Under the pieces are notes generated by a model. That model was not told the DNA's origin. It worked only from the letters and a program-made list of their open reading frames with translations, and did not search any database. Made by a program: the position numbers and the translations under genes. From Pyropia yezoensis (taxonomy: Eukaryota > Rhodophyta > Bangiophyceae > Bangiales > Bangiaceae), in contig CM020619.1 of the NCBI GenBank assembly GCA_009829735.1, positions 24,267,554 to 24,331,553 of the forward strand: a stretch of DNA of 64,000 nt, written 5' to 3'. This document shows positions 1-64,000 of this stretch, one piece after another. The first letter of the stretch is position 1. Every line of letters starts with the position of its first letter.

Positions 1-1555
1 CAGTACGGCGAGTCAAACCGTTGCCCACGGAAGAAGCCCTCCTGAACCCTATCGTACTCGACAGTTTCTCTTGTCATTTGGATAGTGCGCGATATTCATC
101 TGTCCACAGAAACAGCAGTCAGAGATTGCGAAGACGATGAATTAGAGAACAAAAAGCACGATCAGAAAAGCTCTTTGAGCTGCATCGACTGTTTAAAGAA
201 AATCAGGGTCTTGGCGCCGCAAAAAAAAGTCTCTTGCCAGGCACTTCCACTTTGTGTGCATACGTAATACGTAAAAGATGCCCCCGTGTTTTAGGCTAAC
301 GGTGGACTCCATGTAGCTAGGCCGGTCAAGAAAGGGGCGTAAAGACCCCGCAAGTGAACGGTTCGAGCTCAAGCTCGTTCGCAGAGCGCACTGTTTTCTC
401 CCGACACTGAGCTATTGAAGAGAGCGTTGGTATAGAGCATGAAGTGTCCGTTCTTCTCTCGTATGGTATCTTCTTGCTCTTATTGTTCTTGCGGCAGCGC
501 ATTCTGCGGCGATCCAAGTCTCTCCAGATTGCATTTTCCAATGTGAACTTGGTCAAAGGGGGCTACTCTCGGCAAAAAGCCGTTCTCTCGCTACAACGGC
601 GCTTGTTTCCCCCCCCCTGCTGAAGCGCAGAGCAGGTAAGGAAATGTCTGATGTCAGAGCCATTTACGCATCCCTGCCGTGACACGTTCTGCAAACGCGA
701 GACTTCACAGAGTACCGTCACGGGCCGGCAAGAGCTCATCATGCTCAGGAGAGGCGTCGGTTTCGAGGGCCTAGCCGCGCAGAAATTCCCTCAATGCATG
801 ACTTATAGCACTCAGGTGAGAGACACACAAAAACGGAGAGATTGTGAGCTGCGCCTCCCGTTGCTAACAGACGGAGGAAGAGCGACCCCGAATCGGCGGA
901 GTAATGGCCTGTAAAAAAGAACCGCGTCAACCGGCCTAGCTAAATATAATTCATTATGAAATCCACCTTCTGAGTTGGGAACACTTGGCAACCTCCTGTC
1001 CGGTTGACAACCCTAACTTTGTTCCTTAATGGCCATTGGTCGACGGCGGTTGACATTAGATATTTGCTATGTGTTCACCTGAACGCAATGTCGGACAGGT
1101 GTCTGAACAACTCCAAAACTCTATCGTGTGTGGCTGACATAGCGTAGCAAAATCAAGTCTGAATTTGGCCGTGATCTGTGTATGTATCGGATAGTGTGAG
1201 TAAAGGGCCCCACGGCCGCGGCTCCCGGACGGACGACATCGTTGGGCTTGCACAGCGCAAGCCCAGGTGGGGTCCAACTGACACTCGCGGGCCGCCAGTC
1301 CCCATTGCCCATCGACCGGGGGCCCCCACCCTGCGGGGCCCCGGGGACGTGGGCCCCGCCGGGCCCCGCCAAGGGAGCGAGAGGCCCACTGAGAATCGGC
1401 CACCAATCTGCCTGTTGCAACTGGTCCATGGGAAGAACGTCGAACGGGGACAGTGATCAGCACACGACCCGCTGGGGCCAAAAATGGCCAGGTGGGTGGT
1501 ATCCCACTCATATGTGCTGGCCTACCTGTCGTGCACCCCCGGGTGTAAGTATGTA
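1..1555. other. Intergenic, lower-GC left end; no gene seen
   Basis: I see no convincing coding sequence here. Bases 1-1000 are clearly less GC-rich than the rest of the window. Positions about 301-420 match 62841-62960 collinearly (see the repeat entries). Positions 1243-1265 form a perfect 9-bp hairpin with a 5-nt loop, and 1200-1400 is rich in GGGGCCCC-type palindromes. The Tc1 element begins at 1556. Confidence 0.5.
301..420 (+). repeat. Dispersed repeat, copy A (partner at 62841-62960)
   Basis: The stretch beginning GGTGGACTCC at 301 matches GGTGGATTCC at 62841. Both copies continue with AGCTAGGCCGGTCA and then a weaker but gap-free match through a TCGAGCT motif about 65 bases downstream. 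Roughly four of five bases agree over the first 45 positions. It is most likely an old dispersed repeat. No coding capacity is visible in this copy. Confidence 0.55.
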
Positions 1556-1584
1556 CAGTCGGTAAGCAGAAATCATTGCCCGAT
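1556..1584 (+). repeat. Left terminal inverted repeat of the Tc1 element
   Basis: This 29-bp sequence starts CAGTCGGTAA and is identical to the reverse complement of 2860-2888. It is preceded by the TA target dinucleotide. Confidence 0.93.
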
Positions 1585-1649
1585 TTGATCCGAACCTTAA
1601 GTCGATTTATTGTGCACCAAGAAAAACGTTGCCCCATTGGATCCCTCGC

Positions 1650-2684
1650 TCAGTATTTGGTCCCCATCCCCTTGGCGGCAATCACACACCGCACACGGCG
1701 CTTCATCGAATCCACCAGACGGGCAAAGAAGGCGTCAGGGATGGCCTCCCACTCCTCACACAGGACCTTATAGAGGTCCTCCTTGTTCCCGGGCTGCTCC
1801 TCCCGGGCCGCCAGACGGCGCTTGAGCTCGTCCCATGCATTCTCAATCGGGTTGAGGTCTGGGCTCTGGCCTACCCAGGGAAGGCACTTGAACCCGAGCT
1901 GGGCCTTGACGTCGCGGCTGTACTTGGATGCGTGGCATGGGGCGAGGTCCTCCTGCAGCCAGGCGGCGTCAGGCGCCCCAAAATAGGCCACAATGTGATG
2001 GAAGATGGAGTCGCCCAAGACCCCCTCATACTGGGTCGAATTCATGGAGCCCTTGACGAGCACCAGGGGGGTGCGACCACGCGCCGAGAAGCCCCCCCAC
2101 ACCATGACGGACTGCCGGCCGCTTTTGAAGGTAGGTTGGAGACAGGCGGGGGTAAAGCGCTCCCCGGCGCGCCGCCAGACACGAGCGCGCTTGTTGACGG
2201 TGCGCACTTCAAAACTGCTCTCGTCGGTGAAGAGAACCGCCTCCCACTCGGCCCCCCAGTGCTTGTGGGTGCGGGCCCACGCCCGACGCTTGGTTTGGTT
2301 CTTGTCTGACACGAAGGGTTTGCGCGCGGGGATGGCGGACTTGAAGCCCTGCGCGAGCAGGGCGCGCCGCACCGTCCAACGTGAGACGGGCACGGGGCGC
2401 CCACGGCTGAATACCCGAGTCAGCGCGGCGGCCGACAAAAAACGGTTGGCGTTGGCCAGCCGCACAAGAGCGCGCACATCACGGGGGCCCAGAAGAGCCG
2501 GGCGCCCCCGCGTCTCTGGCTGCTTGGCCATACCGTCCTTGCGCGCCTTGGCAGCAAACCAGGAGACACGGGTGACAGGGATGCCGAGGGCGACGGCGAT
2601 GGCTCCGTTGGAATAACGCTTGGTGGCGAGCTCGAAAATGGTGGCCTTCTGGCTGAGGGTGACCGTTGTGCGTTGGGCGACCAT
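1650..2684 (-). CDS. Tc1/mariner-family transposase (344 aa)
   Basis: This transposase cuts and pastes its own element between TA sites. The N-terminal half has two helix-turn-helix regions (about residues 8-48 and 66-112) separated by a GRPR-like RGRPALL motif at about 60-64, the usual bipartite DNA-binding arrangement. The RNase H-like core shows the catalytic triad D154 (FTDESS), D246 (QEDLAPCH) and E281 (SPDLNPIE). There are 34 residues between the second D and the E, the Tc1-type DD34E spacing. The length is normal and the frame is unbroken from ATG to TGA. A TATAAAG box lies about 50 bases upstream of the ATG, inside the element. Nothing in the sequence argues against activity. Confidence 0.95.
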   Translation of the reverse strand: MVAQRTTVTLSQKATIFELATKRYSNGAIAVALGIPVTRVSWFAAKARKDGMAKQPETRGRPALLGPRDVRALVRLANANRFLSAAALTRVFSRGRPVPVSRWTVRRALLAQGFKSAIPARKPFVSDKNQTKRRAWARTHKHWGAEWEAVLFTDESSFEVRTVNKRARVWRRAGERFTPACLQPTFKSGRQSVMVWGGFSARGRTPLVLVKGSMNSTQYEGVLGDSIFHHIVAYFGAPDAAWLQEDLAPCHASKYSRDVKAQLGFKCLPWVGQSPDLNPIENAWDELKRRLAAREEQPGNKEDLYKVLCEEWEAIPDAFFARLVDSMKRRVRCVIAAKGMGTKY

Positions 2685-2732
2685 CGTGCCTGTCGGGAGG
2701 TGGACCAGTGGAGCAGGGCCCCTGGAATGGGA

Positions 2733-2739
2733 CTTTATA
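2733..2739 (-). promoter_or_regulatory. Putative TATA box for the transposase
   Basis: On the minus strand TATAAAG lies about 50 bases upstream of the transposase ATG at 2684, within the element. In DNA this GC-rich such a run is unlikely by chance, but promoter function is inferred. Confidence 0.5.
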
Positions 2740-2859
2740 GCGGCCGGAAGGGCATAAATGGCGCTTCACTGGTCAAAAATCACCCCCCTCCTGATACAGG
2801 ATTCGCCACTCTGAGCGTGTGCCACGGCGAAGTCGGGCCGCCGACAGGCTCGTTTCCGG

Positions 2860-2888
2860 ATCGGGCAATGATTTCTGCTTACCGACTG
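2860..2888 (-). repeat. Right terminal inverted repeat of the Tc1 element
   Basis: This is an exact 29-bp reverse complement of 1556-1584. It is followed by TA and then by two adjacent GTACTGTAC motifs (2888-2896 and 2897-2905). Confidence 0.93.
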
Positions 2889-3687
2889 TACTGTACGTAC
2901 TGTACGCACGCCCAGTCCCCCCCCTCCACCCCCCCTGCTGGCGCCCTCGTGCGTGGGGGGGGAGCGGCGGCAACAAGGTGCCCTCTGCGCCAGCGCACAG
3001 TGACCCCAGCCGTTCCTCACAGGCACGGCCACACCCCCCCCCCACGCCCCCCCCCCCGCAGGAGTGCTGCCCCGTTGCGCCCTGCCTCCCGCCACGGGGC
3101 ACCCGCTGTGCCGGCTCCCGCCATGGGATCATGTTGGGCACCCCCGTCCGACACGCACCTGGAAAAGTCCCTCCGCCGGAGGGGCTCTGCGGCCAGCCAC
3201 GCGACCTGTGGATAGCGCCAGCAAGGATCCTTGTTAGCAGGGGCGCCCGTCGTGCCAGTTCAAGGCCCCCCCCTGCCCTTGCTTATCCTCGTGTGCCTCC
3301 CCCACCACCCAGGAGCCTTTGCTTGATCGTTGCACGACACCCCGTCACCACCGTCCCCCCTCCCACCCCCACCCGGAGGTCCCTCTGCGTCGCAGCGTTT
3401 GCGCCTTCCCCCCCACCTCGCCACCCCCTCCCAGACCCGCACTTTGGCCCGCCCCACCCCACCCACACGCCCTGTGGTGTTCCTCCCACCCCAAGCTGCG
3501 AGGGGGTGTTCCGCGGGGCGGCCGTCGCGCCGCCTTTGGGTGTCTCCCGCTGCGCGCTGCCGTGCGTCCCACCACCGCCACCGCCACCGCTGTTGCCGCC
3601 CCTGTGCTTGCTACCGCTCTCCTTGGCCCCACGTGGAAGAGAGGGGGTTGTGGGGGGGGGTTGGGGGCGGGATCGGAGGGGGGAAGC
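2889..3687. other. Region between the Tc1 element and the NLR-like gene
   Basis: Very C-rich DNA with long C runs. The NLR reading frame is open back to 3319, but there is no in-frame ATG before 3688 and the translated upstream part is Pro/Arg/His-rich without domain character. I read it as promoter, leader or an upstream intron. GTACTGTAC motifs lie at 2888-2905. Confidence 0.4.
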
Positions 3688-3892
3688 ATGGAGGGTGGAG
3701 GCGGGAGGGGTGAGGAGGGGCGGCGTCACAGCGGTCGCCTCCTCGCTACCCTGCGCGGCTCCCACGTGTCGATGAGGGCGGAGGTGGGCTCGGCGCGGCG
3801 CCCATTGAGCATGTCTCGTATGAGGACGGCCTTGCCAGAAGTCCTGAGGGCCTCCAATTCCCGTTTTTTTGGGGGCCCCCGGGACGGCGGCT

Positions 3893-3967
3893 TCGGCAGT
3901 GGCAGCGGCAGCGGCAGCGGCAGCGGCAGCGGCAGCGGCAGCGGCAGCGGCAGCGGCAGCGGCAGCG
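3893..3967 (+). repeat. GGCAGC microsatellite encoding a Gly-Ser linker
   Basis: About a dozen uninterrupted GGCAGC hexamers lie in frame in the NLR-like gene and encode alternating Gly-Ser. The unit is a multiple of three, so length changes keep the frame. Confidence 0.85.
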
Positions 3968-6747
3968 CCGGCGCCGGCGGTGGCGGCAGCGGCCTTCATG
4001 CCGCCGTCGGTCCGTCGAGTTCGGGCACTGCCTGCGGGGTGGGCGGCTCTGCGGGTGGGGCAGGCCCCCACGGGGGTGCAGGCGGGGGCCTCCCCCTCGC
4101 CACCTTTCGGGTGGTGGCGTGTTCGCGCTCTCGCGTGCGAGAGCTGAGAAAGGGGAAGGGCCGCCCCCTCTACGTCGAAGGCCTGCTCGGCCGCAGCCTA
4201 TTCTTGGTGTGGGACGCCCGCCGCAGCAAGCCTTCGGAGACAGTGGATGCCTTTCGCGAGCGCGGCCCCTTTCGTCTCCGCCTGGACAGGGCGGTCGGGG
4301 AGCTGCGGCTGGCGGAGCCTGTCGACGCTGCGGACTTGGGGGTGGCCCACACCCCCCGCCTGTTGGTGGTGAGCGGGGTGGAGGAGAGCAGCGTCCCGGG
4401 AGCCGGCGACCTGGACCCGCTACGGCTGGTGCTTGAGGCGCCCACCGAGGCCGTGAGCACGGCTTGGGTGGCGGCGGGCACCACCCTGCTATGCCCTTGG
4501 ACGGACCTCCTGCAGATGAGCGGCCGCCACGGGGTGGGGCAGCAGGCGGCGGAGGCTGTGCGCGAGATGATGGCGTCTGTGGGGTTGAATCCGCCAGGGG
4601 CAAGCGGCGCAAATGGTGGTGCTGCGTCCAGATTGTTGACAGCAGCGGGGCGACGGCGGATTTTGGAGGCATCCCACTGGCTGCGCCTGCCATCTGCTAC
4701 CGGAACGGCGGGACACCGCGCCATTGCCAAGGCGGCGGACGTGGTGGACGATATCAGCGGTGTGCCGGTGGCAGGGGTGGCGATTCGAATTGGGCTGTTC
4801 CTTGTCCAGGCAACGGCGCTTACTCTGCTGGCCAAAGACCATCCCACCCGCTGCGAGGCCATTATTGGCCAGTGCGAGGATGTGCTGGGATGCGCGCTGG
4901 AGCGCACTCTCCACGCGCTGCAGCTCGATCAGACAGAATTCACGACGGATCTTGTTGAGCAGCTGTGCGACCTCCTCAACCGCGTCGAGGTGGTGCTGGG
5001 GCATGTGGAGAGCTCATTCTTTTCGGGCCGTGTTGCGAGCAAGCTGATGCGTGATGTTCTTGATGGGCGGACTGGGCAGCTGGGCCAGCTGCGTACGGAT
5101 GTGCTGGCCTTGCGCAGCTTTAGCGCCATGGGACACACAATCGACCGTATCGAGCGGTTTCACGCCAACCAGCAGGGCCCCGGTGCGACATACGCCGCTT
5201 CCTCGACGCATCGCATGGACAAGTACGTTGATTGTTTCAAAGCACCCCCCCTGGACGAGCGAGAGTATGTCGCTGGGGAGTCTACGCCTGACCGTGCTGA
5301 GCGAACCCTGATCTGTGCATTAAGAGACTACGTGACGCGGGGGGACGGAGTGGCGCCCCGGCTGGGCATCTGTGCGATTGGTGGCAGCGGGAAGACTACT
5401 GCCTGCGCTGGCGTCGCGTGCTCTTCCTTCGTGCGAGACAATTTTTCAAAGGGGACAGTGTGGATTCAGCTGGACGGCGCAAGCTCCTCAGAGACTTTGC
5501 AGGACGCTGCTATTGCGCTGGTCTACCGCATGAGTGGGCCTGACACTGCCAGGCGGCTGGTGTTGCTGGAAAAGGTCGAGGACGTTTTGGCTGAGGCTGC
5601 GCGGCACATGAAGGAGGTGCCCAGAGCCGAGGCGGCCACGATGATGGTTGTGATTGACGACGTTTACGACAAAAAGCGTGATCTACTGCGGCAGCTGGTG
5701 CGGATCGTGCCACCGGCTACGCCGGTCCTCTTCACGACGCGCTCGGAGTCTGTCGCATCCATGCTGGGCTCCGCAGCACAGGAGGTGAGAATTGACGATT
5801 TACCAAACGAGAGCGCTAGACTGGTGCTGGCCAAGGCGATGGGGAGGGAAGTGGTGGCGGGGGTGGATCCATTTCTCCCCGACGAGGAGTGGGTGGCGCG
5901 GGTGCTGCACCTGGTTAAACGCCACGCGCTGTCGCTGAGGCTTGTTGGCTGTATGATGGCCGAACGAAGTGGCGCGTACGCTGATATCGAGAAAGCCCTC
6001 AGGGAGAAGCAGCTGATGCAGTCCAGCTTTGTTTCCCCCGACGGCGGCGTGAGCCAGAAAGCGTCCGTGCGGGCGACGCTGGACACAAGCCTGGAGCTGC
6101 TCCTCGACGCACCCAGTCAATTGGCCTTTGCGGCGCTGGGGGTCCTGCCCACAGCCGTCAAGGTTGGGGTGCAGGTGGTGTCCCGGGTGTGGCGACTTTG
6201 CCGCGAATCGGTTGCTTCTGGAGAAGACCTGGGAAGTCGTGTCGGTGGTAGTGGCGGCGGAATGATGGCAAATGCTGATGTGAACGGGCTCGTGGACAAG
6301 CTCGTCCGGGCGGGGCTGGTGCGCCGGGCGGTTCACCGTGGCACTATGGATGGCATCATTGTGCACCCAGTTATCGGCGAGTACGCCGAAATCCTCTTAG
6401 GCGACGGCAGCCGTCCCCTGCACAGTCAGTTGATCGACGACTTCATGGCCGACGTGGCCAGTGGCGACGGGGACGAGCGCGGGCGGCGGTCGTACCCGTT
6501 TTGGGAGTCCCACGACGACGCTGACGGCTACTGGTTTGCCAATGTGGCGCGCCACGCGGCAGCTATTCGGGAGATTTCTGCCCTGGCAGCGTTGGTGGAT
6601 AAACGCTGGAAAGCTGTGCGAGTCCGAACCGGCTCTCCGCTGGCCTACCAGGGCGATGTCGAGATTGCCCTCACGTCCCTGTGCTTCTGCGTGGAAAGCG
6701 CGGACCATGAGGTGCGTCAGGTGCCCGCAGTGCATGGCAAAGCCCTC

Positions 6748-9700
6748 ATTGCACTAGGCCACACGTACAGCGAGCGCATGGCCGGGGATAGGGCGGCCAA
6801 CGTGGAGAAGGCGGTGGCGTGCTACGAGCGGGCGCTCGAGGTGAGGACGCGGGAGGGGGCGCCGCTGGAGTAGGCGGCGACGCAAATGAACCTGGGCAAC
6901 GCGTATAGGAACCGCGTGGCCGGGGATAGGGCGGCCAACGTGGAGAAAGCGGTGGCGTGCTACGAGCGGGCGCTCGAGGTGTGGACGCGGGAGGGGGCGC
7001 CGCTGGACTGGGCGAGGACGCAAGTGAACATGGGCACCGCGTACAGCGACCGCGTGGCCGGGGATAGGGCGGCCAACGTGGAGAAGGCGGTGGCGTGCTA
7101 CGAGCGGGCTCTCGAGGTGAGGACGCGGGAGGGGGCGCCGCTGGAGTGGGCGGCGACGCAAATGAACCTGGGCATCGCGTACAGCGACCGCGTGGCCGGG
7201 GATAGGGCGGCCAACGTTGAGAAGGCGGTGGCGTGCTACGAGCGGACGCTCGAGGTGTGGACGCGGGAGGGGGCGCCGCTGGAGTGGGCGGCGACGCAAA
7301 TGAACCTGGGCACTGCGTATAGGAACCGCGTGGCCGGGGATAGGGCGGCCAACGTGGAGAAGGCGGTGGCGTGCTACGAGCGGGCGCTCGAGGTGTGGAC
7401 GCGGGAGGGGGCGCCGCTGGACTGGGCGAGGACGCAAGTGAACATGGGCACCGCGTACAGCGACCGCGTGGCCGGGGATAGGGCGGCCAACGTGGAGAAG
7501 GCGGTGGCGTGCTACGAGCGGGCGCTCGTGGTGTGGACGCGGGAGGGGGCGCCGCTGGAGTGGGCGGCGACGCAAATGAACCTGGGCACTGCGTATAGGA
7601 ACCGCGTGGCCGTGGATAGGGCGGCCAACGTGGAGAAGGCGGTGGCGTGCTACGAGCGGGCGCTCGTGGTGTGGACGCGGGAGGGGGCGCCGCTGGACTG
7701 GGCGATGACGCAAATGAACCTGGGCATCGCGTATAGGAACCGCGTGGCCCGGGATAGGACGGCCAACGTGGAGAAGGCGGTGGCGTGCTACGAGCGGGCG
7801 CTCGAGGTGTGGACGCGGGAGGGGGCGCCGCTGGACTGGGCGAGGACGCAAGTGAACATGGGCACCGCGTACAGCGACCGCGTGGCCGGGGATAGGGCGG
7901 CCAACGTGGAGAAGGCGGTGGCGTGCTACGAGCGGGCGCTCGAGGTGTGGACGCGGGAGGGGGCGCCGCTGGAGTGGGCGGCGACGCAAATGAACCTGGG
8001 CACTGCGTATAGGAACCGCGTGGCCGTGGATAGGGCGGCCAACGTGGAGAAGGCGGTGGCGTGCTACGAGCGGGCGCTCGAGGTGTGGACGCGGGAGGGG
8101 GCGCCGCTGGACTGGGCGAGGACGCAAGTGAACATGGGCACCGCGTACAGCGACCGCGTGGCCGGGGATAGGGCGGCCAACGTGGAGAAGGCGGTGGCGT
8201 GCTACGAGCGGGCGCTCGTGGTGTGGACGCGGGAGGGGGCGCCGCTGGAGTGGGCGGCGACGCAAATGAACCTGGGCACTGCGTATAGGAACCGCGTGGC
8301 CGTGGATAGGGCGGCCAACGTGGAGAAGGCGGTGGCGTGCTACGAGCGGGCGCTCGTGGTGTGGACGCGGGAGGGGGCGCCGCTGGACTGGGCGATGACG
8401 CAAATGAACCTGGGCATCGCGTATAGGAACCGCGTGGCCCGGGATAGGACGGCCAACGTGGAGAAGGCGGTGGCGTGCTACGAGCGGGCGCTCGAGGTGT
8501 GGACGCGGGAGGGGGCGCCGCTGGACTGGGCGAGGACGCAAGTGAACATGGGCACCGCGTACAGCGACCGCGTGGCCGGGGATAGGGCGGCCAACGTGGA
8601 GAAGGCGGTGGCGTGCTACGAGCGGGCGCTCGAGGTGTGGACGCGGGAGGGGGCGCCGCTGGAGTGGGCGGCGACGCAAATGAACCTGGGCACTGCGTAT
8701 AGGAACCGCGTGGCCGTGGAGAGGGCGGCCAACGTGGAGAAGGCGGTGGCGTGCTACGAGCGGGCGCTCGTGGTGTGGACGCGGGAGGGGGCGCCGCTGG
8801 ACTGGGCGAGGACGCAAGTGAACATGGGCACCGCGTACAGCGACCGCGTGGCCGGGGATAGGGCGGCCAACGTGGAGAAGGCGGTGGCGTGCTACGAGCG
8901 GGCGCTCGAGGTGTGGACGCGGGAGGGGGCGCCGCTGGAGTGGGCGGCGACGCAAATGAACCTGGGCACTGCGTATAGAAACCGCGTGGCCGGGGATAGG
9001 GCGGCCAACGTTGAGAAGGCGGTGGCGTGCTACGAACGGACGCTCGAGGTGTGGACGCGGGAGGGGGCGCCGCTGGAGTGGGCGGCGACGCAAATGAACC
9101 TGGGCACTGCGTATAGGAACCGCGTGGCCGGGGATAGGGCGGCCAACGTGGAGAAGGCGGTGGCGTGCTACGAGCGGGCGCTCGAGGTGTGGACGCGGGA
9201 GGGGGCGCCGCTGGACTGGGCGAGGACGCAAGTGAACATGGGCACCGCGTACAGCGACCGCGTGGCCGGGGATAGGGCGGCCAACGTGGAGAAGGCGGTG
9301 GCGTGCTACGAGCGGGCGCTCGTGGTGTGGACGCGGGAGGGGGCGCCGCTGGAGTGGGCGGCGACGCAAATGAACCTGGGCACTGCGTATAGGAACCGCG
9401 TGGCCGTGGATAGGGCGGCCAACGTGGAGAAGGCGGTGGCGTGCTACGAGCGGGCGCTCGTGGTGTGGACGCGGGAGGGGGCGCCGCTGGACTGGGCGAT
9501 GACGCAAATGAACCTGGGCATCGCGTATAGGAACCGCGTGGCCCGGGATAGGACGGCCAACGTGGAGAAGGCGGTGGCGTGCTACGAGCGGGCGCTCGTG
9601 GTGTGGACGCGGGAGGGGGCGCCGCTGGACTGGGCGAGGACGCAAGTGAACATGGGCACCGCGTACAGCGACCGCGTGGCCGGGGATAGGGCGGCCAACG

Positions 9701-11439
9701 TGGAGAAGGCGGTGGCGTGCTACGAGCGGGCTCTCGAGGTGAGGACGCGGGAGGGGGCGCCGCTGGAGTGGGCGGCGACGCAAATGAACCTGGGCATCGC
9801 GTACAGCGACCGCGTGGCCGGGGATAGGGCGGCCAACGTTGAGAAGGCGGTGGCGTGCTACGAGCGGACGCTCGAGGTGTGGACGCGGGAGGGGGCGCCG
9901 CTGGACTGGGCGATGACGCAAATGAACCTGGGCATCGCGTATAGGAACCGCGTGGCCCGGGATAGGACGGCCAACGTGGAGAAGGCGGTGGCGTGCTACG
10001 AGCGGGCGCTCGAGGTGTGGACGCGGGAGGGGGCGCCGCTGGAGTAGGCGGCGACGCAAATGAACCTGGGCAACGCGTATAGGAACCGCGTGGCCGGGGA
10101 TAGGGCGGCCAACGTGGAGAAAGCGGTGGCGTGCTACGAGCGGGCGCTCGAGGTGTGGACGCGGGAGGGGGCGCCGCTGGACTGGGCGAGGACGCAAATG
10201 AACCTGGGCATCGCGTATAGGAACCGCGTGGCCCGGGATAGGACGGCCAACGTGGAGAAGGCGGTGGCGTGCTACGAGCGGGCGCTCGTGGTGTGGACGC
10301 GGGAGGGGGCGCCGCTGGACTGGGCGAGGACGCAAGTGAACATGGGCACCGCGTACAGCGACCGCGTGGCCGGGGATAGGGCGGCCAACGTGGAGAAGGC
10401 GGTGGCGTGCTACGAGCGGGCGCTCGTGGTGTGGACGCGGGAGGGGGCGCCGCTGGAGTGGGCGGCGACGCAAATGAACCTGGGCACTGCGTATAGGAAC
10501 CGCGTGGCCGGGGATAGGGCGGCCAACGTGGAGAAGGCGGTGGCGTGCTACGAGCGGGCGCTCGTGGTGTGGACGCGGGAGGGGGCGCCGCTGGACTGGG
10601 CGATGACGCAAATGAACCTGGGCATCGCGTATAGGAACCGCGTGGCCCGGGATAGGACGGCCAACGTGGAGAAGGCGGTGGCGTGCTACGAGCGGGCGCT
10701 CGAGGTGTGGACGCGGGAGGGGGCGCCGCTGGACTGGGCGAGGACGCAAGTGAACATGGGCGCCGCGTACAGCGACCGCGTGGCCGGGGGTAGGGCGGCC
10801 AACGTGGAGAAGGCGGTGGCGTGCTACGAGCGGGCGCTCGAGGTGTGGACGCGGGAGGGGGCGCCGCTGGAGTGGGCGGCGACGCAAATGAACCTGGGCA
10901 ACGCGTACAGCGACCGCGTGGCCGGGGATAGGGCGGCCAACGTTGAGAAGGCGGTGGCGTGCTACGAGCGGACGCTCGAGGTGAGGACGCGGGAGGGGGC
11001 GCCGCTGGAGTGGGCGGCGACGCAAATGAACCTGGGCATCGCGTACAGCGACCGCGTGGCCGTGGATAGGGCGGCCAACGTGGAGAAGGCGGTGGCGTGC
11101 TACGAGCGGACGCTCGAGGTGAGGACGCGGGAGGGGGCGCCGCTGGAGTGGGCGGCGACGCAAATGAACCTGGGCATCGCGTACAGCGACCGCGTGGCCG
11201 GGGATAGGGCGGCCAACGTGGAGAAGGCGGTGGCGTGCTACGAGCGGGCGCTCGTGGTGTGGACGCGGGAGGGGGCGCCGCTGGACTGGGCGATGACGCA
11301 AATGAACCTGGGCAACGCGTACAGCAACCGCGTGGCCGGGGATAGGGCGGCCAACGTGGAGAAGGCGGTGGCGTGCTACGAGCGGGCGCTCGAGGTGAGG
11401 ACGCGGGAGGGGGCGCCGCTGAAGTGGGCCCTGACCTCC
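6748..11439 (+). repeat. 138-bp tandem repeat array (34 TPR units)
   Basis: Units are spaced exactly 138 bp from 6748 to the last at 11302, with no insertion or deletion, so every unit stays in frame. The 46-residue unit (N-x-G-x-AY, then DRAANVEKA, then CYER, ending EGAPL-W) matches TPR arrays common in cyanobacterial CHAT/TPR proteins. Variation is limited to a few positions (AYRNR or AYSDR, VAGD/VAVD/VARD, LEVW/LVVW/LEVR, DWARTQ/EWAATQ/DWAMTQ). The first unit is the most divergent. Units 7438-8127 and 8128-8817 form a nearly identical five-unit (690-bp) higher-order repeat, and part of the pattern recurs at 9232-9645. Confidence 0.95.
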
Positions 11440-11604
11440 TACAACCTGAGTTTGGCCTTCGAGGACGCGGGGCAGGCGGCACGTGCACTGGCAATGGCCC
11501 GTTCGGTGCAGGAGTCTGGATTGTTTGAGCAAGCCGCACCTGGCCGTGGGGGGCAAATAGAGGTGCTTGTTGCCCGCCTCCAAGCGCAAGTGGCTGAGCC
11601 GTAG

Positions 11605-12179
11605 GCGTGGACGCTGCACCTTCCCGGGCGGTGGCGGGGGCTCCCCTCACGCCTCCCGGCCAGGCGCAGCTGCCTGCATACCCCCACGCCCGGCTGGTGC
11701 ACCGCACGACCTCCCCCGCTCCCCGGCTTGTGTCGGAGCGGAGCCGCGGGGGTGGCGTGTTGGGGGGGGGGGTGGCCGCCTCCCTACGTGGGCGCTTTCG
11801 CCGCTCCCTCCCCCCCCCCCGCCTGCCGCCCCGCATACCCACTTGCCCCCCCCTTCCGTGGCGCGGCAGGAGACTCTTGGCGGCATCGGCTGCCGGCAGC
11901 GGAGGGGAGCTGCGGGGGGGAGGGGGGGGGCCGGCTGCGGTGGGGCAGCGGCGGCGACGCGTGGGTGGCCGCGGGGGGGGGTGGGGTAATGGCGTGGCAG
12001 GGGCGAGGGTGGCGAGGTGGGAGGATGGGTCCGCTGGCGGGGGGCGGACGGGTTGCACGCCGTGCCAGCAGGGGAGGGGGGAGGGGCGACCCCCACTGTT
12101 CGGCATGGGCGGGTGGACAGGCCGGAGGGGATGGGGGGGGGGTGGCCGTCTCCTGCGCTTCTGCAACCTCCCCACCCCC
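11605..12179. other. Intergenic, G/C-run-rich; no gene seen
   Basis: Downstream of the NLR-like gene the DNA is dominated by runs of G and C and by translated Pro/Gly/Arg-rich frames on both strands. I see no conserved protein here. Confidence 0.4.
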
Positions 12180-12518
12180 CCCCACCACGTGCTGCCTGAC
12201 ATCCTCGACGAATTGCGGGCGTTGGTGACGGCGTTTTGGGCCGACCACGGCGACGTCTTAACGGCCTACTGGGAGGGGCTGCCGACGGAAGGCCGCCGCG
12301 ACCTCCTCCTCCGCGTCGTCCTGGCCATGCCCGCCTGCTTTTCTGTGCACCTGCAGCGGCTTGGGCGAATGATGAGGTGGACCCACTTTCGAATGCAGCC
12401 ACTTACATACGTGTTGTGCACTGGGGCCTTTGAATCTGTACTGGTGGGGCACCTGACCGCGCACCTTGTCGGCGTGGTGTGTTTAGCGGGCGGAGCACAT
12501 GCATGCCTTTGCCTTTAG
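12180..12518 (+). CDS. Possible orphan exon, unrecognised protein
   Basis: One frame here looks like real protein against a low-complexity background: an amphipathic stretch beginning LPDILDELRALVTAFWADHG, followed by AYWEGLPTEGRRDLLLRVVLAMP. Segments of the type W-GLP-RR-LLLR-P recur in helical C-terminal regions of some algal and fungal MYND-finger proteins, but I cannot identify this one. It ends at TAG near 12516. No start codon or acceptor is convincing, so only part of a gene may be visible, or a decayed copy. Confidence 0.3.
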   Translation, partial: PHHVLPDILDELRALVTAFWADHGDVLTAYWEGLPTEGRRDLLLRVVLAMPACFSVHLQRLGRMMRWTHFRMQPLTYVLCTGAFESVLVGHLTAHLVGVVCLAGGAHACLCL

Positions 12519-13782
12519 CGAAGCCACTACGTACTCGGGCGGGGGTGTATGAACTCCCATGTCCGTGGGAACCAAGCGGAACATGGCAACCATGGACACC
12601 TTGCACTACAGAACAGACAACGGTACAGACGCGTTAAGCAGTCTCGGGTCAAGCCAGCATTGCACTAGATGACGCCGCCCTGTGACCTGTGTGTCGACAA
12701 AGCACCTCGAGTGCACTTCCACACAAACCCAAAAACACACGAGGAGCATCCAAGACAGAAACAGCAGATGAAGGGGAACGGGAGTTCTTCTCTTCCCCGA
12801 GCACTCACAACATGGGTTCAGCAGCCTGGCCCCACGGGTGGCAGCCGTCCGCCCCCCCCGGCAGTGCCACGCCATTCGACCCTCCCCGCCAGCAGCGCCG
12901 GCAGCGCACAAGGAGGAGCCCACGCCGCCCGTTCGGCGGCGGGTGCGGCGGCGGTAGGCTGGGACGACGGCGGCGGGAGTGGCGGCTAGGGCGGTGGAGG
13001 TGGCGGTGGCGGCGGCGGCTAGGGCGGCGAGGGCCCAGTGGAAGGTGGAGGGCCCGCTGGTCTCCCTCCGGGCCTGGCGGCGCTCCACCCCGACGTCTGG
13101 GACGCGCGGCCGCTCCCCCGCCCGACCCCGTTGGCGAGGGTGTGAGACGGCCGCTTAATGGTGCTGCTGGAGGCGCGACTGCCGCCACCGGCTGGCGACG
13201 GCTGGGAGCGGGGGAGCGGACGGCGAGCTGTTGCGGCGGCAGCAGCACACACAATGTACGACCGTTCGGTGATCAAGGCGGGGCAAGCACCCCTCTTGCA
13301 CCAAGAACCCGCCTATTTGTGTCGGGCCTGCAGCGCATCCGCCACGGCCGCGACGGAGGCGTACCCACGACGGCCGCCGAAGTTAGCGTCGGCCACCCAA
13401 CCGTGGACCGGCCGTGTGGGGCGGAGCGGAGGCGCGCGTCAGGTCGCCCCGGCGGGGCGCCCGCGCGCGCGCCAAAGGGTGGGGGGGTACAGGCCAGGCA
13501 GGGCGAAGCCCAGGGTTCAGCGAGCGAGCGTGCCTGGGCAGGTGCCAGCAGCGGCCGCGGCATCAGGTGGCGGTCGCCCGTGCAGCCGCCCGTTTCCGTC
13601 TCCACGTTGCCATGGCCAGCGCGCGCTTGCCGACAATACATCAGAGCCAAAGGATCGCACGCCTTCCTCCCCCCTCTCCACCAAGTCCCCCCCGCATGGT
13701 TGACCCGACCCACAAGACCCTGCTCCCGCTGTCCACCCGCCAAGCTGCCCCACCCCCCCCCCCTTTCCCCCGCCAGCGTCGC
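12519..13782. other. Intergenic between the orphan exon and the WD40 gene
   Basis: Bases 12519-12830 are somewhat less GC-rich. The rest is CG-rich with open frames on both strands that read as Arg/Pro/Gly-rich low complexity. No gene could be supported. Confidence 0.4.
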
Positions 13783-15577
13783 TCACAAGCCCGTGGCAAC
13801 GAAATTCGCCCGCCACGTTGCGCGGATGTCGTACTGCAGCAAGCTCCCGCACATCCCGTCGTGGACGCCAATAAACAAAGACTGGCCGTCGGGGGTAAAG
13901 CAGGCGCCGCCAACCTCGCCAAACAGGTCCACGGTCTGCTTGCCGTCGCCGACAACCCCCCGGGACACGTCGTAGAGCGACACAAAGTCCTTGGGCTCCG
14001 CCACCGCCAGCAAGCGGCCGCAGCTAGAGAAGCGCACCGAGCGGACGGGGCCGACGCGGGCAGGCAGGACCGCCAGGCAAGGGGTGGTGGTCGAGCGGGC
14101 TTGACGGCCGCCGGTGCCGGCGCGACCACCCCCCAGGGTGCGCACATCCCACACTCGGGCGGTCCTGTCCTGGGAGCCAGTCGCGAAAAGGTGGCCTCCC
14201 GGATGCCAAGCGGTCGCAAAAGCAAACGTGGTGTGGCCGTGCAGTACTGCGACTACCCGCGAGCGCGGCACGGCGCCGCTCGACGGCGCTGCCACCCGCA
14301 TGTCCAACAACAGGCAGTCCTTGTCGTCGCCCGCCACAGCCAGCAGGTGGTCCCCGCGGGGCTGCCGTGACGCGTGGTTCACCGCCCACCCGCAGCGGGT
14401 GTGGTTGACAACGTCAAAGGTGGCGCCGTCGTACTCGCGGACGCCGCAATCATTGGAGGAGGTGACGACGCGGAGGCCGTGAGAGGCGTCCTCGTGCAGG
14501 TCCACCGCGTTGGTGATGGACTGCTCATCGGTAGAGGTGTGGCCGTTGAAGAGCAGCCGCCCAGTACGGGCATCGACGGCGACGAGCTCCGAGTGCAGTC
14601 CACCCGCGACAAGCAGCCCGCCCGCAGCCATAATGGTCGACACCTGCACTACAGGCAGCAGCGGATCGGCGCCCGACAGATCCAGCACCACCCGCCGCCG
14701 CGCCAGCACCGAGTCCCAGTGCACAATCTGTTGATCCTGCTGTAGGACGTACACGTCGTGCGGGGTCGGCGCCCACACCAGGTTGCGCAGCTGAAAGTGC
14801 ATGATGGAGCACCGCACCCGCCGGGTACAGTAGCGGAAGCGTGCCACGTCCAGCGGCGCCATGGGCCCAGCCGCCTCCTCCATATACCCGCCGGGGGGGG
14901 GGGCCTCCCCAACCTCTGCAACAGGCGGCTCGAGGAGCCGCTCCTGGCGAAACTGGGCACGGCTGCGGCCCAGGATGTGCCACGGGATGCCCTGCACGTC
15001 CCGCCCCGCGGCCACATGCGCGGCCGTGATATCCGAGCTTGGGAGCCACTGCAGAGGCGGGGGAGGGGCAGGGAGTGGAGGGGGGGGAGGGGGCGGGGGA
15101 GCGTCCGGAAGCGGGACGAGCAGGTCCTGCACAGCCCAAGGCGCCAACCCCTGCTCCTCGGCCGCCAAGGGGGCCACCGCCAGAGGGGGGGGCACGGGGA
15201 GCGGATGCAACAGCGCCGGGGGGGGTAGAGGAGCGGCTGCGGCGGCTGCGGCGGCTGCCGCCGCACCGGCAGGTGGCAGCGGTGGCGCCTCTGCCGCGGC
15301 AGCCGCCGCCGCCACGGCGGGTGGGGGTACGGGCACGAGCAGCGCGGCCAGCCCAAACGGCCCGTGCTCCAGGACGAGCCCCACCCCCGCCGCCGCCGCC
15401 GCCGGTACCGCCACACCCGGTGGGGGTGCCAACGCCGCCACTGGCGGCAGCGCCCCGGGCGCTGGCACCGGCAGCTGCACAACGGGCGGGGGCGCGACGG
15501 GCGGCGGGGGGGCAGGGGGGATACTCGCCGGTGGCAGTGGCGGCTGGACCGCCGCCTCCCCACCAGGGGGTGACGCT

Positions 15578-15626
<49 letters not shown>

Positions 15627-16026
15627 GCAGTCGTGGTGGAGGACTCGGCGGCCGTCCAAGGGGCAAGGGTGCGGGGGGAGGCGTCGCGGACGATCCACCG
15701 GCCGCCGTGTCAGCGGCGCCCCGAGCCTCCCCCCCGCGCGCCGACCCCTCCCCCCCACCGTCGTCGCCGACGCCGCCACTGCTGCCACCGTCGCCATCGC
15801 GCCCGCGCGACGGCTCTGTGGCGCTGCCCAGATGACCGCTGCTGTCGCCACCGTCGACGGCAATGCGGCCAGCACCGGGAGGCGCGCCCACCCTGTCGGC
15901 GACGGCAGCCGCTGCCCCTCCCGCTACCCTCGCCGCCCCCACCGGGCCACCGTCAGACGACGGGAACGCGGCCAACGACGCGGGCGCTCCCCCGCCCCCC
16001 CACCCTCCACCCCCGCTGCCACCCAT
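13783..16026 (-). CDS. WD40-repeat protein, C2A9.03 family
   Basis: The C-terminal 440 residues or so match the uncharacterised eukaryotic WD40 family typified by S. pombe SPAC2A9.03 and several Arabidopsis transducin-like proteins. Diagnostic stretches are DVQGIPW followed by R-QFRQERL, MHFQLRNLVWAPT-HDVYVLQ, VSTIMAAGGLLVAGG, ITNAVDLHEDASHGLRVVTS, FAFATAWHPGGHLFATGSQD with ARVWDVR, PVRSVRFSSCGRLLAVAEP-DFVSLYD, and DLFGEVGGACFTPDGQSLFIGV. The upstream 300 residues are Pro/Gly/Ala-rich. The only in-frame ATG upstream of the conserved part is at 16026 (747 aa), but the frame stays open to about 17136, so a spliced first exon is possible. The molecular role is unknown; WD40 propellers usually scaffold complexes. 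Confidence 0.85.
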
Positions 16027-16619
16027 CAATGCAACTCGGGGGGTGCGGACCGGCGGGGGGGACCCCGCCGGCCGCAGCCGCTTGCCCCGGGATTGCCGCC
16101 CAGGCCGGCCAACGGGCACCGCCGCAGCCGCGGTCGCCGCGGCCGCACCCGTGGCCGCTGGCGCTGTGGCGGTCGCCCTCCCAGACAGGGGCGGCGCGAC
16201 GACGCTGCGAGGCGCCGCTGACAGGCCGACGGCGACAGGACCTCCCCCCCCTCCACCACCAGCCTCGGCGACCAGCACACGATCGGTGTGGTACCCAGCC
16301 GCCGCCCTGCCCCCCCATAGTGGTGGTGACGCACCAGTCCCTCCCGGGGCCCACCCGCCGGGCGCCCGCCGGTGGTGCCACCGCCAATGGTCGTACGCGT
16401 CCGCCGTGTGGTCGGCCGCCGCGGCTGCCGCCACCGCTACCGCCGCCGCCGCCGCCGCCGCCGCTACGGCACCGCCCGTGGACGCCGCCGCCGCTACGCC
16501 AGACAGGCGGCAGCCACCACTGACACGCGCGGTGGGGACAGGGGGGGATGGCACCCAGCCGCCGTGGCCAGGCGCGTCGCCGCTCGACCCGCCGGTGCGA
16601 GACGTGGACCCTACCGCGC

Positions 16620-17050
16620 CGCCCCCGTCGCCGCCGCTGCCACCGTCGCCGCCGCCCCTGCCGCCGCCGCCGTCGCCACCGCCGTCGCCGCCACCGTCGC
16701 CGCCGCCACCGCCGTTGCCGCCACCGCCGCCGCCACCGCCGGTGCCACCGCCGCCACCGCCGGTGCCGCCGCCGCCGCCGCCACCGTCGCCGCTCCCACC
16801 ACCACCGCCGCCGCCGCCACCGCCACCGCCTCCACCACCGTCGCCGCCGCCACCAGCACCACCAGCACCACTCCTCGCAGCGGGGCAACCGCCATCGCGC
16901 GACGCATCCCCGCCACCACCACTACCGCCACCACCACCACCGCCACCGCCACAACCAACACCGCCGCCGCTGCCACCGCCGCCACCGCCGCCGCCGCCGC
17001 CGCCGCTACCACCGCCGCCACCGCCGCCACCGCCGCCACCGCCACGGTCA
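16620..17050. repeat. CCG/CCA trinucleotide tract
   Basis: About 430 bases are almost entirely CCN triplets. The plus strand would encode Pro, Thr or His/Arg runs and the minus strand Gly or Trp/Arg runs, depending on frame. Confidence 0.8.
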
Positions 17051-17244
17051 CGCGCCTCCCCCCCCCCACGTCCAGCAGCACCCCCCCCCCCCCCCCCCCG
17101 CACGCGCTCGCGCGCGCACGCGGCCGCCGCCGCCACCCGCGTCGGCGCCGCCGCACCCCGCCGGGGCGGTTGGCGGCAAGGCGCCCCCCCCCCGCCCCCG
17201 CCGAGGCACCAGCGGTGACCGCGACGGCGACAGTGACGGTGGCA

Positions 17245-17281
<37 letters not shown>

Positions 17282-17302
17282 GGGCGCCCCCGCCGCTACC
17301 AT

Positions 17303-17338
<36 letters not shown>

Positions 17339-18169
17339 CGGCTTGACAGGTGGGGTGACCCCCCCCCCCGCCGTGAGGGGGGGCAAATGGCGGGGCGACT
17401 GGGGAGCCCGACACACCCACCACCCACACAGAGGGACCAAACGGCGCAAAAGAAAAAAAAAAAACACACAAAAAAAAAAAAAAAGACACGGACGGGGGAG
17501 CGGCGGCAAGAGGGCGCCCACAAGGGAGGGGGGAAAGAGGAGGCGCAGCACACCAAACGGCACCACCAGGCCGCCCGGTGGGAGCGCACGCGTTGCGCAT
17601 CGGTCGGCAGCGGCGGTCGTGGCCAACACCCCCCCACATCCCCCCCCCACCCCCCCCCCCCCCCCGGGGCAGCAGCACGCATCAGCAGGCGGCCCACGCG
17701 GCGGGACGTGTGTGTCAGGTGAGTCGGTCACGGGGTGGGCGGCGGCGCCCGCTCACGGGCGCCACCCCAGCGGGCGCGGCGCCCCACACCGGGTCGGGCG
17801 GTCGGGTTGACCAACACCCCCCACCCCCCCCCCACCCCCCACCCCCCCCCACTCCCACACACACACACACCCCCACACCCCCAACCCCCACCCCCACCCC
17901 CTCTCTCTCCTACCCTCTCTCCCCTCCTCCCCACCACAGCCGCCCCCAATCCCCCCCCCCCCCCCCCCGCCCCCCCCCATGCCACTCACGTACGGTGGTG
18001 GCTCCCCCTCCATGGGGTGGCTCCCCCCCCCCCCCCCCCCCCCAATGCCGCCCGCTCCCCCCCCCGAGCGCCCACCCGACGCGACCCGCCGGGCCGGCCA
18101 CCCCACAGCCGCGCCGGCCACCCCCTCCCCCCCCCCCCCCCCCCCAGCGGCACCGGCCGTCGCCACGGC

Positions 18170-18205
18170 GCGCGCGCACACACACGCACACACACACACA
18201 CACAA
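18170..18205. repeat. CA dinucleotide repeat
   Basis: A short microsatellite of CA units in otherwise C-rich DNA. A second run lies at about 18621-18641. Confidence 0.75.
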
Positions 18206-19565
18206 CAGCAAACAGGGGAAAAAAGAAAAAAGGGACGCGGCCGCCGCCCGCGGTGCCGGCCGCGACCCGCAGCGCGTCGGCCACCCCCACAGCCCCCCCA
18301 CCCCAACGTGGCCTTCCGCAGCAGAGCCGGGAGGGGGGGGGGGGGGGGGTGGGGGTGGGGGGGGTGGCGGCAGACGGTGGCGGGCGGCTGGCTGCCGCCC
18401 CCCCGCTGTCCGCCGCTGGGGGAGAGGCGAGAGCGGGGAGAGAGACGGTAGGTAGGGACGGGCACGCGCCGCGCGCCGCCGCGTCGTTGGGAGGGGGGGA
18501 GCGCGTCTGGGGGAGAGGCCAGCCGCCCGCCGACCCCGCGCACCGCCGCACCGCCGCCCCGCCGCCGTCGCCGCCGCCGCCGCCGCCGCCGCGCCCCCCC
18601 CCCTCCTGCGCCCCCCCCCCCCACACACACACACACACACCCGCTCCCCCCCTTCGCCGCCGGCCGCCGCCACACACGCCGCCAACAGCCCCCCCCCGTA
18701 TGTACTGTACTGTACGGTACACGCCCACGCGGGGGCGGCGCGTGCGTGAGGGCCGGTGCCACCACCACCACCGCCGCCGCCGAGCCCGCCCACCGCCGCT
18801 GCGCGGCGAGAGGCGCAACCCGATGAGTTATGGGGGGGGGGGGGGGGGGGGAGTCGGATGGAGGGTACAGTACAGGACCGAAGGGGGCTGGGGGGCCGCG
18901 GGGGGGATGGGCGGGGGGGGGGGGGTGGGGGGCACCCCCATGGGAGAGACCCCCCCGGGGGTGGGTGGGGGGGGGGGTCGGCCAGACGGGTGGGATTTCC
19001 TGCCCAGCCAGCCAACCGCGTCACGCCTGCCGACGCCGTGACGCATGGACAACAGCAAGGGGGGCGCGCGGCCCCCCCACCTGCGGGAGCGCAATCAAAG
19101 AGGGGAGTGGACGAGGGAGGGCGGCGACCCCGCGGGGAGGGCCCCCCCCCCCCGGCGCGCCGGCCCCCCCCCCCCCGTGGCCCCCCCCCCCCCCCCCCGG
19201 CCCCGCTATTTTTTTTTTGGGGCGCCCCCCCCCCCCCCTCCGACGGCGGCGCGGCCAGCGGCCGCGGCGGGTCCCACGCGCGAGGGGGGCGTGGCGCGCA
19301 CGGCGGGGGGGTGGGGCGGTTGGGTGGCGGGTGGCAACGGGCCCGCGTGCCGGGTGTGGCAGGGACGCCCGCGGGGTCGGGGGCGATGGCGGCTGGCTGG
19401 CTGGCGGTGCGGCGGCGGGGGGGGGGGGGGGGGGCGGGGGCGCCGCGGCAACCGCCCCCCGGGTGGGGCAAGGCAAGGACGGCCCTTGCCGCCGCCGCCC
19501 CGCCGTGTGGGCGCGCGCCCACGTCCTTGCCGGCAGGGCGGTCGCCGGCGGCAGGCGGGGTGAGG

Positions 19566-19591
<26 letters not shown>
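19566..19591. repeat. A homopolymer of about 26 bases
   Basis: A near-pure A run on the plus strand, conspicuous in this GC-rich DNA. It could be the tail of a retroposed sequence, but no recognisable body or target duplication is seen next to it. Confidence 0.7.
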
Positions 19592-19598
<7 letters not shown>

Positions 19599-19766
19599 GA
19601 GGGGTGCGCTGCTGCTTCTGCCGCCCGCAGAGGGCGGCCTGGTGGGGCGTCCGTCCCCCCCCCCCGCTCCCAGCCCCCCCCCCTGCCCCCACACCCTACC
19701 ACCCCCGACGACGCCGGGGGCCCCCTCCCAGGGGAACGCGTCGCCGCCCCTCCCAGCGGCATCCCC

Positions 19767-19864
19767 CTACGCGGCCGCCCCGGGTGGCGGGGGCACCACC
19801 TCCACGGTGGCAAAGGCGTAGCCGTCGGCGCGGAGCCACCGGCGGACGCGCAAGGCCAGGCGGC

Positions 19865-19904
<40 letters not shown>

Positions 19905-21665
19905 CGCCCCCCCGCCGCCGGCCCCCCCCCCCCCCCCCCCCCGTCGTCCCTGTCGCCCCACACCCGCACCGCCGCGGCGTGGACGCCCTCCGTCAGCGCC
20001 CAGCCGTGGGCGGCGGCGACGCCGCCGACGCCGTCAATGGCCGCGACGCCGTCGGCGAGGCCACCCCCCGGGGGGGTGCCGCGCCGGCCAGCGCCGTCGG
20101 CGCCCGCGGCGGCGGGCGCCCGCTCCAGCAGCACCCCCACACAGCGGGGCAGGAGGGTGACGGCGACGCCCGCCGCGGCCGCCACCCCGCCCACCGCCGC
20201 GAGGAGGCCGTCGACGCCGGCGGCCGTTGACGGCGCCGCCGCCGCTGCCGCCGCCGCCGCCGTCACGCCCACCGCCAGGGCGGTGGCGCCGCCCACACGC
20301 GCCCGCACGGCGGCCGCGGCGGTTGGCAGCGACGGGCCGCCAGCGGCAGCGCCCCCACCAAAAGCGGACAACGGGGGAGGGGGGGGCGGGGGGGGTGCCG
20401 CCCCGCCCGCGGTGGCCGCCGCGGCGGCCACGCCGCCGCCGGTCGGTGACGCTGGCGGCGCGGCGGCGGTGGTGGTGGCCGGCGCGACGACCGCCAGCCC
20501 CGCGGCGGACGCAAAAGCGGCGATGGCGGCGACCGCCGCGGCGCCCGCGTCGACGGGCGCGTCGTCGGGGGTGCGGGTGGCGAGGAGGCCCCGCAACGCC
20601 AGGGACGCGAGGTACGCCGACGTACACGCGGTGAGGGAGGTGACGGCCAGCACGGACAGCACCTCGAGGCGGGCGTAGCCATAGGTGGCCGACGACAGAG
20701 CGGGGCGGCCGCGGGGGAGGGGAACCCCGCCCAGGGGGGTCCCCCACCCGGCCTGCCGCTTGGGCCGCCCCCCGCCGCCGCCACCGCCGCCACCGCCAGC
20801 CATGCCGCGCTCCCCTCCGCCGCCGCCACCGCCGCCACCACCCCCGCCCCCACCCCCACCGTCGCCGCCGCCACCGCCGGTACCGTTTGCAGGCGATGAG
20901 CCCCCCGCCCGAGGCCGCACGCCCCCCCCCCCCCCCCCCCCACCTCTCCCCTTCCAGCGTCGCTGACCGGCCACGCCCCCCACCCCATGGGCGGCGGGAA
21001 CGCAACCGCCACCGCCGCCACGCCCGCGTCGGCGAGCCGCCCGACGCAGTCGGCGAGCGCCATGCACGCCGCCCACAGGACCGTGTAGGAGGAGGACCGC
21101 GGCGCGGCGGCGACAAGGACGGCAGTGGCGGCGAGCTGCACCGCCAGCGCCCGCCCCGTGCCGGGGCGGGGGGGGGGGGGGTGCCCCGCGGGCGCGCCCG
21201 TGGTCGCCGGGGGCGACCACCACCACCACCACCGCTAACGGGAGGGGAGCGAGGGGAGAAGAGGGGGATTCGCACCGCCGCCGCACCGCCGCCGCCGCCG
21301 CCACCACCATCACCACCACCACCACCACCGCCACCGCCGCCGCCGCCGCTGGTGCCACCGACGGTGGGCAGAGCAGCGGCGGCGGCCTTGCCGCCGCCCC
21401 CCCCAGTCCTCCTTGGCAATGGAGGAGACCCCAGTGGCGACGACCTTGGCGACGTGGCAGCCACCGCCGCCGCCGCGGCGGCGGCGGCGTCCCCCCCAGC
21501 CGACGGCTGCGGTGGCGGCCAGCCGCGGACACCCATTGTCCCCCCTCCCCCCCCCCCCCCCCCCCCCCCCCCGCCGGCGGCCAGCCCCCCATCGACAACC
21601 ACCACCGAAGACGCCCCAGAGGGTACCCCAGCAGAAGGGGGGGCTGGCCGCCGCCGTGGCTCCAT
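19767..21665 (-). CDS. Cation diffusion facilitator (ZnT-like) homologue with substituted metal ligands
   Basis: Three blocks in the correct CDF order are visible on the minus strand. The first is a transmembrane pair ending ALADCVGRLADAGVAAVAV (about 21020-21140). The second (about 20200-20753) contains TYGYARLEVLSVL, the CDF signature after TM2, then further hydrophobic segments and VGVLLERAP. The third is the cytosolic GV-AAH--ALTEGVHAAAVRVW region (about 19950-20090) ending RGRLALRVRRWLRADGYAFATVEV before TAG at 19767. An intron rich in CCN separates the first two blocks (acceptor probably at about 20754). The blocks lie in different frames joined at long C/G runs (about 21170 and 19921-19942). 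ATG 21665 is the likely start, with a Gly-rich N-terminus. The usual TM2 and TM5 histidine/aspartate ligands look substituted, suggesting a non-transporting partner such as ZnT6. Exon edges are uncertain. Confidence 0.6.
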
Positions 21666-23813
21666 CACCCGCCCGCCCGCCCGCCGGGCCGACCAGCAGC
21701 GGCGGCGACGACGCGGCGGCCGCGGCTGCCGGGGTGGCCTGCCCTCCCGTCACCACCCGCCGCAAGCACCGCGACTGCCGCCGCGGCAGCGGCGGTGCGC
21801 GCCGACGCAGGCAGCGGGGGGGGGAGGGGGGGGAAGGAGCCCACCACGACCGCGGGTGCAGTCCTCTGTGGAGGGCACAAGCCGGCCGGTGCCGCCGGCG
21901 CTGGGCCGCGGGGGGACCCCCGCAGCGGAGGCGGGGAGCAACCGAGGCGGCCTCCCTCTGCTGGTGGCCCAAAGGCGATCCCGCTGCCGCCGCCACCACC
22001 GCTGCGGCGGCCGCCGCCGCCGCCTCTTCTCGCAGCCGCCGACGGCTTCGATGCCGCCGCCGCCGTCGAAGGCAATAACGCCCTCTAGGCCGCTGCCACC
22101 TCCAATTGTTCGGGAAAGTCGGGCGGAGGGAGGGTAAAGTGCGGGAAGGGGGAAGGGGGAAAGGGGGAGGGGGGGAAGGGGGGAGGGGGGTGGGGGGGTG
22201 GTGGGGCGGGGGGGGAAGCGTTGCCGGCTGCGTAGGGGACCACGACCGCGCTGCCCGACGCCACCCCCCCCACCCCCCACCCACTCCCTTCCGACCGGCC
22301 ACACGGCCACGCGTGCGGCCCAACGCACAGCGGGGGGGGGGGGTGGTGAGCGGCGCCGCCACGACGTGTGACACTCCGCGACCACGACTGCGACGGCTTG
22401 CAACAATTGTGATAGGCTCCCCCGTTGTCGAGCACGGCTGCTGACACTGGCAGCGCGCAGCGAGGGGGCTCTCGACTGGCGGGATTTCACGCCCCGCCTC
22501 CGCGCTCCTCGATTGCTCCCGAGACGAGGCGCGCCTCTGCCAAACGCTTGTCTAGCACAGCGTCAGTCGGGCAGGGCAGAAATGCATGGTTGTATCCATA
22601 CGTTCGAACACTACTACACTCTTTATGCCATCTTCTTTTCCTCGCTCCCTGGTTGCACCAGTCCCGACACTCTGCGCTTCCTCCTGTGCCCCTCCCTGCA
22701 ATCCACTCTTAGTGATTGGCTGGGTGGATGGACGGACACACAGAAGTCACTGGCCTCCGCCCCAGCGCAAGCCCAGAGAGATGGCATGCAAAAAAGACAT
22801 ACACGAAAAAAAAGAGGACCTCTGTGATAACCACATGGCCAGTCTGCATCAAACGCCGTCCGCACGTCGCCACTGCCTTTGGTCAATGAAGGCCGCGGCG
22901 GCGCCGGGCGCGGCTGGCCAAAGAAAAAGAGCGGTAGTGTAACTACGCCAACCGGTTCGGCGGTGGCTCGCGCGGCGTGGCCAGCAGAGGTGACGGCGCC
23001 GCTGGGTAGTCACGGCGTTGCCGCCGCCCCCGCCACGTATGCCGCCGCCGACGGGTTGCTGTGGACGGCTGCCGCACCCGCTGCTGCGGCGATGCCCTGC
23101 CGCCGTGCCCATCCCAGCTGCAATGGAAAGTGTCGAAAACGTGACAGCGGGGGGGTAAGACAGGCGGCGGTGCAAAGCATAGCCGGACAGCAGCCGTTGT
23201 GGGCGGCAGTGTCCACAGCGGCAGAATAGCGGCAAGAGAGAATACGGCGCCAGCACCGGGCTCTAGGCAGCGGCGGTGACAGGGATGGGCGGACCTCAAG
23301 ATGCGGTCAGGGAGGGGGGGGGGCGCCAGCCGCAGACCCGCGCCGATGTGCCGCCGCCGCGGCCAGCAGGCGGACGCGCTGCCGACGACGTTGACTGCGT
23401 GCGTGCGGCAGGCGGGCAGCGCACACCGGGGCGGCACCGCCCACAGCACGGGCGCGCAGCGAGGCCGGCGTTCCCCCGCGGGACGGTAGGTAGGTAGGCG
23501 GCCACTCCCTGCCACGAACCGCCTTGTCCTTTGGCCGCCGCGCGCCCGCGGGGGTGGGCCTCCGTCTGCGCCGGGGCGGCTCGGCATGATGAGGTCCCCG
23601 GCGGGTGTGACGAAAACGGCTCCCCCCGTGCGCGCACGGCACAAGGTCGTTCCCCCGCGACCGACGGGGTGCGTGCGGTGCCTGCAGTAGTTGCATAACC
23701 AAAAACAGTTTTACCCCCAACCAGGGAGTGGGAGGGCGACACCCCCTCAACCCCCACACACCAGCACCCACCTCCCCCACGGCGTTGGATGCTGCGCCTC
23801 CCCGCGCGGGAGG
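21666..23813. other. Intergenic upstream of the CDF homologue
   Basis: Bases 21666-22450 are G-run and GCC-rich with no conserved protein. Bases 22450-23700 are more ordinary in composition (AT-richer at 22560-22850), but frames on both strands lack recognisable similarity. No gene is supported. Confidence 0.4.
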
Positions 23814-24440
23814 TCAGAGGTTTTCAATCTTGCGGAGGCTGGCAAACATGAGCTCCCTGCTCGCCCCCGGGTCATCCCCATCCCACAGCGTGCAGTCGCG
23901 GGGTACGCCGTCGGGCGGACGCCCGCCGCCGCCGCCCCCATCAGCGCCGCCCAGCCAGATGGGCCCCGAGCCACCCGGCCCCGCATCATGGAAGGAGGGC
24001 AGGGGGCCGCTGCGGCCAGCGCCGCCGCCGCCGCCGCCACCGCCGCCGCCACCGCCGCCGCCGCCGCTGCCGCCCCGACCGGGGCGGCAAAACGCCAAGC
24101 GGCCGCTGCTGCCGCCGCCGCGACCCCCCCCCCCGGTGCCCACCCAGTCAAAACTGCCGGCCGTCCCTCCGACGCCCCCCCCCCCACCGATGCCGCCCCC
24201 CCCCCCCACCGAGTCATCGCTGCAAATCTTTTCCAGCCGCACCGCCCCCCCCCCCCCGCCGACCCCAACCGCAGCTCCTCCACCGCCCGCGCGCGGGCAA
24301 GCACCTTGGCCGCCGCCGACACGTCAGCCGCCACCACCGCCCCCCCGCCGCGGGAGCGAAGGGAACGGCCCGACAGGGGGGCGGCGTCGGCGCTGCCGCC
24401 GCACCTGCCAAACGAGTTGGACGGTGACCCCGACGCAAAC
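23814..24440 (-). CDS. C-terminal part of an unrecognised Gly-rich protein
   Basis: Two minus-strand frames carry protein-like text. From about 24380 downward one reads AADVSAAAKVLARARAVEEL, a probable helix. After the 14-C run at 24244-24257 the reading continues in the next frame as VRLEKICSDDSV, then Gly-rich sequence, then PIWLGGADG and DCTLWDGDDPGASRELMFAS before the stop at 23814. The frame switch at a homopolymer suggests length variation or sequencing error there. I do not recognise the family. A candidate first exon lies at 26080-26172. Confidence 0.35.
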
Positions 24441-26079
24441 GACCACTCCCGCCACAGGCCGCGGGAGGGGGAGTGGGGGCCGCTCCCGACGACGCCGACG
24501 CCACCACCACCTCCTCCACCACCACCACCACCACCACCACCACCACCACCACCGCCACCACCACCACCACCGCCAACGCCACCGCCAACTCCACCGCCAC
24601 CGCCACCGCCGCCACCAACGACCATCCCCCAATCGGCCGACCCGCCGGGCGTGCCCGCCCACCCACCTCCGCCACCCGAGCCGGACCGAACCGCCGCGGC
24701 CAGGCGGTGGCGCCACCGCTTCTTCCGCGGCGACGGCAGGACGGGGGGCGCAGGAGAGGGAGGCATTGCGCGCAGCACGCAAGACGTGGACAGAAAAGAG
24801 AAAAACAAGCGGGGAGGGGGAAGGAAAGGGGGAGGTGAAGGGGAGCGAAGGCGGGAAGGGTGTGCGTCAAGGCACTGCAACCGGGAAGGGTGACGGGAAA
24901 GATGAGGGACGACGCGGGGTGAGAGGACCGGGAACCAAACGGGCAGAGGGCAGGGGAGCAGAGCAGAGTGGCAGACAGGCGCACTGCAGCCAAACGGGCC
25001 GGGCACAGCAGCCGCGAAGATGGCACCCAGTCAGGGGGGAGGACGGTGCACGATCCGTCACGCGGGGCCGGGTGCGTCTGATGTCACCCACCAAGATGGA
25101 GAAAGGGGGCGGGCGGGGGGGGGGGTGGGTGAATGGGAAGGGAGAGCGCGTGCTTGGGGAGGGAAGAGCGCGTGCTCGTCCACGAGAAGGGGGGGAAGGG
25201 GGGGCCCGCAGCGGCCGGAGGGGTGGCGGCCACAAGCCAGCGGACACCCACCTCCACCTAAACCCCGCACCGCCGTTCACGCCCCCGCCCACCCACCGCC
25301 GTACCGCGGCAGCGGGGGACCGCGGCACACACGGGGGCGTCCCACCCCAGCCGGCGGCACGCCCATGGAATGGATACAGCGAGGAGGGGGAGCAGGGGAG
25401 GGCAAATCCGCTGCGACACCCCCCCCCCCCCGCCACCAGAAAGCTGCCGCCACAAAGCAGGCGGCAGGCGCACCGCCAGCAGGCGCCCGCCACGCAATCA
25501 CCACCCACCCACCCACCCACCCGCCCCCCCAAAGCGCGCGCCGCCACAGAGCTCTGTCGCCGCCACCGGTACCGCTGTCGCCACCGCTGTCGCTACCAAC
25601 ACCGCTGTCGCCACCGCCGCTGCAACTGTCGCCGTGGGGGCGGAGCAGACAGCAGGGAGGGGAGGGGAGGGGTGGGGGGGGGGGTGGGGGTTCCGCACGA
25701 GGCGAGCAGCGGACGAGGGGGGGGTGGGGGAGGGGAGGGGGTGCGTGGGGGGGGGGGTGGCAGAGGGGCGGTTGTCGCAAAAAGAGAGGGGGCGCGTCGC
25801 AAAAGGCAAGGCCGCCGCCGCCCACCCGGGATACCCCACCACCACCAGCGCCACAGTCTTACCGGAGCGAGTGGGGCAGAGGAGGGTGTGCGGGGTGACG
25901 GCCGCCACGCCGCGTCCATCCCTGCCGTGTGGGGCGGCCGGCCCGAAGCAAGAGGACAGGGGGGAGAGGGGTGCAGTCACACAAGTGGGATTGAGAAGGG
26001 GGGGAAGAGGAATAAAGGGGAAGAAGGGGGGGGGGAAGGGGCGACGGGTAGGGGGGTGGACCGCACCTGCCGTACGTAC
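24441..26079. other. Low-complexity interval, possibly introns of the 23.8-26.2 kb minus gene
   Basis: Bases 24500-24630 are CCA/CCG triplets. The rest alternates G-rich and C-rich runs. No conserved protein is seen. If the candidate first exon (26080-26172) and the C-terminal piece (23814-24440) belong together, this interval holds the middle of that gene, but I cannot place its exons. Confidence 0.35.
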
Positions 26080-26172
26080 AGGGCCGTAGCAGCGGCGCGC
26101 ATCCCGGCGGGGACGACGGCTGCTCGGCGGGGCGCGTTGCCGTCCCCGACGCTTCTTGTCAGCGGCGCTCAT
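26080..26172 (-). CDS. Candidate first exon, basic N-terminus
   Basis: An ATG at 26172 opens 31 codons starting MSAADKKRRGRQRAPPSSRR and runs exactly into a GTACGT donor at 26079. That donor type is used by confirmed introns elsewhere in this window. The basic run would serve as a nuclear or nucleolar signal. The protein is unknown and the downstream exons are not placed, so this rests on the donor and the coding character alone. Confidence 0.35.
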
Positions 26173-26407
26173 GAACACGGGCAAGACTTGTGGGTGGCCA
26201 CCCAGAACGTCGACTGATTTCCTTCGCGACACACTCCACATCCCAGACACACTCCACATCCCGGAGAATTTTTTTTTGACAAATACTATCCAGGGACTTG
26301 TCCTCAAGTTCCGAGACTATAATACATCCGGCTCTCGCTGCGAAAGACCGACATTTCATCGAATATCAACGTGTCCCGTGTGTATGCATGCAGCCGCCGC
26401 CGGCGTG

Positions 26408-27600
26408 TCACGGCGCCGCCGACAGCACCTCTACCACCGCGCCGTGGCCCCGGCGCGCGGCCAACTGGGCGGCCGTCACGCCATCGGCGGTCCGCACGGC
26501 GGGAGGCGCGCCCGCCGCCAGCAGCGCGGCCACCACGCGAGCGTGGCCGGCCCCAGCGGCGGCGTGGAGGGGCGTCCAGCCGGGGCGGGTGGCCGCCCCC
26601 ACAGCCGCGCCCGCCGCCAGCAGCATGGCAACAACGGTGCTGTGCCCGCCGGCGGCGGCGCGGAGCAAAGGCGTCCAGCCGAGCGCGTCGGCCGCGACAA
26701 CGGGGGTGCCCACAGCGAGCAGCGCCCCCGCCGCCCCCCCGTGGCCCCTACCCGCGACCCTGTGGAGGGGCGTGCAGCCAGCACCGTCGGTGGCGTCGAC
26801 CGTCGCGCCCGCCTCGAGCAGCGATGTCACTACCCCCACGTTGCCCCCATAGGAGGCGTGCAGGAGCGGCGTGTTGCCCCCCGACGTCACCGCGTCGACC
26901 GGCGCGCCCGCTGCGAGCAGCGTCGCCACCACAGAGGTGTGCCCCCCCAGCGCGGCGCGGTGGAGGGGGGCGTCTCGCCGCCCGCGCCGGCACCCGCAAC
27001 CGCCGCACCCGCCGCAAGCAGCGCGTCGACGGCAGGCGCGTGGCCCCTGCCCGCAAACAGGTAGAGCGGCGTCCACCCGTCGGCCGCGCCTGCCGCGGCG
27101 CCCGCGGCAAGCAGCACGTCGGCCACGGCGGCGGCGCCAACGTCGGCAGCGACCGCCAGCGCCGTCTGGCCATCCCCGTCAACCGCGTCGACGGCCGCAC
27201 CCGCCGACACCAGCGCCGCCGCCACGTTGGCGGCGGCGGCGGCGGCGGCACGATGGAGGGGCGTCTCCCCGGCGGCGTCGACCGCGGCAACGCGCGTGGC
27301 GACGGCGGGGTCGCCCCGCAGCGCCACCACCGCCTCCATGTCACCCGCCGTTGCAGCGTCGTGAAGGGCGCTCCCACCGATATAACACGCCGTGCTGGCC
27401 GCGACCACCGGCGGCGCGCCGTCTGGTACCGTGCCGAGGCCACACCGATGGCTCGTCGCGGCCACGTCAACCGTCGCCACCTCTGCCGCAGCCACTTCCG
27501 CCACCACCACCGCAGCTGTCGCCGCCGCCGCCTCCGCTTCCTCTGTCGTCGCCTCTGTCGCCGTCACGACCGGCGCCGTTGCTTCGGGTGACGACGCCAT
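26408..27600 (-). CDS. Ankyrin-repeat protein with a frame slip in a C run
   Basis: About ten ankyrin repeats follow an Ala/Glu/Thr-rich N-terminus of about 75 residues that starts at ATG 27600. Repeats show the canonical G-TPLH-AA--GH--VV--LL-AGA pattern, for example WTPLLRAAAGGHSTVVAMLL. The protein would be near 397 residues and likely a protein-binding scaffold; no catalytic domain is attached. The interval is 1193 bases, not a multiple of three. The frame changes at the sixth or so repeat, in a run of six C (minus strand) after GAGACG near 26965. Either one more or two fewer C would restore ETP-PLHRAALGGH. Because the repeats on both sides are intact, I suspect homopolymer miscalling or a very recent mutation rather than an old pseudogene. 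Confidence 0.8.
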
Positions 27601-28457
27601 CACACCTCCCTCCTCCACCGCACGTAGACCGCCGTGACCCCCTGCCCACCGCCGTCGTTGTCGCCAGGACGTGTGACGGGCCCACCTGCCGGCGGCGGCG
27701 AGCCGGGAACGGAGAGGGGAAGGGAAAGCAGCCGGTGACACTTTCCACTTCATCCATAGGGGGAGAGGGCCAAGGGGGGCAGCGGGCGGTGGGGAAGAGG
27801 GGTGGGGTAAAGTGCGAAGCGTTGAGGCGGGCGCCGTGCGGAGAGATGATCCCATGAGCCCAAGGAAACTAGTTGATCCCGCGCGGCTCGCCGTGGAGAT
27901 CGTGCTCGTACTTGCGGAGATGACACGTGGGGGGCCCGCAACCACCCACCTGGGGTCGCCCCACGCCATGGCTATGGCGCCATCGCCCACCCCCCTGCCC
28001 ACTGCCCCCTCACCTACGGCACCGATGCTACATGCTGTTTAGTGCACCTTGGTCAGCGACATCCACGGTCACGCCCCCCACCCCCCGACCCCGCCGCCGA
28101 CGCTGCAGCGAGCTGGCGCCTCATCTCGCCGCCCACTGCCACTGCCGCCGCTGCCGCTGCCGCTGTCGCCGCTGCCCCTGTCGCCTCCAGTGCCGTTGTT
28201 GCTGTGGGCAGTCGCTGCTCTCCGCTGCGACGGTCGCAGCCGCTCCCGCTGCCGCTATCCCCGCCGCCGCGCCGCTGCCACCACCACCGCCACCGCTGCA
28301 TCCACCGCCGCTGGCACTGCAACAGCGGCCGCCTCCCATCCTGCCACGGTACCCCCCCACCGTGCGCCGCCTGCTGGCCTTCCCCGCTTGCCGGCCCACC
28401 TGCCTTACGACCACCCACCCCAGCTCCCCTGCTGGAAGGGGCGGCGCGCCACCACCC
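27601..28457. other. Divergent intergenic region, ankyrin gene / FKBP18
   Basis: The two flanking genes are transcribed away from each other, so this interval should hold both promoters. I see no clear TATA box or conserved block. GCC-type triplets dominate after about 28130. Confidence 0.4.
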
Positions 28458-29758
28458 ATGGCCGCCTTTCTGCCGCCCCCCCTTCTGGGCGGACCCGCCA
28501 CCACCGCGGCTCGGCGCCTCGCGCCCACGCCGCTGCCGCCGCTGTCGCCGACGCTGCGGCCTGCCGTCGCAACCGCCACTGCCCCTTCCACGCCCCCCAC
28601 CTCGGTTGGCGCTGCCGGCTCGACCGAGAGTGGGGCGCCTGCTGATTTGGCGGCCGCCGCAGCCGACACCACTTCCCGCCCCCGCACCCGCCGTGCCATG
28701 TTGGCCGCAGCGGCAGCGGTAGCGGCGGCGGCTGCCACCGCCACTGCCGCCGCCACCGCCGCCCCTGTCGCCGCCGCGGTGGCTGCCGCCCCGCCGCCGC
28801 CGCAGCCGTCGCAGGCATCTGAGGAGGAGCGGCGGCCGCCGTTTGTGACGCTCCCGTCGGGGGTGCGGGTGCAGGAGATTGCCGTTGGGGAGGTACGTTG
28901 ATGATGGCCAGGTGGGGGTTAGTCGTGAACCCTGGGGCCGCCGGCGTGCGTGCGTGCCGCCGCCACGTCGCACCCCGCAGGGGGAGGGGGGGCGGGCGCG
29001 CACATGTGCGGCGCCGGTCGGGTGGCGGCTGGGCTGTCTGGCGAGAGCGACGATGGAGGGGAGTAGGGGTGGGGGTGGGGGTTCTGTGATGGGGGGGGAC
29101 CGCCGGCGCCTCCCCGCCCGCGCGTGGTGGCTTCCGGTCTCTGCGCCGCGACGGTGGCGGTTCGGCAGTCGTTTGACGGCTGACGCCCCCCACGGTCGGT
29201 GGGGTGGTGGGGCGGGGCGGCCACGGGGGATGTTTTCGCCCCTCCTTGGGGGTAGTGATGAGAGAAGTGCGGGTAGCGGTGCACCGCTCTCAAGCCGGGA
29301 TGCTGACGGGCACTCGCCGCCCCCCCCCCCCGCCCCTGGCGAGGCCCATTGCATTTCGTTTTCCTCCCGAGACGCGGTCCCGTGTCACTCACCTCCTCGC
29401 TTCAACCCCCCCCCCACAGGGTAAGGTTGTCACCGACGGCTCGGTGGTGTCCCTGCAGTACGTGCTGCGCCGCCCCAACGGCTACTTTGTCGACGCCTCG
29501 TACGGTTTTGACAGGCTGGACCTGTACACCTACACTGCCGGCAGCGGCGGCGTTGTGGCGGGCTTTGACGCTGCCGTTCGGGGGATGGCCCCCGGCGGGC
29601 GGCGGCGGTTTGTGGTGCCCCCCGCGGTGGGGTATGTGGGGGGGGTGGGGGGGGGGAAGCCGGGGCCCATCCCGCCGGGCTGGGGCGAGCGCCGCGCACT
29701 TGCCAGCCACATTGGGGAGGACCTGATCTTTGAGGTGCGGGTGGTGCGCGTCAAGTAG
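28458..29758 (+). CDS. FKBP18: FKBP18-type peptidyl-prolyl isomerase, thylakoid lumen
   Basis: Two exons, 28458-28892 and 29420-29758, joined in phase 0 across a GT-AG intron (donor GAG|GTACGT, acceptor CCCACAG|GG), give 257 residues. The C-terminal half matches plant and algal FKBP18: GVRVQEIAVGEGK, NGYFVDASYGF, RGMAPGGRRRFVVPPAVGYV, PIPPGWGERRALASH-GEDLIFEVRV. FKBPs catalyse or chaperone proline isomerisation, but this subgroup has lost several FK506-site aromatics, so activity is uncertain. The N-terminus is bipartite: about 70 residues rich in Ala/Pro/Ser/Thr, then TRRAMLAAAAAVAAAA, a twin-arginine plus hydrophobic segment, pointing to Tat import into the thylakoid lumen. The ATG at 28458 was chosen because it opens the transit-like part. 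The frame is open further upstream. Confidence 0.88.
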
Positions 29759-30039
29759 AGGAGGGGGGTGTGGGGGGTGGGGCGTGGGCAAGGGGTGGGG
29801 GCATGGACGATAGATTGGCCGCACTACCAGCCGTGGCGTGACAAAGAAAACGAGAGAAGAAAAAATTGATCAGGCGCACCAGAGAAAAGAGTTGACGCTC
29901 CCGCCCCGCCAGCGCCGCCCGAGCTCTCGCCGCCGTGGCCGCCGACGAGGGGGAGGGGTCCCCGCGACAAGAACCTCCTCACCCCCACCCACCCTGGATC
30001 CACAACGCACCCCCCTCCCCCCCTCGTGTGTCTTCCCCC

Positions 30040-31881
30040 CTACTTGGCTGCCCCTGCGGCGGGCGTCGCGGCAAGCGAGCCGAGGCGGGCGGCCAGCTGG
30101 CGGAGGCGGTCGGGCAGGGGGGGGTCCCCGGTGGCGGCCGGCAGGCCGTCGCCGTCCCCCGCCCCCCCCGCTCCCAGCGGCCCACGCGGGGGGCGTGGCG
30201 GCGCCAGCGCCGCGAGCGCCGCCTCGGCCGCCGCCGCCCGCCGCGACGCCGCGGCGGCCGCCGCGACCGCCGCGTCCCGCTCGGTGGTGGCGGCAGCCGC
30301 CGCTGCGGCGGCCGCTGACGCCTCGGATGGCGACGGCAAAGAGGCAGCGGTGGCGGAGGCGGCGGCGGTGGCGGCGGCGAGGCGGTCGGCCAGGCGCGTG
30401 CGGTCCGCTTCCGCGTCGGCCAGGCGGGCGGCGAGGTCGTCCCGCTCGGCGGCGGCGGCGGCCAGGCGGGCGGCCAGGCCGTCCCGGTCGGCCTCGGCGG
30501 CAGACGCGTCGCGGCCCGCGGCGGCCACCGCGTCGCGGTCGGCGAGCGCAGCGTCGCGCGACGCGATCGCCGCGTCGAGGCCCTGCAGCGCCACCGCCGC
30601 CGCGTCGGCCGCCGCGGCACGGCTGCGCTCGGCGGTCGCGGCGGCCGCGTCGGCGGCGGCACGCCCGGCGGCGGCCGCGTCGCGGTCGGCGGCCGCCGCG
30701 TCGCGTTCCGCCACCACCGCGTCGCGGTCGGCAGTGGCCACATCACGGGCAGCCACCGCCGCGTCGCGCTCGGCCACCGCCCTGTTCAGCTCGGCCGTAA
30801 CCGCATCACGGCCCGCCATCGCTGCGTCGCGCTCGGCTGTCACCGTGTCGCACTCGGCTGTCAACGTGTTGCGCTCGGCAGCTACCACGTCACGGTCTGC
30901 CACTGTCGCGTCGCGTTCGGCCATCACCACGTCGCGCTCGGCCGTCACCGAGTCACGGTCCGCCACCGCCGCATCCCGCTCGGCTGTTACCGCGCCCCGA
31001 GCGGCCACCGCCACGTCCCGTTCGGCCACCAAGGCGTCGCGGTCAGCCACCGCCGCGTCCCGCTCCGCGGCCAAGGCGTCACGGGCCGCCACAGCCGCAT
31101 CGCGGTCAGCCACCGCCGCATCCCGCTCGGCAGCCAAGGCGTCACGGGCCGCCACAGCCGCGTCGCGCTCCCGCTGCGCGTCGGCCGCGGCCGCGGCTGC
31201 GGCGGCCGCATCGCCGCCGCCCGCCGCCGCCGCCCTCAGCGCGTCGCCGTCGGCTACCGCCGCGTTGCGGTCGATAACTGCCGCGTCGCGGGCGGCCAAC
31301 GCCTCGTTGCGGGCGGCCACCGCCTCGTCAAGGGCGGCGGCGACCGCGTCGCGGTCGGCGACCGCTGCGTCGCGGTCCCGCGCCGCCGCCGTCGCCGCCG
31401 CGTCGGCCGTGTCGTGGGCGGCAGCTGCGACGGCGGCTGCCGCCAGCGCTGCGCCCAGCTCCCCCTCCAGCGCCGCCGAGCGGGCGGCGCCCGAGGTGGG
31501 GGTGCTGCCGTCCGTGCTCCCCCGCGGGGCTGTGGCGGTGGCCGTCGGCGCGGCTGCCGCCACGTTCGCCCGCCGTTCCGCGTCGGCCGCCGCCGCCGCG
31601 AGCCGGCGACAGCGGCCGGCAAGGCGCGCCGCCTGGTCGGCGGTGGCCTCGCTTAGGCGGCCGGCCACGTCGTCGAGGACCTCCCCCAGTAAGGAGCCCA
31701 CCGCCAGAGACAGGCCCTCCTCGGACTGCGCCCGCGCCAGCCGCGCAGCGCGACCACCCAGTGACGGGGTGGGGGGTGGGGGGGAGCCCCGCGAGCGCGG
31801 CCGGATGGACCCAAACGGCAGGTGCGGGACGACCGCGGCAGCCGCGGCGACTGGCGGCCATCCTCGCCGGGGGGAGGACAG

Positions 31882-31917
<36 letters not shown>

Positions 31918-32196
31918 CGTCGATGCGGCCGACGCCGACGACGACGAGCTGCCGCCAGGGGAGTCTGGCGGGGAGGGGAAGGTATCGGGAAGGACCGCCA
32001 CCGGACGTGGCAGGATGTGCACGTGGTGGGCGGGCGAGCGGAGCCCGCCGCCATGGGGGCCTGGCAGCCTTAGCCCGCCGACACGCCCGCTTGACGGGCG
32101 GCGAGGCGTGCCCCCGGTCGATTCCGCATCGGGCGGCAGGGAGCGCAGTGGCTGCAGCGGCGGCGGCAGCGACGGTCGCGGAGAGCCGCCACCGCA

Positions 32197-32232
<36 letters not shown>

Positions 32233-35200
32233 GTTGCGGCGCCCCTCCCCCGGCGGCGGGCTGGTCGGCGCCGGCGCCCAGCCGCCTGCCGGATGGCCCG
32301 ACGGGGAAAACGCGGGCCGCCGGTCGTCGGGGTCGCCGGCGCTACCATCGCTTGACGACCCGGGCGACGGTGGGGGACGGTGGATGACCACCGGTGTCGC
32401 CAGAATATGCACGTGGTGCGCCGGCGAGCCGGGGGTTGGCGGCTCGTCGGCGGTACCAGCCCCTGCCGCTGCCGCCGACGACGTCCGCAGCGCCGAACGC
32501 TGCGCGCCGGACGGGGACAAGGCGGAAAGGGTGGGCGCGGACGCCGACGCCGGCGGTAGGCCGGCGGCAGGCAGTGAGGGCGGGTCGGCAGCGGTGCCGG
32601 CGGGTGCGGGGGTGGCGTCCACTACGCCGAGTGGCACGGTCCAGTCAGCGTCCCCCCCCGCGGCGGGCATCGCCTCCCACGCGTCGTCGCTGGCCGTAAA
32701 GCCCGACAGCCAGCCCGTGGCGGCGCCCACCGGGGCGTCACCGTCGGCACCCGCCAGGCTGTTGGCGCCCGCAGGGGCGGTGGTGGCACCAAACCCGCCG
32801 TCGCCCAGGCCAGCGTCGCCCGCCCCCCCGCCAAGTAGCGGCGCCCCAAACGCCGCGGCAAACGCGTCCGCGTCACCCTCGACGAGCACGCGAGGGGTGG
32901 GGCCATCGGGCGCCGCGGGCGGGGTAAGGGTCGCCACAGGTGGGGAGTGGGCGCCAAATGGGCTCCACCCCCCCCCATCACCAGCGCGACTGCCGCCCCC
33001 GCTGTCCCCGCCGTCTCCACCGACCACGACGCCCCCGCCACTGCCGCCGCCACCCCATCCGGCGGGCTCCGCCGCAGCCGCTGTGCCTTCTGGCGACGGG
33101 GACAGACCCCACGGCCCCCCCCCGGTAACCGGCGGCGGCAGCGGCGGGTAGCTCCCGTCGCCCACGCTGCCCAGGGCGGGAACGGGCGGGGGGGACCAGG
33201 CCGCCGCCGGCAGGGTGCCGCCCCGCGGCGAGGCATCTGCCCATTGCGACGCAGCCGCCGAGACCTCCGCACCGGCCCCCGTCCGTGGGGGAGGCAGCGG
33301 GGGCACGGGCGGCGTCCGGGACGAGTCGCCCGACTTGGCAGCCGGCAGACGCGCCGCCGCGGCTCCCCCCGGGCTCAGCGCCAATGGCGAGTCGCGGCCG
33401 TCGCCCACAGCCCCAAACGGGTTCGGGGAGGGGATGGGCGAGGTGGCGCCGCCGCCGCCGGTGTAGGCAGGGGAAGAGGTCTCCCCTGCCGCCACCGCCG
33501 ATGTTGCGGGTGCGGGCGGAGGCACCCGAGGCGGTGGCGGCCCCGGGACAGCAGCAAGCGGGTCCCCGTCATCGGCGGCAGGGGCGACCGTCGTCGACGC
33601 TGACGCGGCGGCTGCGTCCAGGCTAGCAAACAGGCTCTCCGCGCCGGCGACTGCCGTGGCCGCCGCCGTCGCTGCGGCTGCGCCTGTGGGGTCCGCAGCG
33701 CCTGCGGCGGCGGCAGCATTCGGGATGCCCCCACCGTCCACGGGTGAAGGGGAAGGCAGCAGCCCCAACCCCCCGCCGTCGGGAGCCGCCTCAGCGACGC
33801 CACCCCTGAGCGGGGGGAAGAGGGCGGCGGCTGTGATGGCGGCGGTGCCCGGCGGAGGCGTCAAACCCCCGCCGCCTCCCGACTGGCCAATCGCGCGGAG
33901 CACACTCGGCGCCGCCGCCATCTCCGCCGATGCCCCCGCGCCGGCCGGGAGCGGGGGCGAGCTCGATGGCATGCGCGACGACCAGCCGCCACCCCCGCCA
34001 CTGCCGCTGCCACCGCCGACGTCGACGTCACCCACTCTCGACGGCGCCAGCAATGGCGGCCCGATAGGGGGGGGAAAGGGGTCCGCAGCGGCGGCGGCAG
34101 TGGTGCTCCCCGACCCAAAGTTGTCGCCGACGGGAAAGGCCCCGCCGCCCAACCCGTTGGGGCCATCCAGGCACGCAAACGGGGAGCCGTCGGTCGGTGC
34201 CAGGGCTGGCGGCGTTGTCACAGGCGGCGGCGGCGGCGGCGGCTCTGGGGCGGTCGCTGCCAAGGTTGCCGTTTCCTGCGTAGAGGACGCCCCCTTCCCC
34301 CCGCTGGCGGCGGCGGCGGCGGCGGCGGCGGCATCCCCCACGGGCTCGCTCGCCCCCCCCCCGCGGCGGCGGCCAAAGATCCCACCCGCCTCCCACCAGC
34401 GGAGGCCGCCGTCCTCACACCCCGTCGCGACCCCCCCCCCCCCTACCGCCACGGCCAGCACCGAGTCCCGGTGGCCCGCCCACACCTCGCACCGCGGCGA
34501 CGCCGCCGGGCCGTCTGCGCCGGCGCCCAGGTCCCACACCCGCACCGTCGCGTCGGTAGAGCCCGACACGGCCCACCCCCCCCCAGGGGCCCCCCCGTCC
34601 GCGTCCACCCCCCACACCCGGTACGCGTGGCCACGGCAGACGATCGCCGCGGCGTCTGGCGACCGCAGGTCCCACACCCGCACCGTCTTGTCGCCCGCGC
34701 AGCTGACCAGGAGGCCCCCCGCGCCGGCGCCACCCTCCCCGCCCCCCGCAAGCGCAACGCCGTGCACCCACCCGTCGTGGCCGGTCAGGGTGGCCACGCA
34801 CCCGCTGGCGCCGCCCCCGCCCCCACCCCCGGCAACCCCGCCGCCGCCGACGCGCACGTCCCACACCCGCACCGTCTTGTCCCGCCCCGCCGAGGCGAGC
34901 ACGTACGCGCCGCCGCCCGCGTGGCCCGCCGCGACAGCGCGGACCCACCCCTTGTGGCCGCCGTGCGCCGACACGGCGCCGCCGGTCGCGGCATCCCACA
35001 GCCGCAGGTGGCCGTCCTTGCCGCAGCTCACAACCGCGGGACCGCCGGGCACAGCGGCTACGCCCGTCAGCTCAGACCCGTCGTGCGCGTTGGCCACGCT
35101 CCACGACGGCCCGCCGCCGGCGCCACCACCACACCCCGGGACGGCCGCCAGACGGTGCAGCGACAGCGTCGCGGGCGTGCACCCCACCGCCAGTGTGTCG

Positions 35201-35463
35201 GGCCCGTAAAACGCAACGCCCACCGGTGCTCCCGGCGTGGACACCACCCCCACCGGCGCCGCAGCGTCGGCCGACGGCGGCGGGACACTGCCGCCGCCGT
35301 CCCTGCCGCCGCCACCGGCAGCGCCGCCCGGCGACGGCAGGGGCGGCGGGGTGTGAAGGGTGACGGCCCCGCCGCGGGCGCCGCTACCAGGGCGGGCGGC
35401 GGCAATGAGGTGCGCCGAAGGGGATAGGGCGACGCTGACCACCTTGCCAGCCGGGGGGTCCAT
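30040..35463 (-). CDS. Giant protein: WD40 propeller, disordered middle, heptad coiled coil
   Basis: A single uninterrupted frame of 1807 residues starts at ATG 35463 (MDPPAGKVVSVALSPSAHLI). Residues about 1-420 contain WD40 repeats with clear KDGHLRLWD, RDKTVRVWDVR, GDKTVRVWDLR and STDATVRVWDLG ends. Residues about 420-1270 are Gly/Pro/Ala-rich and probably disordered; a PAHHVHIL motif occurs twice (about 1010-1025 and 1130-1145). Residues about 1290-1750 form a long coiled coil of AERDAAVADRDAV-type heptads. A WD40 head on a long coil is typical of scaffolds at cilia, centrosomes, vesicles or autophagy sites, but I do not recognise the family and assign no function. It is divergent from HOP2. 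Confidence 0.8.
30380..31420 (-). repeat. Heptad-encoding repeat inside the coiled coil
   Basis: Degenerate 21- and 42-base units encode (A/V)xERDAAVADRD. The pattern is regular enough to have arisen by tandem duplication, though units have diverged more than the TPR array at 6.7-11.4 kb. Confidence 0.7.
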
Positions 35464-36391
35464 GGCAGGCAAGCAGGGGGGGTGGGGACAAGGGGGGTTG
35501 AGGGATGGGGTGTGAGGGCGGCGCGTGTGCGCGCGTGTGCACAGCGTGCCGCCCCCCCCGCGGTAGCGCGGTGTGATCCCCGGCTCCCCGCCCGCGGCCG
35601 GGTGGCGCAATCCAACTGATGGGGAAGGAGGGAGCGGGGGGAGGGGGATGGGGTGGCGGTGGCGGTGACCGGGCGGCGTGCTGTCCAGGCGCACCGGCCG
35701 CCGTGAGCAAGATGCTCGGGAGGCGGGTGCCTGTGGTGGCCGCGTGGCCGGGAGTCGCGGCAGCCGCGCCGCAACGGCCTAGGTAGGGCGGCGGCGGCGG
35801 CGGCGGCGGCGAAGGGGGTCACGGGCGCGCCGGTCGCGCCGGCGGCGGGGGGGTGGCGCCGGGCAGGGAGGGGACGGCCGGGGAAGGAGATGGTCGGGGG
35901 CCGGGGGAGCGGGGGGGGAGAGAGGGCCGGCGGGGCAGGCGATGGACGTGGGGAGGTCGGCGGGTCTCGGGGCAAAGGCCGCTGCTGTCGGTTGGGGGCT
36001 CGGCTGACACCCCACCTGACACTGGATCATCCATGCACAGGAGGGTCAAGTACCAAGTACTTTCCAGTGTTGGACGCCGGTGCCCCACGTCGTGGGATGC
36101 ACGTTGGTTTTGGCATGGACACGGACCCCGCCATCGAGTCGACTATGTACAGTACAATACAACCCGCTCGTGACCGGGTCGTGAACCACGAGGCGGCAAC
36201 GGCCACGAGTTTCCCGCTCAGCTTCAGCCGACTTGGCCGTTGACCTTGACCGTGTCGCTGCAGCCGCCGGCCCTCCCACGCTCGGCCTGACCTGCGACAG
36301 CCCCTCGTCGTGCTGTTGAGCGCCTTCTGCTGGGTCTCCCGCATCTACCTCCGAGTGTGGCCGCCGCTGAACCCCCCGCCGCGTGGGCGCC
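35464..36391. other. Divergent intergenic region, WD40-coil gene / HOP2
   Basis: This interval should hold the promoters of both flanking genes. A GTACAGTAC motif at 36147-36155 sits about 240 bases upstream of the HOP2 ATG in a locally AT-richer patch. No coding sequence is supported. Confidence 0.45.
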
Positions 36392-38192
36392 ATGCCCAAG
36401 CTGACGCCTCTCCAAGAGGAGCACCACGTTCTTGAATTCCTCACCCGCACCAACCGCCCCCAGTCGGTGACTAACATTGTCGATGCCCTGCAAGCGGTGC
36501 CCCTCAAAAAGGCGGCCGTCGACCGGGCGACCGCCGCGCTCGTCGCCCGCGGTGCGGTGACGCTCAAGGAGTATGGCAAGGCCAAGGTGTTTATCGCCAA
36601 CCAGGCGGCCATTGCGTTGCCGTCGGCAGAGGAGCAGGCGGAACTGGACCGCCGGCTGGGGGAGCTCGAAGAGGCCGCAACCTCCAGCGCCGCCGCCGTG
36701 GCCTCCGCCACCGCCTCCGTCGGCGACCTGTCCGCGACGCTGTCGGATGACGCGGCCGTCGCGCGCGCGGCCGCGGTGGCGGCGGAGCGGGCGGACCTGG
36801 AGGGACGGGTGCGCGCGTTTGGGGGGGGGGTCGTGCTGAGTGAGGACGCGCGGGCGGAGCTGGAGCGCGTCTATGCCCAGGCGATGGTGCGTCTGGAAGG
36901 CGGCCCAACGACCGTGTGAGGGCTGGGGGGGAGGAAAGGCTTCGGTCAGATGCGGGGCGTGGGTTGAGTAGCGGGGGGGGGTTGCGTGGCCGTTCCCTGC
37001 GCAGAGCCCCGGGACGGAGTGCCTTTGGGAGGGTTGGGTGTTGCGTGTGGGACCAGCCGCGAGGGGCGGCGGTGTGGCGCGCCCGCGGGCGCGCGTGTGG
37101 GGTTCGTGCGACGGCCCCGCGGTACCCAGCCCGTGGGGCGGCGTCCCTTTGTCCGGGGGGTGGGCACTGGGCTTGTGGGGGCTGGGTGGCTGCCACCGCC
37201 GTGATCGGCCGATACGCCAGAGGGGGCCGAGGCTGTCTGGTGGTGCGACCAGTGTGCTGACGGGCTGGTCGATGGGAGCACCCTTTTGCCGCGTCGCCGC
37301 CTGTGGTGGCCTCTACGGTGGTCTCTTATTTGCCGCTTCGCCTCCTGTGGTGGCCTCGACCGTGGTAACTACTTTTCTCTTGTTTTTCCTCCCTTCTTTT
37401 TGTGCGCTTCCCTCGCCCACACTGCCGCTGCTGCCCTCCCGCCCCGCCCCCCTTGGCGGCTGCCCTGACCATGTCGACGTACAGGACGCGTGGCGGCAGC
37501 GCAAGCGCGTTGTCACCGAGGCGGTGTCGCTCATGGCCGAGGGCGCTGGCAAGAAGCCTGCCGAGATGTACGAGAAGATTGGCATTGAGACGGACGAGGA
37601 AGCGGTACGTTGCTTGGAAGAGGGCCGGCAGGACAGCGGCGGGTGGGGTTGGGGGGGCGGGGGCGTACGCCAGCCGCTTCTCTCCTTGCGGCCGGGCGTG
37701 CCTGTGCGTGGGAACTGTGGAAGGGTTGGGGGGAGGATGGTGGGGTGGAGAGGGGTGGCGGCCGCGGTGGGAGCGGACGGCCGTCTGCCACCTGGATGAC
37801 GACTGTCAGGGCTGTGCTATTGCCAGCCGGCGGTGCCGGCGGCGTCGCCCATGGCGGCGATACCGCCTTCCTCCCCCCGGTCGCGTGCACCCGCCGCCGC
37901 CCGGCAGGTCGGGGTGCACACCGTCCGCCTGAGGTGGGTGGCCGCCGCGCCCCCTTGGGGTCGCCCGCCGGTGTACTGACCGCCATTCTCTACTGTGCGT
38001 GGGAAGGTTTGGTGGGTGGATCTCGGGGGGGGGGTGGGCTGGGACGGGCTGGGGTGTGGTTGCTTGTGGCGCCTGGGGGGGTTGCCGCCGCCGGGGGGGG
38101 TGCGTGGGGGGGTGCAGGGGGTGGACATCAAGGGCATGCCGCCGTGCCAAAAACCCGCCCGCGGTGGCCGCAAGCGCCGGCGCGGGACCTAG
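36392..38192 (+). CDS. HOP2: HOP2 homologous-pairing protein (TBPIP family)
   Basis: Three exons, 36392-36886, 37485-37604 and 38118-38192, all joined in phase 0, give 229 residues, close to the usual 217-226. Donors are ATG|GTGCGT and GCG|GTACGT; acceptors are GTACAG|GAC and GTGCAG|GGG. The N-terminus is the winged-helix domain (VLEFLTRTNRPQSVTNIVDA to YGKAKVFIANQ). A coiled coil follows, then DAWRQRKRVVTEAVSLMAEG and EKIGIETDEEAGVD, the conserved C-terminal signature. HOP2 acts with MND1 to stimulate DMC1/RAD51 strand invasion in meiosis, so the organism is expected to be sexual. The basic tail GGRKRRRGT resembles that of plant HOP2. Confidence 0.93.
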
Positions 38193-38655
38193 GGGGGGTG
38201 GAGTGATAGGCAGTGGCAGAGGTGGAGTGAGATAGGGAGTGAGGGGGGGTGGAAAGGTGGGGTGGGGGGGTTGGGCAAGAAAGGGAAGGTCCGGGTCGCT
38301 TTTGCTGCAAGCGAACGCTTTTTTCACCGTTCTTTTTTTTTGATCCGCTTCGCCGGCATCGACCACGAACTGCTTCCACCCGCGCAACCCCGGAGTCCCG
38401 CTCCACTCCGGCCCCCCTTCACCGCATCTTCGCTCCCCCGTCGACGTCGCCTTCCACCCACTACCCCGCTCCCGCCACCCCTCCTAGTCACCCTTTCCCC
38501 TCTCGCCCCGCCGCGGTCCCCTCGGCCGCGTCCTGCCCCCCTCTCCCGCTCCCATACCCTTCGTGCTGACGCCGGGCATCAACCTCCCCCGCCAAGCCCC
38601 CCTCCTGCTCGGTGTGGCCAACCCAACAGGGCGTTGCGCCGCCGCCGCTGCCGCC
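38193..38655. other. Intergenic between HOP2 and the zinc-finger gene
   Basis: A G-rich stretch after the HOP2 stop, then C-rich leader-like sequence before ATG 38656. No gene seen. Confidence 0.45.
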
Positions 38656-39583
38656 ATGGCACTGCCGCCAGCCTTTTCCGCGCCCCCCGCCGGGGTGGTC
38701 ATCTCCGCCGCCGCTGACGCCCGTCGCCCGTGTGGTGCCAGCGCGGCACGGCGGCCACGGGCAGTGACGGTGGCAGGGGGAGGGTCGCGCCCGCCGGCGG
38801 TGCGGGCGTCGTCGTTTGTGGGGGTACCGCGGGTGGTGGCGCCGGTGGCGGCCGCGCGGGGGCGCGGCCGGCCGGCCCCCCCCGCCGTCGTCACACGTTG
38901 GACGGCGGTGGCGGACGTGGGACCGTCGACCGAGGTCATTATTGGCTCTGTCGCTCTGTGCGTGCCGTTTGTGGTGGCGTCGGTGCTCTTTGGCGAGCGT
39001 ATTGTACGTGCCGCCCGCCTCCTGTTCGTCTGCTGTGGGGCCGTCTGCCGCTTCCTCCCCTCGATGGTGGGGGTGCGGCCCTGCCTTGCCCTCTGCTGGT
39101 TGGTTGCCCTGGCGGCCAGGCAGGTTGAGCTCGGCGTCCGCGCACATACCGCCGCGAGGGTGGCTCTCCTGGGCAGGAGATGCGGTCGGCCTTGCGTGAG
39201 GAAGGCTGGGGCATTTGCGCCGGGGGCGCCCTCAGTGGTTGTCGCTATCTTCCTTGCTTGATAGAGATTTTGCACCGTCGCTGACGCCGCCTGCGTGTCG
39301 CGTCGTTTTGCTGTGACTGTGGTTGTCGCTGTCATTCCGTGTACCACGCACGCGCTTGCACCACCGTGGTCTTCTCTTCACACGCCCTCCCCCTTTGCTT
39401 TCTTTCTGCACCCCCCCCCTCCCCCCCCCTGTGGCGCAGGTGCGGCAACGCCGGTGCCCGACGTGCGAGGGCTCGGGCCTTGTCCGCAAGGGCCGCTTCC
39501 TTCGCGGCTGCGGCACGTGCGGCGGCTTTCTGCCGTGGCAGTCGTGGCGCCAGTTTTTTGGCCTCCGCCCGCGCAAGGGGTGA
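38656..39583 (+). CDS. Membrane-anchored DnaJ-type zinc-finger protein, probably plastidial
   Basis: Exon 1 (38656-39003) and exon 2 (39440-39583) join in phase 0 with donor ATT|GTACGT and acceptor GCGCAG|GTG, giving 163 residues. The N-terminal 75 residues are Ala/Arg/Ser-rich and transit-peptide-like. A transmembrane helix follows (about EVIIGSVALCVPFVVASVLF). Exon 2 carries CPTCEGSG and CGTCGGFLPWQSWRQFF, one four-cysteine zinc site of the DnaJ cysteine-rich type. Plant plastids have several such J-domain-less proteins (BSD2, LQY1, PSA2 relatives) that act as thiol-dependent chaperones in photosystem or Rubisco assembly. The exact orthologue is unclear. The stop overlaps GTGAGT (39580-39585), so a further exon cannot be excluded. 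Confidence 0.78.
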
Positions 39584-40132
39584 GTTGCGCCTATGGGACG
39601 CGCGGGCGTGCGCTCGGAATGCGCGGGGATGGCGTCTGGGGAGCACGACGGGGGAGCCGTTGTTTGCTGTGCCGGCTGGCAGCCTGATGCACTCTCCACC
39701 GTGATGGGTTGGCATAGTGAGGTGCCCGACGTCCGCCTCTAGTATTATCTCTTTTCTTGCATGCTCCGCAAGGTATTGTATTTATTCCCTACCACCGTGT
39801 ACGCCTGTCAAGGACAGCGCCCGTTTCGTACACCCAGAACGGGGCTCGCCTTTCGCACCCAGGAAGGAGCACCCCCACGGCACCCTGCGCCGCTGGTCCA
39901 TCACGTCTGTGCACCGCCAGCGTCGCAAGGCAGCCGCCCTCGCTCATCGCACCCACCAGTCCGTGCCCACGAGGACAAACCTATAGGGCCGCGCACACAG
40001 AGCGGAAGAAAAACAAGGAAAAGATTCTGCCTCTACCCACACCCCACGCACCTGCACGCGCGCCGCCTCTCTCGCCCCCCCCCCCCCCCCCCGTCCGACC
40101 CGACAGGTAGGCATGGCACAGGTGAGAGGCGG
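39584..40132. other. Convergent intergenic region before the kinase 3' end
   Basis: Between the zinc-finger gene (+) and the NDR kinase (-), so it should hold the 3' ends of both. No gene seen. A 19-C run lies at about 40075-40092. Confidence 0.45.
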
Positions 40133-41851
40133 TCAAGCCCCCCCCCCGCCCGCCGGTGGCGGTGCATCAAACAGCCCCTTGCCCAGCGCGGACCGCGTTG
40201 CCGCCTTCTTGTCGTACCGCCGGTACGTGAAGCCGATGAACTCGCCGTTGCCCATGGCCGATGCACCGCCCTTGCCGTCGACGCCTGCCGTGCCAGCCGC
40301 CCCGTCACGCCCGCCCGCGGCGCCGCCCGCCGCCGCCCCCGCCCCAGCGGTCCCGCCACCAGCGCCGGCGCCTTCGAGGGACTCGACCTCGTCAAAGTAG
40401 CGCACGTCAGTGGGGCCTGACAGCTCTGGCACAAACGGCGGCTCGGTGGTGGCCAGGCGGTCCCACTCAATGCCCGCAAAGAATGGGTGGTCACGAAAGT
40501 CCTCAAGCCCCCGCTTGGAGCCCAGCCTGTACTCGGCATCGCAGAGAAGCGACGAGATGAGCGTCTTGGCTGCCCACGACACCTTGGCCTCGGCGGGGAA
40601 CCGGAGGGTATCCTGCCAGTTGAGGATCTTGCGGCACGTCTTGACCGCGTCTTCCGCATAAAATGGGGGGTATCCGACGAGCATCTCAAATAGAACCACT
40701 CCGAGGGACCAGTAGTCGCACTCTTTGTTGTAGCCTCGCTTGAGCAGCACCTCTGGGGCAATGTAGTCGGGTGTGCCAACAGTGCTGAACGCCTGCTTGC
40801 GCGCCGACCGCTTCCACGCGGCGGAGCGCTCGGCCATGGATTGGACGGGCACGCCGCCGGCAGCGCTGCCGGGCACAGGCGACCCAGACACCAGCGGCGG
40901 CACCGCCGCCGGGTCGGCCGCCGACGACATGGCAGTGGCGGCGGCCACGTCACCTGCAAAGCTCTTACACAGCCCAAAGTCCGACAGCTTGCAATGGCCT
41001 CGGGCGTCTATGAGGATGTTGTCTGGCTTGACGTCCCGGTGGATGAAACCGACCTTATGGATACTGTCAATGGCTACAATCATTTCGGCAACGTAGAAGC
41101 GGGACTCGTCCTCGGTGAGAGTGTCCCGCGCAATGAGGAGGGTCATCAAGTCCCCCCCCGCCAGGAACTCCATGACCAGGTACAACGATACAGCATCCTG
41201 GAACGCAAAGCACAGCTTGCACACGAAAGGGTGGTCGGCGGCCACGAGGACATGGCGCTCCGACCATGCATGGGTGACCTGCTCCTTGCGCAGCATGTCT
41301 GCCTTGCGGAGTTTCTTCATCGCAAAGTACTCGCCCGTGTCACGCTTGCGCACCAGCTTCACCTCCCCAAACGCGCCGCGACCAATAATGGCAAGCGTCT
41401 CAAAATCCGCATCGCTCATCGGCCGGCGGCGGTCGCGGAGAAAGGCGGTCTCTTTGCGGACGTGCTCCTTGCGTGCCGCGTCCTTTTCCGCCGGTGACAG
41501 GGTGGTGGCCTCGAGATGGCGCTCCAGGTCGGCCTGCCGGCGGGCCAGGTCCGCCCGCTCGTCCCGGAGCTTGATAAACTGAGACTCGATTTTCCGCTTG
41601 GCCACCTCAGCCCGGGACATGCGCGCGGGCGACAGCGCCGTGCCAGAGGAGGAGGGGGCGCCAGCCGCACCGCCGCCGCCACCGCCTCCGCCACCGCCAC
41701 CGCCGCCGCCGCCACCGCCGCCGCAGCCGCCGCCGTCAGGGCTGGCGCCCGGGGCGGCGGCGGCCGCCAAGCTGCCGCCGCCGTCGCCGCCATCGCTGCC
41801 AACCGCGGCAGGGCCGGCGGTGGGGTCCCCCGGTCGCGGGGCGTCGGCCAT
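40133..41851 (-). CDS. NDR/LATS-family AGC protein kinase
   Basis: A single exon of 572 residues with every NDR hallmark. Residues about 1-75 are a Gly-rich disordered head. Residues about 76-140 are the MOB-binding N-terminal domain (SQFIKLRDERADLARRQADL to ARKEHVRKETAFLR). The kinase domain starts near 150 with GRGAFGEV, MKKL lysine, HRDVKPDN and DFGL. The NDR-specific insert before subdomain VIII carries the basic AWKRSARKQ autoinhibitory sequence followed by AFSTVGTPDYIAPEV, where the Ser is the activation-loop site. The tail holds the hydrophobic motif EFIGFTYRRYD with its Thr target for an upstream Ste20/Hippo-type kinase. Function by family: control of cell shape, polarity and cytokinesis. 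A pyrimidine run ending TTTCAG just upstream of the ATG (about 41929-41950) may be the acceptor of a 5'-UTR intron. Confidence 0.95.
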   Translation of the reverse strand: MADAPRPGDPTAGPAAVGSDGGDGGGSLAAAAAPGASPDGGGCGGGGGGGGGGGGGGGGGGAAGAPSSSGTALSPARMSRAEVAKRKIESQFIKLRDERADLARRQADLERHLEATTLSPAEKDAARKEHVRKETAFLRDRRRPMSDADFETLAIIGRGAFGEVKLVRKRDTGEYFAMKKLRKADMLRKEQVTHAWSERHVLVAADHPFVCKLCFAFQDAVSLYLVMEFLAGGDLMTLLIARDTLTEDESRFYVAEMIVAIDSIHKVGFIHRDVKPDNILIDARGHCKLSDFGLCKSFAGDVAAATAMSSAADPAAVPPLVSGSPVPGSAAGGVPVQSMAERSAAWKRSARKQAFSTVGTPDYIAPEVLLKRGYNKECDYWSLGVVLFEMLVGYPPFYAEDAVKTCRKILNWQDTLRFPAEAKVSWAAKTLISSLLCDAEYRLGSKRGLEDFRDHPFFAGIEWDRLATTEPPFVPELSGPTDVRYFDEVESLEGAGAGGGTAGAGAAAGGAAGGRDGAAGTAGVDGKGGASAMGNGEFIGFTYRRYDKKAATRSALGKGLFDAPPPAGGGGA

Positions 41852-43772
41852 GGCGGCCGCCCCGCTGTGGCACCTCCCCCGCAGCGGGCGGGCGCGCCCC
41901 TCACACCAGCAGACGCGGGGCGGCTACTGAAACAAAAACAAAAACAAAACGACCGCCAACCCGCAGCAGCGGAAAGGGGTGGTAGAGGGGTCGTGGGGGG
42001 GAGCGCGCAGAGGGATTGATGGGGGAAACAGCGGGGAAGGGAAGCGCGCGCGACTGAGCAAAAGAGGCGCGGGAGAGAGGCACCACCGCACAGCGTGGGT
42101 GTCGACCGCGCAGGCGCGGAGGGCTGGGGCAGAGGGGGGGGGGGGGCGACCGCACCGCCGCGTGCGCGACACACCACCACCGCCAGCGACCAGCGGTGGG
42201 CGTCGGGCTGACCCAGGTGTCAACGCCCTCTTCCCCCCCGACCGCGCGGTGTGGCAACGTAGGCTGGGGGCCAGCAGCTTGAGCCGCCCTCCCCTGCGCG
42301 CGCCCGTCCACGCAGGGAAGGACGCGTCAGGCAGTCTCAGCACACCATTTCGGGGGAAGGATCCAGTAGACTTTCACACATATATAATAAAAACTTACAG
42401 ATAATGGGATTCCAATACCATGGAATAAAGCAGGCCAAATACTTCCAAAGTGTGCTCCTTTTCCGGCTCCTTCACTCCAAGGAAAGTGAAAAGAGTTGAC
42501 CCTAAGACTCTGGGCCAAGAGAGGAACCCCGACGACGGCAACGGCAGATCTAACGAAAGAGCTGTTTCGGTTAGGAGGCCAAGCGCGGCTGCTCGCTCAC
42601 TTCGCCTTCGTTCTTTGCTCGCACTGTTGAGACTTGGAGAGCCTGGACGACAAAGGCCGTGCCGAGCACGACGGCGTTTGACCAAACGGATCTCTCGCCG
42701 ATGAAAGCGGGAGAGTCAAATGATCCTCGTTTCTGGTTCGTGCATGCATATGATGTTGTACAGCCTGAAAAGCTCAAGTATACCGCTTTGCAAGGTTTCG
42801 TGTTTCAACTTTCTCATTGGCTGATTGTGAAATCGTGAGCATCATCAGCTGTGATGTCAAGTGGTTCGAGCTCTCTCATTGGGTATTTTGCCAGTGGACC
42901 ACCCAGAACCTGCAATCAGTCACTCAGATTTTGACTTGGTATCGGTCCAGATTCTCTCGTGTTTGAAGTTTGTACGCCCCCAAAAGTGGGGGCCCATTTG
43001 CACTGCCCGATCCAGTCTACAGAGGGAACAACACACCGCCACGATCCACGAGGTGGACGTTGCATATTGGCCGCGGGTGCCGCCTACGCTCCTCCACAGG
43101 CGCGTGTATCCGCGGCTAGGATCCCACGGAGGAATTACAAGACACACAGGCAGCGTCCGAGCCGTGCGAGGCGGGCACGCACCCGCGCCACGCTGGGTGA
43201 AAACGCCCCGCTGCACACACATGCGTGGCGTGTGGCCGGCGATTGGGTGGCCGTGCGCTTGGGACCACCCCCCCATTTAGCCGTTCCGTCCACGGAGTGG
43301 CAAGGTGCCAGTGCTGCTGGCGTGCAGAATGATGGCACTCGCCCCATCATGACGCCCACGCGAACGCGAGGGTGTGCGGCGTTGGGTCGCCCACCGCGCA
43401 CGGCGGGGGGGCACCCGCGCCTGTCAGTGGGGGGCGGGGGTGGGACAGCGTGTGCTCTGTCACGATTTGCGCGCGGCCCCACCGGGCGCACCGTGCGGCC
43501 ACACACGCTGTGTGCCCATGGCGCAGGACGCTATGCCAACACCAATGGCCGTGCGGCGCTGCCTCTGGGATTCGGTCGCGCCAGTACGCGAATGCCTGAA
43601 CTGGGCGGGACTTTCGTGGGGCGGCTCTTCCCTCACTGTCTTTTCTTGTTTTGCTCTCTTGGTGGCGGTCCCCCGTTTTTCCCCGTCGATGCCCGCCACC
43701 AGTGCCCCCGCCGCCGGTTGTCTGACGGGGTAGCAGCGGTGTACGGGCAGAGAGCCCTTCCGCCCCTCAAGG
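41852..43772. other. Divergent intergenic region, NDR kinase / glycosyltransferase
   Basis: About 42300-43050 is markedly AT-richer, with TATATAATAAAAA at about 42380 and ATTGG boxes (CCAAT reversed) near 42814 and 42877. These are reasonable promoter elements, but no transcription start can be placed. No protein similarity is seen in any frame. Confidence 0.45.
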
Positions 43773-44356
43773 ATGATGACGCCTCCCCGAGGTGCCATGG
43801 CGCTGTCGCGCCTCCGCAAGCGCATCCGCGCCTGGGGCGGCGGCAGCGGCCGCCCCGACCGCGGCAACGCCGTGGCGGTGGCCGTCGCCGCGTCAGCGGC
43901 GCTGCTGCTGGGCGTGGCCGTCACCGTCTGGGCGCTCGTCACCCTGACAGCCACTGGACCATGGGGGGAGCCGTCTCTTGCCGGGCGTAGAGGCCCTGCC
44001 CGGCTTGCAGAGCGGACGGCGACAAGGGCAGCGGCTGGGGTGGACCCCGCCGCTACTGCTGCCGCTGCACCTACCGCCAAACAGGTGGCGGCTGCCGAGG
44101 CGGCGGCACTGGCCGCGGTGCCTCGCCAGCGGCCGGCGGCGCCGCCCCCCGCGGCCCTCCTCTTTGTCGGCGCCGGCTCGGTTGGCCGGGCGGCGCGGGC
44201 CAAGGCGTCTGCCGCCGCCGCGGCGGTCGAGGCGGGCCGCGCTGCGGGCGACTGGGGCACCGGCGCGTACGCGGGGCGGGTGTTTGCCGCCCCCGCGGCG
44301 GCGGCGGCCCCGGCAGGGCTGGCGCAAGGCGGTGCCGCCTCGGCGCCAGGAGATGC

Positions 44357-44387
<31 letters not shown>

Positions 44388-46109
44388 GCGGGGCCCGAAG
44401 GCCGTCTCTCCCTCGGGGGGGCGCCCGACTGGACGGCGGTGGAGATGGTGGCGGTTGGTGGCCGCCACGTGGTGCGCGTCGTCACCCCCGGCGGGGCGGT
44501 ATGGGCGGCGGCGGCGGCGGATGGAAAGTGGTCACCCCCCCGCCGGCGTGTGACGGTGGTGGTGACCGAGACGGAAGAGGTGGCGCGCTGGGCAGCGGCG
44601 CTGCGGCTGCTCTCCCTGGGCGGTGGCTGTGGCACCATTGGGGAGGTGCTCGTCCACAACGCGGTGGGGGGGGGCGGCGCCGTCTCCGACGACGGTGACG
44701 ATGCTGCTGCAGACGTGGTGCGATTGCTCCGCCACCAGCTTTTCGGGCGTGGCCAGCCGGGTGGGTGCGCCACCGCCGGGCAGGTGGCGGCGGTCGTGCC
44801 ACCCCCCCCGCCGGCGGCGCTCTCTGCCCCCAAACCCATTGGCGACTCCCCGCCCCTGGCTGCTGCTGCCGCAACTGCTGCCGCCGCCGGCACCCACCCC
44901 CTCCCAGTAGTCCACTATGCCATGCTTGCTGGCTCTGCCACCTTTGCGTCGCGCATCCCCGCGGTAGCGGCCTCGTGGCTCCCCGCCTTTCCCCCCGCCG
45001 ATGTGGTCATCTACACCGACGCGCTGCCCCCCGCCACGGCGCTCGACACGCTCCCCGCCGGCGTGGCCGTGACGGTAACGACACCCGCGCGGCCCGACGA
45101 AGAGCCCAACCTGCCCCGCATGTCTGCTTGGAGCCACCTGGCGCGCGTCCGCGACGCGTGGGACCACACCCTGGCGGGCCGGCGGGACATTACCCACCTG
45201 GCGCTCATTGACGATGACACTTTTGTGTTTCCGGGCGCCCTGCCGCCCGTGGTGGGGGCGTCCAAGGCGTTGGCCGACCCGGCGGGCCTGGCCTGGGGGG
45301 GCGTCCTGGAGTTGGCCCGCGTGGACAATGGGGATGGCCGCGACGGGGGGGTGTTTGCGGTGGCCCTCCGAGCCACCCACGTCGCCGCGGGGGGGGAGCC
45401 CTGCACCCTGCCGTACGAGGTGGCCGCCAACCACACTGCCGCTGCCGCCGCCGCCGCCGCCGCCACCACCACCACCACCACCACCGGGTCGGGCACCGGC
45501 AGCGCCGGTGGCGGCCCGCCGTCATCGGGCGGCAGCCCCCCCCCGCGCCCCCCCCGGTCGTGCGCCGACACCTTTTGCCGCCGCTGCCCGCATGTGCCGC
45601 AGGGCGCGGCGATTGTGCTCACCCGCGGCCTAGTCGCAGCGCTCCGCCCCGTTGCGGGCGCGTGTGAGGCCGCCACCGCCCGCCTGTGCGCGCGGTGCGG
45701 CTCGCAGCGCCTGTATATGTGTGTCCACCAGGTGGCGCGGCTCGGTAACGGTGGCAGTGGCGGTGGTGGTGGCGGTGGCGGTAAGGGGGGTGGCAGTGGG
45801 GCGGCAGCGGCGGCGGTGGCCACCGTCGCCCTCCCCGGTGTGAGGCGCGACACCTGGCGGCGGGAGCCGATCGGTGGCTCGACCCGCGCCGTCACCTTCC
45901 ACGCCTTTGAGCGCATCCGCCGCCTGTCGGTGACAGGCACCATGGCCGGGGACATGGCGGCGCTGGTGGGCCTTGCGCGCGCCCGCCCAGGGGGGGTGGT
46001 GACCCTGCAGGACGTGGCCGACGCGGTGGGCTGCCCGGACGGGGGGCGGTGGGTTAAGCGCGTTGGGGGGGGGGGGGGGGGGTCCACGGGGACGTGTGTT
46101 CGTCGCTAA
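43773..46109 (+). CDS. Type II membrane glycosyltransferase, GT31/Fringe-like
   Basis: A single exon of 778 residues. A short basic cytoplasmic tail precedes one transmembrane anchor (about residues 31-60, NAVAVAVAASAALLLGVAVT), the Golgi type II layout. The stem (about 60-370) is Ala-rich. The catalytic region begins near 385 with HYAMLAGSATFASRIPAVAASWLP, then ADVVIYTDA, and THLALIDDDTFVF (about 475-487). That is a DxD-like metal and nucleotide-sugar motif in the form typical of Fringe/GT31 enzymes. A cysteine-rich segment follows (CADTFCRRCPH, CARCGSQRLYMC). It probably transfers a hexose or N-acetylhexosamine to a cell-wall or secreted glycan, but donor and acceptor cannot be read from sequence. 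Low-complexity Ala, Thr and Gly inserts interrupt the domain without breaking the frame. Confidence 0.75.
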
Positions 46110-48789
46110 TGAGCGGCGGGGAGCGGGGGGGGCGGGGGGTGGGAGGGGATGGCAGGTGTCAGAAGTGGGCGCAGCGGGGGCGTTGGGGGGGGAGGGGGGG
46201 AGAAGCGCCAAGTCAGGGGCGATAGGAATGGGGAGGGGGGAACATGCGCCAAAAAAAGAAGCGCGGGGCGATAAGAGACGGGGAGGGGGGAAAGAGGTGG
46301 TGCTCTACGGCTGCAGGGCACCGACTCACGTGGCGGGAGGATGCGTCGGGGGCCTCTGCCGGTGCCGCGGGGTTTGGACAGAAAACAACATAAGCGCCGA
46401 GTCCAGCACCCGCCATGGCGTCTTTTCTCCCCGATGGGGACGTTGAGGAGGGCATCCCCCCGCCACCCCCTCCCCACCCCCCCCCCCGCCTCTCTCGCTC
46501 GTTCGCCCTCTATATCCGACGCCGACCCGCGCCACCCCTCCTGCCCCGCTTCCTCACAACGCCCAGGCAACCGAGAGTCAGTGTGGGGCAGCCAGCGCGG
46601 GGCGCTACGACGCATCGCGGGGGGCGACGCATCTTCCCACCGGTCGCCCCCCCGCAGTTGGTGGCCCCAGGGCGGGGGGAGACGACGCGAGCTGATCATC
46701 GGCGCATGATGGGGGTCAACCGCGGGGCGCTACGACGTGCGGCCGGGGCAATGCTTCTTTGCACCGGTCGCGCCCGCCGCAGTCCGAGGCCCCACCGCGG
46801 GAAGGGTCTCTCTTCCACTAGATGAGATGATCAATGGAGCATGATGCGCCGTGGCCAGCTATATGTAGTCGCGAAGCGGGGCGGGGGGGGGGGAAAGTGG
46901 ATGGGGGGGGGGGGGGAGGTGGGGGACGGCAGCGGGGGAGGACGGAGCTTGGTCAGCGACGTGTGTACGGGCTATGGCTGGCGGGGCAAGAGCCGGCGGG
47001 GGCGTCCTCTGCGTCTGTGGAAGGAAAATCGGGCAGGCCAAGGCGCGTGCGCGTGGGCGTGGTGGGAGAAAAAAAAAAAAACAGCGGGGCCCCATAGCCC
47101 CAAAACACCGAGATTCCGCCCCCCCTCCCCCCCCCCGCCGCCGCCGCCGCCGCCGCTCATGCCGCCACTGCAAATGGGCGGCCGCCACGACAGTGGCAGC
47201 ACCCACACCGGTCTGGTCGCCATTGTTTTTTTGCAACTACAACAACGTCGGGCGCCTCTCCCCAGCAACCCATCCTCGCCCGCATGCGAGATACACGGCG
47301 GGTCGGGCCCCACCGCCCCCCCCCCCCCCCCCCCCCCATCACACCCGCCCTGATGGTGGTGTCTGTGGCGGACACACAACAGACCTGCCCTGCAGCGGGG
47401 GGGGGTGCGGGGGGGGAGTGGTGGGGGAGAGGGGGGGACCCGCTCGTCGTCGCGCGGTGTTGTGGGCGGGCGCCCCCAAAATGTGATGGCCGCCTCGTAT
47501 AGGCCCGTCATGGCGGTTGGCGGCAGCGCACCGGCCGGGCCTCCTGCCGCTTGAATTCGTGACCGGGTGCAGGGACGCCACGGCCCGACCGCGTGTTGCT
47601 CGGGCGGGGGGGCGTGCGCGCTTGCAGGGGAGTGGGTTGCAGAGGGGGGGGGGGGGGAGGGGGAGCGAGGGACACACGGCAACCCTCGCCCGGCAGCCGT
47701 GTCCCTCTACGCAGGGCGTGCGGGGGGGGGGGGGGGGGGGGGGAGCGGCGCCCCCTCATAGCGCCCCACCAGCGCACAGCGTGGATGCGGATTGACAGGC
47801 GCGCCGGCGAGGCGCGACGGCGCGCGCGCCGCACCCCAATCGGCAGCCCCGCCGCCGGGAACCACGCCCCATTTCCACCCCCCCGCCTCCTCCGCCCACC
47901 GTGCCCCACCCCCCCCCCCCCCCTCCTCAAACCTGACTGTACCCGCTGTTCTGGTGGTGGCCGCCGCGGCCCACACACGCGGGGGGGGCGCGTCGTAGCC
48001 AGCCTATCTGGGGGGCCCCGCGCCCCTGCGGCCCCGCCCCCCCCCCCCCCCCGCCGCCGCCGCCGCCCCGCGCGCGTGTAGGTGGTGGTGGTGCATTTTT
48101 GTGGGGTAGGGGGGGGGGGGGGGGTCGTGTGCCCGGCGGGACGCGCTGGCCACCGAGGGGGGGGTCACGGGTGCCCCCCGGCGGCCACACAACACCACAC
48201 TATGAGCGCCGCCCGTGGCCGGTGCCGGGAGTCGGGGGGGGGGGGGGGGTATATGCGGGCCCGCTTGTTGCCACCGCGCCGTCCACGTCTTGTATGCTGC
48301 CACCCCGCATGCCAGCGGGGTGGTCACCCCTACCTACGCCTTCGGCGCGCACCCTCTTGCGCGCCCCCCCCCCCCCCCCCCTTCCCTACTCCGCTCCCCG
48401 CCTGCCTCGCTTCCACCGACCCACCCGTAGGCCGCACGGGTGGTCTGGCGGGTGATACCCCCTTCACTCCTGCTTGCCTGTCACGCCACGGGCACGGGTG
48501 CATGGTGGTCCTCCACGCACGTCGCTGCCTCTTCCCCTCCCCCCCCCCCTCTACGCTGTGTGCGTATCCTGCCGCTCTTGTCGCTTTTGCCTCCATCGCC
48601 CGTGACTTATTTTTTCTTGGCTTCCGTCGACCGTGAGTTTGTTGGCTTGCCTCTTCCTCCGTCCGCCTGTGCCTCTACATCCACTGGGCAGCCTTTCTCG
48701 CGGTTTTGTCGCCGATCCTCCCTCCCCCCCCCCCTCTCCCTCTTCCTCGACCTTCTGTAGCGGTTGTATCTTGCTCTTCACCGGGGGTC
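46110..48789. other. Long intergenic region with G/C homopolymers and a 125-bp duplication
   Basis: Runs of 10-20 G or C occur at least a dozen times. A divergent tandem pair occupies 46597-46846. Pyrimidine-rich DNA at 48500-48780 precedes the SANT gene and is probably its leader. No gene is supported on either strand. Confidence 0.45.
46597..46846 (+). repeat. Divergent tandem duplication, 125-bp period
   Basis: GCGGGGCGCTACGACG begins at 46597 and again at 46722. Each is followed by a CACCGGTCGC/CCACCGGTCGC segment and ends near GCATGATG. The two copies differ at many sites, so the duplication is not recent. Confidence 0.6.
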
Positions 48790-51414
48790 ATGGCGGCTCT
48801 TGCCGCGACGCCCCCTCCCGTACCATTGGCACTGCCCCCCGCCCCCTCAGCCTCCCCGCGTACTGCGGGGCGCCCGTCTGGCGGTGCGTCGGCACCAATG
48901 CCGGCGACTGCGCCGCCGGTGGGGGTGCCCGCGCTGCCGGGCGGCCTGCTGCCCGCGCCGGCCAGTGGGCGGGGGCGGGACAAGGGTAAGGGACCCGCCC
49001 GCGGGGGGGGGGTTGGCCGCGGCCGTGGTCGTGGCCGCGGCCGCGGTCGCGGACGGGGGGGCGCGGCGGCCGCCGGCGGGGCAGACGCGGTGGCATTGCC
49101 GGCGTGGGCTGGGGGGGGCGCCTCGGCGGGGGTGGCGGGGCCGTCTTGGGATGTGCACGTGGGGGCGGCTGCGCGTGGCGGGCCCGCCGGGGGGCCGTCC
49201 CGACCGTTTGTGAGGTACGCCCCGGGCGGTGCGGGCGGGCCTGCGGGAGGGCCTGCCGGGGTGACTGGCGGCGGGCCCGCCGGCCCGTCGGGCGACGGTG
49301 GGGGTAGCGGTGGCGGAGGTGGCGCCGGCGGACCCGTCGAGGCGATGGCTGGTGGTGACGGCGCGGCGGCGGCGACGCCGGCAGCGGGCGCGGCTGCCCA
49401 CTCGGAAGCGCAGGCGGCGGCCATGACGGGTGGCGGCGGGGCGTTGGGGGCGGCGTTTCGGACCCTCCTGCTCACGGCGCTGGCCACCCTTGGCGCGGTG
49501 CCGTCGTGGCTGACGCCCATGGCGGTGCACGAAGCGGCCGCCGCGGGCGGGCGGGTGACGCTAGACCGCCTTGCGCTGGCTGCGGAGCGGGCGGCCACCG
49601 CGCGCATGCGCGTCGGCCGCCACGGCAGCGGGGGGGCTCCCGCGGACGCGGCGCCGGCGGTGGCGCTGCTGCCGCCGCCCCGCCCAGAGCCCGTGGTCCG
49701 CATCGAGCGGCGGGGGCGGAAGAAGAAGAGCGTCCTCTTGGCGGACGCGGTCGCCGCCTCGGTCCCAGCCGCGCCTTCCACTCCAGAGGCTCCCGCGGCT
49801 AGGGGCACTGGGGGTGGTGCTGGCGGCGCAGCCGCGGCGGCTGGCGCATCGCCGTTGCCGGCGGGCGTGCAAGCGGGGCGGGTGGTCAAGCCGACGACGA
49901 CGGGCCGCGGCAGCCGCGGGGGGGCGGCCTCTGCTCGTCGGGTGGGGCGTGGCGGCAAGGCGCTGGCCTCTGCACCTGGGGGGGCTCCCGCTGTGTCGGG
50001 CCTCGCGCCGCCGCTCTATCCGTCGCCGTCGGTGCAGTCCCCAGGTGGGGCGCCGGGGCTCGTGACGCCCCCCCGCGCGCGGCAGCGCGCCTCGCCTGGT
50101 AGCCGTGGCGGTGGCGTGGCCGCGCGGCGTGCGGCGGCCGATGCATCAGGCACGTCTAGCCCCGGGCAGGCCTCGCCGGCTGGCCGCTCGACGGAGAAGA
50201 AGCAGCGGGTGGTGACGCTGGGCACGCCGTGGACGGCAGAGGACGATGCCAAGCTGCAGCTGGGGATTGCCCGCCACGGCTGGCGTGAGTGGGACAAGAT
50301 CCGCCTTGACTGTGGCCTCACCCATCGTACCGCCGAGACGATGAACACCTACGCCTACACGGCGCGTCGGCGTGACACGGACGGCTTTTACGCGCGCTCG
50401 TGGACGACATGGGCGCAGGCAAAGGGGCGGTCCACCGAGATCAAGCCGATGCCCGAATCCCGGGCTGCTTCCCCGGCTGCTGCTGCTGCTGCGGCTGCTG
50501 CTTCCGCCGCGGCCGCGTCGTCCTCCCCCGATGGGGTGCCCGTGGCGCCGCCGCGTGGCCGCGCCAAGGCTGTCCGTGGGCGAGGCCGCGGCGGGACTGC
50601 CGCGTCCCCTGCGGCTAGCGGTCGACCCGGCGGCCTTGGCCGCGGTCGCCTCTTTCCTGACCTTCCCCCTCCAAAGACCGCGTGGGTGCGTGACAGCCCT
50701 GGGGCCGCTGCGGCGGCGAGCGGTACTGGCTTGGCCTCTTCGGGTGTTAAGCCGCCCCCTGCCCGTTCAGCAGCCGCGCCCCGTCGGCCGCGTGGGGCAT
50801 CGGCAGCGACGCTTGCCGCCGCGCGTGCCGCGCGTCACCCAGCGGGCGGCCGCGGAGGCGCGCGCGCCGGGGCATCGACGGCGGCGGCGGCGGCGGGTGC
50901 ATCAGCGGTGCCACCAACGGCAGCGGGGGCAGCGCTGCTGGCGCCGCCGCCGGCGCCACCGCCGCCAGTGGGAGCGTTGCCGCCGCCGCCGCACGCCGGC
51001 CCCGCCGCGTCGGGACTGGCGCCGCCGCCCGCCAAGCGGGGCACGAAGGCGCCGCCCGCCCGGCGTGTGTTCCGTGTTGGCGGCGCGCCGCCTCTGGGCG
51101 CCGCCGCGGCGCCTGCGCTGGCTGCGGCCGCCGCGTTGAGCCGCTCCCGGCCGCCCCCGTCGGCGGCAATCGCCGCGGGTCGCGCAGGCGGCAGCGCGAC
51201 GCCCCCGTCGCCGTCGGTGGCGGCGGCGTCCCCGCCGGGCCGGCCAGCGCCGTCGCCACCCGGCAGTGGCAAGCGGCCCGTGAACCGCCCTCTTGTTGGC
51301 GCAGAGCGGCCGACGGGGCTGCTGCTCAGGGATAGTGAAGGAGGGGGGGTGGTGGGTGCGCTCCCTAGTGACGTCAGTGCCGACGACCAAGCGGCCAAGC
51401 GGCGGCGGACGTGA
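48790..51414 (+). CDS. SANT/Myb-domain nuclear protein with RG-rich tract
   Basis: A single frame of 874 residues from ATG 48790 to TGA. Residues about 59-95 are an RGRGRGRG tract of the kind that binds nucleic acid or acts as an extended AT-hook. RRGRKKKS at about 320 is a likely nuclear signal. The only folded domain I see is one SANT/Myb repeat at about 479-530 (PWTAEDDAKLQLGIARHG, then REWDKIRLDCGLTHRTAETM). Its tryptophan spacing and acidic first helix fit a telomere-type or chromatin SANT domain rather than an R2R3 factor. The remainder is Ala/Pro/Gly-rich, and the protein ends AAKRRRT, another basic cluster. Probably a DNA- or chromatin-binding protein; the target is unknown. Confidence 0.75.
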   Translation: MAALAATPPPVPLALPPAPSASPRTAGRPSGGASAPMPATAPPVGVPALPGGLLPAPASGRGRDKGKGPARGGGVGRGRGRGRGRGRGRGGAAAAGGADAVALPAWAGGGASAGVAGPSWDVHVGAAARGGPAGGPSRPFVRYAPGGAGGPAGGPAGVTGGGPAGPSGDGGGSGGGGGAGGPVEAMAGGDGAAAATPAAGAAAHSEAQAAAMTGGGGALGAAFRTLLLTALATLGAVPSWLTPMAVHEAAAAGGRVTLDRLALAAERAATARMRVGRHGSGGAPADAAPAVALLPPPRPEPVVRIERRGRKKKSVLLADAVAASVPAAPSTPEAPAARGTGGGAGGAAAAAGASPLPAGVQAGRVVKPTTTGRGSRGGAASARRVGRGGKALASAPGGAPAVSGLAPPLYPSPSVQSPGGAPGLVTPPRARQRASPGSRGGGVAARRAAADASGTSSPGQASPAGRSTEKKQRVVTLGTPWTAEDDAKLQLGIARHGWREWDKIRLDCGLTHRTAETMNTYAYTARRRDTDGFYARSWTTWAQAKGRSTEIKPMPESRAASPAAAAAAAAASAAAASSSPDGVPVAPPRGRAKAVRGRGRGGTAASPAASGRPGGLGRGRLFPDLPPPKTAWVRDSPGAAAAASGTGLASSGVKPPPARSAAAPRRPRGASAATLAAARAARHPAGGRGGARAGASTAAAAAGASAVPPTAAGAALLAPPPAPPPPVGALPPPPHAGPAASGLAPPPAKRGTKAPPARRVFRVGGAPPLGAAAAPALAAAAALSRSRPPPSAAIAAGRAGGSATPPSPSVAAASPPGRPAPSPPGSGKRPVNRPLVGAERPTGLLLRDSEGGGVVGALPSDVSADDQAAKRRRT

Positions 51415-52573
51415 GCGCTGCCTTTATTTTTCTCACCATCTCTTGCTATCTTCGCATATCTTGCCTTGGCGGCGTCCTGTTTTTTTGCTCATATTTTTGT
51501 GCCTGTGGCGGCTCTTCTTTCACACCTCTTCCATGAGGGTACCGCTCGCTCATACAGCATGGAACGCATCCTACTAGCCCCGTCTCCCACGTCCCACCGC
51601 ACTGGTCTGATGTGACACTGGTCACGCAGTCTCTGCTCAGTTGAGAGGTCGCCGCTTCGCTCATGTGGGCGTTCCCGCAGGAGGGTCCCGCCGGCAACAG
51701 GTGTGGTGGTGGGGGTGCGCCGCTGTCATGTACGGCGGCGACTCCCACCGCGCCTGCGCTGCCGCCATTGGGGGGCGGCCGCCACCCCTTCCGGTTGGAG
51801 GACCCACTCGCCACGACCTCCTCCTGCCTGACAGGCGTCCTGGCACCCGCCATTTGCCCAGATGTCGTTGCAGGAGGGGCGCGTCGGGACGCAAACGAGT
51901 CGACAAAAAGGGGCACGGCCGCGGCCGCCGTCCCTGTCTCTCCCCCCCCTGCCCACGCCCCATCCGGCCTGCTGCGCTCTGGATGCAGTGTTTCCGGCCC
52001 CCGGGGCTCCCCCTTGTGATTGGCGACCGCAGAAGGACAAAAAAAGGGGGCCACCCCATCCGCCTCACCACACACCCCCCGCTTGGCACTGGCGGGTGCG
52101 CTGAGTGGCAGGCAGTCAGCGCCATCGGCCCGCCGGCCAATCCCCGCGGTGCGCGGCGGCCGGCCGGGGCTCTCTCCTCGCTGGCGGCGGCGGGGGCGGC
52201 GGTCTCGGACGTTGGGGGAGCGCGCTCCACGCGGCGCGGCTCGGGTCGCGAGTGCCAGCACACGCGGAAAACGCAGGGACGGCGATCAGTCACATTTGGG
52301 GGGGTGGTCACAATTTTAGGGAGCATCGCGCGGACGGTTGAACGCGGTCGGTTTTCTTTTCGAGCGCGCTGCGCCGCTCACCGCAACGCGGAGGCCCAAC
52401 GTAGCCTTGCGGCAGGGGGAGCGTGACGCATTCTGCCTCTCGGCACCGCCTGCCGTTCGCCATCCCTCTCGCCTGCCACTCTCGCAGCCCCTGCTGTTTC
52501 TTTGTTGCCAAGGAGGCCGTCGCCCTTCTTCCCTTGTCACCGAGGAGCCCCGGCGACCCCGATTCCCCTGGCG
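51415..52573. other. Intergenic between the SANT gene and PRP18
   Basis: T-rich sequence at 51420-51530 is probably the 3' UTR of the SANT gene. The remainder has mixed composition, and long open frames on both strands show no similarity I recognise. The PRP18 promoter should lie at its right end. Confidence 0.45.
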
Positions 52574-53671
52574 ATGAGCGGCAGCAAGCGCGCCCGCTCC
52601 CCGGCGGGCTCCTCCCATGCTGCCCATGCCGCCGCCCCCGCCGCTGCAGCCGCCGACGGCGCGGAGCTGTTGCTGGCAGACGTGCCCGTCAGCGCGCTGC
52701 CGGCAGCCCCGCCCAAGCGGCCTCGGCCCGACGCTGCGAGCGCGGGTAGTGGCGCCGCGTCAGCGTATGCGCCGTCGGGGGAGGTCAGCGCGCATAGCGA
52801 GCCGCTCGCCGGCGCCGCGCTGGCCACCGCTTTGGACGGCGCCCCGGGGGCCACGCCCCCCATCCTAGACGGCGCGGCGGCTGCAAGCGTCCCCCCTGCG
52901 GGGGCGACCGCTCCCGCCGTGTCTGGCAGCCGCCTGGAAGGTGGCAGCACCCCCGCCGGGGGTACTTCGGATGGCGACGCTCTCGTGGCTTCCGCAACCG
53001 CCCCACCCGCGGCCCTGGGCGAGGCAGCGGCAGACGCTAGCGCCGCGTCGACCGCTGTCATCAATGGGGCTGCAGACACCCCCGGTGGCGCGGTGAAGGC
53101 TCCACCGCCGGCCGGTGAGGACGGCGGCGAGGTCCTCCCCGCCGACCCGGCGGCGGGCGCGGGCGGTGTGACCGCCCCCCCCCCGGCCGCCGACACCACG
53201 CCGGAGGAGCGGGTGCGGTCGACCATCAAGGCCCTCCTTAACCGGTGGGCGGCAGAGCTCGCCGCCCTCCCCGAGTCGGACCGCCGCACGTACAAGGTGC
53301 GCGCCGAATACGCCACCTGCGAGCAGACGGTGGACCACCTGCGCCCGCTGCTGCGGCAGCTGCGCAAGCGGACGGTTGCGCGCAACATTTTGCGTGCGCT
53401 CGAGGAAATCTTTGACCACGTTGCTGCGCGGGAGTACGTGCGTGCCAACGACCGCTACTTGCGGCTTGCCATTGGCAACGCACCGTGGCCGATGGGCGCG
53501 ACCATGGTTGGTATCCACGCGCGGTCGGCGCGGGAGAAAATTGGCGAGGGCAAGGTTGCCCACGTGATGAACGACGAGGAGACCCGAAAGTATATCACGG
53601 CGATCAAGCGGCTGGTGACGCTCGCACAAAAGTACCACCCGACAGTGCCATCAAAAATGATGTCCTCGTGA
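52574..53671 (+). CDS. PRP18: Pre-mRNA-splicing factor Prp18
   Basis: A single exon of 365 residues. The C-terminal 155 residues or so are the Prp18 domain: LLNRWAAELAALPESDRRTY, YATCEQTVDHLRPLLRQLRK, RNILRALEEIFDHVAAREYV and, most diagnostic, the conserved loop LAIGNAPWPMGATMVGIHAR followed by HVMNDEETRKYI and IKRLVTLAQKYHPT. Prp18 acts with Slu7 in the second step of splicing, helping dock the 3' splice site. The N-terminal 210 residues are Ala/Pro/Gly-rich and disordered; the splicing-factor motif found there in most Prp18 proteins is not visible. ATG 52574 (MSGSKRARSP) was chosen as the first in-frame ATG with a basic, NLS-like start. Confidence 0.92.
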   Translation: MSGSKRARSPAGSSHAAHAAAPAAAAADGAELLLADVPVSALPAAPPKRPRPDAASAGSGAASAYAPSGEVSAHSEPLAGAALATALDGAPGATPPILDGAAAASVPPAGATAPAVSGSRLEGGSTPAGGTSDGDALVASATAPPAALGEAAADASAASTAVINGAADTPGGAVKAPPPAGEDGGEVLPADPAAGAGGVTAPPPAADTTPEERVRSTIKALLNRWAAELAALPESDRRTYKVRAEYATCEQTVDHLRPLLRQLRKRTVARNILRALEEIFDHVAAREYVRANDRYLRLAIGNAPWPMGATMVGIHARSAREKIGEGKVAHVMNDEETRKYITAIKRLVTLAQKYHPTVPSKMMSS

Positions 53672-53872
53672 TCGCTGAATATGATGAGCGGTATCGCGCT
53701 GTGACGAGCTCATGGAGGAGGCAAAGGGGAGGGAATGGTGGCTGGTGTGTCTCATGCTCTTTTGAGATGGTCTTTCAGCGCGTCCTGGACGTGAACGCAA
53801 TCTGGTTCCGTGCTTGCCGGGCATTTACAGAAAAACGATATAGGGCGCCCCCCCCCGGGGAAACCTACCTAC

Positions 53873-55156
53873 TCACAAGTCCTTTTTGTTCTCCCCGCTG
53901 GCTGGTGGCCCCACCGCGTTCGCCTCCTTTTCCTTCTCTTCCTCTTCTTCCTCCTCCTCTTCGGTGTAGGCCCATAGCTCCCGCATCTCACCGCGGTAGA
54001 GCGCCAGCCCAACCGACGCGAGCAGGCAGGCGGGCACAATGTACAGCAGTGCCGGCTGGGCAGCGTCGAACACGTTGAGCGCCACCAGCGTAACAACAAG
54101 TCCCACCGTGTAGCCAACGAGGACGGTGTGGTAATAGGGGCGGGGACCCACCAGCGTCGGCGGCGCTGCCTCTTCACCCTCGGCCGGGGCTGGCGCCACC
54201 GGCGTGTGGCGCATATCCCACCGCAGTAAAAGGGCCACAAACAGTCCCGGGATCACAATGTCTCCCAGGCCAAGCATGGAAAACTCCCGAGTCGGCAGCG
54301 ACCGCACCGCCGCCGCCCAGCGGAAACCCTGGGCCTTAGGGAACAGCAGCTTGATAGGGCCATCAAACTTCTTCGCCACCGTCACCATCACATTGGCGCC
54401 AAACACTCGCTTGGAACCAAACACCCAGAAGATGTCGTAAAAGAACAGGCCGCTGAGCAACACTGCCCCCGACTTGAAGTCACCCAACGCCAGCATCTCA
54501 ATTGCTGACAGCGCCAACGAAACAGCCAGAATGTTGTTAGCCAGCCACAGCTTGGTCCGTGCGTACAGTACGGCCACGGGGACGGCCAACACGAGGCCGC
54601 CCACATCCACAGCGGACACCTCCACGAAGTCGTTGAAAAACGAGTGGGTGGCGCGCGCCCAGTCAGGCATTCCGGGCACGGCCGCCAGGATGGGAGACAG
54701 CACACTGCTGAGCGCGAGAGAGCCCAGCGAAAGCCCGTAAATGCCAATCAGCACCGCTACCACCGACGCGGGCAGATACTTGAAGGCGAGGAACAGGCCC
54801 AACAGCGCGCACGACGCCATGACGGGGAATCGATAGGCCGCGGCGCCGCTAATGACATCGCGCTCCTCCTTATCGGTCGAAGGGTCTGCCTGCCGCGCCA
54901 GCAGAGATACGGCCGCCCGCTCGCTAGCAATGTGGATGACAAGCAGCGCCAGCACCAGCATCTGTGCCGGAACGGGTATAGGGAGCAAGACGGGGGACAC
55001 CACCCAAGCCGTCAGTAGCGCGACATTCCGCAGCGCTGTCGCATCTGCCGCGGAGGTTGGTGCCAGCGGAGCTGATAAGACTCCTTCTGCATCATCGGCA
55101 ACCGCAGCAGAGGTCGACGACGCAGCGGCCGGCGCCAGCTCCGCGGCCGTCGCCAT
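53873..55156 (-). CDS. SPP: Signal peptide peptidase (presenilin-type aspartyl protease)
   Basis: A single exon of 427 residues with about nine hydrophobic segments. The intramembrane aspartyl protease motifs are complete: FFYDIFWVF (D241), LGLGDIVIPG (GxGD, D299) and QPALLY (PAL, 368-370). SPP cleaves remnant signal peptides and some tail-anchored proteins in the ER membrane. The start at 55156 gives a short Ala-rich N-terminus before the first transmembrane helix. The cytosolic tail has a run of ten or so Glu and ends GENKKDL. KK near the end resembles a dilysine ER-retrieval signal but is not in the exact KKXX position. Convergent with PRP18, with about 200 bases between stops. Confidence 0.95.
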   Translation of the reverse strand: MATAAELAPAAASSTSAAVADDAEGVLSAPLAPTSAADATALRNVALLTAWVVSPVLLPIPVPAQMLVLALLVIHIASERAAVSLLARQADPSTDKEERDVISGAAAYRFPVMASCALLGLFLAFKYLPASVVAVLIGIYGLSLGSLALSSVLSPILAAVPGMPDWARATHSFFNDFVEVSAVDVGGLVLAVPVAVLYARTKLWLANNILAVSLALSAIEMLALGDFKSGAVLLSGLFFYDIFWVFGSKRVFGANVMVTVAKKFDGPIKLLFPKAQGFRWAAAVRSLPTREFSMLGLGDIVIPGLFVALLLRWDMRHTPVAPAPAEGEEAAPPTLVGPRPYYHTVLVGYTVGLVVTLVALNVFDAAQPALLYIVPACLLASVGLALYRGEMRELWAYTEEEEEEEEEKEKEANAVGPPASGENKKDL

Positions 55157-55908
55157 GGCAGAGATGCTGCAGAGCAGACGACGACGAGGACAGAGACCGG
55201 TCAGAAGATACTGTTTGACGGGGTAGCCGCCGCGAGCAGCCCGCGGAGCGGGATTGACGCGCCGGGAAGAAGACGTGTCGTCGACGTCGTGGAATGGAGG
55301 GATTGTGGCACCGGCGCCGTCAACCCATGCACACTCCCTGGCACAGCGCATCACAGTTTCTGACTGGATTGAACGCGTCGCAGGGTCGACTGATGCTGAC
55401 ACTGACGCCATCAAGCCAATTCTTACACTGTAATGGACATTGCGTGAGACAAATAGAACAGACAGCCTTTTCCCCGAAAACCACGCTGGTAGCAACAGGT
55501 CGCTGTCATCTCGGTCGTTTCCAGCCACATGGGACTGAGTTGAGGGGAATGAAGATACACAGAGAACGAGCAGCCCAGATCTGTGCATATTAAGTCTCAT
55601 ACACACAGGCGGTGACCGTCGCTTCTGTATCGCCTTCGTGCGGGACACAGCACACATGTTCTAGAGTCCTCATAGGGTGCGAACCTCATCCCTGTGCAAC
55701 CCTACCGACCAGACCCAGTTCCGACCACAGGGTCGCCTCCTCACATAGCTAGTCGGTAGCGCCCCGTCCCCATGAAAGACCCTTCCCCCAAAACAGGGCC
55801 AGCATGACCTAAGCAAACAAAACTGTCAGACGCGATACAGCAAGCACATGGCGTCGCTACCATGATGTTGCCTGAAGTCGGCGGTACAGAGCGACAACGC
55901 CGCGCGTC
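55157..55908. other. Intergenic upstream of SPP
   Basis: Holds the SPP promoter and the end of the ABRACL gene, both on the minus strand. The composition is closer to 50% GC than elsewhere. No gene seen. Confidence 0.45.
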
Positions 55909-56606
55909 TCAGCCCACGAGCGACACTGCGACGTCATCGTGTACACCCTGGAAGAGCATCTCGCCTTCAAAGTCAATGACCTTGCGGCGCTTGGCTGCCC
56001 GGAGGGTGCCCATCAGGGCCTCAAAAAGGTTGGCGCACTTGTCGTCACGAAAGAGCACACCAAAGGGAACGCTGCAGTGAAAATGGACGCACACCCACAA
56101 CCAGTCGGAAGAAAGAACCAAGCAGAGGCACCAATCAAACACAGGTGCATACACAACGAGGCGAGTAGTCAGCAGACGCGGGGCAATAAGACAAACAAAC
56201 AAGGACGAGGTAGCCAAAGGGTCAGCATCACTTGTACAGAAGACCACCCCTCGGAAGGAGCAGTGCTGCCCGTGTAGCGTCTAAGGGTAAGCCACAGCCT
56301 ATCCAACCTGCCTATCGCCCCGCACACACTGAATGCTGTGTCGACCTCCACTGCCCTGGTCCTACCCATCCAGGCCTTCAGGCGGCCGCAGTCATGCACA
56401 TTGGCGCTCCAAAGAACCAGCCTCTGCTCCCACACCTGTGCTCCCCCCATAGCGTGCCCGCCCACCCATCCCGTCCACCACTCCCCCCGCACACAGCCTC
56501 GTTCCAGACAGCTTCACCATCCATACCTGGTGACGCCCTTGTCGTCCTTGGTGCCAAGGCGCATGATCTCTTCCCGCAGCAGCTTCACCTCGTGATCGAC
56601 GTCCAT
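55909..56606 (-). CDS. ABRACL: Costars/ABRACL family protein
   Basis: Two minus-strand exons, 56527-56606 and 55909-56071, join in phase 2 (donor ACCAG|GTATGG, acceptor ACTGCAG|CGTT) to give 80 residues, the normal size. The sequence starts MDVDHEVKLLREEIMRLGTK and continues SVPFGVLFRDDKCANLFEAL, GTLRAAKRRKV and LLFQGVHDDV-like text (here MLFQGVHDDVAVSL). Costars proteins are small winged-helix-like regulators of actin dynamics and motility in Dictyostelium and animals and also occur in plants. The donor GTATGG is the one intron here that does not follow the GTRCGT pattern. Confidence 0.95.
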
Positions 56607-57447
56607 GATGGTCGGCAGGCAGGGGGAGACCAGCGGGGTAGGGGGGCAAAAGGGGAAGCGAGGAAGGGAGGGAGTCGCCCAGGAGTAACCCAATGGGAAG
56701 ACGAGAACCAATGCAGGCTCGCAAGGTACCGCCTGACGGGTAATGGCGCTCGGGCACCGTGCACGACCAGTACACAGAATACACACACGGACGGGCTTTT
56801 GAACCCCTCACTCAGCAGGCCTCTCCCTCCCACCGCCAGAGCGGCACAGGCGCAGAGCGGGACGAGAGGCACTTGCAGGGGCCACAGAGGCTATCGTTGA
56901 CGCGCCGCGAGGCCCGCTGCCAAAAGTGTGGGTCGCTGCCCTGCCGGGTCTGTCAGCATTGAGAGGGAGTGCCACACGTGGCTGGTGGGCCTCTCCCGAG
57001 AAGACGGCTTGTGAAGGCAGGCCTGTCGTGCAGGCCACATCAAGTCGTTTATACATTTGTAATTATTATCTACATATTGGCAGTTTTTGGCGCCTTTCAC
57101 AATTGGCTCGCCTCACACTCCGCAAAAGCCAGCTTGAAAAACACGGGCGGGTGGAAGCGCCAGCCGCGGGTTTTTTGATGGAGCCACCTCGATGGACTGC
57201 TCATGACCCCTTGAGCGCTCAAGCTCACGCCGGCGCTGGGGCGTCAGGGACGGGCGAGCATAAAAGGGCGGCTGCGGTGCCGTTGAGGATCGGCAGTGTG
57301 GGGTGATCCTGCCAGTGCCCTCTCTTCCCCTACCCCCACACACACGCCTCGTGTGCTGGTTCGCTTGTCGCCCCCACATCCCGAGACTTTCGCTTTCCCC
57401 CTCCGTCTTCCCATCCCACCTTCGCGCCCTCCCTGAGCCGACTCGCC
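56607..57447. other. Divergent intergenic region, ABRACL / USP1
   Basis: Should carry the promoters of both genes. A TATA-like ATAAAAGG at 57260-57267 faces USP1. An AT-rich patch lies at about 57040-57100. No gene seen. Confidence 0.45.
57260..57267 (+). promoter_or_regulatory. Putative TATA box of USP1
   Basis: ATAAAAGG in the sequence GCATAAAAGGGC lies about 190 bases upstream of the USP1 ATG, in GC-rich surroundings where such a run is unexpected. Confidence 0.45.
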
Positions 57448-58194
57448 ATGACTCGCAAGGTTGTTATCGCCGTAGACGGGGACACCCCGGAGGCGGTGTC
57501 GCTCCTTGAGTGGGCGGCCCGCAATCTCTCCCTCCGCACGCAAGCCAAGACAGCTCCCGCTGAGGACGCAGCCCGTGCCACCTCCCCGATGCCCGACGCG
57601 CAGGTGATTATCCTGTTCGTGTCTCGCCCACAACAGCTGCCGGACTGGGGCCCGTACCCGCTCAAGGCCGATGACAAGCTCTGGAAGGGTGCGTGCTAGC
57701 GAGAACTGTGGGGCACCTTGGGATGTTTTCCTGTCTCTACCCTCCGTTTCATTGTTGGTGTGGCCTGTCTGACGATGATGAACTGTCTACTGACGCTGGC
57801 CGCACGGCTGGTGACGTTTCGATCTCTCTCTTTCACTCGTCCTGACGTCCCGCTGTACCGCCTCGCCCAACCCTTCTGTTTTTTTCCTGCGTCTATCTGA
57901 CGGCCCCTCACAGATATCCTTGCGGAGGATGAGCGGCGGGTGGAGGCGGCAACGGCGGCTCTGAGAGAGCGCGCCGATCGCCTGCACATGCCTGCGACGG
58001 TGGTGACTCTTCCCGGAGACCCACGGACGGTGGTGGCCGATTACGCCCTCGCCAATGGGGCCGACCTGCTCGTGGTGGGCAGCCGTGGCTTATCGGGGGC
58101 GACCCAGGCGCTGCTCGGCTCCGTATCTTCCTACCTCGTTGCCCACGCGGCGTGTCCTGTGGTGGTCTACCGGGCGCTCGCAGAGGGGGCTTGA
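57448..58194 (+). CDS. Universal stress protein 1 (UspA fold, ATP-binding type)
   Basis: Exons 57448-57688 and 57914-58194 join in phase 1 (donor AAGG|GTGCGT, acceptor CTCACAG|AT), giving 173 residues. The protein starts MTRKVVIAVDGDTPEAVSLL, the beta1-alpha1 of the UspA fold with its ATP-contacting Asp. It ends with VVGSRGLSGATQALLGSVSS, which fits the G-2x-G-9x-G(S/T) ATP-binding signature exactly, then YLVAHAACPVVVYR. Single-domain USPs of this type bind ATP and help survive oxidative, osmotic or desiccation stress; a direct biochemical role is usually unknown. It is the first of three related genes here with the same intron position. Confidence 0.92.
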
Positions 58195-58765
58195 CGAGGG
58201 GCACCTCGATGGGTGCTGCAGGATGACCAAGCCGACTATGTTCTGTTCGTGAGATTGCTGCTTTCTTCTTCCCCTCTTTGGTACGTGCTGTATGACGGGG
58301 ACCCCTGCAAAGTAGATTTCTGGTAATTAAAATCGAGCACATCTCGTGTGCTTCCCGCAGAATAGTTGATCTCCGTGCTTGCTGCAGCCCTGTACTAAGG
58401 GGATCACGAGACGGACGATTGGTCAAAGCAGAGACCCTTCTTCCTACAGATGGGATGATACGTCAAATGCTCACACCGCCATCGTCAGTGCTCGTCTCGC
58501 TGGGGATCACCCCCGAGCTCGTGGGCGCGCGTACATACATATGACAGACTATTCTTGGTGGAACAAGTCACCCGTCCTACCTCAGCGCCCAAGGGCAGGC
58601 TCATAATGGACTCTGACGTCGTGGTGGGACCGGCATCTGGAGTGCCCTGCCCGACCTTGTCCCACCTCCGCTTCTCTCCGCCTTCGCCCACCACGCACCC
58701 TCTGCCGTTCTTGGCTCCCCCATCTCCCCTTCCCCGCCGACGTTCCCCTCGGACGCCGCTGCACC
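58195..58765. other. Intergenic between USP1 and USP2
   Basis: Includes the USP1 3' UTR (AT-richer around 58310-58340) and the USP2 promoter. No gene seen. Confidence 0.45.
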
Positions 58766-59661
58766 ATGACGCGCAAGGTTGTCGTGGCAGTTGACGGGGA
58801 CACCCCCCAAGCGGTGGCGCTCCTCGACTGGGTGTCGAAAAACCTCACCCTCTGTGGCGTGGCGGCGCCCGTCAAAGACGAGGACGCCCGGTACGTCGTC
58901 GCAGATGCTGAAGCTGGCGACACGGTGACGCCCGCCGGCGACTCGGACGCCAGTCACGCCGATGCAGATGCTGAAGCTGGCGACGGCGGCGGTGCCGCCC
59001 CCGCGCCGTCTGACGTGGTTGTCTCCATCCTGCATGCAATGCTGCCGTCACAGGTTCCCGACTGGGGCTTTTACCCGCTCTATCAAGCTGACAAGCTGTG
59101 GGCAGGTGCGTGCCACAGGGGAGGTGGCTGTTCACTGCTAGAGTCTCATAGAGTGAGCGTTTTCTATTCTTCCTCGCTTCTTTCGCTTCCTTCTTCTCCC
59201 TGGTACTCTGCTGCTCTTCTCAGGTGGCCTCGCCCAATTTTGAGCTCTCTACTGACGCTGTCGTCCCTGCCCCTCGTGTCCTCGTCCCTTTACCTGTGAA
59301 TCGCGTGGTGTTTGCTGCCGCGTGTCCCCCGTCCACCCCGCATCCTCTCTCCTCCCCCGCACTGATGGCCCGCGCAGCTATTCACGCCGAGGACCAACGG
59401 CGCGCGGCAGCGGCAGCAGGGGCACTGCGGGAACACGCCGCCCGCCTCCACTTGCCGGCCAAGGTGATTACCCTCCCTGGGGACCCGCGGTCCGTGGTGG
59501 CCGACTTTGTGGACGCTGCGCGCGCAGACTTGCTCGTCGTCGGCAGCCGCGGCCTGTCTGGCATGCGCAAGCTGCTTCTCGGGTCCGTGTCGTCGTACCT
59601 GGTATCCCACGTGGGGTGCTCGGTGGTGGTCTACCGGCAGGCCAAGGAGGAGGGTGCGTGA
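58766..59661 (+). CDS. Universal stress protein 2
   Basis: Exons 58766-59105 and 59378-59661 join in phase 1 (donor GCAG|GTGCGT, acceptor CGCGCAG|CT), giving 207 residues. The start MTRKVVVAVDGDTPQAVALL is almost that of USP1. The ATP motif is VVGSRGLSGMRKLLLGSVSS. Between beta1 and beta2 an acidic Asp/Ala/Gly-rich insert of about 45 residues lengthens exon 1 relative to USP1, with a short internal duplication (ADAEAGD twice). Same orientation as USP1, 0.57 kb downstream, so a tandem duplicate. Confidence 0.92.
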
Positions 59662-59829
59662 CGGGGTGGGTGGCGTCGCTCGTGGGGGGATGGGGGGGGA
59701 GTTCCTGTGCCCGTGACAACGGCGGATAGTAGTTTCTCTTTGCAGCCCACACTCTTGCGCAAGTGCGATATTGGCGGCGGCCCCTCCCCAGGGACGGGTG
59801 CGGCGCCCCTTTGCGGTCGGGTTGTTTGC

Positions 59830-59835
59830 AATAAA
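59830..59835 (+). terminator. Putative poly(A) signal of USP2
   Basis: AATAAA about 170 bases after the USP2 stop. Its counterpart occurs at a comparable distance after USP3. Confidence 0.45.
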
Positions 59836-60619
59836 GCGGGCGCGACGTTGGGGCTGCCCGCGCACCCCCTCTCCTCCCTCCCCCACCGACTCGCAAAATG
59901 TATTGTGGGGCTCAACACACCTCCCGGCCGGGCACCGTGGTGCTCTTGAAGCGGGGGGGGGCTGGAAGGGTACCACCGCCATGGGCCGGGCGTAGCGAGC
60001 AGCGGCCCACCAGCCCCTGCCAGTCGCCGCGGGCGAAACCCAGTCACGTCTGCTCGACCCCTGTCCACACCTTCCCCCTTTGTAGTTCCGCGGCACCAGC
60101 GTCGCCCACCCGGCTCTGTGGCTCGCTCTGTTGGACGACAAGGGCGGTCTGCCGCCCGCTCGATGGGGACCAAGCGGGGAGTGGAGGGGAGGCGGAGGGG
60201 AACGCGTCCCACCAAGAGCCCGTATGTGCCGGTGCCCAACAGTTCAGTTGCCATATTCTGTGCTGCCTCCCTTGTTTCTCCATCGTCGCACCTGTACGTA
60301 CGTCGACTGACTGCCTCCTCTCCATGCGTGTCCAGATGGTGAACCACCACTGCCGCCGCGGAGGAGGCGGTGGTGCCTGGCGGCTGCGTTGGCAATGGCT
60401 GGCGGCTGCGTTGGCAGTGGCTGGTGGCGGCGATGGACGGCAATGGTTGGCAGTGGCTGACGGCAGTGGTGGCCGGCGGCAAGCGCAAGAGGAGGGTGGC
60501 AGGGGTTTGGTGGCGCGTGTGCGTCGCACGCATGCGTGTAAGCATGCGTGCGACGTCAAAGCCAAATGAGTGAGGGAGGAGAGGCGGGGCCCCTTCCCAC
60601 GCCCATCCCCACGCAACGT

Positions 60620-60625
60620 TTTATT
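60620..60625 (-). terminator. Putative poly(A) signal of USP3
   Basis: AATAAA on the minus strand about 160 bases after the USP3 stop, matching the USP2 arrangement. Confidence 0.45.
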
Positions 60626-60785
60626 GCACTCACCCCACTCACAGTGGGGACTCGTCGAGGAGCGCCCACCGATGTCATACCCACTACACGTACTGTACAA
60701 GGGAGATTTGCCGAGAACGCTGCTATCCGTCGTTGCTGCGGGCACGGGGACCCGCCTTCCCGCCCCAGCCATGCCGCCCACGCCG

Positions 60786-61901
60786 TCACGCGTCGTCCTC
60801 CTTGGCCGGTCGGTAGACCACCACCGGGCAGGCAACGTTGGCAACGAGGTAGGACGAAACGGATCCCAGGAGGAGCTTGCTCAGCCCCGACAGTCCGCGG
60901 GAGCCCACCACCAGCAGGTCCGCGCCGGCCTTGGCAATGTACTCGGGGACCACCTCACGCGGATCCCCCGGGCGTGTGACTACCTGCGCGGGCAGGTGCA
61001 GGCGGCCGGCGTGGGCGCGCAGCGAGGCCGCCGCCGCTAGCGAACGCCTCCGGTCTTCCGCAAGAATTTCTGCTGGGCGGGGGGGTGGGGGAGGGGATGG
61101 GAGGGGAGGGCGGGGGGGCGGCAGGCAGAGATCGTAGGGTCAGAGCATGGGCGGAAGGAGGGGTGAGAGCGGGGGGGGCATGGGCAGAGAAGCAGGAAGG
61201 GGCTCCCACCGTTGGTTGCAAAGACGCCACACACAAGCGTCGGAGGGCAGAGGTGCAGCCATGTCAGCAGCGGTGAGCTTCCCCTCTCCATCCCTCGTGT
61301 CCCCCAGCACAGCGGAAACAGGATTGAGCAAACATCAGAAGGAGGCGGTCGGTTTGCCCGCACCAAACCAAGCAAGGCCATCGCTCCTATCCCCCTCACA
61401 CGTACCTGAGAGCAGTGCGTCAGACGTGAACAGCGGGTCTGGCCCCCAGATAGGCAGGAACGGCGGCAGCGTCGCGTGCAGGATGGTGACGACGACCGCG
61501 TCCTCGGCCGCCGACGCTGCAGGCGCCCCCTCGGCGGGCGCCACAGGCGCCTCTGCTGGCCCCTCTGGGGGGGCACCCGCGTCTGCCTCTGCCTCTGCCC
61601 CCGCCTTGGCCCCCGCCTCTGTCCCTGCCGGGCCGCCCGCCTTGACGCCCGCCTTGCCACCCGCCTCCGCGCCCGCGTCCGCCCCGCCACCCGCGTCGGC
61701 GTCGGCAGCCGCGGCGGCGGCGGCGGCGGCGGCGGGCGCCGAGCCCCCTTCCACAGGCGCCGCGGCGTCGGCGCCGCTGGTGGTGGCGGCGGCGGCGGCG
61801 ACCGCGCTGGCGACCGCCGAGACGTTGACGGCGGTCCAGCGCAGGAGCGCCACCGCGTCGGGGGTATCCCCATCGACGGCGACGACGACCCGACGTGGCA
61901 T
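60786..61901 (-). CDS. Universal stress protein 3
   Basis: Minus-strand exons 61406-61901 and 60786-61069 join in phase 1 (donor CTCAG|GTACGT, acceptor CCCAGCAG|AA), giving 259 residues. It starts MPRRVVVAVDGDTPDAVALL and carries the ATP signature VVGSRGLSGLSKLLLGSVSS near the C-terminus, ending YRPAKEDDA. The insert between beta1 and beta2 is about 95 residues of Ala/Gly/Glu/Asp in degenerate GA-EAG units, about twice the length of that in USP2. It lies in inverted orientation to USP1/USP2 but shares their exact intron position and phase. Confidence 0.92.
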
Positions 61902-62840
61902 GGTGTGGGGCTGGGGGGATGCGGTGAACGAGGGGGGGGGGGAGGGTGCTGCGCCTGGTCGGCCGCGCCGGGGGGCGGGAGGGGGAGCCGCGCCGGGAAG
62001 GGGGGTGGCGGAGACGGGGCGGGGGCCGGGGGGGCAGGGGAGGGGGGGAAGGGCGGTGGGAAGGCCCGCCGGCTGTGCACGTACGTATGGATGTAGTGTA
62101 CTCTGCGAGACTGTTACCGGTCACACGGGTCGAGGTTTGTATAGCTACACCCCACTTTGGTGCGGCGACTTCGGTGCGGCGACGACCACCGCCGCCGCCT
62201 GCGATGGTCGTGGCCCCGCAGGCGCCGCCGCCCCGCTTCCACCCCCCAACAAAAAATGCGGGAGCACCCCACCCCGCCCACCCCTCTCACACCCCCATCG
62301 CCTCAGGGCAGGAGAGGAGGGCGGCCGTAGGAGGGGATGCACCGTATGGATAGAGGCACAGCGGGGCGCGCGGCTGCCGTGCGACGGCTTCCACCCAGAT
62401 TGCGTGGGATCCCGGCGTGGTAGAGCCGAGCGGGCGGTCGCCGTCGACTTTTCTTTTGCTTTTTCCGCGCCGGAGGGCGGCCCCGCACAGCGGGGCTAAG
62501 AGTCTTAGCCAGGGCTGTCATATTTCAAAAAATCATCGATCGTTACTAAAAGTGCGAAAATGATAAAAAACCAGATGATAATTATCGCAACGCTTCATGA
62601 CACGTGTTCCAAATCGAAGCGCAGGCTGACTGGAGATGGCTGACATTGTCCGTCGTGACGAGGATGAGCCGGTGAGCTAATCGTGAATTGCAGAGGTGGC
62701 AGATGATTTTAATTTGATTATAGTCACGTTGATTTCAATGACTATAGTCATTATCATCATGGCGCTTTTAATCATAATCACTTGGGCACTCGGCCGTAAC
62801 TACGATCGGAGTACTTTCGCAGAGCAAGGGGGCACCTAAA

Positions 62841-62960
62841 GGTGGATTCCACGCAGCTAGGCCGGTCAGAAAAGTGGCATAAATTCGTCGCTAATGATCG
62901 TATCGAGCTGAAACTGTTTCTCAGTATGGTGCTTTTCCAAAAAATGGCCACATCGGTGTG
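62841..62960 (+). repeat. Dispersed repeat, copy B (partner at 301-420)
   Basis: Collinear with 301-420 through the GGTGGA-TCC, AGCTAGGCCGGTCA and TCGAGCT blocks. This copy overlaps the left arm of the inverted repeat at 62923, which suggests both belong to one non-autonomous element family. Confidence 0.55.
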
Positions 62961-62975
62961 GAATGCAACCTTTGA
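62923..62975 (+). repeat. Left arm of a 0.75-kb inverted-repeat element
   Basis: AGTATGGTGCTTTTCC here pairs with the reverse complement of 63622-63674, with about 80% identity over 52 bases, extending through ATGGCCAC and TCGGTGTGG to GCAACCTT. The interior (about 650 bases) has no transposase frame. This fits a MITE-like or otherwise non-autonomous DNA element with diverged ends. Confidence 0.55.
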
Positions 62976-63621
62976 CGGGACCTCGACACCGCCCCTGGAT
63001 GGTCTTCCAGGCGTGTCACACGTCCGCCAGACTTTCGGGGAGCTCAATTGTGTTCGTAAGTAGTGCTGGTTGTGGGGGTCACGTGCTCGGCGATGGCCAG
63101 TTTGCGGGCTTCCGGGGACCACTGCGCAAACCGTGTCACAGGTTGCCGTGGGTTGCTGTGGACCGGTGAAATGGGCGGGGTGGTTCCAGTCTGGTGTGCT
63201 AATGCGGGCCTCGGGTTGTTAACTATATGGCCTCACGACCCCCTCAGGCCTTCATGGTTATTGGCCGTTTGAATCTCAGAGGCGGACCCAAGTCGTTCCG
63301 TGAAACCAGGCCGGGTCTTCCAGTACGGGTTGCGGCCTGCGAGAGCTGGTTGCGGACGCTTCCGGCAACCTGCGAAAACGTGTCGAGCATGCGACTGGTC
63401 AATGTAATCACGAGGCTTGTCTTGCAACGTGTGCTGATTTGATTGCTCAGCATGCGTGGGCAGATGGCCCAAATGACGTGCCCAACCGTCACATTCTCTG
63501 GAGGTACATGCATCTCAGCCTGTGGCCGGTGCGATCTGCGCGGTCCGTGCCCTACTATTGGCTGCACGTAATGTGGACCAGTCCCGCGATCAAGTGGGCC
63601 AGATACTGTTGCTGTTTGCAT

Positions 63622-63674
63622 CGAAGGTTGCGTTCCCACACCGAGGTGGCCATTTCTGGGAAAAGCACCATACT
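63622..63674 (-). repeat. Right arm of the 0.75-kb inverted-repeat element
   Basis: Reverse complement of 62923-62975 with about ten mismatches and a small gap. I could not find a clear target-site duplication outside the arms, so the true ends may lie further out. Confidence 0.55.
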
Positions 63675-64000
63675 CCTTGGTGTGTCTCGGGACGGTGCCG
63701 TTGCGGGCGGCTCGTCAATCTAGCATGCAGCATTGATGGCAGACGTATTGCAGTTCTCCCAATTTTGGCCGATCCGGACAAGAACAAGAACAACAGTCCA
63801 CTGACCAATGACATGCCTTACAAGATACCTCTCTGACCAATGAGAGCTCCGAATCAGCCTCCATTGCTGTGCAAACAGTAAGATCTGCGACTTTCCCGGG
63901 ACTCCGAGCACATGGAGGGGAGAACCCGAGTGGAACAGACACCAAGACAAGCTGCACAACTGTTCCGGAGAGAAACGAGTCGATGTGGGGGGAATCTTCG

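Follow-up and report, generated by a model that had tools for sequence, protein, structure and literature searches.

A red-algal NB-ARC gene with a near-identical TPR array and a duplicated in-frame stop codon, probably a null or truncated member of a hypervariable NLR family

Results

Locus and reading frame

The window, a stretch of 64,000 nucleotides from the genome of Pyropia yezoensis, harbors on its plus strand a receptor frame with an NB-ARC domain and a long TPR array. The host had been described from the letters alone as an alga, and it is indeed a red alga. The following features were delimited:

3688..6870, plus strand: stretch over which the receptor frame is open, running from the first ATG past the upstream stop (3235) up to the first TAG
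4090..4659, plus strand: N-terminal region, conserved and some 190 residues long, common to five NB-ARC genes
4660..5223, plus strand: helical bundle region, candidate effector (from a predicted model and conservation among paralogs)
4777..4833, plus strand: VAIRIGLFLVQATALTLLA, where the bundle is most hydrophobic (Kyte-Doolittle), a candidate for a membrane-inserting helix
5224..6732, plus strand: NB-ARC together with the sequence leading to the repeats (PF00931, motifs and paralog identity)
6733..11424, plus strand: 34 TPR units, each 46 residues or 138 bp long, of 22 distinct DNA types (repeat reading)
6871..6873, plus strand: in-frame TAG with which TPR unit 2 starts, at the TGG position (sequence reading)
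10045..10047, plus strand: in-frame TAG with which TPR unit 25, a copy of unit 2, starts
11425..11604, plus strand: cap at the C-terminal end of the array, closing with the terminal TAG (sequence reading)

The receptor frame is free of stops over 3.6 kb (3238-6870), and across 4090-6870 it contains none, against 11-26 in each of the five other frames. As this long open frame is combined with an architecture common to four paralogs, the frame is beyond what chance would give. The preliminary description had treated 3688-11604 as a single receptor. Its domain order, motifs and 34 repeats were borne out, but the frame is not open throughout: two in-frame TAGs, overlooked in that description, lie at 6871 and 10045. 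The terminal stop, at 11602-11604, is also a TAG. An N-terminal domain, NB-ARC and repeats within one open frame were thus not found in the window, where a TAG follows unit 1, whereas the paralog L036 keeps all three within one such frame.

NB-ARC domain and subfamily

The NB-ARC assignment holds, with PF00931 scoring 42.4 bits (cut-off 23.5), and the expected motifs were located: the P-loop GGSGKTT (5380-5400), Walker B VVIDD (5647-5661), FTTRS (5731-5745) and VHP at the MHD position (6361-6369). This is one of 32 NB-ARC places in the genome. Five genes, namely the window gene, L036, L047, L048 and L049, share the N-terminal region, the helical bundle, NB-ARC and an array of 46-residue TPR units in the same order. 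L052 is a broken fragment. The NB-ARC region is 46-55% identical to those of the four paralogs, and the MHD-like motif reads VHP or LHP, with His and Pro invariant in all five and Pro in place of Asp. Searches with the NB region gave 50 pattern matches but 0 relatives in viral contigs, and a single plasmid record at 23% identity.

The TPR array

The 138-bp repeat array at 6764-11429 comprises 33.8 copies with 93% matches and 0% indels, in agreement with the 34 units, and Pfam TPR_12 was matched on 10060-11604. Within the array, blocks of 693, 562 and 467 nt recur without a difference, and the units are contiguous in the DNA rather than placed on separate exons. Comparing complete units only (i.e. 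leaving out the L036 cap and, in L048 and L049, the broken units at the end), the mean number of differences per 138 bases was 7.9 in the window, 14.3 in L047, 18.1 in L049, 26.1 in L048 and 44.6 in L036, and the mean residue identity between units 87.4, 83.0, 79.5, 75.0 and 57.8%, respectively. By the definition of high-internal-conservation repeats given in PMC4986451, >85% identical over at least 100 residues, only the window array belongs to this class; the four paralog arrays lie below 85%.

In each of the five arrays, amino-acid differences cluster at five recognition positions in helix A of the TPR. Positions 2, 5, 9, 12 and 13 of the TPR are reported to be ligand-facing and most variable (PMC1261162), and nonsynonymous differences are 7.0-fold denser at these positions in the window (permutation p 1.5e-4), 3.1-fold in L047 (p 0.018), 2.4-fold in L048 (p 0.0095), 4.6-fold in L049 (p 0.00025) and 2.3-fold in L036 (p 0.0010). 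In a register control the motif-based offset ranked 1, 3, 2, 1 and 2 out of 46 in these five arrays, taken in the same order; in L047 and L048 another register outscores it (best offset 40). Relative to the per-base consensus, the window array has 28 distinct single-base variants (20 missense, 7 silent and 1 nonsense), which fit the 71.5, 24.9 and 3.6% expected without selection. Over whole units, pN/pS is 1.34 in the window and 0.43-0.64 in the paralogs. Silent differences in the window reach 0.188 in recognition codons versus 0.036 elsewhere, and they are denser in recognition codons also in L036, L048 and L049, though not in L047. Because this holds for four of the five arrays, selection is unproven.

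In-frame stop codons

The first codon of the units is TGG in 31 of the 34, CAT in unit 1 and TAG in units 2 and 25. The two TAG-bearing units do not differ at any of their 138 bases, and they lie in an identical tract of 179 nt (6845-7023 and 10019-10197) that spans both stops. The TAG at 6871 means that the product from the ATG at 3688 ends at 6870, leaving NB-ARC plus a single TPR unit. Mid-array TAGs were found in three of the 11 arrays examined, the others being L047 (unit 8, at a glutamine position) and L041 (at a lysine position). In L048 the frame shifts where unit 11 ends, and in L036 all six units of the array are read through in an open frame. In L036, L047, L049 and L048, respectively, 6, 7, 8 and about 11 units precede any stop. 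As TAG makes up 60-75% of the one-step nonsense changes in these arrays, it is unremarkable that all three mid-array stops are TAG.

An alternative genetic code was ruled out, given that in three arrays the TAGs take the place of W, Q and K codons; the use of TAG as terminal stop in four of 12 genes checked also counts against it. As read from the sequence, the first TAG closes a GT-AG stretch of 33 nt. Its removal as an intron is unlikely, since introns as short as 33 nt are implausible and the splice would cost 11 residues of a TPR. In a fungal array of high identity, two stops have been described within one repeat of one strain (PMC12222747).

The stops could belong to a plain relic, i.e. 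a family that is losing function and whose arrays drift neutrally. The variant classes of the window array fit neutrality, and the mid-array TAGs, the L048 frame shift and the fragment L052 also fit decay. We nevertheless consider such a relic rather unlikely, as the 3.6-kb open frame retains its NB-ARC motifs, the differences are position-specific in five arrays and the L036 array has stayed open.

The assembly was built on PacBio reads (PMC7423979). A long and nearly identical array is hard to polish and the frame is open up to the array, so that both TAGs might be assembly or sequencing errors in a full-length working receptor. Indels, however, are the usual long-read error and the array has none, and L047 and L041 carry their TAGs at other codons, which makes such errors an improbable explanation. 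Most likely, the window copy in the genome sequenced is a null or truncated allele.

N-terminal region and helical bundle

The N-terminal region is shared by five NB-ARC genes, at 34-43% identity to that of the window gene. This region also occurs in L050, L051 and fragments, and the N-terminal module is present in two genes without detected NB-ARC. No Pfam family was matched by the window sequence of the region or by L050, and its profile gave 0 matches to solved structures at E up to 10. A PH-like fold, a likeness by eye only, was not retained; the single-sequence model (pLDDT 38) was unusable.

Downstream of it, the helical block VVDDISGVPVAGVAIRIG starting at about 4738 was recovered as described. 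Helices are predicted at about 4705-4755, 4765-4830, 4843-4926, 4942-5025 and 5041-5172, and the single-sequence model shows a bundle of four helices plus an extra preceding helix, at low confidence (pLDDT 60.7, pTM 0.51). The bundles of the four paralogs are 32-41% identical, and the bundle is found in three further places outside the NB-ARC list. The Kyte-Doolittle mean of VAIRIGLFLVQATALTLLA is 1.93 over 19 residues, only slightly more than the 1.70 reached by the best stretch of the NB region. In L049 the best stretch lies in the NB region (1.85) and not in the bundle (1.33).

The bundle had been called an MLKL-type domain. A true MLKL/HeLo homologue fused to NB-ARC and TPR could account for the modelled extra helix, which fungal Goodbye/BaMLKL domains are reported to carry as well (PMC9815663), although the model itself is of low confidence. 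No such identity was detected: hmmscan of the window bundle against Pfam returned 0 families, five bundle members at E up to 10 gave three unrelated families with weak E-values and no MLKL, HeLo or RPW8, and the bundle profile found no relative among solved structures (best E 0.34, HEXIM1). Using the low-confidence model, the best Foldseek match had E 1.0, and MLKL and HeLo were absent from the 50 VIA-align entries listed, which is no evidence of difference. Likewise, the rule that SGIP-x-KGVAG blocks mark the death domains of fungal NLRs could not be confirmed, 'gvag' occurring 0 times as a word start in PMC9815663, which deals with the effector domains of fungal NLRs. Among the papers found, none described a red-algal NLR with MLKL. 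Homology to MLKL/HeLo seems quite improbable.

The bundle was also aligned by hhalign to the helical N-domain of WD40-type NLRs. With five sequences the score was 26.9 (probability 9, P 0.0037) and with eight it was 21.7 (probability 1.9; maximum of 40 column shuffles 20.8), while the controls, a reversed profile and trypsin-type N-regions, had E 0.29 each. A common origin is above controls but too weak to claim.

Discussion

Taken as a whole, we give a little better than an even chance to an explanation in which five genes form an NLR-type (STAND) subfamily, their arrays undergo exchange, and the window copy is null or truncated. The family would then probably be hypervariable. In its build the gene resembles intracellular immune receptors of fungi and plants, and its array seems to evolve fast. 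The long TPR superhelix would bind a ligand via its concave face, which would release the NB-ARC switch and lead to nucleotide exchange and, presumably, oligomerisation. The N-terminal helical bundles, thereby clustered, may target membranes or partners; the simplest way would be insertion of the hydrophobic helix, by analogy with HeLo, MLKL and CC bundles. The array may expand, shrink and be homogenised by unequal exchange or conversion among the near-identical 138-bp units, a process that would reshuffle recognition residues and could also have copied the nonsense unit. With this unit in the array, the window copy encodes at most NB-ARC plus one TPR. An immune or allorecognition (self/non-self) role of the receptor may be inferred from these parts.

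That the truncated product itself functions, as a helper NLR consisting of bundle, NB-ARC and one TPR, is very improbable: the stop does fall at the first unit boundary behind an intact frame, but the paralogs retain more units before any stop and the same stop recurs in unit 25.

More speculatively, and improbably in our estimation, red algae might possess self-reshuffling receptors with lineage-specific on/off sets, whose N-terminal module is a membrane-active death effector independent of MLKL. Recombination among near-identical repeats would in that case re-sort recognition residues and move nonsense units in and out, and the death-effector module would be shared with the genes in which NB-ARC was not detected.

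Near-identical NLR repeats with variable recognition sites are best known from fungi. Its presence in a red alga points to a strategy that has recurred in multicellular lineages far apart from each other. The named loci also allow null alleles, the turnover of alleles and the response to disease to be measured directly in a nori crop.

Comparison with known systems

NB-ARC-TPR proteins are already known from Pyropia yezoensis and from brown algae. Both NB-ARC+TPR and NB-ARC+WD40 genes have been reported in Pyropia yezoensis and Porphyra (PMC6928737), and Table 1 of that paper gives a 2.31-fold increase in severe red rot for one NB-ARC+TPR gene, not tied to the window locus. These genes share species and domain pair with the window gene but are treated there as single-domain R candidates, and in the passages considered no mention was met of a bundle at the N-terminus, of near-identical repeats, of recognition positions or of stops. 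Brown-algal NB-ARC-TPR genes have shuffled TPR units, as is proposed for the window family (Zambounis 2012 and Teng 2023, via PMC11378527); however, it is TPR exons that brown algae shuffle, while the window units are contiguous.

Fungal high-internal-conservation NLRs resemble the window array in their highly identical repeats and concave-face variation (PMC4986451, PMC12222747), the latter described in a TPR NLR (PMC4986451). They belong to another lineage, the red-algal N-domain is unmatched by the profiles tested, and the comparison covers one genome here.

The units themselves resemble bacterial, mostly cyanobacterial, ones. Matches to the TPR units were found in 31 plasmid records, the seven best at 47-56% identity, and 30 CHAT-TPR loci with similar units were all bacterial, 19 of them cyanobacterial. 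A cyanobacterial-like 'STAND/CHAT' sensor had been suggested for the window. The cyanobacterial-type 46-residue TPR, shared at up to 56% identity, and its association with CHAT are supported, but the STAND part is not: CHAT was C-terminal in 10 of 10 parts tested from the 30 loci, and in the 30 ORFs, seven of which run off the locus, neither the P-loop pattern nor the subfamily NB profile was matched. The window gene, conversely, has NB-ARC, and no CHAT was matched in 10060-11604, which reaches the terminal stop. It joins the sensor type of bacterial CHAT proteins to a eukaryotic NB-ARC.

Architecture of the receptor gene

By reading the translation, we found the motifs named in the preliminary description at the expected positions, i.e. 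the P-loop GGSGKTT (5380-5400), the Walker B motif VVIDD (5647-5661), FTTRS (5731-5745) and VHP (6361-6369), and Pfam placed the NB-ARC domain at 42.4 bits (cut-off 23.5). A tandem array at 6764-11429 (138-bp period, 93% matches, 0% indels) translates as 34 units of 46 residues each. The frame leading into the array lacks stops from after the one at 3235 up to 6870, and the other five frames of 4090-6870 contain 11 to 26. Third-codon-position GC is 0.93 in the TPR array (6733-11424) versus 0.71-0.72 in the NB-ARC and bundle regions, which fits biased conversion or a different origin. An antisense open frame of 1818 codons (6746-12202, minus strand) spans the array, and is probably an artefact mirroring the GC-rich repeats. 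Other elements near the receptor loci are:

Window 1653-2684, minus strand: Tc1/mariner-type transposase near the receptor gene (HTH_Tnp_Tc3_2 and DDE_3 over cut-off)
Window 13783-17136, minus strand: open frame convergent with the receptor, with WD40 repeats at its end (13786-15300 scanned) and a low-complexity upstream part
L049 1-1914, plus strand: retrotransposon reverse transcriptase and RNase H adjoining this NLR paralog

Interrupted arrays

The frame 3688-11604 is interrupted by two in-frame TAG codons overlooked in the preliminary description (6871-6873 and 10045-10047), so the gene as assembled encodes the bundle, the NB-ARC and one TPR unit. Both are the first codon of a unit, a position occupied by TGG in 31 of the 34 units and by CAT in unit 1. 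The TAG-bearing units 2 and 25 match at 138 of 138 bases, within an identical tract of 179 bases. On the most parsimonious view, a single base change created the stop, which was then duplicated through the array's own copying.

Eleven arrays were surveyed for breaks, namely the five of the subfamily and six 126-bp arrays (at least 11 units) from ten further NB-ARC loci. Three had a mid-array TAG:

Window array: at a TGG position
L047 (subfamily paralog): unit 8, glutamine position
L041 (further NB-ARC locus): lysine position

Two loci with a stop at most 40 bases from the array end (L042, L045) were not counted, and a frame shift at the end of unit 11 in the paralog L048 is ambiguous as an array break. 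The nearest precedent is het-d of Podospora strain Wa87, which has two read-supported stops in its sixth repeat and is tentatively assigned to a non-reactive allele type (PMC12222747).

NB-ARC family and the N-terminal module

The genome holds at least 32 NB-ARC places, among which the window ranks 21st by score. The order N-region, bundle, NB-ARC and 46-residue TPR recurs at four of them (L047, L048, L049 and L036), with 46-55% NB-region identity to the window. Among the candidates scored in this genome, all 27 matches to the 46-residue unit (E up to 0.001) lie in the window or at these four places. Other configurations include NB-ARC with WD40 (L006, both domains over cut-off), NB-ARC with propeller matches under cut-off (L013), and trypsin-like, NB-ARC and 42-residue TPR (L040). 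The NB-ARC genes at L037, L038, L040 and L041 carry 126-bp arrays of 16-27 units with 78-94% matches.

The bundle also occurs at three places outside the NB-ARC list, one being a broken fragment (L052). L050 and L051 have the N-region and bundle ahead of a different C-terminal part. The N-terminal part is thus a module that can be reused, which is what one would expect if it is an effector. A Pfam scan of L050 returned no families; the C-terminal part of its gene (1540-4446, plus strand) apparently contains two copies of a VLYN-type motif. The L051 gene lies on the minus strand. The N-termini of L047, L048, L050 and L051 have a similar short start, with Cys followed by basic residues (e.g. AACLPCSRR, ACVRPGRRP), possibly a lipid anchor; no such pattern turned up in window 2501-4200.

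Array homogeneity and recognition positions

The window array is the most homogeneous of the subfamily; its 34 units fall into 22 distinct types, and stretches of 693, 562, 467 and 306 bases recur in it exactly. Unit positions were registered on the TPR motif residues L7, G8 and Y11.

Unit variation in the five subfamily arrays. Order: units; mean differences per 138 bases and residue identity between units (complete units, first left out); density of nonsynonymous differences at helix-A positions, permutation p (units tested); rank of the motif-based register among 46 rotations.
Window: 34; 7.9, 87.4%; 7.0-fold, 1.5e-4 (33); 1
L047: 11; 14.3, 83.0%; 3.1-fold, 0.018 (10); 3
L048: 11; 26.1, 75.0%; 2.4-fold, 0.0095 (9); 2
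L049: 8 complete and a truncated ninth; 18.1, 79.5%; 4.6-fold, 0.00025 (7); 1
L036: 6; 44.6, 57.8%; 2.3-fold, 0.0010 (5); 2

Canonical positions 2, 5, 9, 12, 13, 33 and 34 are described as varying most across TPRs in general and as facing the ligand groove (PMC1261162). The five in helix A (2, 5, 9, 12 and 13) correspond to unit positions 3, 6, 10, 13 and 14; 33 and 34 have no mappable counterpart in the longer unit. Nonsynonymous differences were denser at the five helix-A positions in all five arrays, tested without the first unit of each array, unit 11 of L048 (shifted) and unit 9 of L049 (truncated). Since the variable window positions were known before the test, fairer evidence comes from the four paralogs. 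An offset-40 register outscores the motif-based one in L047 and L048.

Against selection, comparing the window array with a per-base consensus gives 28 distinct single-base variants (20 missense, 7 silent and 1 nonsense), which match the unselected expectation of 71.5/24.9/3.6%. Part of the clustering may stem from older unit types having been mixed, and not from selection, because silent differences are also denser in recognition codons, in the window (0.188 vs 0.036 elsewhere) as well as in L036, L048 and L049, though not in L047.

Comparison with known systems

Two earlier papers give NB-ARC with TPR, NB-ARC with WD40 and one trypsin, NB-ARC and TPR gene in Pyropia yezoensis (PMC6928737, Table 1), and NB-ARC-TPR genes with shuffled TPR exons in brown algae (PMC11378527). 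Among the open-licence papers that our searches listed, none was found to describe the bundle module, the array of near-identical units or the stops that interrupt it. Beyond the domain anatomy, we infer all steps of the mechanism by analogy with NLRs: a ligand would trigger NB-ARC oligomerisation, and the helical bundle would be the effector arm.

Plasmid searches with four TPR units gave 31 matching records, the best being from Deinococcus (56%), Bradyrhizobium (55%) and Nostoc (48%). In prokaryote genomes, 30 out of 102 pattern hits encoded a relative; judging by their titles, 19 of these, among them the first eight in the list, are cyanobacterial. CHAT was found in the C-terminal part of all ten relatives tested, and none of the 30 ORFs (7 run off the locus) had a P-loop pattern or matched the subfamily NB profile. 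A contig titled Methanosarcina MAG (L061) carries a CHAT-TPR gene with the subfamily's 46-residue unit. The sensor is thus of the bacterial CHAT-TPR type; no bacterial example of its combination with NB-ARC emerged from this search by two short peptide patterns, which may miss rarer unions. Bacterial CHAT-TPR proteins and the window receptor have the 46-residue TPR in common, but the ten relatives tested carry a C-terminal CHAT whereas the algal gene has NB-ARC.
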